IMG/VR virus record: IMGVR_UViG_3300037101_000089
Location: 1-32,240 of that record
Length of the DNA stretch: 32,240 bases
Reading direction: 5' to 3' (one strand)
Origin: a virus
A model generated the notes under the pieces. That model was not told the origin of the DNA. It ran no database searches and saw nothing but the letters and a program-made list of their open reading frames with translations. Shown here piece after piece: positions 1 to 32,240 of the stretch; the first letter of the stretch is position 1, and each line of letters opens with the position of its first letter. A program made the translations under genes and the position numbers.

Positions 1-1319
1 ATCTTGCCCGTCGAAGCGGCGATCTCCTCCCGAACGGCAATCTGCGACATAAACTTCCGGACGCTGAGAAACTCGGTTTTCCCCTCTTCCAACTCCATGT
101 GATATGTCGGTTCCTTACCGGCGAACTTCACGAGCCGACAGATCCGGACGCCCAGTACTGCGGAGATTCGTTCGCACAGTAGCGCCTTGGCGGCGGCCGG
201 ATCGAGGATGGCTCTATTGGTCGATCCACCTGCATCCGGCGCAACGGGCGCGCCCGGTGGCGCAGCCGGACCGGTCGTGGATGAAAGCGGTGACGCACCA
301 AGCAGAGCCATGGGTGCGTCCGGGCCCAAACTGGGCCGGAATGCCTTCGCGATGGTCCGTTGGAAATAGTCCAGGCGTGTGCGCTGCGACCTTGCGTACA
401 GGCTCCGGTGGTGGACGATCAGGTCAACGATCTGCTGCTCGGTCAGACCGGCATGGGCACCAAAAGCCGCCAGCGCCATATCATACCCGCTCTGACTCTG
501 GTCCTTCAGGTCGTGTCGCTGGCGCAGCCAGGTGTTCTTGAACCGAAGATCTCTGGCCAGCCAGCCGTCGAGCAGTTCCTGGGGGATGCGCGCGTCGATG
601 TTGATGACCAACGGCTTGTCCGCAAACCGCTCGGCCCACTCGCGCGTCGCCTTCTCCTCCGCTTCTGGATCGGGGACCGCTGCGTCGTCAAGGTAATCCT
701 CGAAATCGGACAGGTTGTATCGCCTGTCCGTCGCCGAGTGGAGGGTGACGGCCTTCGGATTGTTCGGGTCTTTCATGTTCGCGGTGCCGGGAATCCGCAA
801 CACGCGCGCCAAATCCGACAATCGGTCGAAAGCCCAGCCGCGCTGCGACGCGCGCAGGCGCAGCAGAGTCTGCCACCGGGAGACGAGCAGTGCCGTGTCC
901 TTCCGGTCCTCAGCGTCATCGAAGACGTACGGTTCTTTGAAGAGCCACCAGGCGTGCGCACCGTTGCCGGTCGCGATCACCACGGTGGGCGGCATGCACT
1001 CGGGGATGATGGAGATCGCCTCCGCGATGGTCGCGGGGAGCGCCTTTGTGTGCGCCTCCGACTTCAAATCGAGGTCGGCCCAGAAGCCGCTAATGCCGGC
1101 GACATCGTCTGACACGCAGCGGTGTGTTGGCCCGCGGTCGGCTCTCGACAGGCCCACTCCGACATACACGTCCAGGCCGCGCGCCTTAACCACGAACTCC
1201 GCAGCGGCGGCGACGTCGCGGAACCAGTGGGAACATTTATCGTGCAGCGTCCAGATCAGGACGTACATCTCCTCGGGTTTGAGCTGCCAGAGGAGATTGA
1301 GAAAGTTGAGCGGCGTCAT
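1..1319 (-). CDS. RepB-type archaeo-eukaryotic (AEP) DNA primase, partial
   Basis: The gene starts with ATG at 1319, four bases after the stop of the small HTH gene, and runs off the left edge with about 439 codons visible. The N-terminal ~210 residues show archaeo-eukaryotic primase motifs: WADLDLKS with the metal-binding acids D82 and D84, TGNGAHAWW with H122 (the s-x-H nucleotide site), and DLARVLRIPGTANMK (D169 to K183). These match the RepB_primase/prim-pol family. Residues ~240-340 (FKNTWLRQRHDLKDQSQSGYD and following) resemble a PriCT-type helical domain. A Pro/Ala linker and a further domain follow. Known relatives make primers at phage or plasmid origins and are often fused to a helicase, which here would lie outside the window. 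Together with the HTH gene and the upstream repeats it suggests a replication module. The family call is firm; the full domain layout is unknown. Confidence 0.85.
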   Translation of the reverse strand, partial: MTPLNFLNLLWQLKPEEMYVLIWTLHDKCSHWFRDVAAAAEFVVKARGLDVYVGVGLSRADRGPTHRCVSDDVAGISGFWADLDLKSEAHTKALPATIAEAISIIPECMPPTVVIATGNGAHAWWLFKEPYVFDDAEDRKDTALLVSRWQTLLRLRASQRGWAFDRLSDLARVLRIPGTANMKDPNNPKAVTLHSATDRRYNLSDFEDYLDDAAVPDPEAEEKATREWAERFADKPLVINIDARIPQELLDGWLARDLRFKNTWLRQRHDLKDQSQSGYDMALAAFGAHAGLTEQQIVDLIVHHRSLYARSQRTRLDYFQRTIAKAFRPSLGPDAPMALLGASPLSSTTGPAAPPGAPVAPDAGGSTNRAILDPAAAKALLCERISAVLGVRICRLVKFAGKEPTYHMELEEGKTEFLSVRKFMSQIAVREEIAASTGK

Positions 1320-1323
1320 GCGC

Positions 1324-1545
1324 TCAACTCTTGGAGGCGGCCATCTCCTGGTGCCTGCCCCGGCTAGGTAAAGACCCCAACCACGCTTCGACATCCGATG
1401 GCATGTACCGAACGGACGAGCCGATCTTGATGTAGGGGCATCCTTTCTTTAGAAGTCGATCCCTGCGCACAGACGCGACACTCCGCTTGGTGATTCGCGC
1501 AAGGTCGCGCTCATCGAAAAGGTGCTCGTTGTGACCCATTCCCAT
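1324..1545 (-). CDS. Small excisionase/AlpA-like helix-turn-helix DNA-binding protein
   Basis: This 73-aa protein starts at ATG 1545, with AGGGAG about seven bases upstream. The pattern DERDLARITKRSVASVRRDR, then a GCPYIKIGSSVRYMPSDVEAWL stretch, is typical of MerR/excisionase-fold proteins of the AlpA or HTH_17 type: a first helix, a recognition helix, a beta wing with conserved G-x-x-V-R-Y, and D-V-x-x-W-L. Such proteins act as excisionases or as regulators in phages and integrative elements. It sits just upstream of the primase (4-bp gap), so the two are probably co-transcribed. The repeats at 1632-1667 lie about 90 bases upstream of its start and could be its binding sites, or sites for the large upstream protein. 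Whether it controls excision, replication or transcription cannot be told here. Confidence 0.8.
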   Translation of the reverse strand: MGMGHNEHLFDERDLARITKRSVASVRRDRLLKKGCPYIKIGSSVRYMPSDVEAWLGSLPSRGRHQEMAASKS

Positions 1546-1565
1546 CGCGTACTCCCTGATTGATA

Positions 1566-1667
1566 TTTCGGGCTACGAGTTGAGAATAGCTACTAACGAT
1601 CTGATTTAAAACGAGATAAATTGCGGGGCGCTTCGGTTCGTTTCGGGTGGCTTCGGGTTAGTTCGGG
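1566..1667. repeat. Phased TTCGG direct repeats with AT-rich stretch (iteron-like)
   Basis: TTCGG occurs at 1632, 1642, 1652 and 1662, exactly 10 bp apart; three copies extend to TTCGGG. On the minus strand the unit is roughly AACCCGAA. A further TTTCGGG lies at 1566-1572. The two rightmost copies overlap the last codons and stop of the large upstream gene; the rest lie in the gap before the HTH gene. Next to them, about 1575-1622 is clearly AT-rich in an otherwise GC-rich window. Spacing of one helical turn places the sites on the same DNA face, as expected for cooperative binding by an initiator or repressor. Position beside a primase operon suggests an origin or operator, but no binding data exist. 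Confidence 0.5.
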
Positions 1668-4468
1668 TTTTCTGGCGGCAGGTAAACTCTGAGGGAATCT
1701 GTCGTGATTTTCTTGTTCTGCCCCTTTCCTTCAACGACCAGTATCTGGTCCCTAACGAGATTCTGCCGTTGGCGCTCCGTGAGGCCAAGGTACTGCTCTG
1801 CTATCTTGAAGTTCACCGCGCGCTTGCCCGCCAGCAGCGAGGGGTCGCCCTTCCGCTCCTTGCCCGGTCGCGGCTTGGTGCGGCCCTGTTTTGGCATATC
1901 GGAATCGACGTGCGAATCAGACGGTTCTTGTACCGACGCGACAGGGTCCTGGCGGTCTTCAGTTGCTTTCGGATTTTCGGATTCGGTCGGCGCGCCTCCG
2001 CCGCCAATACCCGAGAAGTACTTGAGCCGTTCCTTCCAGAACTCAGGGACGAACTCATCCAGGGCCTCCTGGGCGACCCCGGAGAGGCATCCATTCCATT
2101 CGCGCAATTCAGCTTCGGTCATTCCCTTGGGTGCGCCGTCCTCCGTCCGTCCCTCGCGTTTGTATTTCTCCAATTTTCCCGACGTGTCCATCTCTGAGAA
2201 GACACACAGCCAGACCCATGCAGTCTTCATGGTTTCCGCGGCGAACCACTCTGCGAAATCGTAGGCCCGCCGGATTGCCTCGTATGGCTCCTCGCAATGC
2301 GGAGTCAGAATACACCGGGCTAAAGCCAGCGTCGCGCTGGTGACATACTTTCGCGCAATCTCCAAGCTTGGACCGAGGTCTTTTAAGTCCTGAGCCAACG
2401 TCACCTCGGCAAGCGCCAGCCCAGCTTCGAATTTGACCCTGGTTGGCGAATCCATCGCGCTCGCGCCGCTCGACGATGACACCCGAGCAGCCATTGACGC
2501 TGGGGGCCTGACCGCTCCCAAGTCTGGATGCTCCGGCTGTTGCGCCACATCGCTCTGCGCTTCGCCGCGCGTGTTATCGGAGTCTGGTGGCGCGGTCGGA
2601 GAGTAAATGAATCGCCAGTGCGCAACTCGGTCTTCTATGTATGGCTTGATAGCCATCGCGAGACTGTGCCGTTCGCTCAGCCCGATGTACTGCCACCATT
2701 CCAGGTTCGTCAGATTGATACCCGGCGGCTCCCCCGGCGCGGGCGGCGGCAGCGGTTCAAAGAAACGGTATCGGTGTTCAATTGCATTGCTCAGCAAATC
2801 GTAGAAGACACAGGTCGGGTCGGGGTCATTTCCCGCCACTACCGTAACCTCTCGGCCCTCGGGTTTTCCGTCCGGACCATCTTGCCAGAGCATCCGTACT
2901 ACCTTCTCGCCGGGGGAGCGGTCCCACTCGCGACCGAAGAGATCCCTGAGCACCATCGGAAGCAGTAGTTGATCGAGTGCGTCCTGGTACGCCGCCGATG
3001 TTCGTGCCACATGGCTATAGGCTGAGGCGTAAACATCGAAGACCGCGACCGCATAGCGCCGGAAGGGTTCGACGAGAGCCGCTAGCGCGGGCCACTCTTT
3101 TCCGGAGAAGATTCCTTCCAGTTCGTTTCTAACCGCCGCCCGGCCGTCGAACACGCATGCTGAGATGCGCTTCTCGTCTTCGGGCGTCCAGATACTCGCC
3201 TCAGGATCGGAGCCCTCAGGATTGATCCACCGAACCGAACCGTCAATCGACGTGACGCGCAATCGATCTTTCAGAGACGCTACGCGCGCAGGAAATGCCG
3301 ATTCGGCACTTGCTCCATTCCTGTCCGTGTTATCGGCAGGCCGGCCTGCCTCTTGTGATTGCTGTCGCGCTTCCGCGCGCGCCGCGGTCCCGCCCACCTG
3401 GGGAGTAGCCGGTTTCGATGGAGTGGCCGCTTCGCCCCCTGCCATCACGGAATGGAATCGAAAGCGGTTCTCTTCCCGATACGGAGGAATCAAACCAGGC
3501 AGGAATTCACGAACGGATCGACACACTTTGCCAGAGGAGAGATGAAATCCGCTCACAAAGGCGGCAACCCTTTCCTCCGCGTGAGTCGAAAGGCTCTCGA
3601 TCTGTCCCTTCGCAATGGCGTCAAAGTGGTCGGGCGGTATTCCTATTTCGGCCCATTCTTTGAGAATCGTGACGAAGACATTCCATGCCCATTCTTTCGA
3701 TGTCTCACAGAGGATGTCTTCAACCTCCTGGCTTGTCCTCTTGCCGTCTTGCAGTTCGGTGGGCAGCCACTTTATGCCCTGCGTGAGCAAATCGTCGGCG
3801 GTATTGATTGTCGCCCGAACCCGATCAGCGGATGCCCGAGGCAGTTCGTTGTGCGCCATCGCTCCCTTTGCGAACAAGTCGCTTGCGGCCGGCGGAGTTC
3901 CCTGTGGCGCATCGAGGCTGGTTTCTGCCGTTCCGAAAAGCCCGATATGTGCGCCATACCGCTCAACGTAATCATCGCACCACGCCTGCAAACCAGTATT
4001 CAGCTCCACCACCAGTGGCTCGATCTCCAAGCCTAGTCCGAGATCTGAGTCCGCGTCCCTCGCGACATCTTTCACGTCAGCGAGAACGGACTGGAGAACT
4101 GCAGCCATCCGCGACTCGAATTCCGAGCGCGTCAACCCCAGGGACCACCACTCCCCACCGGCCAGCGCCGCGAGTTCACTTGCGTAGCGCCCCAATAGAT
4201 CGCGGACCTTCGCACGGAGTGCGGCCGTAATCTCGTCCCAGCCCAACTTTCGCTTATCCGTCGGCCCGTCCCACACAATCGGGCCAAGAAACAGCGAACG
4301 CGGCCCCATTGACTCGTAGTAGGCGGCGTCCTCGCCGGAAGGACCCTCCCGCTCCAACTTGCCCGACCACTTGTGGAGTCGCTGCACGTTGTGCCAGCAG
4401 CGGTCGCGGAAGTCGCCCTGGCCTGCTTCGAGTCTTCGCCGCGCGTCTTCCGGAAGTTGGCTCGGCAT
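1658..4468 (-). CDS. Large modular protein with C-terminal excisionase-like DNA-binding domain
   Basis: I do not recognise the whole protein. The open frame extends to a TTG at 4714 (1018 aa), but that start has no ribosome site and the first ~80 residues are low-complexity Pro/Ser/Ala. ATG 4468, with GAGG five bases upstream, is a better start and gives 936 aa. Three helical, Trp-rich blocks are separated by disordered linkers rich in Pro, Gln and Asp. The first two may be related: both carry a RYA(S/V) motif followed by an alpha-helical run ending in V-L-x-D-(V/L). The last ~55 residues (KIAEQYLGLTERQRQNLVRD, then GKGQNKKITTDSL) look like an excisionase-type winged helix. I recall similar tails from Acidobacteriota proteins. 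It could bind the phased repeats at its own 3' end. Function unknown. Confidence 0.6.
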   Translation of the reverse strand: MPSQLPEDARRRLEAGQGDFRDRCWHNVQRLHKWSGKLEREGPSGEDAAYYESMGPRSLFLGPIVWDGPTDKRKLGWDEITAALRAKVRDLLGRYASELAALAGGEWWSLGLTRSEFESRMAAVLQSVLADVKDVARDADSDLGLGLEIEPLVVELNTGLQAWCDDYVERYGAHIGLFGTAETSLDAPQGTPPAASDLFAKGAMAHNELPRASADRVRATINTADDLLTQGIKWLPTELQDGKRTSQEVEDILCETSKEWAWNVFVTILKEWAEIGIPPDHFDAIAKGQIESLSTHAEERVAAFVSGFHLSSGKVCRSVREFLPGLIPPYREENRFRFHSVMAGGEAATPSKPATPQVGGTAARAEARQQSQEAGRPADNTDRNGASAESAFPARVASLKDRLRVTSIDGSVRWINPEGSDPEASIWTPEDEKRISACVFDGRAAVRNELEGIFSGKEWPALAALVEPFRRYAVAVFDVYASAYSHVARTSAAYQDALDQLLLPMVLRDLFGREWDRSPGEKVVRMLWQDGPDGKPEGREVTVVAGNDPDPTCVFYDLLSNAIEHRYRFFEPLPPPAPGEPPGINLTNLEWWQYIGLSERHSLAMAIKPYIEDRVAHWRFIYSPTAPPDSDNTRGEAQSDVAQQPEHPDLGAVRPPASMAARVSSSSGASAMDSPTRVKFEAGLALAEVTLAQDLKDLGPSLEIARKYVTSATLALARCILTPHCEEPYEAIRRAYDFAEWFAAETMKTAWVWLCVFSEMDTSGKLEKYKREGRTEDGAPKGMTEAELREWNGCLSGVAQEALDEFVPEFWKERLKYFSGIGGGGAPTESENPKATEDRQDPVASVQEPSDSHVDSDMPKQGRTKPRPGKERKGDPSLLAGKRAVNFKIAEQYLGLTERQRQNLVRDQILVVEGKGQNKKITTDSLRVYLPPENPN

Positions 4469-4910
4469 CGTTCCCTCGGCGATTCTCTGCATGGAGCCGC
4501 CGCTGCTGGGTACGTTTCCAGCCTTCGCCCTGGTGATCAAAGAGGGACTTGGCGGCTTGCAGGCTAGATTAGCAGAACGCGATGGAGCCCGACCAACCCG
4601 GGAATGGCTTGGGGCTTCGCGGGTAATACGATCAGCCGACGCACTTGGGGGAGCTGGGGGAACGGCAAGAGCGATTGGAGAGGGACGACTGGAATCGGTG
4701 ACTGCCAAGGTCAATGCAGTGACGTGGCGATTCGCCGTGTATGAGGTGGGACTACGGTTGCGGGGGGTGGGTGGAGGATAATGACATCGGGCTTTTCGCG
4801 GAGATCACGAACGCGCGCAGGCGATCCCGGCCGCGACGAGCGTCGTCTGCGACGCCAGCGCTGGGGGGCGTATCAGTTCTTCGGATCGTTGCCCTGCTTG
4901 CAGGCAGACT
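4469..4910. other. Region without a confident gene between tail module and large modular protein
   Basis: The minus frame of the large protein stays open through 4469-4714 but encodes Pro/Ser/Ala-rich sequence without a convincing start. From 4715 to 4910 I see no supported gene. The perfect 10-bp palindrome CCAGCGCTGG lies at about 4853-4862, and a weak TAATCT element lies on the minus strand near 4570. No hairpin followed by a T-run marks the end of the tail operon. The region probably holds the 5' leader of the large gene, and perhaps the boundary between late and replication transcription units. Confidence 0.4.
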
Positions 4911-7900
4911 TCAATAGATGAACGAGCTGTCGTCGCTCGTGGGCAGCGGTAGCGGCCATCCGAACAGGCACACGTGGTCGTAGGCCCAAAGCTTGATGAT
5001 CGGTAGCCCGAGACGGTTGATGTTCACGAACTCCCGCATCCACGGCCACGTGGCGTAGTAAAGGCCCATCAGGTAGCGGCAGTGGGCTTGGTCCCAGGCG
5101 AGTTCCGTCCACGGGTATTGCGCGCAACGTGTCGCTTGGTCCAGATCGTGGTTGATCCCTGGATACTGGTAGCCCTCGATGAGGAACGTGTCGAAGCCGG
5201 AGCCGGCGCGGGTTGCCCACTGGGATGGCAGATTGATGTACCGCGTTAGCTTGCAGGAATCCGGATCGTTCACGTCCATCGGCCAGAGCAACTCGAACAC
5301 CGCAGAGGGGCATTGCGAGAGGACGGAACTCTGGATGGCAGCCACATAGTTGTACAGGCGCGTCCGCAGGAAGTTCGCGTCGGCGTAGCTGTTGACCGAG
5401 GGATCGTCGTTAGGCGTAAGAAACGTTGCCAGCGCGCGGCCGAGCGCCGACTGTGCGGCGGCCTGCGTGTCGGCGTCGTAAAACGCCATGCCCGAAGCGT
5501 TCGCCTGGAACCACCAGAGGATTTCGCCAAACTGAAGCTTCGGCGTGAGTCCCGCCGCCACCATTAGACCCGCCATCGCAGCGAGGGCCTGCCCAAGGTA
5601 GTTCTGCGGCCCCGAACTGAACGCGATTTGCGAACTATTCAACGTCCCGAATCCGGTTGCAGTTTCCACCGCCGTGCCGTCGGGGAAGCGTTGAACCCAT
5701 ACCGCGCCACCGGCTGGATTGTCTGGCGGCTGCACCAGTTCCTGCGAAAACGAGCAGATGGCGCTCATGTTGTTCGCCTTGAGCTGATTGAAGAAATCCG
5801 TGTTCCAATCGCGGAACGCCCGGTTGAGAACCGGCGTCTGGGTTGGGTCGATCACCCACGTCACACCATAGGTTCCGCCCTGAAGATCCCCGGTCACCGC
5901 AGCCTGGCCGCTGCCGGTGTTCGAGGCTGGAAGTGCGGTGTACACGTGGTACTGCCACACGCTCCCGAACGAATGAGATGTGATCGTGAGGACGCTGCCG
6001 GCGGCCGAGGCCCAGACGCCGTCGAAGATCGCGTTGATGAAGTTGGCGAAATGCCGGGCTATGGTGTTGCTGTTGTCCTGCCCGCCGAACACCGTTTTGC
6101 CGATCGCGGAGCCGCCGATGTACAGCCAAACGACATCCTGATCGTTCCAGTTGCCGGAGAACGTGACCGTGCATGTGGGATACGCGGGATTGGATGCGAC
6201 CGATTGTTTCCACCAGAAGACGCCGCAGTAGTGGTCGATCTCGCCCAGCAGCCCGAGCTTCTGAAGATTCCACACTAGCCTCTGCGGCGACAGCTTGTAC
6301 GTGTTGTCCGTGTCGAAGTCGGTCGCGACCCCCACGGCGGTGGTCGTCGTCGCCGGATCGGGAACGGCGCCGGCCACGGCGCATTCGAGGAAGTCGAAAT
6401 AGAAATACCAGCCCTGGCTCGACGCGTTCTTGTTGCCCGAGAGCGTGATCACCACCGTGTGTTGCCCCGCCGCGACGCAGGAGAACAGTAGTCGCCGCGT
6501 CTGCGACGTGGCGGCCGTGGGATAGTAGCAGTCGAGCGTCACCGGCGCGCCGCCGTCGAGCGTGGCGGTCACAACGCCGCAGGTGGTATCGAGGCGCGTG
6601 CCGACGTAGATGTCGTGCGTGTACTGGCAGTGCGTCTCGATGGTGACGCTGGCACCGGAAGCCGCCGCCCGGATGGCCCGTCCCTGGCTCCAGAAGGCGA
6701 ACGCGCCGTTCACGGGATCGTTGCCGGGGGCGGCCTCCCAGTATCCGGAAGTGCTCACCCACTTACTGTCTTCTTCGATCCGGACCGATCCTGGCCCGGC
6801 CACGTTGAGCGCGCGCTGGCTCGCTGGCGTGCTCGCGACCGTCCAGTTGGTGACGACCATCTGCCACTCAGTTGACTGGTAAGCCTGGCTGTTCGGGAGC
6901 GCGGGCGCGATGGTCCACCAGACCTTGTCCACGCTGCTCCAGCCGAGTACCGTAAAGTCGATGTGGACGTGCCAGGACACGTTGTCCGAGGAGCCGCCGG
7001 ATAAGTTCCAGTTGGTGGCGGTGAAGTACAGACGGCTGCTGCTGTTGTTGTCCGTTTGGTAGAAAGCCACCATGTTGCCGTCGGCGCCCGGCGTTGCAGT
7101 GATCACCAACTGGTTCGGCACCATCACGGTGGCGGCGAGCACGGCGGGGCCGTTCTGCCCCCAATTGACGGCGTTGATCTGCTGTGCGATGGACTGCAGG
7201 ATGGACGCAGCGGTTGTCTGCGTGAGCGTGTCCGCGGCTGAACCGTCCGAACTCGAAACCGCCACCGGCCCGGAGATTCCACTTTTCAACGCGATGAAGA
7301 TCTCGTTGCCATAGGTGCCGCCCGTGGTGGCCGTACAGTTCGGATCGGACGCGTTGATCTGGCCGGCGATGTTGATCGCCACGCCGGCGCTATTCAACGA
7401 ATCCTCCAGGCAGGAGTACGTGGCCGACCCGATTGTGACCGAGTGGTTATATGCGGCGTTGCCCTGCCACCACATGGCCTGATCGGTGGTTGTGTGCGCC
7501 GCAGAAATCGCTGGGCTGGTGAAGGATTGGTTCTGATACCACAGCGTCACCTTGTCGCCGGGCTGCGGGCTGTTCAGGTTGAGCGTGTAGGTTGCCGACG
7601 CGCCGGTGCGGCCGGTCGTATTGCAGGTGACGGTGATTCCGGACGAGCCGAACCACTTCACGTAGTTGTGCCCGACTCCGTTGATGGAGTAGTCGAGCGT
7701 GTTCCAGTCGGTCCACGGGTTCTTGAGCGACTCCCAGGACTGAGTGCCCTGCCAGGTGACGTCGAAATCGAGAACGAGGCCCGTCAGATCGCCATCCGGC
7801 AGATAGGAGAACAGCGGGTGACCGAACGGATCGTCTTTCTGGAATAGGACCAGCACGGCGAAGTCGGCCAGGTCGCGGAATACACCGGACACGGTGAAGC

Positions 7901-8003
7901 CGGTGTCCGAAGCGCCCCACAGGGCAGCCGCCGCGCCATAGTCGTCGAAGCCCTGCAGGTGCATCGTGCGATGCGGCTGCAGCTTGTAAATGGCGTCTGG
8001 CAT
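4911..8003 (-). CDS. Large tail protein with C-terminal TIM-barrel domain (non-contractile tail sheath-like)
   Basis: The start is ATG 8003, seven bases past the stop of the tailspike gene; the longer open frame merely overlaps that gene. This gives 1030 aa. The N-terminal ~600 residues are beta-rich with many Thr/Ser/Gly, as in phage tail surface proteins. From about residue 600 (KLSPQRLVWNLQKLGL) to the end, the alternation of beta strands and helices fits a TIM barrel. Glu827 (FGEILWW) and Glu943 (FLIEGY) sit at the ends of strands in the positions that hold the acid/base and nucleophile in clan GH-A glycosidases. The architecture resembles the Pfam entries described as non-contractile tail sheath with TIM-barrel domain; I name that family from memory. 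Likely a structural tail or host-surface-binding protein, perhaps with glycan cleavage. Confidence 0.65.
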   Translation of the reverse strand: MPDAIYKLQPHRTMHLQGFDDYGAAAALWGASDTGFTVSGVFRDLADFAVLVLFQKDDPFGHPLFSYLPDGDLTGLVLDFDVTWQGTQSWESLKNPWTDWNTLDYSINGVGHNYVKWFGSSGITVTCNTTGRTGASATYTLNLNSPQPGDKVTLWYQNQSFTSPAISAAHTTTDQAMWWQGNAAYNHSVTIGSATYSCLEDSLNSAGVAINIAGQINASDPNCTATTGGTYGNEIFIALKSGISGPVAVSSSDGSAADTLTQTTAASILQSIAQQINAVNWGQNGPAVLAATVMVPNQLVITATPGADGNMVAFYQTDNNSSSRLYFTATNWNLSGGSSDNVSWHVHIDFTVLGWSSVDKVWWTIAPALPNSQAYQSTEWQMVVTNWTVASTPASQRALNVAGPGSVRIEEDSKWVSTSGYWEAAPGNDPVNGAFAFWSQGRAIRAAASGASVTIETHCQYTHDIYVGTRLDTTCGVVTATLDGGAPVTLDCYYPTAATSQTRRLLFSCVAAGQHTVVITLSGNKNASSQGWYFYFDFLECAVAGAVPDPATTTTAVGVATDFDTDNTYKLSPQRLVWNLQKLGLLGEIDHYCGVFWWKQSVASNPAYPTCTVTFSGNWNDQDVVWLYIGGSAIGKTVFGGQDNSNTIARHFANFINAIFDGVWASAAGSVLTITSHSFGSVWQYHVYTALPASNTGSGQAAVTGDLQGGTYGVTWVIDPTQTPVLNRAFRDWNTDFFNQLKANNMSAICSFSQELVQPPDNPAGGAVWVQRFPDGTAVETATGFGTLNSSQIAFSSGPQNYLGQALAAMAGLMVAAGLTPKLQFGEILWWFQANASGMAFYDADTQAAAQSALGRALATFLTPNDDPSVNSYADANFLRTRLYNYVAAIQSSVLSQCPSAVFELLWPMDVNDPDSCKLTRYINLPSQWATRAGSGFDTFLIEGYQYPGINHDLDQATRCAQYPWTELAWDQAHCRYLMGLYYATWPWMREFVNINRLGLPIIKLWAYDHVCLFGWPLPLPTSDDSSFIY

Positions 8004-8010
8004 CGCGTCG

Positions 8011-10566
8011 CTACTTGGAAAGGCACTCCCAGACCCCGTTATTGCGGAACGCCAGCGACCCGCTGCCGCCGCCGGCGCACGGCTTCGCGTTGCTCCCACA
8101 GTCGGTGCAGTACACGAGCGAGTTATTGGTCGTACCCAAGTTGCCAAAGCTCACGGGCGTGAGAATCGGCGTTCCGATAAACGATGTGGCGGTGATGTTT
8201 CCAGCTTGGGAGCCATCGTTAATCACCGCCATCACAGCATTCGATTGCGGAAACTGCGGCGACCATCCAGCCACATGAACGGTCCCAAACGGCAGAGCCA
8301 CGTACCGGTTCGTCGCCCCACTGCCACCGAACGCCAAGAAGATGAAATCGGCCTGCGACGGAGTGTTGTGGAACATCGTGCCGGGAATCGCATTCGGCGA
8401 CTCCACAAAGAAAATGGATGCGCCGACGGCGCTCGTGTAGTCGATCTGATATCCGGTGTTGTTCACCATCGTCGCTGTACAGTTGCAACTCCCGCCGTTC
8501 AGTTTGATCGCGGCAGCCGTCGAGTTGACTACATTGCCCGAAATGAATTGTCCCGGTGCCCTGATTTCCAGGGCGGTCGGGCCGGCGAACTGCGATGCGT
8601 GCAGATTATGCGTACCCGATCCGGTGTCGATCAACATGCCCCATCCGACCGACGAGGTTGCTTCCACCTGCGTCCCGTCGAACGAAGAATTCGAATAGAT
8701 CCCGCCGTTTGAGTTCAGGTACGTGTTCAGATTCGAGATGTGGCCATTCCCGTTGTAGGCCGCCGAAGTCTCAACCCGCAAGCCCCATCCTCCGTTCTTG
8801 TACAGCACCACGTTCGTGAACGTCGAATCGTGCGGCCCCCGGAACGTCCACCCATTGCTGCCATTGAACATTGAACGGATCTCGGTGAAATAACCCTCCA
8901 AGTCCGTATTCGGCGAGGCATACGTCGAGTCGATACCCCACTCGGTGTAGATGCCGTCCGAGTACGCGTTCTGCACGGTCACATCGTGCAGATATAGGCC
9001 ATGCCCGTACAGGCGGATTCCGTAGCTTACTGCCGCCTGTCCCGACTTGTTCGCATCGAACGTGCAGCCGCTAATCTCGCTGCGGAAAAGGCCGTATGGA
9101 CTGTTCGCCCCGGTGAGAGAGGAAAAGTTGACCTGCGAAACGAGGTCGCGGTTAGATCCGTTTGCCAGCCGGATTGTGGTCAGGCCCGAACCGGCACAGT
9201 AGAGCTTGCCGACGCCGGTTGGATCGGTCGTCGAATCGCTCAATAGGATGCCGGCGACCGTGTGCGTCCCGGCTCCGAAGTATAGCGCCTCGCCCTTCGG
9301 AATCGTAACGACGGATGCCAGCACGTAGTTCCCACCGTCGGCGCGCACTTCCTTCGCCCCCGAGGCCAACGCGGCCGTGAATGCCGCCGAGTCGTCGGTC
9401 GCGCCATCGCCGAGAGCGCCGAAGTCCCTGACGTGCACGAAATCTCGCAGCTTGTCGCGCGCACCCCGATTCATCGCACCCGTTCCGTTCGCCTGGAAGT
9501 ACAGGTTCTGAAGCGCCGCGCCACGATCCGTCATGTCGGTCAGGTTGTTGGTGGTGTTCGCCACCCCAGTCGGCAACTGGCCCCATGCAGCGGCCCCGGA
9601 GATCTGAGAGAAGGTGTAGTCACCGGCCTGTGCGTTCACCGCACCCGTCCGCCCGAATACACTCAGTACGGTCGCCGGTGGCAGTGTGATCGGCTGCCAT
9701 TTGCTCGCCGCCGCGCTCCATCCCAGATACTGGGCATCCGCCGGTGCTGTTGCCGCCACTGCGCGGCCTTGCAGGGCCACTACGGTATTCGCAGTCGAAG
9801 CGCCCGTAACGTCGCCGTTCAGCGTTCCGCCACCCCCGCACAGCGGGCACGTAATCGTATTACCCGCCCGTGAGAGCGGCGCTGAGAATGTCAGAGGACT
9901 CTCGTAGAGTCCGGACAGCGCGCTCAGTGCCCGTGCGTTGGTGAAGTACTGGTTCGTCCCTTCAGGCACCTGCGTTGTTGTGTAATCGCCAGATTGCGCC
10001 ACCACGGCACCCGTGCGCCCGAACACGCTGGTAACCGCCCCAGTTCCGCCCGTGATGTTGAGAGTCGATGGCATCCAACTCGACCCATTCCACTGCGGGA
10101 CCTGTCCGAGGGTCGCGCCGCCCTGGTCCATCTGCGGCCATAGGACTTTCCACGACGGGCTTGGCGGCGTCGAGGTTATCTCAACCGTGCCAATGTCCAG
10201 GGCTGTGGTATTGGTGGGCACGAGCCAGTAGCGTGGTCCCCACGAATACTGACCTACTGCTCGTCCGCTGACGGTCTGGTTCGGCACGGAGCATGTCACT
10301 CTGTAGTATTGGCCGGATGGCGTGGCGCTGTCCGTGGGCGCCAGGGCTGCAGAGAATGAGCCGCCGGAGAAAGGCACCACCATGGGTACGCCCGTGACGC
10401 GCCAGCCAGTGGCCGCGCTGAATGGCCCAACGGCCTGAATCGAGCACGATCCGGAAAGCAGATCGCCGGCGGGATCGGTGATCGTACCAGTCACCGTGGT
10501 CGTCTGCGCGGCGGCGCTTGCCGCTACCAGTAACAGCAGAATGATGCGCGTCTCTTTGATTGTCAT
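8011..10566 (-). CDS. Tailspike/tail fibre with pectate-lyase-like beta-helix and signal peptide
   Basis: ATG 10566 is preceded by GGCGAG and lies just after the stop of the tail tip gene, giving 851 aa. Residues 1-21 (MTIKETRIILLLLVAASAAA plus Q) form a classic signal peptide, which is odd for a phage tail protein. An Ig-like beta domain follows (~22-140). Two copies of a tail-fibre motif VFGRTGAV-x-AQ-x-GDYT appear near residues 181-195 and 303-317, with a LNGDVTG segment between. From about 375, HVRDFGALGDGATDDSAAF marks the Pectate_lyase_3 type right-handed beta-helix, which extends to ~760 with many N-G and N-N turns. The Cys-rich C-terminus (YCTDC, then WECLSK) may be a trimerisation or capping element. 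Such proteins bind and often cut surface polysaccharide. Confidence 0.82.
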   Translation of the reverse strand: MTIKETRIILLLLVAASAAAQTTTVTGTITDPAGDLLSGSCSIQAVGPFSAATGWRVTGVPMVVPFSGGSFSAALAPTDSATPSGQYYRVTCSVPNQTVSGRAVGQYSWGPRYWLVPTNTTALDIGTVEITSTPPSPSWKVLWPQMDQGGATLGQVPQWNGSSWMPSTLNITGGTGAVTSVFGRTGAVVAQSGDYTTTQVPEGTNQYFTNARALSALSGLYESPLTFSAPLSRAGNTITCPLCGGGGTLNGDVTGASTANTVVALQGRAVAATAPADAQYLGWSAAASKWQPITLPPATVLSVFGRTGAVNAQAGDYTFSQISGAAAWGQLPTGVANTTNNLTDMTDRGAALQNLYFQANGTGAMNRGARDKLRDFVHVRDFGALGDGATDDSAAFTAALASGAKEVRADGGNYVLASVVTIPKGEALYFGAGTHTVAGILLSDSTTDPTGVGKLYCAGSGLTTIRLANGSNRDLVSQVNFSSLTGANSPYGLFRSEISGCTFDANKSGQAAVSYGIRLYGHGLYLHDVTVQNAYSDGIYTEWGIDSTYASPNTDLEGYFTEIRSMFNGSNGWTFRGPHDSTFTNVVLYKNGGWGLRVETSAAYNGNGHISNLNTYLNSNGGIYSNSSFDGTQVEATSSVGWGMLIDTGSGTHNLHASQFAGPTALEIRAPGQFISGNVVNSTAAAIKLNGGSCNCTATMVNNTGYQIDYTSAVGASIFFVESPNAIPGTMFHNTPSQADFIFLAFGGSGATNRYVALPFGTVHVAGWSPQFPQSNAVMAVINDGSQAGNITATSFIGTPILTPVSFGNLGTTNNSLVYCTDCGSNAKPCAGGGSGSLAFRNNGVWECLSK

Positions 10567-10582
10567 ATTTGAAACTCGCCGT

Positions 10583-13500
10583 TTACGAGTAGATGAAGAC
10601 TGAAAGGTCTGAGCCAGGAAACGTGGTCCCCACCGCAGTGATTCCGATGGAAACCGCCGTGTTGGCCGGGATCTGGGTAAGAGCCTTGATCTGCGATGTT
10701 GTGGCAACTACCGCCGTCTGGCCAGCAGAAATCGTCATTGATAGCCAGGCTGCGCCGCCTACATAGATCGTGAACGTGATGCCCGAACCGGTGGGCGCCG
10801 CCTGCACGTAAGCCTTCACGTCGCCCACCGTGACCGGACCATTCAAGTAGAGCGGCTGGGCCGCATTGGATTCGATGCCCAACGTGCCCTGCATCTGGAA
10901 CACCAGGCCAGCAACCTTGGAGAGCCCCTCCGCGCCGAAGATCCAGTCCTCGCGGATCGGCTGGTCGCCGTCTGGAGACTCATTGCCGTTCACGTCCACC
11001 GTGAAGCCGGCGATCAGCAGTGTCTCGTCCACGAAATTGCCGGTCGGCATGTTGATCGTGGTCACCGCCAGCGGGTTGCCGTTATCGAACGAGGTCGTGT
11101 CGCAGGAATAGGGCCAGGTCGGCTCTTCGATAATCCAGACATCGCCGGGATTGATCACCATCGGAAGGTCCCACGTGATGCTGGTCGCCGTATTCGCGAC
11201 GATCTTCCGCGGCGGCGTGCCGCGCGACGCGCCCTGAATCACGCGAACGAGGTTGCCGACCTCCGCGCCAGGCGTCATGCCGTTGGGATAGACACCGCTC
11301 TGCCAACCGGAATCCGTGATCGAGGTCGGGTTGCTGGCGTTCGAAGCGTCCGCAGTAAACCGCAGTGCAATGCAGTCGCCCGCCTGCACGATTCCGTTGG
11401 GGTCCGGGGTCACACCGACAGTGCCCGTGGTCTGGTCCCATGAAGTGACCTTCCCACTGAAGAACGGCGTAGCGCCTTCCGGCCGCCCGATGACCGAGAT
11501 GAAGCGTCCAACTGGGGTCCAAGTTGGGTTTGTAGAGGGCGGCGGTTCTTGGAACGATCCAACCACAAGCTGGCCGGCGGAAACACTCCAGACGGAATCC
11601 CCGATGATTCCGCTGTGTCTCAGGTGCTTGGCCTTCAATCGGACCTTGCTGACGTAGGGCGACGGCAGTGCCCATGTCGAGCGCACCAGCGGCCCCGCGA
11701 ACCTGATTGAGCCGGGCGTGTAGGTGTTGTTCGCGCCCGCCGTCAGCGCTCCGGTGGCCTGCGCGCAGATCAGATCGTCCTGCGTCGCGACGAATAGCAC
11801 GTAAGAAACGAGGCCCGCGACCGCCGGCCAAGTGATGCCTTCCAACGTGAACGTGTCCGTTCCAGAGGCCGAGGTTCCGATGATGGCTATATTCGACGGG
11901 GCCGAAGGAAGCCCGCTTGAATCCATCGCGCAGATAGCCACGCGCAGCGTCGCGTTGGCTGGCAATGATCCGCCCGTCGCGGACTGCGAGACCGATCCGA
12001 TACCGGGCGCACCCGCGCCGGTGGCGCTGAACTCGTTCACCGGCAGCTTTCCGGTCACCACCAGGTTCGCAAGCATGCTGCCGTCGGCCATCTGTGCGTA
12101 GGACTGGTCGGTGTCGAAGGTCCACTCGCCCGGAAACAGCGCGTCATTCGCCGCCGCCTGCACCTGGTACGGTGCCCACGCGGGGCCGAGCGGGATCGCA
12201 TAGTACAGGGCCGGCAGGGGCGCGGGCACCACGTCCATCGGCTTCGGGCCAACGTCCAGGTCGTACATCGATTCGGTGACGGTCTGCCCCTCGATCTGCA
12301 CCGACCAGTCCTTCTTCAGGCTCCATCGCTGAATGCGGAAGCACATCGTGATGACCTGGAACGAATGGCCGCTCCCGGATGGAGGCGCTGGCGAGGTGGT
12401 GATCGTGGAACCGTCGCTGCCGACGGCGGTGATCGTCACCTGGGCGCCGCCGATCACGATCTCCTTGTTGACCAATTCCGAATTCCCAGTCGCGGCCCCG
12501 GCATAGGTCCAAGGATCGCCGCTTACCCACGTTGCAGTGCTGCCGGAGACGTTGCATGTGCCATGGAGGCCGGGAACGTCTGGGTGGGTCATCGAGACCA
12601 CTTGCCCAACCTCGTTGCCGAGGCCGAGCAGCGTCGTCTGCCACGCCGCCGTTCGCGCGTCGCGCCATTCGGCGGGAGTCACGCCGCCGACTTCTTCGCG
12701 TGTGCGCGTCGCCGCGATCCGCAGCGCTTGGCTGAGCGACGAACAGCCCACCGAGTGCATCTGAGTCGTGAGCGGAGATCCGGCGCGCCCGTAGTAAGCC
12801 GCGTGACTCTTGTCGCAATACTCAGCCGTGTTCGCCTGGTACTGATAGGCAACATCGGCGAACGAAAGCACCAGGTGCTCGAAACCAGACTGGATCGGTG
12901 TCAGCCGCAGAGTTTGAAACAGAGAGTTCGCGAGCGTGTACGCATCCACCGCGCTGGCGTTGATCCGGCAGCCGACCTTCAGCTTCCCGAACTCCCAGGT
13001 GTAGAAGCCCAGGCAGCAGTTGAGCACCTCGGTGAGCCAGTCGCGGAACGGCTTCTGGCTGCTGATGACGCCCTGGAATTGGAACTGGGTTTCGGTGCCC
13101 TGGACGCTGGTCTCCGTGACATACCCAAGCGAGAGCGCCTGCGCAATCGACATGGTGGTTTGCACTCCACTCCCCTCCGGGGGCGGTGGGGGCGGGCTGG
13201 TCCAATACGAAAACGAGTAACTGCCGTCCGGATTGAGATTGATCTGCGGAGCGGTGAGCGCCTCCCCTGCGGTGGTGAGAGCATAGTTCACGATTGGCGA
13301 CGTGACGCCCAGGATCGGGGTCACTTGCGTCGCCGCGATCTCGGCCGCGCCGCTTCCATCGCCCACAATCAGCGACGGCAGCACGAACGTAGCGAGCTGC
13401 GCGGACGACGTGGGGCCGGTCCCGCCAGCCGGGTTCGATCCCGTGGACGGATCGCCGTACAAGCCCATCGCACGCAGCAGCATGTTGACCGCAATCCAAA

Positions 13501-15214
13501 ATGGATTGATCAGTCCTTTGACCCCGGTGCGGTTGCCGTTCTGGTCCCAGGTCCAGCCCCACATCCCGTAGTCAATGGGGACGGTCATCTGGTGCTGCTC
13601 AGGAGTGCTCGGCTGAATCGTGGTGGACTTGACGATTCGAATCTCGCACGCCGCAGTGCCGGCCGCGTAGACATTCGGCTCCCAAACTTGCGGCGATCCC
13701 TGACCGAGCGAGAAGTAGTCGCTGCTCGGGTTCGCCGGGTCGCTGCCGGTGACGTAGCGGAGCCCCATGCCTGGTTGGTATTTCGTGATGTTCAGGTTGC
13801 CATTGACCGCCAATCCCTGCCAGAGGTACCCATCTACCATCGGAGCGACCACGTATTTGTAGCCATCCGCGTTCGTGACGACAGCCGAAGGAGTGAATCC
13901 ACCAAGAGGCCCGGCGCTCAGGATACCGAGCGAGTCGGCGTAGCCCGACTCATCGCGGTAATCCACCATCAGTGCGCTAGCCATGAACGCATAAAGCGGA
14001 TTGCCGCCCGAGTTGCACCAGATCTCCGGCAGCGCCAGCCCCCAGACCGTATCCGAGATGATCGAAGTCGCCGTGACGGTGTTGCGGCCGAAGCCGAGGA
14101 AGCCGGTGGAATCGTCTTTGATGACGACGCCCTGCGGGTCGGCCTGCTGCCCGCCGAAATAGGGCGACATACCGTGCACCTGGCAACCGTTCGCCGATTC
14201 GAGGTAATAGTCGCAGCTTGTTGGATCGCCGCCGCCAGCAGTCACCGCCGAGGCACTCCGCCCCTTGCTGGCCCACGGGCAGCTCACGCCGTCGTTGTAG
14301 GTCTTCCAGCACTGACGGCTGACTTGCCGCTCGGGGTACTGGTTCATGATCTGGAAGAACCCGTCCGAGCACGTGACCGGGAAGATCGGCGTCCCGTCGC
14401 TCGTGAAGTTCTGGATGACACCTTTCCAAAGCTGGAGCATAATCCCGGAGTTGACGTGGAAGAGGCACAGGTCGATCTCGGCGTACTTCAGGTCCGTATC
14501 GTTCGCAAGCTGCGTCATCACGCGGTCGCCGTTGCCGAACGTGAAGCGCACGTTGTCCGATGTGCCTTTGATGTCCTGCGAGATCAGGACGTCAGAACCC
14601 GGCTCGCCGATCCCGATGAGGCGCGGCAGATATAGTTGGCCACCCACTGTCACGCGCCGGTCGGAGACATAGATGTCGGGGACCGCGGATTCGCGCACAC
14701 GGATGTGGACCAGCGGGACAATCTGCTGGACTTCGGAAAGCAGGGCGGTGGAGAGTGCGGTCGAGGGGAATCGCAGACAGGTGGAGTTGACGGTGTAGCT
14801 GGGCGCCAGCGTCGGATCGACAACCTCGATGAAGTTCAGTCCGACCTGTACGGCGGTGCGCAGGTACTCGAACGAGATCGGCGCCTGCTCGAAGGTGACG
14901 AGCACGCTCGTGGTCGAGCCACCGGGATTGGGGACCGTGTAGGTGAACGCCTTCCACGGTCCCTGCAAGCCTTCCCAGAACGCCTTGATCTGGTTCGTTT
15001 CGGCCCAGTTCAGGTTCTGGTGCTTGAACTGAAACTTCCGTGGGCCGATCCCGACGTAGTATCGCTGCTCCTGCTTGGCGTCGAGCGAGCCGAAGCGATG
15101 CACGATGACCGGGCGTTCGACGGAGAAGCCGAACGGGTACTGCGTGGTGAGCGGGAAGGTCTGGCCCGAGTTGATTACCGTGGGGACGGTGATGCGACCG
15201 ATCATGTCCGACAT
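10583..15214 (-). CDS. Tail tip protein: fused lambda M/L/J-like hub
   Basis: This 1543-aa protein starts at ATG 15214 (ATG 15205 is an alternative). Residues ~1-131 resemble lambda gpM-type distal tail domains (AETNQIKAFWEGLQGPWKAF, ending in NFIEV). Residues ~140-355 resemble gpL: C302, C312, C334 and C344 followed by YFGG reproduce the four-cysteine pattern that binds an iron-sulphur cluster in lambda gpL. The middle (about 640-1000, including PFRDWLTEVLNCCLGFYTW) is like the central hub of lambda gpJ or the gene transfer agent tail tip. The C-terminal third has fibronectin-like and beta-sandwich segments, including LRVAICAMDSSGLPSAPSN. It should form the distal tip that contacts the cell. 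Assigned by pattern and position between tape measure and spike. Confidence 0.8.
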   Translation of the reverse strand: MSDMIGRITVPTVINSGQTFPLTTQYPFGFSVERPVIVHRFGSLDAKQEQRYYVGIGPRKFQFKHQNLNWAETNQIKAFWEGLQGPWKAFTYTVPNPGGSTTSVLVTFEQAPISFEYLRTAVQVGLNFIEVVDPTLAPSYTVNSTCLRFPSTALSTALLSEVQQIVPLVHIRVRESAVPDIYVSDRRVTVGGQLYLPRLIGIGEPGSDVLISQDIKGTSDNVRFTFGNGDRVMTQLANDTDLKYAEIDLCLFHVNSGIMLQLWKGVIQNFTSDGTPIFPVTCSDGFFQIMNQYPERQVSRQCWKTYNDGVSCPWASKGRSASAVTAGGGDPTSCDYYLESANGCQVHGMSPYFGGQQADPQGVVIKDDSTGFLGFGRNTVTATSIISDTVWGLALPEIWCNSGGNPLYAFMASALMVDYRDESGYADSLGILSAGPLGGFTPSAVVTNADGYKYVVAPMVDGYLWQGLAVNGNLNITKYQPGMGLRYVTGSDPANPSSDYFSLGQGSPQVWEPNVYAAGTAACEIRIVKSTTIQPSTPEQHQMTVPIDYGMWGWTWDQNGNRTGVKGLINPFWIAVNMLLRAMGLYGDPSTGSNPAGGTGPTSSAQLATFVLPSLIVGDGSGAAEIAATQVTPILGVTSPIVNYALTTAGEALTAPQINLNPDGSYSFSYWTSPPPPPPEGSGVQTTMSIAQALSLGYVTETSVQGTETQFQFQGVISSQKPFRDWLTEVLNCCLGFYTWEFGKLKVGCRINASAVDAYTLANSLFQTLRLTPIQSGFEHLVLSFADVAYQYQANTAEYCDKSHAAYYGRAGSPLTTQMHSVGCSSLSQALRIAATRTREEVGGVTPAEWRDARTAAWQTTLLGLGNEVGQVVSMTHPDVPGLHGTCNVSGSTATWVSGDPWTYAGAATGNSELVNKEIVIGGAQVTITAVGSDGSTITTSPAPPSGSGHSFQVITMCFRIQRWSLKKDWSVQIEGQTVTESMYDLDVGPKPMDVVPAPLPALYYAIPLGPAWAPYQVQAAANDALFPGEWTFDTDQSYAQMADGSMLANLVVTGKLPVNEFSATGAGAPGIGSVSQSATGGSLPANATLRVAICAMDSSGLPSAPSNIAIIGTSASGTDTFTLEGITWPAVAGLVSYVLFVATQDDLICAQATGALTAGANNTYTPGSIRFAGPLVRSTWALPSPYVSKVRLKAKHLRHSGIIGDSVWSVSAGQLVVGSFQEPPPSTNPTWTPVGRFISVIGRPEGATPFFSGKVTSWDQTTGTVGVTPDPNGIVQAGDCIALRFTADASNASNPTSITDSGWQSGVYPNGMTPGAEVGNLVRVIQGASRGTPPRKIVANTATSITWDLPMVINPGDVWIIEEPTWPYSCDTTSFDNGNPLAVTTINMPTGNFVDETLLIAGFTVDVNGNESPDGDQPIREDWIFGAEGLSKVAGLVFQMQGTLGIESNAAQPLYLNGPVTVGDVKAYVQAAPTGSGITFTIYVGGAAWLSMTISAGQTAVVATTSQIKALTQIPANTAVSIGITAVGTTFPGSDLSVFIYS

Positions 15215-15405
15215 GGCTTATAGAAACAGTACGATGAGACTCATCTCTTGCGGCGGGGATTCGGTTCTCAGGTGGAAAGCCTGCGGCTAAAGTGGCAGCA
15301 GTTGCAGAGACCGTTCTGCGTGGGGCGAACAAACGCGAGCCGAGCTTGGAAGATTGGAAACTCGCTCTTAGTCAGAGGCAGCGATACGACGACGAATCTC
15401 GCGCA
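15215..15405. other. Gap between tail tip gene and PIN cassette
   Basis: These 191 bases lie between the stop of the PIN gene and the start of the tail tip gene. I see no gene, hairpin terminator or repeat shared with the other edge of the cassette. The tail tip start has no strong ribosome site upstream. If the cassette was inserted here, this gap may contain the second junction. Confidence 0.4.
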
Positions 15406-16425
15406 TCATTTAGTTAGCGAACCGTCTGTGGGAGTGTCTGCCTTTTCAAGCCTGGGCTTTGCACTGTTTGCCGTGTGCGTGCTTTGTTCTTTGCCCGCTT
15501 CCTTGCTGTTGGTTTCCTGCTCTGTAGGCAAGGTCAATCCTTCCGAGTTGCTGGAAGTGGGCGGGATATTTGACGCTTCCGCCCCAGTGTCACCATGGAC
15601 CCCTTGTGCCTGATAACTGGGCGGTGAAGGCAGCGCGGGCGTTGGGGGCGCGGCCACGATGTTTCCACCGGCCTGGGGCTGTTCTCCACTTATCGCCTTG
15701 TCTTCTGGCCCATCGTTCGTTTGAACTTCCGCAACAACCGGATCTGCTGGTGCGGGCTTGGTTTCGTCTTGTCCCCGCTGCCCTTCGGTTTCGGCTTTAC
15801 CTTCTACATCGCCGTCACCGCTTCCGAGAAGCTTGGCGGGTTCAGGCTCAGGGGCAGTTTGTGTTTCAGTGGGTGGTTCTTCGGGGACAAATAAAGGCCC
15901 CGCGTCAGGGTGCTTACTGGTCGGCACTACCGAACTGAGCCGCGGCTTGATCGCGCGCAGGCCAAATAACTCATCAAGCTCCTTGGCCTTCACCAAGATG
16001 GTCTTTTCGTCGAACGTTATGAATTCTTCGCATCCGGCGGAAACCGCTGACGCAATGTGAACAGAATCTGCCCCTCCGAAAACCAACTGATGAACCCAAG
16101 AGAGGTCGCGAGCCTGCTCTCCAATGAGCACTCCGTCCTGGACTAGAACCACGAACTGGCCGGAGGTTAGCAGTAGCCTGAAGGCATCCTTAATGGCTGG
16201 AGTCAGTATCCTTCGCTGTTTGTCATCCTTGACGCACTGGCACTCCGGTATGGAGAGCGTTGAGGTGTAGGCCTCGATCTCACCGTCAAATGCGGCAGCC
16301 AGGAGGGCCTTGATAAACAAGACATCCCGCTCCCGCTCTGGTTTGTGTTTTCCAGAATCGAAGGCCGCCACCTCGACGAAGCAGCAGGCATCCAGGTAAA
16401 TCTTGGAAATGCGCTTAGTTGCCAC
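15406..16425 (-). CDS. PIN-domain nuclease with long disordered C-terminal tail
   Basis: A GTG start at 16425 overlaps the end of the upstream gene by 11 bp, so the two are probably translationally coupled; the protein has 339 aa. Residues 1-155 form a PIN domain with the expected acidic residues: D12 (IYLDACCFV), E61 (STLSIPEC), D120 (FGGADSVHIASAV) and D139 (FITFDEK). PIN proteins cut RNA with Mg or Mn and are often toxins of VapBC-type pairs. Residues ~165-339 are unlike usual PIN toxins (~130-150 aa): a tail rich in Pro, Glu, Thr, Gln and Ser with no hydrophobic core. Position inside the tail operon and beside a transposase remnant marks it as cargo. Anti-phage, addiction or host-modulating roles are all possible. 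Confidence 0.8.
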   Translation of the reverse strand: MATKRISKIYLDACCFVEVAAFDSGKHKPERERDVLFIKALLAAAFDGEIEAYTSTLSIPECQCVKDDKQRRILTPAIKDAFRLLLTSGQFVVLVQDGVLIGEQARDLSWVHQLVFGGADSVHIASAVSAGCEEFITFDEKTILVKAKELDELFGLRAIKPRLSSVVPTSKHPDAGPLFVPEEPPTETQTAPEPEPAKLLGSGDGDVEGKAETEGQRGQDETKPAPADPVVAEVQTNDGPEDKAISGEQPQAGGNIVAAPPTPALPSPPSYQAQGVHGDTGAEASNIPPTSSNSEGLTLPTEQETNSKEAGKEQSTHTANSAKPRLEKADTPTDGSLTK

Positions 16426-17236
16426 GGTTTCTGCTCTGATCTATGTGAGCCTGCATCTCTCCATCGTCTATTAGTCCAGCGGCACAACCGCTGAAACGGT
16501 CTAAGAAGTCCTTCGCAAGAGACGGGGATACGTCGATCCGGTAAACGTCCATTTGCTCAATCTTTCTAGCCAACATATCCGTCGTGGAAAGACCGTAAAC
16601 GTGAACGACGGCCATTCTCTGCTTGAGCGCCTCGGCCAACTCGTTGTACTTGTTTTCCGCGTATGTGCACTTTATCAAGGATTGCGAGGAGAGTTCACGC
16701 AACTGAAAGTGCGGGTCGTCATTCTCAATGAATACGGAGTGTATTATCCCTTGGATAGAAGCAAGCGCCTTCACCTTCGCTTGCGCTAACGCCTGAATCT
16801 GCTCAGCCGCTTGTTTTGTCAATTCGTACCATTGGAACTGCTCCTCCTCTCCGGGTTGCACCACGCCTGCTTGTTCCTGTGGAAGTCCAATGTCCACCAC
16901 CTCATCGGCATCAATCGGCGTTGCGATCTTGGCGTATTGGCTTCTGGTCCTACGCGATATGCGGTCGTCCGGCTGGTTCAGTATCACGTTCCGGGCCGAC
17001 TGCTGAAAGGTCAAGTATTTGGCATCGTCAACGAGAGAGTTCTTGACTGCCGCGAAGTCAAGAGATCCATTACGGAAATCGACTCCCTGCCACCCAGAGT
17101 CATCTTCAATGCCAAGATCGGTCGATAGATCGTGAAGAAACTCCCGGATTTCGGCCAAAATCTTGGGGAGTTTGTCCAATGGAACGCCGTGCCTGCCCTT
17201 GTTGAGCACTATGCGAACTTTCAGCCTACTGGCCAT
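16415..17236 (-). CDS. Unrecognised protein paired with PIN nuclease
   Basis: ATG 17236 has a strong GAGGAGG about eight bases upstream and gives 273 aa; an ATA or similar upstream extension is not needed. I do not recognise a family. The N-terminal ~80 residues alternate strands and helices (KVRIVLNKGRHGVPLDKLPK, then VDFRNGSLDFAAV). A charged linker with GEEEQ follows near residue 130, and the C-terminal half begins with an Ala/Gln-rich helix and continues as a beta-rich domain (SIQGIIHSVFIEN, LIKCTYAENKY, VVHVYGLSTTDM, VYRIDV). It has no signal peptide or membrane segment. Its stop overlaps the start of the PIN gene, the arrangement expected for antitoxin before toxin, but at 273 aa it is much larger than VapB-type antitoxins. 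It may instead be a sensor or partner that controls the nuclease. Confidence 0.7.
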   Translation of the reverse strand: MASRLKVRIVLNKGRHGVPLDKLPKILAEIREFLHDLSTDLGIEDDSGWQGVDFRNGSLDFAAVKNSLVDDAKYLTFQQSARNVILNQPDDRISRRTRSQYAKIATPIDADEVVDIGLPQEQAGVVQPGEEEQFQWYELTKQAAEQIQALAQAKVKALASIQGIIHSVFIENDDPHFQLRELSSQSLIKCTYAENKYNELAEALKQRMAVVHVYGLSTTDMLARKIEQMDVYRIDVSPSLAKDFLDRFSGCAAGLIDDGEMQAHIDQSRNRGN

Positions 17237-17286
17237 CGCGGTGCCCTCCTCTGGGTACACTTTGAGAGGGTGCCGTGCGTTCAGCC

Positions 17287-17302
17287 TTCGGAGCGCCGAA
17301 GC
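17287..17302. other. Perfect 6-bp hairpin in leader of PIN cassette
   Basis: CTTCGG and CCGAAG flank an AGCG loop. It lies about 50 bases upstream of the 273-aa gene start and has no T-run, so it is not a terminator. It may be a small leader structure or chance. Confidence 0.25.
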
Positions 17303-17334
17303 GCGCGTTGTTGACAGGAGCCGACATATCAGAA

Positions 17335-17370
17335 GCCGTGATTTGCAATCGCGGCTGTTTCCTTTTTAGG
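17335..17370 (+). terminator. Terminator-like hairpin facing the plus direction
   Basis: A 10-bp stem with one G-U wobble and a 3-base loop (AGCCGTGATT / AATCGCGGCT) spans 17335-17357. On the plus strand it is followed at once by GTTTCCTTTTT. This is the shape of a Rho-independent terminator for plus-strand RNA, yet no plus-strand gene precedes it. It may be a leftover of the inserted element, or it may block antisense transcription into the transposase scar. Confidence 0.35.
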
Positions 17371-17614
17371 CCGTCCTGCTTTCGCATGAGTCCCGGTATT
17401 CCAGCCTTTTGCCGCCGATCCCTGCAAGAGGGATGTCCCAGCGTTCCACGTGCGAAACTTCACGGGCATTATAACGAAAATCGAACCCGCTCAGGTACTT
17501 TGGCCGTCCGGGGCTTTTGGCCAGCGCTTCGCTTCCAGGAATTCGCCGCCCTTTGTCGCGGTCCGTGAAGTGGGGTTGAATGTCGGCTGAACGTTCGATT
17601 TTCGGTAACCTCAT
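17366..17614 (-). pseudogene. C-terminal remnant of an IS1595 (ISXO2-like) transposase fused to a short phage frame
   Basis: An 82-codon frame starts at ATG 17614, overlapping the stop of the gpM-like gene as ATGA. Its first ~36 residues (MRLPKIERSADIQPHF onward) look unlike a transposase. From about 17506 down to the stop at 17366 the protein reads PKYLSGFDFRYNAREVSHVE, then a conserved GGKRLEYR. This matches the end of ISXO2-type transposases, in which Y-L-x-E-F-D-F-R-Y-N is followed ~25 residues later by G-K-R-L-T-Y-R. The DDE catalytic core and the rest of the element are missing, so it cannot transpose. The ATGA coupling suggests the first part was once the start of a genuine downstream tail gene that was cut. 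I see no terminal inverted repeats. Confidence 0.65.
17468..17473 (-). promoter_or_regulatory. Possible -10 box (TATAAT) upstream of PIN cassette
   Basis: A perfect minus-strand TATAAT lies about 230 bases upstream of the 273-aa gene. No good -35 box sits 16-18 bases upstream, and the same bases encode Tyr-Asn of the transposase remnant, so it may be a coincidence of coding sequence. The cassette could also rely on late-operon read-through. Confidence 0.25.
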
Positions 17615-18027
17615 GCCACCTCCACCAGTTCCAATCCCTGCACGTTGGACCGCGCCATGTCCGTGGCCTGCGCCCAGTTGCCACGGAAAACCACCGTCAC
17701 GCGCCCCTGCGTGTTGTTGCCGGTCGGATCGTAGTTGCTTCCAATCTGCTGGCCCGACGCCACATCGAACGGATTGTAGAAGGCGAACGGGGTCAGGCCG
17801 GCGGTCTGCGATACCCAGAAGTTGTACAGCGCCGAGAGCACCGATGCGCTCAATCGTTTGCTGAGCCGGAACGTGCGGCGCGAGGTCTGGGCAAGTTGCG
17901 ACCGCTGAACCGTGCCGTCGTGATACTGGTTCTGGAGCTGCAGGTACTCGCGCAGCTCCGTGAACGCGGTGCAGAGCGACGCCGGCATCACCCCGTTGGG
18001 AGCGGATTGTACGAGATTGCCTGGCAC
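17611..18027 (-). CDS. Lambda gpM-like minor tail protein
   Basis: A GTG at 18027 follows the tape measure stop after six bases and gives 138 aa. It has the pattern of gpM-type tail proteins: a first strand (RRTFRLSKRLSASVLSALYN), an aromatic FW, a loop with P and F-Y-N-P-F-D, then GRVTVVFRGNW and a final LELVEV strand. In lambda, gpM follows the tape measure and helps close the tail tip, and the position here agrees. The N-terminus of the tail tip protein carries a similar domain, so the phage seems to encode two such modules. Its stop overlaps the chimeric transposase frame. Family assignment rests on pattern and synteny. Confidence 0.65.
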   Translation of the reverse strand: MPGNLVQSAPNGVMPASLCTAFTELREYLQLQNQYHDGTVQRSQLAQTSRRTFRLSKRLSASVLSALYNFWVSQTAGLTPFAFYNPFDVASGQQIGSNYDPTGNNTQGRVTVVFRGNWAQATDMARSNVQGLELVEVA

Positions 18028-18033
18028 GTTGAA

Positions 18034-21000
18034 TCACGCCACCGTCAATCCGGGCAACTGCATGTTGGCCGACTGTTGCGTTCGCCCGTAGCTGGAATAC
18101 TGCGCCGCCATCGCCTGGTCGGTCACGAACTGCGGCGTGACGAACTGGCCGGTCATGAAGTTTGCGGCATCGTTGCCGCTGATGTTCAGCGAGAGGTACG
18201 TCGCGCCGCTGCCACCTGCCGTGTTGGGGCCACCGGGAGTGGGATAGGTTCCCGCCGCAATGCCGCCGAGCGTCGGAATGTTCGAGGCGTATGCGTGAGC
18301 CTGGCCATCCTGGTAGCTGGCTTGTTGATAGAGCTTTCCGCCCTGCTCCACCAAGCTCCCCGCGTATGGCGTCGTGGCCGACATCGGCATCTTCTGGCCG
18401 GTCGCCTCCGAATACAGCATCACGAGTTGACGGACGCTCGGGGATCGCACGGCCACCGCGATCTGGCCGCCGAACTGCGACTGCGCGATCTGGACCACCT
18501 GCTTGATCGTGCCGCTGTTCTGGGGAATATCGATACCGTAGATGCTCTTGATATCGTCGTGTGCTTCCCTCTGCGGCGACTTGACGCCGGCTATCATCTC
18601 TCCGATACCAATGCCGAAACCGGCAGCGCCGCCTATCAGCGCGCCCAATGGGCCTCCCATCTGGAACCCGATGGCCGCCCCGCCAGCCGTCCCTTCCGCT
18701 GTGCCCGTCCATGTGCCACGGCTGTTCCCGAGCAGCCCTTGTTGCGCCAGCATGGTGCCGCCCGCCAGCATCGCGGCCCCGGCCACGCCACCTACACCCG
18801 TGATCTTGCCGCCGGAATCTCCGGTCTGGACGTCGTTGCCGTTTTCATCCGTGCCGTAGGTCGGATTAGATGGGCTCCGGTTGAAGCTGCCCCAGTTCGT
18901 GCGCTTGAGGTTACTGACGATTCCCGCCAGACCGCTCGGCCCGCTCCCACCACTCGCGCCGCCGCGCGCCCCGCCGCCGAACAGCATCGCCATCGGATTG
19001 AATCCGCCCGTCCCACCTTGCGCCCGGTTCAACGTCGGCACCCCCGCCGATGCGCCGGACCAATCTCCGCCGCCAGCAGCCCAAGGAGCGGGAGTATAAC
19101 CGCCGTTGGCAGCGCCGGACAAAGGGTGATCCGTCCCCGCGGCCCCCGCCCCACCGCCAGCCGCTCCGGAACCGCTACGCGTGGCACTGCTGAACAGCAT
19201 TGCAATCGGGTCGATCCCGATACCACCGGAACTCCACGCGGCCGGGGAGTAGCCGCCCGCCCCGATAGGTGCGCTCATCTTGGCCGGCGCTGAGATCGAT
19301 GGAATGGAAATCCCCAAGACGCCAGCAGCACCGGCGGCACCACTCTGCAAGGATGGAGCAGCCACTCCCATTCCTGCGGCCAGGATAGCCGTCAGCGCCG
19401 CCATCACCGCGCTGTTTTGCATGGTCGCGGCGGTGTTCTGGTCGGTGGACACGCGCACCGGGTCCTGCTTGCCGCCCTTGAACACACCAGCGAGCCCGCC
19501 CTGCCCGTCCGCGCCGTAAATGATCGGATGGAGGACGTTCGCCGCCATGCCGCCCAGCGTCTCGGTCACCGGCTTGAGCACCGCGGCGTGGACCGTACTC
19601 AGCAGATCCTTGCCGAAGTTCTTGGGCTTGGTGAACAGAACGTCGATCAGCTTTTCTGCCTGCTTCTGGAGGCTGTCGAACTGCGACTGGATCTCCTGCT
19701 GGCGTTTCTGCTGGAACTGCGCCTGCTTTTCCTCGAGCTGGTCCTGCGCCTGGGCGATTTCCGTGTACAGATCCTTCTGCGCCTGCGCCGCCAGGACGGA
19801 GCGCTTCGCCGCGTTCTCTTCTTTCGATATCCGTTCCGCTTCGATCCCCGCCAACTGGACGGCCAGATCGAGCCGGATCTGGTAGGCTTGCTGCGCCGCT
19901 GCTTCTTCCTTTCGCGCCGATAGCTCCCGCTTTTCGGCCTCAGACATCGCCATCGGCGTCTCCTGGGTGACGGTCAGTTCCGCCATGCGCGCGGACCGCG
20001 CGGCGCGCCGCCGCAATTCATCGCGCTGCGCCTGGACTCCGATGTCCTCGATCCGTTCCTGCGCGGCGAAGCCTTCCTCCCACTCCTTCATCTGCTCTTT
20101 GCTCGGCATCATGAGTGCGAGCATTTTCTTCTGCTGCTCGGCCGCTTGCTTGTCGGCGTACTTTTCGAACTCCTCCCATGCCTTTTTCGAGAGCACGGCC
20201 GCCTGCTCGTCCGCCGCCTTGCGGATCGCCGCAATCTCCGATTCCGACGCCTTCACCTTCGCGGCCTGCTGCAGAAGCTGGTCGCGCTGATAGTAGATTT
20301 TGCCGATGGCATCGAGCTCGGCTTCATCGCCTTTCTTTTCGAACTCGGCAGCCTGGCGACGGAAATCCTTGAGTTGCTCCGCGCCCTTTGCCACTGCGTC
20401 CAATGCCGCCTTGCGGCGCGCCTCGGTAGCTTCCGCAACGTGGAGTTGTTGGCCCAGGTCCTGCGCCTGCGCCTTCGTCAACGGCTTGTCCGGTTCGAGC
20501 AGTTGCTTCTGGAGCCGCTCGACATCCTTCTTGGCATCGGCATAAGCCTTCTCCATGCCGTCGTGCGTGCCGAAAAACCGGGCGCGAATCCGATCCGTTT
20601 CTTCCTTGCCTGCACGCAGATCTGTCCGCTTGGTGGCTGCCTCGGCATCCGCCAACATCTTCTGCAACTGCTGGATTTGGCCCTGGATGTCGCTCGCGCG
20701 CTTCGCTCGGGCCTCCTCGTCGCGGGTGGGCGCAATCGCTTGCAGAATGCCGAAATCGCCGACCAGCCCTTGCTGTTGGGCCCGCAAATCCTCGATGCGC
20801 TTCAAGGTGGCATCGCGGTTCTTCATGATGTCCGGCGCCCGGCGCTCCAGGTCGGCCACTTCCTGGCGATGACCGGAGATCGACATCTTCGCCCCGATGC
20901 CGCCCGCCGCCCGAATGTCGGCGGCATCCTGCATCGCCTGTTCCTCTTCGCGGCGCTGCCGTTCATCGTCTCCGGCGGTGCTGATGTTATTTAGGAACCA

Positions 21001-22113
21001 ATCGACGCCCTTCCCGACCCAGGTAACGGTGACCACCAGCCCTTCTTTGAACTTGCGGACCAGCGCGTCCCACTTGGTTTCGAGCACCGTCACTTCACGC
21101 TGGTATTCGGCAAAGCGGCGGATGTCGTCCTCAGTAGGCCCGAACCCCTGCTCGTGGGCGACGCGCAGGTTCTCGTTGAGTTCCGTCATGAACGGAATCG
21201 CCTCCACGCCCACCTTTTTGAACAGGTCCATGGCTGCGGCGTCCCGCTGAAGGCCTTCCGGAAGCTTGTTCAGGCCCTCGGAAATCTCCGTCAGGATTTC
21301 AGACGTGGGTTTCATCTCTCCGGTGGCGGTGTGGAAATCGATGCCCATCCCGCGCAAGGTGGCCCGCGCCTTTTCGCCTTCCCTGGAATTGTCGTCGGCT
21401 GCCTGGGACAAACCACGCATCAGGCGCTCAACAATCGAGATGTCCTGTCCGACCGCGCGCGCCGCGAAGCCGAACTGCCCGACTTCCTTGGCAGTCAAAC
21501 CGGTGCGCAGCTCCGCGTCCTTCACGCGGGTGCCGTATTCGCCGAGACTCTTTGCCGCCTCGAATGCGGACGCCGCAATGGTGCCCAATACAGCAGCACC
21601 AGCCGTGACGGCAATGCCAAAGGGACCAAGAGTCGTCAGCACGGACGAGAGTGCGCCCTTCGCTCCCTGGAGCGGGTTCTCCATGAACTGGCTGACCCGG
21701 TCGCCGAACGAAGTGATGGCCTCGGACTGCTTTCGCAATGCCTCTTCGGCTTCCTTCGCCGCCTTAACCGCGAGAGCTTCGCGCGCGGCCTTTTCCTCCA
21801 TGGCGATCATCTTTTCGTAAGATCTGGTGATCGCGTCGATGGCCTGCGGCTCCCGGTTGTATCGTTGGAGAAGCTGGTCCCGCTGGGTGATCAGCCGCTC
21901 CACGCCGGACTTGCCATAGGTCTCGGCCTGCTTTTCGAGGGAGGCAATGAGCCGCTGGACGCTAGACCGGGTCTGATCGGAAATCCGGATGACCTTGCCG
22001 TGCGAGGACTCCGCTTTCTTCTCGAAGCCGTCGAGGGCTGCGTTGGCCTTGTCCGTTATCGGGGTGACCTGGTCCTCGGCTTCGAGGATTACGCGTTCCG
22101 CTTGGTCTGCCAT
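18034..22113 (-). CDS. Tape measure protein
   Basis: ATG 22113 directly abuts the stop of the upstream gene; the protein has 1359 aa. The N-terminal third has the usual tape measure features: alpha-helix, a hydrophobic segment (GPFGIAVTAGAAVLGTIAAS near residue 175), then KEVGQFGFAARAVGQDISIV and LRGMGIDF, typical of siphophage tape measures. Residues ~370-850 form long charged coiled coils rich in Glu, Lys and Ala. The C-terminal ~450 residues are Gly/Ala/Ser-rich with further hydrophobic stretches (for example GGPLGALIGGAAGFGIGIGE). The protein sets tail length inside the tube and is ejected with the DNA. At about 0.15 nm per residue, the usual rule, the tail would be about 200 nm long. It is the longest unfused phage gene except the tail tip. 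Confidence 0.93.
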   Translation of the reverse strand: MADQAERVILEAEDQVTPITDKANAALDGFEKKAESSHGKVIRISDQTRSSVQRLIASLEKQAETYGKSGVERLITQRDQLLQRYNREPQAIDAITRSYEKMIAMEEKAAREALAVKAAKEAEEALRKQSEAITSFGDRVSQFMENPLQGAKGALSSVLTTLGPFGIAVTAGAAVLGTIAASAFEAAKSLGEYGTRVKDAELRTGLTAKEVGQFGFAARAVGQDISIVERLMRGLSQAADDNSREGEKARATLRGMGIDFHTATGEMKPTSEILTEISEGLNKLPEGLQRDAAAMDLFKKVGVEAIPFMTELNENLRVAHEQGFGPTEDDIRRFAEYQREVTVLETKWDALVRKFKEGLVVTVTWVGKGVDWFLNNISTAGDDERQRREEEQAMQDAADIRAAGGIGAKMSISGHRQEVADLERRAPDIMKNRDATLKRIEDLRAQQQGLVGDFGILQAIAPTRDEEARAKRASDIQGQIQQLQKMLADAEAATKRTDLRAGKEETDRIRARFFGTHDGMEKAYADAKKDVERLQKQLLEPDKPLTKAQAQDLGQQLHVAEATEARRKAALDAVAKGAEQLKDFRRQAAEFEKKGDEAELDAIGKIYYQRDQLLQQAAKVKASESEIAAIRKAADEQAAVLSKKAWEEFEKYADKQAAEQQKKMLALMMPSKEQMKEWEEGFAAQERIEDIGVQAQRDELRRRAARSARMAELTVTQETPMAMSEAEKRELSARKEEAAAQQAYQIRLDLAVQLAGIEAERISKEENAAKRSVLAAQAQKDLYTEIAQAQDQLEEKQAQFQQKRQQEIQSQFDSLQKQAEKLIDVLFTKPKNFGKDLLSTVHAAVLKPVTETLGGMAANVLHPIIYGADGQGGLAGVFKGGKQDPVRVSTDQNTAATMQNSAVMAALTAILAAGMGVAAPSLQSGAAGAAGVLGISIPSISAPAKMSAPIGAGGYSPAAWSSGGIGIDPIAMLFSSATRSGSGAAGGGAGAAGTDHPLSGAANGGYTPAPWAAGGGDWSGASAGVPTLNRAQGGTGGFNPMAMLFGGGARGGASGGSGPSGLAGIVSNLKRTNWGSFNRSPSNPTYGTDENGNDVQTGDSGGKITGVGGVAGAAMLAGGTMLAQQGLLGNSRGTWTGTAEGTAGGAAIGFQMGGPLGALIGGAAGFGIGIGEMIAGVKSPQREAHDDIKSIYGIDIPQNSGTIKQVVQIAQSQFGGQIAVAVRSPSVRQLVMLYSEATGQKMPMSATTPYAGSLVEQGGKLYQQASYQDGQAHAYASNIPTLGGIAAGTYPTPGGPNTAGGSGATYLSLNISGNDAANFMTGQFVTPQFVTDQAMAAQYSSYGRTQQSANMQLPGLTVA

Positions 22114-22572
22114 TTACGCTGCCTTGAGCATCACGAAGGGACGAGCCTGAAATGCCGCGAGCACCGCCTGGCGGTCGCGCGGCGATACACCCCACTGCGC
22201 CTCGCGCCGGTTGTTGAAGAAGGCGATCTGCGAAGCCGTCATTCGCCGGCCTGGAAGAGCTTCGTCCAGGAACCCGATCACCGCGCGGTTTTCGTTCGCC
22301 GTCAGTACCTTGAGGCACCGCAGGGTATGCCCGCTCCAAGTCCAGTCGCGGATGGGCTGGAGGCCCCGCGCTGCCTTGTAGTCGGGGTAACCGCGCCGGC
22401 CCGGCAGCCCCGACTTCAGCGGAGCAGCAGCCTGGTCGTAGATGTTCCGTCCGCCCTGAATGCGTGCCCGGATCGAATCCGCTAGCACCTGGGCGAAGCC
22501 CTGCATCTCGGTCGCAGTGTACGGCGAATAGACGAAACGAGCGCTCTTGATAACGGTTTGAAATCGGTTCAT
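22114..22572 (-). CDS. Phage morphogenesis/head-tail joining-like protein
   Basis: ATG 22572 gives 152 aa; its stop TAA touches the tape measure ATG. No clear ribosome site precedes it. The N-terminal helix (MQGFAQVLADSIRARIQGG), the central RDWTWSGHTLRCLKV and the late AQWGVSPRDRQAVL follow a pattern I associate with virion morphogenesis proteins of Mu-like and related phages; that link is recalled, not proven. It was separated from the tail chaperone genes by the plus-strand nuclease gene, so its transcription must cross or restart near that insertion. It could serve in tail completion or as a tape measure partner. Confidence 0.5.
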   Translation of the reverse strand: MNRFQTVIKSARFVYSPYTATEMQGFAQVLADSIRARIQGGRNIYDQAAAPLKSGLPGRRGYPDYKAARGLQPIRDWTWSGHTLRCLKVLTANENRAVIGFLDEALPGRRMTASQIAFFNNRREAQWGVSPRDRQAVLAAFQARPFVMLKAA

Positions 22573-22640
22573 ACACGTTCGGGCACTACTAACCGACGGC
22601 TCCGCAAACGGATCTGGCCGACACGGGGCCGTGCGAGGCG

Positions 22641-22668
22641 TTATGGTGGACAACAGGCGTGCTAGGAT
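22641..22668 (+). promoter_or_regulatory. Promoter candidate for the plus-strand nuclease gene
   Basis: TTATGG (22641-22646) and TAGGAT (22663-22668) are 16 bases apart, and GGTGA (22678-22682) lies four bases before the ATG at 22687. Each box differs from the consensus at two or more positions. A promoter is expected here because the gene faces against the whole late operon. Confidence 0.4.
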
Positions 22669-22686
22669 ACGCTGTTCGGTGACCTA

Positions 22687-23895
22687 ATGTCGACAGGTAC
22701 GCCCCAGACACCGGGTAATCCCCTATTGAAAAGGATTGGCGTTGAGATCGACCGACCCAGTTGGACCGGTCAGTACGCCTTCCCAGGTGAGCTCGCGACA
22801 GCGAGTAGCTTTCCGACCATCAACTTTGCTTCCGCTCTGCTCTGGATGGGCGCCGCTTCCCTAGTGCAAACCGTGCCGCGCTGGTGGACGGCGATCCGCT
22901 GGGCACAGACCAAGTACGCTTATGCAGTCGATGATCCCTCAGACCTTCGTCTGCACCCCGAGATGGTTGATTTGGACAAACATCAGAAATCAGTACTAAG
23001 TGATGAGTGGGGAGTTGGGGTTTCCCTTGAGTGGCTCACGAACATCTTTCAGTACAGTGAAATCTGTCATGGCGACGCCGCGGTTCGCGAGCTCCGCCGC
23101 AGGAAGTTGCTCAAAGGCTATCCGGCGCACAAGAAACTCGGTCCCCAAAAATGCCCTGATTTCGTGGCGATGGACGATCAGCGGAAACTGCACATTATCG
23201 AATGCAAGGGTACGACACAAGGGCGTTCTACGATTAAGCGGGCTTTCAAAACCGCGTATGAGCAGAAGCACGCTATTCGGTTCAAATGTGATAGCGCATT
23301 CGTGTCCCAACGCCTGAGCGTTGGCTTGGCGATTGCGACTGACCGAAGGGCAAAACGGACTACACTCTACATCGAGGACCCCGATGAGGAGCGACCGCCG
23401 CTGTCCGCAGGCAGCTACCTCGTGATCGACGACGCTACGCCCCAGCAGATCGAGGAGGCCATCGTCACATCCATGCTGATCGAGTATTCGGCTCTCGCGG
23501 GAGCGTTCGATGTGCTCGCAACTGCTTCTACCGCCTATGAAGAATTTGATATAGGAACTGTCCTTGCAGGACGTGAGCTACCAACTGAAATGATTGAGTT
23601 CGAGGCGGATGGCGTCAAGTGGGTCGGCCAGCAGTTTGAGGCTTTGAGCCCCGTCGCTCTGAATCCGAACCACAGGCGGAGCGTGATAGCGATACGTAGC
23701 GGGATGTCACGCCAACTGCACAAGTCCTTGCTGGGCCGTCGGGTTTGGCATGAACCCGCGCACCTGATGGGGATGCTTGAGGGTGGTCTGAAGCCTTTGA
23801 AGAAGGACAAATCGGACGAACTTGCGCTGCGCTGTTCCATTCAGTTTGGCAATGGTTTCATTTCAGATCTGAGCATTACGGAGCTTCGCAAGTGA
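22687..23895 (+). CDS. PD-(D/E)XK nuclease-like protein on the opposite strand (cargo gene)
   Basis: This 402-aa gene is the only confident plus-strand gene. It opens with ATG 22687 after GGTGA. The core shows a PD-(D/E)XK site: CPDFV with D158, then KLHIIECKGT with E172 and K174, a strand-strand arrangement typical of restriction-like endonucleases. Before it, HQKSVLSDEWGVGVSLEWL (residues ~99-117) may supply the first helix and an extra acid. The C-terminal half (~200-402) is mixed alpha/beta without a clear family. No methylase or helicase is next to it. It lies between late genes and converges with the zinc-ribbon gene, leaving only 25 bp. It is likely a lysogenically expressed moron, perhaps for superinfection exclusion or host defence. 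The substrate is unknown. Confidence 0.72.
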   Translation: MSTGTPQTPGNPLLKRIGVEIDRPSWTGQYAFPGELATASSFPTINFASALLWMGAASLVQTVPRWWTAIRWAQTKYAYAVDDPSDLRLHPEMVDLDKHQKSVLSDEWGVGVSLEWLTNIFQYSEICHGDAAVRELRRRKLLKGYPAHKKLGPQKCPDFVAMDDQRKLHIIECKGTTQGRSTIKRAFKTAYEQKHAIRFKCDSAFVSQRLSVGLAIATDRRAKRTTLYIEDPDEERPPLSAGSYLVIDDATPQQIEEAIVTSMLIEYSALAGAFDVLATASTAYEEFDIGTVLAGRELPTEMIEFEADGVKWVGQQFEALSPVALNPNHRRSVIAIRSGMSRQLHKSLLGRRVWHEPAHLMGMLEGGLKPLKKDKSDELALRCSIQFGNGFISDLSITELRK

Positions 23896-23920
23896 CCGCA
23901 CGTTCCGGGAAACCGCCTAA

Positions 23921-24307
23921 CTACCGAAGACTTTTGTTGCCGCCGTCCCCAGCCTTGATCTGGTCCTGCCGTTCGGCTTCGATCAGTTCCAGCACCCGGA
24001 ACTCCTCCTCGGTGATGTCCGCGAGCGTGATCGTCAGCCCGATGCTCTTGGCGTTCAGTATTCGGAAGCACCGCCGGACGAGACCGCCGTTCGGCGTGTC
24101 CATCGCCTCTTCGAGCAGGTTCTTCGGACAACCCGGCCCATGGCTAACGTCGATGGCCTTCCAATCCGCGCCGCAACCGGGGCAGCCGTTCAATTCCGTC
24201 TGCGCCGAGTAGCCGCACTTCCGGCAGCGGAAGACGCGGTCGGGGCACTCTTCCTCGGCTCCGCACAGCCCGCCCTGGTGCAACACCGACCGGATCAGGA
24301 ATCGCAC
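23921..24307 (-). CDS. Zinc-ribbon tail assembly protein, possible second chaperone part
   Basis: A GTG at 24307 with GGAAGAG upstream gives 128 aa. A zinc ribbon is evident: C28-x2-C31 and C42-x2-C45 (CRKCG, then GCPGCGADW), plus further cysteines at 15, 21 and ~60. The C-terminus (LADITEEEFRVLELIEAERQ) resembles the second tail-chaperone product that follows the first in lambda-like phages (gpT of G/GT). The frame is open upstream through the stop of the first chaperone, in the -1 frame, from about 24355. A frameshift product is therefore possible, though the overlap window (GACCCGGAATAG) holds no classic slippery heptamer. Separate translation from GTG is equally possible. Confidence 0.55.
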   Translation of the reverse strand: MRFLIRSVLHQGGLCGAEEECPDRVFRCRKCGYSAQTELNGCPGCGADWKAIDVSHGPGCPKNLLEEAMDTPNGGLVRRCFRILNAKSIGLTITLADITEEEFRVLELIEAERQDQIKAGDGGNKSLR

Positions 24308-24339
24308 GCCCGGCTCTTCCGGCCAGTCGCCGGGCGCGG

Positions 24340-24948
24340 CTATTCCGGGTCTTCGTCAGCCTCGATTGCCAGTTGCGCGATCACCTCGGAAACCGCCGCC
24401 GACTTGTGCACGATGGGCACCGCGCCGGTGTAGCCATCGTGCGAGATGTGCAGCTTGTCATAAAGCGCGCCGCTCGGTTCCAGGAAGGCCCGCGTCTCGA
24501 CAGACCGCCGCGCGGCCACGACGCTGGTGGAAGCCCGCTCATGGTCCTGCATCTCCTTGGCGGTGGGCATCCGCAACACGTGAACCACACGCGCGCCGGG
24601 CACCTTCATCTCGATCCGATAGTTGATGCCTTCGCGATCCACGTTGGCGACGGCGCACCGCTCAATGCGGCCGATCACCATACCTGCTTCAGCGTCATCG
24701 AACTCGGGGCCATCCTTGTCGGTGCGGATTTTGGCGAACAATTCGGCGTTGATCTTCGGCAGGTCCACATCTTCGCTCTGCGACTTCCCGCGTCCGAGGA
24801 AATGCCGCACCGTGCGCTGCGCACGCGCCCACGCGCACCACTCCTCATCCGAAGGGAACCGCACCTCGCAACTCTTCTCGCCGCCCGAAAGGATCGGCAC
24901 TAAGAACGGCTTGGACGCATCGAAGCCCACTTTCTTTTCGGTTTCCAT
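24340..24948 (-). CDS. Tail assembly chaperone-like protein
   Basis: ATG 24948 follows a strong TAGGAGG that overlaps the tail tube stop; 202 aa. It has no signal peptide and mixes alpha and beta. The segment KPFLVPILSGGEKSCEVRFP near the N-terminus and the helix SAAVSEVIAQLAIEADEDPE at the end fit tail chaperones in the slot between tail tube and tape measure. In siphophages this gene (gpG in lambda) binds the tape measure and recruits tube subunits. Sequence alone is not diagnostic; the call rests on position and size. Confidence 0.6.
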   Translation of the reverse strand: METEKKVGFDASKPFLVPILSGGEKSCEVRFPSDEEWCAWARAQRTVRHFLGRGKSQSEDVDLPKINAELFAKIRTDKDGPEFDDAEAGMVIGRIERCAVANVDREGINYRIEMKVPGARVVHVLRMPTAKEMQDHERASTSVVAARRSVETRAFLEPSGALYDKLHISHDGYTGAVPIVHKSAAVSEVIAQLAIEADEDPE

Positions 24949-24957
24949 TCAAGCCTC

Positions 24958-25992
24958 CTATTGGCAGATACCCGTTTGCGGCGTTATGACGGTCATCGTC
25001 ACCAGCCCGTTTGTGGGGTCGTAGAGTTGCACGCCGGTGATCTGGAGCGTCACGATTCCGTCGGTGTTGCTGAGTTCCGCGACGTTGAAGCCCATCTTCT
25101 GAATGAGCATCGTGAACGAATTGTTGGTGTCGCGAGTCACGGTGAAGGTGGCCGTGCCGGTGGTCAGATTGATCAGATTCGAGTACTCGGCCGATCCGGC
25201 CTCGACACGCACGACGAACTGCACCGCGAATACGCGGTCGCCCCATTCGAACCGCCCCTGGATCTGGTAGCCGTCCTGCGCCCCCGAGCCGGGGAAGAAG
25301 CCGGGCCGGAAGTTGTTCTCCCAGGACGCTTCCATGGACACGAAGTCCTTCGCGCTGCTGCCGGCGAGATAGTTGATGCCATTGAAGGTCAGCGCGGTGA
25401 TCATTCCGGCATTGAACTCATGCGGTGAATACACGGCGGGCAGGGTGATTCCGCTGGGCGAGGTGTACTGTCCGGTAGTCACACATTCCGCCGCGATCAT
25501 CGCGCTGGCGCGTCCCGGCGAGTTCTTAATCGACAGCTTCCAGCCCTTGACGGCGCAGCCCACCAGCATTTCGTCCAGCACCGCCGAGCCGCCAGGCCGG
25601 ATCTGCTGCACGAACGAGAAGTAGGGCAACTCCAGGCCGGTCGGATTCGTCGCCCCCAGAGCCGGAATGATGGTGTACGTGTACGGACCGCTGCCGCTGC
25701 CGCTCACGGTCACGTTGCCCAGTGAGAACGCCATCGCCCACGCGAGAATTTCCGACGAAGCGTACTTCGAGAACTCGTAAGTCGGCATGTTGTAATGCGA
25801 CTTGAAGAGCTGCGTGGGGAACTCATGGCCCTTGCCAATTTCAGCGCGGTCGTCCTCGTTCACCGGGACCTTGGCCCACGGCTTGGTATTGAGGTTCGTG
25901 TGCCGCCAGATAGCAGTGGAGGCATTCGCCGTCCCGATGGCGGTCTGTTTGCCGAAGCCCCAGCCATTCAGCAGTTCATTGATGTTTGCCAT
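24958..25992 (-). CDS. Tail tube protein
   Basis: ATG 25992 (MANINELLNGWGFG) with AGGAG upstream gives 344 aa; the longer open frame would run over the small gene before it. The protein is beta-rich with Gly, Thr and Asn throughout, has LPYFSFVQQIRPGGS and KGWKLSIKNSPGRASAM as in phage tail tube or major tail proteins, and ends in a beta segment (GIVTLQITGVQLYD). It should stack as hexamers to form the tail lumen. It occupies the expected slot between head-tail connectors and tail chaperones. Confidence 0.8.
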   Translation of the reverse strand: MANINELLNGWGFGKQTAIGTANASTAIWRHTNLNTKPWAKVPVNEDDRAEIGKGHEFPTQLFKSHYNMPTYEFSKYASSEILAWAMAFSLGNVTVSGSGSGPYTYTIIPALGATNPTGLELPYFSFVQQIRPGGSAVLDEMLVGCAVKGWKLSIKNSPGRASAMIAAECVTTGQYTSPSGITLPAVYSPHEFNAGMITALTFNGINYLAGSSAKDFVSMEASWENNFRPGFFPGSGAQDGYQIQGRFEWGDRVFAVQFVVRVEAGSAEYSNLINLTTGTATFTVTRDTNNSFTMLIQKMGFNVAELSNTDGIVTLQITGVQLYDPTNGLVTMTVITPQTGICQ

Positions 25993-25993
25993 G

Positions 25994-26152
25994 CTACGTT
26001 TTCTCCTGAACCGGAGTTGCCGGTTTTGGGCCAGTGGCTGCTGGCGGGGGAACCTGACGCCACCCGGCAACCATGAGCGGTGTGAGCTCTGCGGCCGTCG
26101 CTTCGACTTCCTTCACTTCGCCCTCGGGCGATTGCATGAAAACCCAATCCAT
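25994..26152 (-). CDS. Small 52-aa protein before the tail tube gene
   Basis: ATG 26152 is preceded by AAGGAG at eight bases. The frame reads MDWVFMQSPEGEVKEVEATA, continues with LTPLMVAGWRQVPPP, and ends at a TAG (25994-25996), one base before the tail tube ATG. The protein has a G-E-V-K-E-V strand, a helix and a G-W-R-x-V strand, and a Pro-rich tail. Small proteins of this shape are common next to phage structural genes, but I cannot assign a role. Strong ribosome site and tight fit support it as real. Confidence 0.7.
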   Translation of the reverse strand: MDWVFMQSPEGEVKEVEATAAELTPLMVAGWRQVPPPAATGPKPATPVQEKT

Positions 26153-26163
26153 AACGTTCTCCT

Positions 26164-26667
26164 TCACTCCCCGCCGGGATTGCCTTGCTCCACCAACGTT
26201 GCTTGCACCTCGAAATAATCTAGCGTTGCGCCGTCTGCGCTAACGACGACCGTGTTTCGCTGCGCGGACGGAAGATCCATATCCATCGGGTAGCAATTTG
26301 GATCGATCTGGAAGTGCAAGAGCGACGACCACGATGGAGCGCCCGTTGGTATCGCGCTCACCAACAGCCAGAACAAGTCGGCATAGGTGGCGGTGGAATT
26401 CTGTTCCGGCGCGCGCAGGTAGATCGAGAAGCGATGCGCGAAGTGCAGTGCGCCGCCCGTGAGACGCCGCGGCGTGGTGCCGTTCCAGGCAACCAGGATC
26501 GAGCCGGGCGGCATCTGGAGAATAGCCAGCCGCAGATTGTTGTCGGTAGCCAGTCCTTCCATGAACGCGCGGATGTTGTTGCCGTCGCCGACGACCGCAG
26601 TCACCAAGTCCGGGCAGGACTGGAGCGCGGTGACCCACTCGCCAAGTATTGTGTTTGGATTGATCAC
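26164..26667 (-). CDS. Tail terminator/minor tail protein-like
   Basis: The best start is GTG 26667, seven bases beyond the upstream stop, for 167 aa; an ATG at 26721 would overlap the upstream gene by 47 bp. The protein opens with WVTALQSCPDLVTAVVGD and has a mid-section (RFSIYLRAPE) and a late beta segment (LDYFEVQATLVEQG). This slot after head-completion genes and before the tail tube normally holds the tail terminator (gpU in lambda), which caps the tube and joins it to the head. Assignment is mainly positional. Confidence 0.5.
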   Translation of the reverse strand: MINPNTILGEWVTALQSCPDLVTAVVGDGNNIRAFMEGLATDNNLRLAILQMPPGSILVAWNGTTPRRLTGGALHFAHRFSIYLRAPEQNSTATYADLFWLLVSAIPTGAPSWSSLLHFQIDPNCYPMDMDLPSAQRNTVVVSADGATLDYFEVQATLVEQGNPGGE

Positions 26668-26674
26668 GGAAGCG

Positions 26675-27001
26675 TCAACTCGCGCGCTGAAGCAGTGCCA
26701 GGTTGAGCATGCCGTAGGCATCCGGCTGCCGCAGTGTCGTCACCACGTACTGCGTGCCCCAGGCAGTCACCCAGTCGCCCTTCGCCGGTGGATTGGAGAA
26801 GTCGGACGGATTCACCGAGATCTCTTCGAAGTTCGCCATCGCGCCTGATTCCTCGCGCGGGCGAAGGTGGCGAATGGCGGTTACCGTGAACGGGTCCCCC
26901 TGCGCTGCGCCTGCCTGCACCGGTTGGTACACCACCGGCTCGCCGAAGGTTTGGAGCATGACGCCGTCTACCAGCGCCTCAATGGTGGGCCAGTTCCCCA
27001 T
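26675..27001 (-). CDS. Head-tail joining protein (lambda FII-like)
   Basis: ATG 27001 begins one base after the upstream stop and gives 108 aa. The order of features fits gpFII-type joining proteins: a first helix (NWPTIEALVDGVMLQTFG), a beta strand with PVVYQPVQAG, a mid-part with EEISVNPSDFSNP, then KGDWVTAWGTQYVV and a C-terminal beta segment (AYGMLNLAL). Such proteins finish the portal face after DNA packaging and receive the tail. Confidence 0.65.
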   Translation of the reverse strand: MGNWPTIEALVDGVMLQTFGEPVVYQPVQAGAAQGDPFTVTAIRHLRPREESGAMANFEEISVNPSDFSNPPAKGDWVTAWGTQYVVTTLRQPDAYGMLNLALLQRAS

Positions 27002-27002
27002 C

Positions 27003-27329
27003 TCACGTCCAGTAGGCGACGATCAGACCCTCGCCCGCGTTGTTGGCATCGATGTGGTAATCCGATGGCAGCAGCAAATGGCGTGCATCTTCCGCCCAGA
27101 TCTCGTAAGCATCCGCGACGCCGCCACCAGAACCGGTGGGCCAGAACTCCTTGACCACGCCTGTGCCGTTCGTCTTGTTCATGCCGGAGACGCCGAGGAA
27201 CACGCGACCTGTCTGACCGATCACTGCGGCGAAGCGCATCCGCTCCACCCGCAGATTCGGGTCGCTGGAAACGGGGACGGGCGTGCCGGGCGTCGGTACC
27301 GGGATATTGCCGAACGAGTTTGCTTTCAT
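27003..27329 (-). CDS. Small virion-associated beta protein
   Basis: ATG 27329 gives 108 aa, five bases after the upstream stop. It is beta-rich with RFAAVIGQTGRVFLGVSG, a Gly-rich loop (PTGSGGGVADAYEIW) and a closing strand with NAGEGLIVAYW. No family is certain. The position between connector genes suggests a head-tail connector or decoration component. Confidence 0.5.
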   Translation of the reverse strand: MKANSFGNIPVPTPGTPVPVSSDPNLRVERMRFAAVIGQTGRVFLGVSGMNKTNGTGVVKEFWPTGSGGGVADAYEIWAEDARHLLLPSDYHIDANNAGEGLIVAYWT

Positions 27330-27334
27330 CGTAA

Positions 27335-27643
27335 TCAGAGCCAGGCAAGGACCTTGTACTTGGCCCCCGTGGTCACCGTCACCTTCACGTTGGTCGCGTC
27401 ATGCGTTCCCTCAGTCACCGTGAAGACGTTGGTGCTCCCGCTGTTGTCCGTGCAGGAGACCAGCACGCCTGTGGGCACTGCGCCCAGACCGTGCGCGATG
27501 CTTTGCTGCGCGCCGCTGCCTGTTTGCACCGCCGACACGAACAGCTTCTGCTTCGATGGGTAGCTGCCCTTGAAGTTCGGCTGCGGACCCGCGCTCTGAA
27601 ACTCCGGAGCGTTAACGGGTGTTTTTTCCACTTTGACTGCCAT
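27335..27643 (-). CDS. Small beta-rich structural protein
   Basis: ATG 27643 lies inside the end of the upstream gene (32-bp overlap), with GGAAAAGAGG before it; 102 aa. After a charged N-terminus it has two repeated-looking beta segments (KLFVSAVQTGSGAQQSIAHG, then NVKVTVTTGAKYKVLAWL), as in small virion decoration or fibre proteins. Function unknown. Confidence 0.5.
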   Translation of the reverse strand: MAVKVEKTPVNAPEFQSAGPQPNFKGSYPSKQKLFVSAVQTGSGAQQSIAHGLGAVPTGVLVSCTDNSGSTNVFTVTEGTHDATNVKVTVTTGAKYKVLAWL

Positions 27644-27902
27644 GCCTCTTTTCCTTTCCCGGCTTGGCCGGTTCCTGCTTGGGAAGCTTCGAGATTGCCC
27701 GCTCGGCCTCGGCCTGAGTCCCGATCCTGCGTTGCTCGTAGAGCTGCCGCGCCCGCGTCAACTGGACCTTGTTTGTGGCGGCCGGAGCGGGATACTCGTC
27801 GCCGATGTCAGACGGCGTAAAACCCTGCAACGGGCGCAGAACGTACAGCGGCGGAACCAGGCCCCTGGTCAGCCGCGCCCATGATTCTCGACGCAGCATC
27901 AT
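27612..27902 (-). CDS. Small charged protein downstream of major capsid gene
   Basis: Tandem ATG codons at 27902 and 27899 follow the capsid stop by two bases; 96 aa. It contains PLQGFTPSDIGDEY, a helix (TRARQLYEQRRIGT) and a Lys/Arg/Gln-rich tail. No family is recognised. The place after the capsid gene is usually taken by head-tail adaptor or DNA-packaging accessory proteins. Confidence 0.5.
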   Translation of the reverse strand: MMLRRESWARLTRGLVPPLYVLRPLQGFTPSDIGDEYPAPAATNKVQLTRARQLYEQRRIGTQAEAERAISKLPKQEPAKPGKEKRHGSQSGKNTR

Positions 27903-27904
27903 GG

Positions 27905-28918
27905 CTACACCGCCGAGATCACGTTGTTGAAGTAGAAGCCGAGGTCCGCAGAGACCAGGCGCATATCGAACGCCGAGTCGATCTCCACGCGATCCGAAGC
28001 CAGGTGCTCCATGCGGAAAGTCTTGATGCGGACGCCGGCGCCGCCGGTGGTTCCGATCAGGCCCGTCCAGTTGAACACGTACCCGGCGCTGGGGGTCATC
28101 AGGCCGGCATTCTTCGGGCGGTAAAACAGCGCTGCGCTCATGCCGCCGATGAACGCGTTGGATTCGGTTGCGCCCTCCGCAGCCGTGTTGTACACGGCGT
28201 CAATGACCAGGATCTCGTCCAGTTCGAGAATCTCGGCCATGATCTGGCGGGTTGCCACTGCCGGGTTCGGCGCGGTCTGGCCGTACTTGGTGCGGTCGAT
28301 GAAGTCGGGGTGATCCACGAGCTTATCGAACACCGGGCGGCTCACCACGAAGATGTTCGGCGCGAAGCCGCCGCTCGACAGCCGCATCTGGGTCTTCGCG
28401 TTGCGAATATCGGTGATCGGGCTGCCGTTCGGGTAGTTCGCGGCGTCCCAATAGATGACGTGAGTGGAGTCCGCGGTCGCCTGGCCGCTGACGTTGTTGG
28501 TCCAGATCCCGGTGCCGAAGAACCTGGAGACCCACTGATTCTCGCGGCGGATCAGCGCCTTCTGCGTCAGGAAAATGGTGGCGTCGCGGTCGGGGGCGAG
28601 CGGCGAGTCGCTGTTGGAGCGGATCTGGTCATCCACGTCCTTGTGCAGCGACCAAACGTCGCAGTTGTACGTGCCGGTGGAATTCAGGTTGTAGCCCGTG
28701 CCGGCGGACTCGGTGGAAAGCGCGCGCTTCTGCATCTCATCGCGGTTGAAATCCGCCCGCGCGTAAGTGTAGTAGAGATCGCTTTTGTTTTCGACCGGCA
28801 CCGCCGGAAAGGCCTTGTCCGCGACGAATTCGACTCCGGCGGCTTCCTGAAGGTAGGCCACGGAGATGTTCGTCAGCGGTCGGTTGACGTGAACGTCTTG
28901 TAGTGTTGGCTGAGGCAT
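27905..28918 (-). CDS. Major capsid protein
   Basis: ATG 28918 has a strong AGGAG upstream; 337 aa. Typical features of lambda gpE-like/HK97-fold capsids are seen: N-terminal NRPLTNISVAYLQ, YTYARADFNRDEM, NQWVSRFFGTGIW in the middle, NIFVVSRPVFDKLVDHPDFI (a conserved helix-strand unit), ILVIDAVYNTA, and a C-terminal HLASDRVEIDSAFDMRLV stretch. It forms the icosahedral shell with the decoration protein encoded just upstream. Length agrees with the lambda family (~340 aa). Confidence 0.9.
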   Translation of the reverse strand: MPQPTLQDVHVNRPLTNISVAYLQEAAGVEFVADKAFPAVPVENKSDLYYTYARADFNRDEMQKRALSTESAGTGYNLNSTGTYNCDVWSLHKDVDDQIRSNSDSPLAPDRDATIFLTQKALIRRENQWVSRFFGTGIWTNNVSGQATADSTHVIYWDAANYPNGSPITDIRNAKTQMRLSSGGFAPNIFVVSRPVFDKLVDHPDFIDRTKYGQTAPNPAVATRQIMAEILELDEILVIDAVYNTAAEGATESNAFIGGMSAALFYRPKNAGLMTPSAGYVFNWTGLIGTTGGAGVRIKTFRMEHLASDRVEIDSAFDMRLVSADLGFYFNNVISAV

Positions 28919-28945
28919 TTGTGATTTCTCCTATGTGATGAACGG

Positions 28946-29329
28946 CTACATCTTGTACGGGCCGAGAAGCAGCGCGGGGATGATCACGCCAGCACCGCCC
29001 GATGCTGCCAGCGCACGCGCCCGCACGAAATTGCCGGTGGTGGCAGTGATGGCCTGCCCACTGGCGTTGGCCATGAGCGGGTCGCCGGCATTGACTGCCG
29101 CGCCGGTCAGCAGCTTGGTGATGCCAAGGATCGCGACCTCGGCCTCCACTCCCTGCGCGTTAGGCTTGTCCTGGACCACGCCATCGGCGACGGCGCCAGC
29201 GCCCGTGAAGTTAACCTGTCCGGACGAGTTGACGGTCACGAAGTAGAACTGCGGATTCACAGTCCCGTTGCTCGTGAGGTCGGCCGCTGCCGGAATCCCT
29301 ACATTGCGTAATGTCTGTTCGAATGCCAT
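28946..29329 (-). CDS. Capsid decoration protein (DUF2190/gpD-like)
   Basis: ATG 29329 with AGGAG upstream; 127 aa. It shows QFYFVTVNSSGQVNFTG, GVVQDKPNAQGVEAEVAILG, and AGDPLMANASGQAI, the pattern of capsid cement proteins of the DUF2190 family. They bind the mature shell at threefold positions and stabilise it. Position between protease and major capsid gene matches lambda gene D. Confidence 0.8.
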   Translation of the reverse strand: MAFEQTLRNVGIPAAADLTSNGTVNPQFYFVTVNSSGQVNFTGAGAVADGVVQDKPNAQGVEAEVAILGITKLLTGAAVNAGDPLMANASGQAITATTGNFVRARALAASGGAGVIIPALLLGPYKM

Positions 29330-29345
29330 GTCTGTCTCCTCTCTG

Positions 29346-31010
29346 TTACCGGGCGAGGCGAATGCCAGCCCGCTCGAGCGTGGCGATCAGGCCCTTCGCG
29401 TTGTGCTGCGCCACGAAAGCGCCGTAAACCTCGGGATGCTCTTCGAGCATGAGGGCGTAGGCACGCTCTTTGGTCAGCTTGGTGGTACCGCTTTCGGCGT
29501 AAAGATTCGGAGTCTCTTTGCCGCGATTCTGGCGGGCGTAGGAAGTTGCCTGGGCTTCAATCTCTTGAAGGGAACCGACCGCGCCCTGGTTGGGATTGAC
29601 GTGCGATGTAATCATGCTCCTCTCGCTTTCGATCACGCGGGCGGCGGTCAACTCTTCGCTGACGTCCGCCACGCTGAAATATTGGCCGTTGGGTTTCTTC
29701 TTGGTGAGGAACTCTGCGGTCTTGTCGGGACAACCGGCCATCTTGCACAACGCGCCGATGGCTTCGATGTCGCCTTCGGGACGCATCTTCAGCGGCACGG
29801 CAGCGAGGCCGGCAAGCGGAGCCATGCCTTCCGGTTTCTTGGCGTCGCTCTTTGCGCCTTCGCCGCAGGCGTGGCAGTACTCCGCGCCTTTGCGCAGCTC
29901 GGCACCGCAGGCGTGGCAGAACTTGCCGGACGCCTCGCCTTCGGCCTTCGTGCCGCATGCATGGCAGAATGTCGCGTCCGCGTGGAGCTTGGTTCCGCAT
30001 GCATGGCAGTACTTCGGTTCGTTGTTGGTCTTCTCGTCGCCGTCACCGTCGTCCGGCTTCTTGCCCTCGGCGGCGATTGTGAGCGTTTCGTTGGGCATAC
30101 TTGCTGTAACCTCCTTGGTTGTGGATCTTGCGGCAATCGCCGCCGTTGAACTCTGGACAGGCTCGCCGAGCAGTTGACGAAGCGCGTTCATGGCGTCGCC
30201 CAACGTTCCGACCTCGTCGGCCAGCAGCGGAATGGCCGTCTCGGCCCAGCAGACGCCGGCCTGTGTCGCGATGATCTTCTCTGCGTCGGCTTTCCGATTC
30301 CGCGCGACCGTTGCTACGAACTGGTGGTACTGCCGGTCAATTTCGGACTGGATGTCTTTCTCTGCCCGCTCCGATAGCGGTTCATGCGGGTTCCCATCGA
30401 CCTTCTTTTCGCCTTTGAAGATGTAGGTGTACTTGAACCCCTGCTCGTCGTTGAACTTCGAATCCTCGGTATGCAGCACCACCACGCCGACCGAGCCGAC
30501 GGCTCCCATGCGCGTGACGAAGATCTTGTCGGCCGCGCTGGTGAGTGCGTAGGCTGCCGAGAACGCGAAGTCGTCGGCGATGGCATAGATCGGTTTCGCG
30601 CCCCGCAGCGAGTAGATGTAGTCGGACAGTTCCAAGCATCCCGTGGTCTCGCCGCCCGGTGAATCCACCTGCAACAGAATCGCCCGCACTCCGGCGTCGT
30701 TCACCGCGTCCTGAAGGTAGCCCCCGATCTGCGCATAGGAACTGCAACCGCTCAGCGCCGAAACCCAGGACTCCTGTTTCGTCAGTACGCCCTGGATCGG
30801 AATCACGGCGATGCCGTCGATCACCTGGTAGCCGCTGTCGTCAGCCTGCTCCATGTACGCCGCGGCGAACGGTTCCGCGGGCTTCACGACGGCCACCGGC
30901 ATGATCCCCAGCCGTGGCCCCAACGCCTGGACTATCACGTCCAGCTTGGGCGGATGAATCATTAGCGGCGTGTTCACAAACCGCGATGCAACACGAGTCA
31001 GATCCCTCAT
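29346..31010 (-). CDS. S49 capsid protease/scaffold with inserted double zinc ribbon
   Basis: ATG 31010 overlaps the portal stop as ATGA, giving 554 aa; a longer frame would run into the portal gene. Residues ~60-280 form an S49 (SppA/lambda gpC) protease: LLQVDSPGGETTG (112-124), DDFAFSAAYALTS with the nucleophile S151, MGAVGSVGVVV (168-178), and KKVDGNPHEPLS with K203 as the likely base. Residues 335-382 hold four CHACG motifs (C335/338, C349/352, C365/368, C379/382), which form two zinc ribbons. The last ~160 residues are helical, as in gpNu3-type scaffolds (ERSMITSHVN, LMLEEHPEVYGAFV). The protease matures the prohead. A double zinc ribbon between protease and scaffold is not part of the usual architecture. 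Confidence 0.85.
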   Translation of the reverse strand: MRDLTRVASRFVNTPLMIHPPKLDVIVQALGPRLGIMPVAVVKPAEPFAAAYMEQADDSGYQVIDGIAVIPIQGVLTKQESWVSALSGCSSYAQIGGYLQDAVNDAGVRAILLQVDSPGGETTGCLELSDYIYSLRGAKPIYAIADDFAFSAAYALTSAADKIFVTRMGAVGSVGVVVLHTEDSKFNDEQGFKYTYIFKGEKKVDGNPHEPLSERAEKDIQSEIDRQYHQFVATVARNRKADAEKIIATQAGVCWAETAIPLLADEVGTLGDAMNALRQLLGEPVQSSTAAIAARSTTKEVTASMPNETLTIAAEGKKPDDGDGDEKTNNEPKYCHACGTKLHADATFCHACGTKAEGEASGKFCHACGAELRKGAEYCHACGEGAKSDAKKPEGMAPLAGLAAVPLKMRPEGDIEAIGALCKMAGCPDKTAEFLTKKKPNGQYFSVADVSEELTAARVIESERSMITSHVNPNQGAVGSLQEIEAQATSYARQNRGKETPNLYAESGTTKLTKERAYALMLEEHPEVYGAFVAQHNAKGLIATLERAGIRLAR

Positions 31011-32240
31011 GGCTTCACGTCCACCTCGCCCTTGCTCGCGTCCTGTTGGATCTCGGCTTCCGTCAATCCGGCGTTGCGCCCGGTCAGGACCTTCCGGCCA
31101 TCGCTGTCGTAAGAGAGACCAAGCTTGTCGGCTCGCTCGTTGTCCGCTGCCTGCTCCGCATCCACGGCACCGGCGTCGCGCCCTTGTGCCGCCACCTCGG
31201 TGGAACGCGTGGATAGGCCGCTGCGGATGGCATCGTTGGAAGCCTTGATGTCCTTCTCGGGGTCCACCCACGGCCAGCCGGGCGTTACCCACTGCACTTC
31301 CTCGAATGGCTCGGGATCTTTGCTGTACGCGTTCAGCAGATCTATCCCGAACACCAGCGCCAACATCGCCTCGCGCAGCCAGCGCTTATAAACCGGATGG
31401 CAGACCTGGAAGATGAAAACCGAATGTTGATACTGTTCGCACTTGCGGCGGAACTCCAGCAGGCCGGCGCGGATCGAAGAATAGTTGATCCCCGACAGGT
31501 CGCCGCTGATCTGATACTCGGCAAGCCCGGCGCCACTCGAAAAAGCTTGCAGGCACGTCCGGATGAACGATTTGAAATCGCCGCTATCCTTCGCTTCGGC
31601 AAACTGCACCTCTTCGCCGAAGTTCAGAACCTGGAAGGTGCCGGGTTCGAGCTTGCTGATCTGCGTCCCCGGATCTGTCTGGGTCGGCCCGTTCTGGTAT
31701 TGGTCCGGAGGGATGATCGGATTGTCCGGGCTGGCCTGCGTGATGAACCCGGTGATCATCGCCGCGAGTTTCTTGCGGACGATCTCGGCGTCCGTGTATT
31801 GCTCCAGTTCGTAGAGCTTCGCGATCACCGATGTGAGCCACGGCTGGCCCCGGAACTGGCCCGCGCGAATCGGCTTGTAGACGTGCAGCACCTCGGTAGC
31901 TGGCACGCGCTCCACCGACAGCGCGTCCATCGGGAAGAACATCGTCTCGCCCGGATGCGCTTTCCAGAAGTGGTACGCCGCACGCCGTCCGTCGGCCTGA
32001 AACTCGATGCCACACCGGACGGAATTCTTGGGTGGCATCTGCTCGATAGCCGTGCGCCACAGCGGTAATTGCTCGGCCTCGATGAGTTGCAGTTGCAACG
32101 GAACCGTGAGACCTTCTTTCGGCGAGCGCGGCCGGAACCGCACGAAGCACTCGCCGGCCTCCATGACCTCGCGAGCAATCACCATCTGCTGCCCATAGAA
32201 ATCCGTCTGGCCCGACGCAGGATTCCGCGGGTCGTACTCG
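31007..32240 (-). CDS. Portal protein (lambda gpB-like), partial
   Basis: The frame is open to the right edge; 410 residues are visible and the N-terminus lies outside, so the ATG at 32185 is not the true start. Typical portal features are seen: EVMEAGECFVRFRP, LQLIEAEQLP, RAAYHFWKAHPGE, then ADATEV-type HVYKPIRAGQFRGQPWL, GDLSGINYSSIRAGLLEFRR, and TPGWPWVDPEKDIKASNDAI near the C-terminus. These are strongly conserved in lambda-family portals. It forms the dodecameric ring through which DNA is packaged and to which the connector proteins attach. Its stop overlaps the protease start by four bases. Confidence 0.92.
   Translation of the reverse strand, partial: EYDPRNPASGQTDFYGQQMVIAREVMEAGECFVRFRPRSPKEGLTVPLQLQLIEAEQLPLWRTAIEQMPPKNSVRCGIEFQADGRRAAYHFWKAHPGETMFFPMDALSVERVPATEVLHVYKPIRAGQFRGQPWLTSVIAKLYELEQYTDAEIVRKKLAAMITGFITQASPDNPIIPPDQYQNGPTQTDPGTQISKLEPGTFQVLNFGEEVQFAEAKDSGDFKSFIRTCLQAFSSGAGLAEYQISGDLSGINYSSIRAGLLEFRRKCEQYQHSVFIFQVCHPVYKRWLREAMLALVFGIDLLNAYSKDPEPFEEVQWVTPGWPWVDPEKDIKASNDAIRSGLSTRSTEVAAQGRDAGAVDAEQAADNERADKLGLSYDSDGRKVLTGRNAGLTEAEIQQDASKGEVDVKP

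Follow-up and report, generated by a model that had tools for sequence, protein, structure and literature searches.

Why a gene for a putative nuclease should run against the tail operon of a bacteriophage, and what its product may do there, is the question raised by IMG/VR virus record IMGVR_UViG_3300037101_000089, a 32,240-bp fragment (referred to below as the window, the whole stretch that was analyzed) representing part of the genome of a soil-type phage. The gene lies on the plus strand at 22687..23895 and encodes 402 aa plus a stop codon. Its neighbors are all on the minus strand: the tape measure gene (18034..22113; PHROG tape measure match at 1e-8), gene A (22114..22575; mechanical ORF start at 22653), a conserved gene directly before the tape measure gene, gene Z (23921..24307), a conserved Zn-ribbon gene which occupies the tail-chaperone position, gene U, and the minor tail protein (24958-26070) and major head protein (27905-28918) genes. 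The nuclease gene is thus head to head with gene A and tail to tail with gene Z. The original prediction, that it opposes its neighbors and splits the tail chaperone genes from the next tail gene, was borne out, since the gene separates the chaperone-position gene Z from gene A; the order at the matching place in Pseudomonas phage RSP, tail chaperonin, tail chaperonin and tape measure, agrees.

The reading frame is not a chance one, as tblastn detected homologues with E values down to 3e-25. A plausible ribosome-binding site, GGTGA at 22678..22682 on the plus strand, is located 4 nt before the ATG, as had been predicted. The start codon is nevertheless uncertain, because the homologues begin at the equivalent of TTG codon 14 (22726). 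The promoter that had been proposed for the gene was not recovered: a scan covering sigma-70-type promoters found no plus-strand site upstream and one site on the minus strand, and a terminator scan was also negative for this gene. Elsewhere in the window, a plus-strand open frame of 756 codons (12365-14635) was observed antisense to a 1,543-aa ORF (10583-15214); it is probably a shadow frame arising from the GC-rich coding sequence.

The identification of the product as a PD-(D/E)XK nuclease had been based on D158, E172 and K174. These residues are encoded at 23158..23160 (D158, the PD motif) and within 23200..23208 (E172-C173-K174, the ExK motif), and all three were found to be invariant in an alignment of 42 homologues. 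As only 24 of the 402 positions are invariant, the chance that three positions named beforehand would all be among them is about 2e-4. The invariant residues include P157-D158, E172-C173-K174-G175, Q193-K194 and parts of a signature, LDxHQKxxLSDxxGxG, at residues 96-111 (22972..23019), in which D97, H99, Q100, K101 and D106 do not vary. No column after residue 232 is invariant. A profile built without the window protein gave that protein 187 bits over residues 15-239; the match is confined to this region, which indicates a conserved nuclease half followed by a divergent C-terminal half (residues 240-402, 23404..23892).

AlphaFold models of the whole protein and of the nuclease half, built with the homologue alignment, had mean pLDDT values of 83 and 86, respectively. 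In the model, D158 is at the start of a strand (159-163), and E172 and K174 are within a second strand (168-176). After realignment with VIA-align 2, the best structural neighbors had Z-scores of 4.8 (whole protein) and 5.5 (nuclease half), with the aligned rows spanning residues 33-243. These scores are low individually, but the lists consist mostly of PD-(D/E)XK proteins, including EcoRV, HincII, MGME1, Hjc, lambda exonuclease, McrC, LHK-Exo and cap-snatching endonucleases, and the nuclease fold is supported by this uniformity more than by any single Z-score. Foldseek alone gave no match below 0.001 in PDB or BFVD. Together, the invariant residues and the predicted nuclease-like core support the assignment of the window protein as a PD-(D/E)XK-type nuclease, which would act on DNA. 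EcoRV, HincII, Hjc and lambda exonuclease share with it the catalytic D...ExK arrangement and the predicted core, whereas no sequence similarity to the solved members of the superfamily was detectable, and the window protein adds to their fold the invariant LDxHQK...SDD helix and a C-terminal half that matches none of them.

Homologues were found on eight plasmid records (27 to 33% identity, E values down to 3e-25 by tblastn); 47 bacterial genome loci and one additional viral contig (L058) also carry them. The homologous loci, over 50 in all, are distributed over plasmids, frequently large ones, and chromosomes, many of them in cultured bacteria. Most come from Alphaproteobacteria, the others including Burkholderiales, Acidobacteriota and one Lysinibacillus. 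Homologues were absent from 50,697 phage records, and a DNA-level search of E. coli genomes detected none. The dN/dS ratio among close homologues was 0.04 to 0.34, and three copies (L049, L053 and L055) are split by apparent frame breaks. In the family tree the window protein has the longest branch, and its placement is unsure. The window protein had no match above cut-off in Pfam (2025), NCBIfam 20.0 (June 2026), PHROGs, PADLOC-DB 2.0 (2023) or the PDB sequences; the 42 family members gave matches at chance level only with NCBIfam, and two of 8 members touched REase_II weakly (E value of 0.022). The family is therefore unnamed in the libraries searched, and likewise in the open-access literature. 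With so many homologous loci in cultured bacteria and no library name, the nuclease is directly testable.

To place the gene within its own phage lineage, relatives were fetched with genes A and Z as anchors (113 and 85 were confirmed, respectively, and 80 were retained for each anchor). Removal of identical intervals left 79 distinct A-Z intervals, a set that includes the window's own (22576..23920) and a truncated near-copy (L003/L059); the relatives are metagenome fragments and are not fully independent. The A-Z interval varied from 44 to 5,540 bp, with a median of about 1.27 kb. In contrast, the neighboring gaps on the same contigs were short with few outliers, being 32 to 36 bp for U-Z and having medians of 4 bp for A-tape measure, 12 bp for V-U and 96 bp for X-V. 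Rare larger gaps were seen in relatives at X-V (754 and 1,538 bp), V-U (723 bp) and A-tape measure (853 bp), which suggests occasional insertions at these junctions too. Two A-Z intervals were empty: in L213 the end of Z and the start of A lie within a few bases of each other as in a tight operon, and in L106 the terminal part of Z is changed as well.

The remaining intervals contained 110 cargo ORFs of at least 100 aa, which fell into 99 similarity clusters. The window nuclease was found in no distinct interval except its own and the near-copies. In every cargo interval (76 of 76) the GC content was below that of the flanks (0.557 versus 0.623; P = 4e-14), and in 54 of the 76 the longest cargo ORF opposed the late operon (P = 3e-4). 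For the nuclease gene, the GC content was 0.557 versus 0.617 and GC3 was 0.63 versus 0.76-0.86. The proposal that the gene is a moron is thus well supported by its absence from the other distinct intervals, its lower GC content and the exchange of cargo from phage to phage. No conserved motif was seen by eye upstream of gene A beyond the start region.

In the near-identical relative L003 (IMGVR_UViG_3300048503_000078, 8860-8880), the nuclease breaks off after residue 289, where a 383-bp deletion fuses it to the end of Z, and identity to the window is 99.98% on one side of this junction and 97.3% on the other. The junction reflects either recombination in the hotspot or a chimeric assembly.

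PADLOC and Pfam scans identified the cargo as including Dazbog (L176; DzbA, with DzbB at an E value of 1e-4), NsnA with PDC-S15 (L108), AbiU (L109), a type II (L111) and a type IV (L087) restriction enzyme, a KAP NTPase (L068), a TIR-like region (L122) and a viperin-like protein (L090). Other domains were ORC-CDC6, AIPR, HD-CE, PemK, FRG and DUF488, and some of the cargo was toxin-antitoxin-like or of no recognized kind. Of 30 cargo proteins scanned singly, chosen mainly by size, 15 had a PADLOC match at an E value of 0.001 or better and the other half had none, this figure covering cargo only. Multigene cargo combining a methylase with CARF proteins was also observed in the slot, as a C5 methylase with a CARF protein in L075 (1005-5942) and as a methylase with kinase-like and CARF proteins in L066 (671-5845); two of the L075 proteins (346 and 603 aa) had no PADLOC match.

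The P2/P4 hotspots are described as small, high-turnover loci that are flanked by two conserved phage genes and occupied by varied antiviral systems (2022, PMC9122126). The A-Z slot, with its two conserved anchors and known antiviral systems inside, matches a phage antiviral hotspot of this kind, here located in the tail module of another group of phages. The P2/P4 loci are likewise about 1-5 kb in size (PMC9122126), but their anchors lie beside cos or between cI and the integrase gene, whereas here they are tail genes; the phages concerned are distantly related to Pseudomonas phages RSP and KPP23 and the roseophages RDJL, and the longest cargo ORF predominantly opposes the late operon. The A-Z site itself is the main new result. 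The P2/P4 hotspots yielded new defense systems, and the slot, which behaves like them but belongs to different phages, provides 99 cargo families for testing. Half of the singly scanned ones are new to PADLOC, and the conserved anchors A and Z can be searched for in other metagenomes. The phage lineage with this slot is already seen in many metagenomes.

The neighborhoods of the bacterial homologues were also considered. On plasmids, the neighbors included a PaeR7I-type restriction enzyme with an Eco57I-type methylase, a Dcm methylase, a Shedu nuclease, an anti-phage dCTP deaminase and helicase-like, DUF4041 or DUF3320 proteins; one copy sits among insertion sequences. In 24 genomes, matches to two DNA-methylase families were counted within 25 kb of a homologue in 6 of 75 cases against at most 0.69 expected (P of about 8e-5), and within 10 kb in 2 cases against 0.28 expected (P = 0.03), a small excess. 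Integrases showed no clear enrichment, with at least three within 25 kb among the matches listed, counted by eye. No partner gene recurred beside the homologues beyond close relatives, which points to a single-gene unit.

From these data we consider it fairly probable that the gene is an antiviral moron in a hotspot of its phage lineage and that it encodes a single-gene PD-(D/E)XK nuclease which stops other phages. That it might block other phages had been raised in the original prediction; the moron status stands firmly, and the anti-phage role is supported indirectly, because the slot of the relatives holds known antiviral systems and the bacterial homologues sit near restriction genes. The nuclease is probably a weapon against rival phages, given that the cargo slot often holds antivirus genes and that bacteria keep the family near theirs. 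In the proposed mechanism, the lineage would maintain the slot between its two tail genes as a site for such cargo, and upon entry of another phage into a cell that already carries this one, the nuclease would cut nucleic acid and stop the new infection. The competing phage would be the target, and the poorly conserved C-terminal half may be the part that senses or recognizes it. The prediction that no methylase is near was confirmed, as PF00145 and PF01555 had no match in the window, and because no methylase accompanies the gene, the phage would presumably spare itself through a trigger or a difference in target and not through methylation. A more specific version, in which a tail-module antiviral slot carries a new partner-free nuclease family, defined by the PD-(D/E)XK core, the LDxHQKxxLSDxxGxG helix and a variable C-terminal half, and self is spared without methylation, is put forward tentatively. 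The weak structural matches, the negative promoter scan, the lack of an integrase gene in the window, the small methylase excess at 10 kb, the long branch and the half of the singly scanned cargo proteins that PADLOC does not match count against the antiviral explanation.

Four other explanations were weighed, and none fits the distribution as well as the antiviral moron. The gene could encode a free-standing homing endonuclease, a selfish element that cuts cargo-free relatives at the Z-A junction and is copied in by recombination. The nuclease fold, the position exactly between two conserved genes, the existence of relatives with a nearly empty site (L213 and L106) and the recombinant-looking junction within the nuclease gene of L003 would all suit such an element, but no other distinct interval at the A-Z site carries the nuclease, the 99 cargo families of the slot include many that are not nucleases, and the bacterial homologues occupy varied loci, several near restriction genes. 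We therefore regard homing as unlikely. A similarly low probability is given to cargo of another type, such as a nuclease of the host-fitness, plasmid or toxin type that does not target phages; the PemK, FRG and DUF488 domains in the slot and the frequency of homologues on large plasmids are consistent with this, whereas no antitoxin-like partner recurs beside the homologues and methylases are enriched near them.

Slightly less probable again is an ordinary restriction-modification enzyme whose methylase lies elsewhere, either in the phage sequence not covered by the window or in the host genome. The fold itself, the presence of EcoRV and HincII among the structural neighbors, the weak REase_II match of two homologues and a C5 methylase adjoining the homologue in one genome (G006) argue for this, and the window covers just a portion of a genome that may be about 63 kb long; against it are the lack of C5 or N4/N6-type methylases in the window and the finding that no methylase recurs next to the homologues. 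Just as improbable is a nuclease for the lytic cycle of the phage itself, acting in recombination, packaging or the breakdown of host DNA. PD-(D/E)XK enzymes such as lambda exonuclease, one of the structural neighbors, do serve phages in this way, but the gene was absent from the other distinct A-Z intervals of the lineage and from the phage records searched, it opposes the late operon, and bacteria retain homologues of it on chromosomes and plasmids.

As a probable antiviral moron, the gene may be compared with three known systems. Tab of Pseudomonas phage JBD26 is a late-operon moron that gives antiviral protection from the prophage, an 83-residue assembly inhibitor encoded between the terminase genes (PMC10884400). 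Like Tab, the nuclease is encoded by an additional late-region gene that relatives lack; unlike Tab, it is a 402-aa predicted nuclease whose gene lies within the tail module and opposes it. Shedu (SduA) is also a standalone antiviral PD-(D/E)XK nuclease, SduA appeared in the weak Foldseek list (E value of 0.34), and a Shedu gene neighbors one homologue, but neither PADLOC nor NCBIfam gave the window protein a match to a Shedu profile. Card1 and the CARF nucleases had profile similarity to residues 158-229 (Pfam E value of 0.22, PDB E value of 1.2) that was below every cut-off, and no CARF domain was detected in the window protein.

The head protein of the window shares 44 to 51% identity with its counterparts in Pseudomonas phages RSP and KPP23, the roseophages RDJL, Ruegeria phage Tedan and Rhizobium phage RHph_Y60, and near the tape measure gene the genes are ordered much as in RSP and RDJL Phi 2. 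Head-protein searches for the host, run on samples of Acidobacteriota and of the classes to which G009 and G017 belong, gave distant matches only (best, 45%), and gene A had no match in the Acidobacteriota sample. The fragment contains no tyrosine integrase gene, and 9 of 32 contigs searched do; one of the nine, G432, has three such genes, and part of it may be other DNA. A lysogenic state is plausible for the lineage, and the nuclease gene, originally proposed to be expressed from the prophage, may be expressed in that state.

One contig of 85,624 bp (IMGVR_UViG_3300048503_000180; L094 and L077) contains the A-Z module twice, about 63 kb apart and with different cargo (561 and 1,860 bp), which suggests that the genome is close to 63 kb long and that two strains have been joined in this contig. 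In the distantly related roseophage RDJL Phi 2, an annotated N-acyl-homoserine lactone synthetase gene (L228, 12570-13124) lies on the opposite strand between the terminase and portal genes, a similar antisense cargo at another place.
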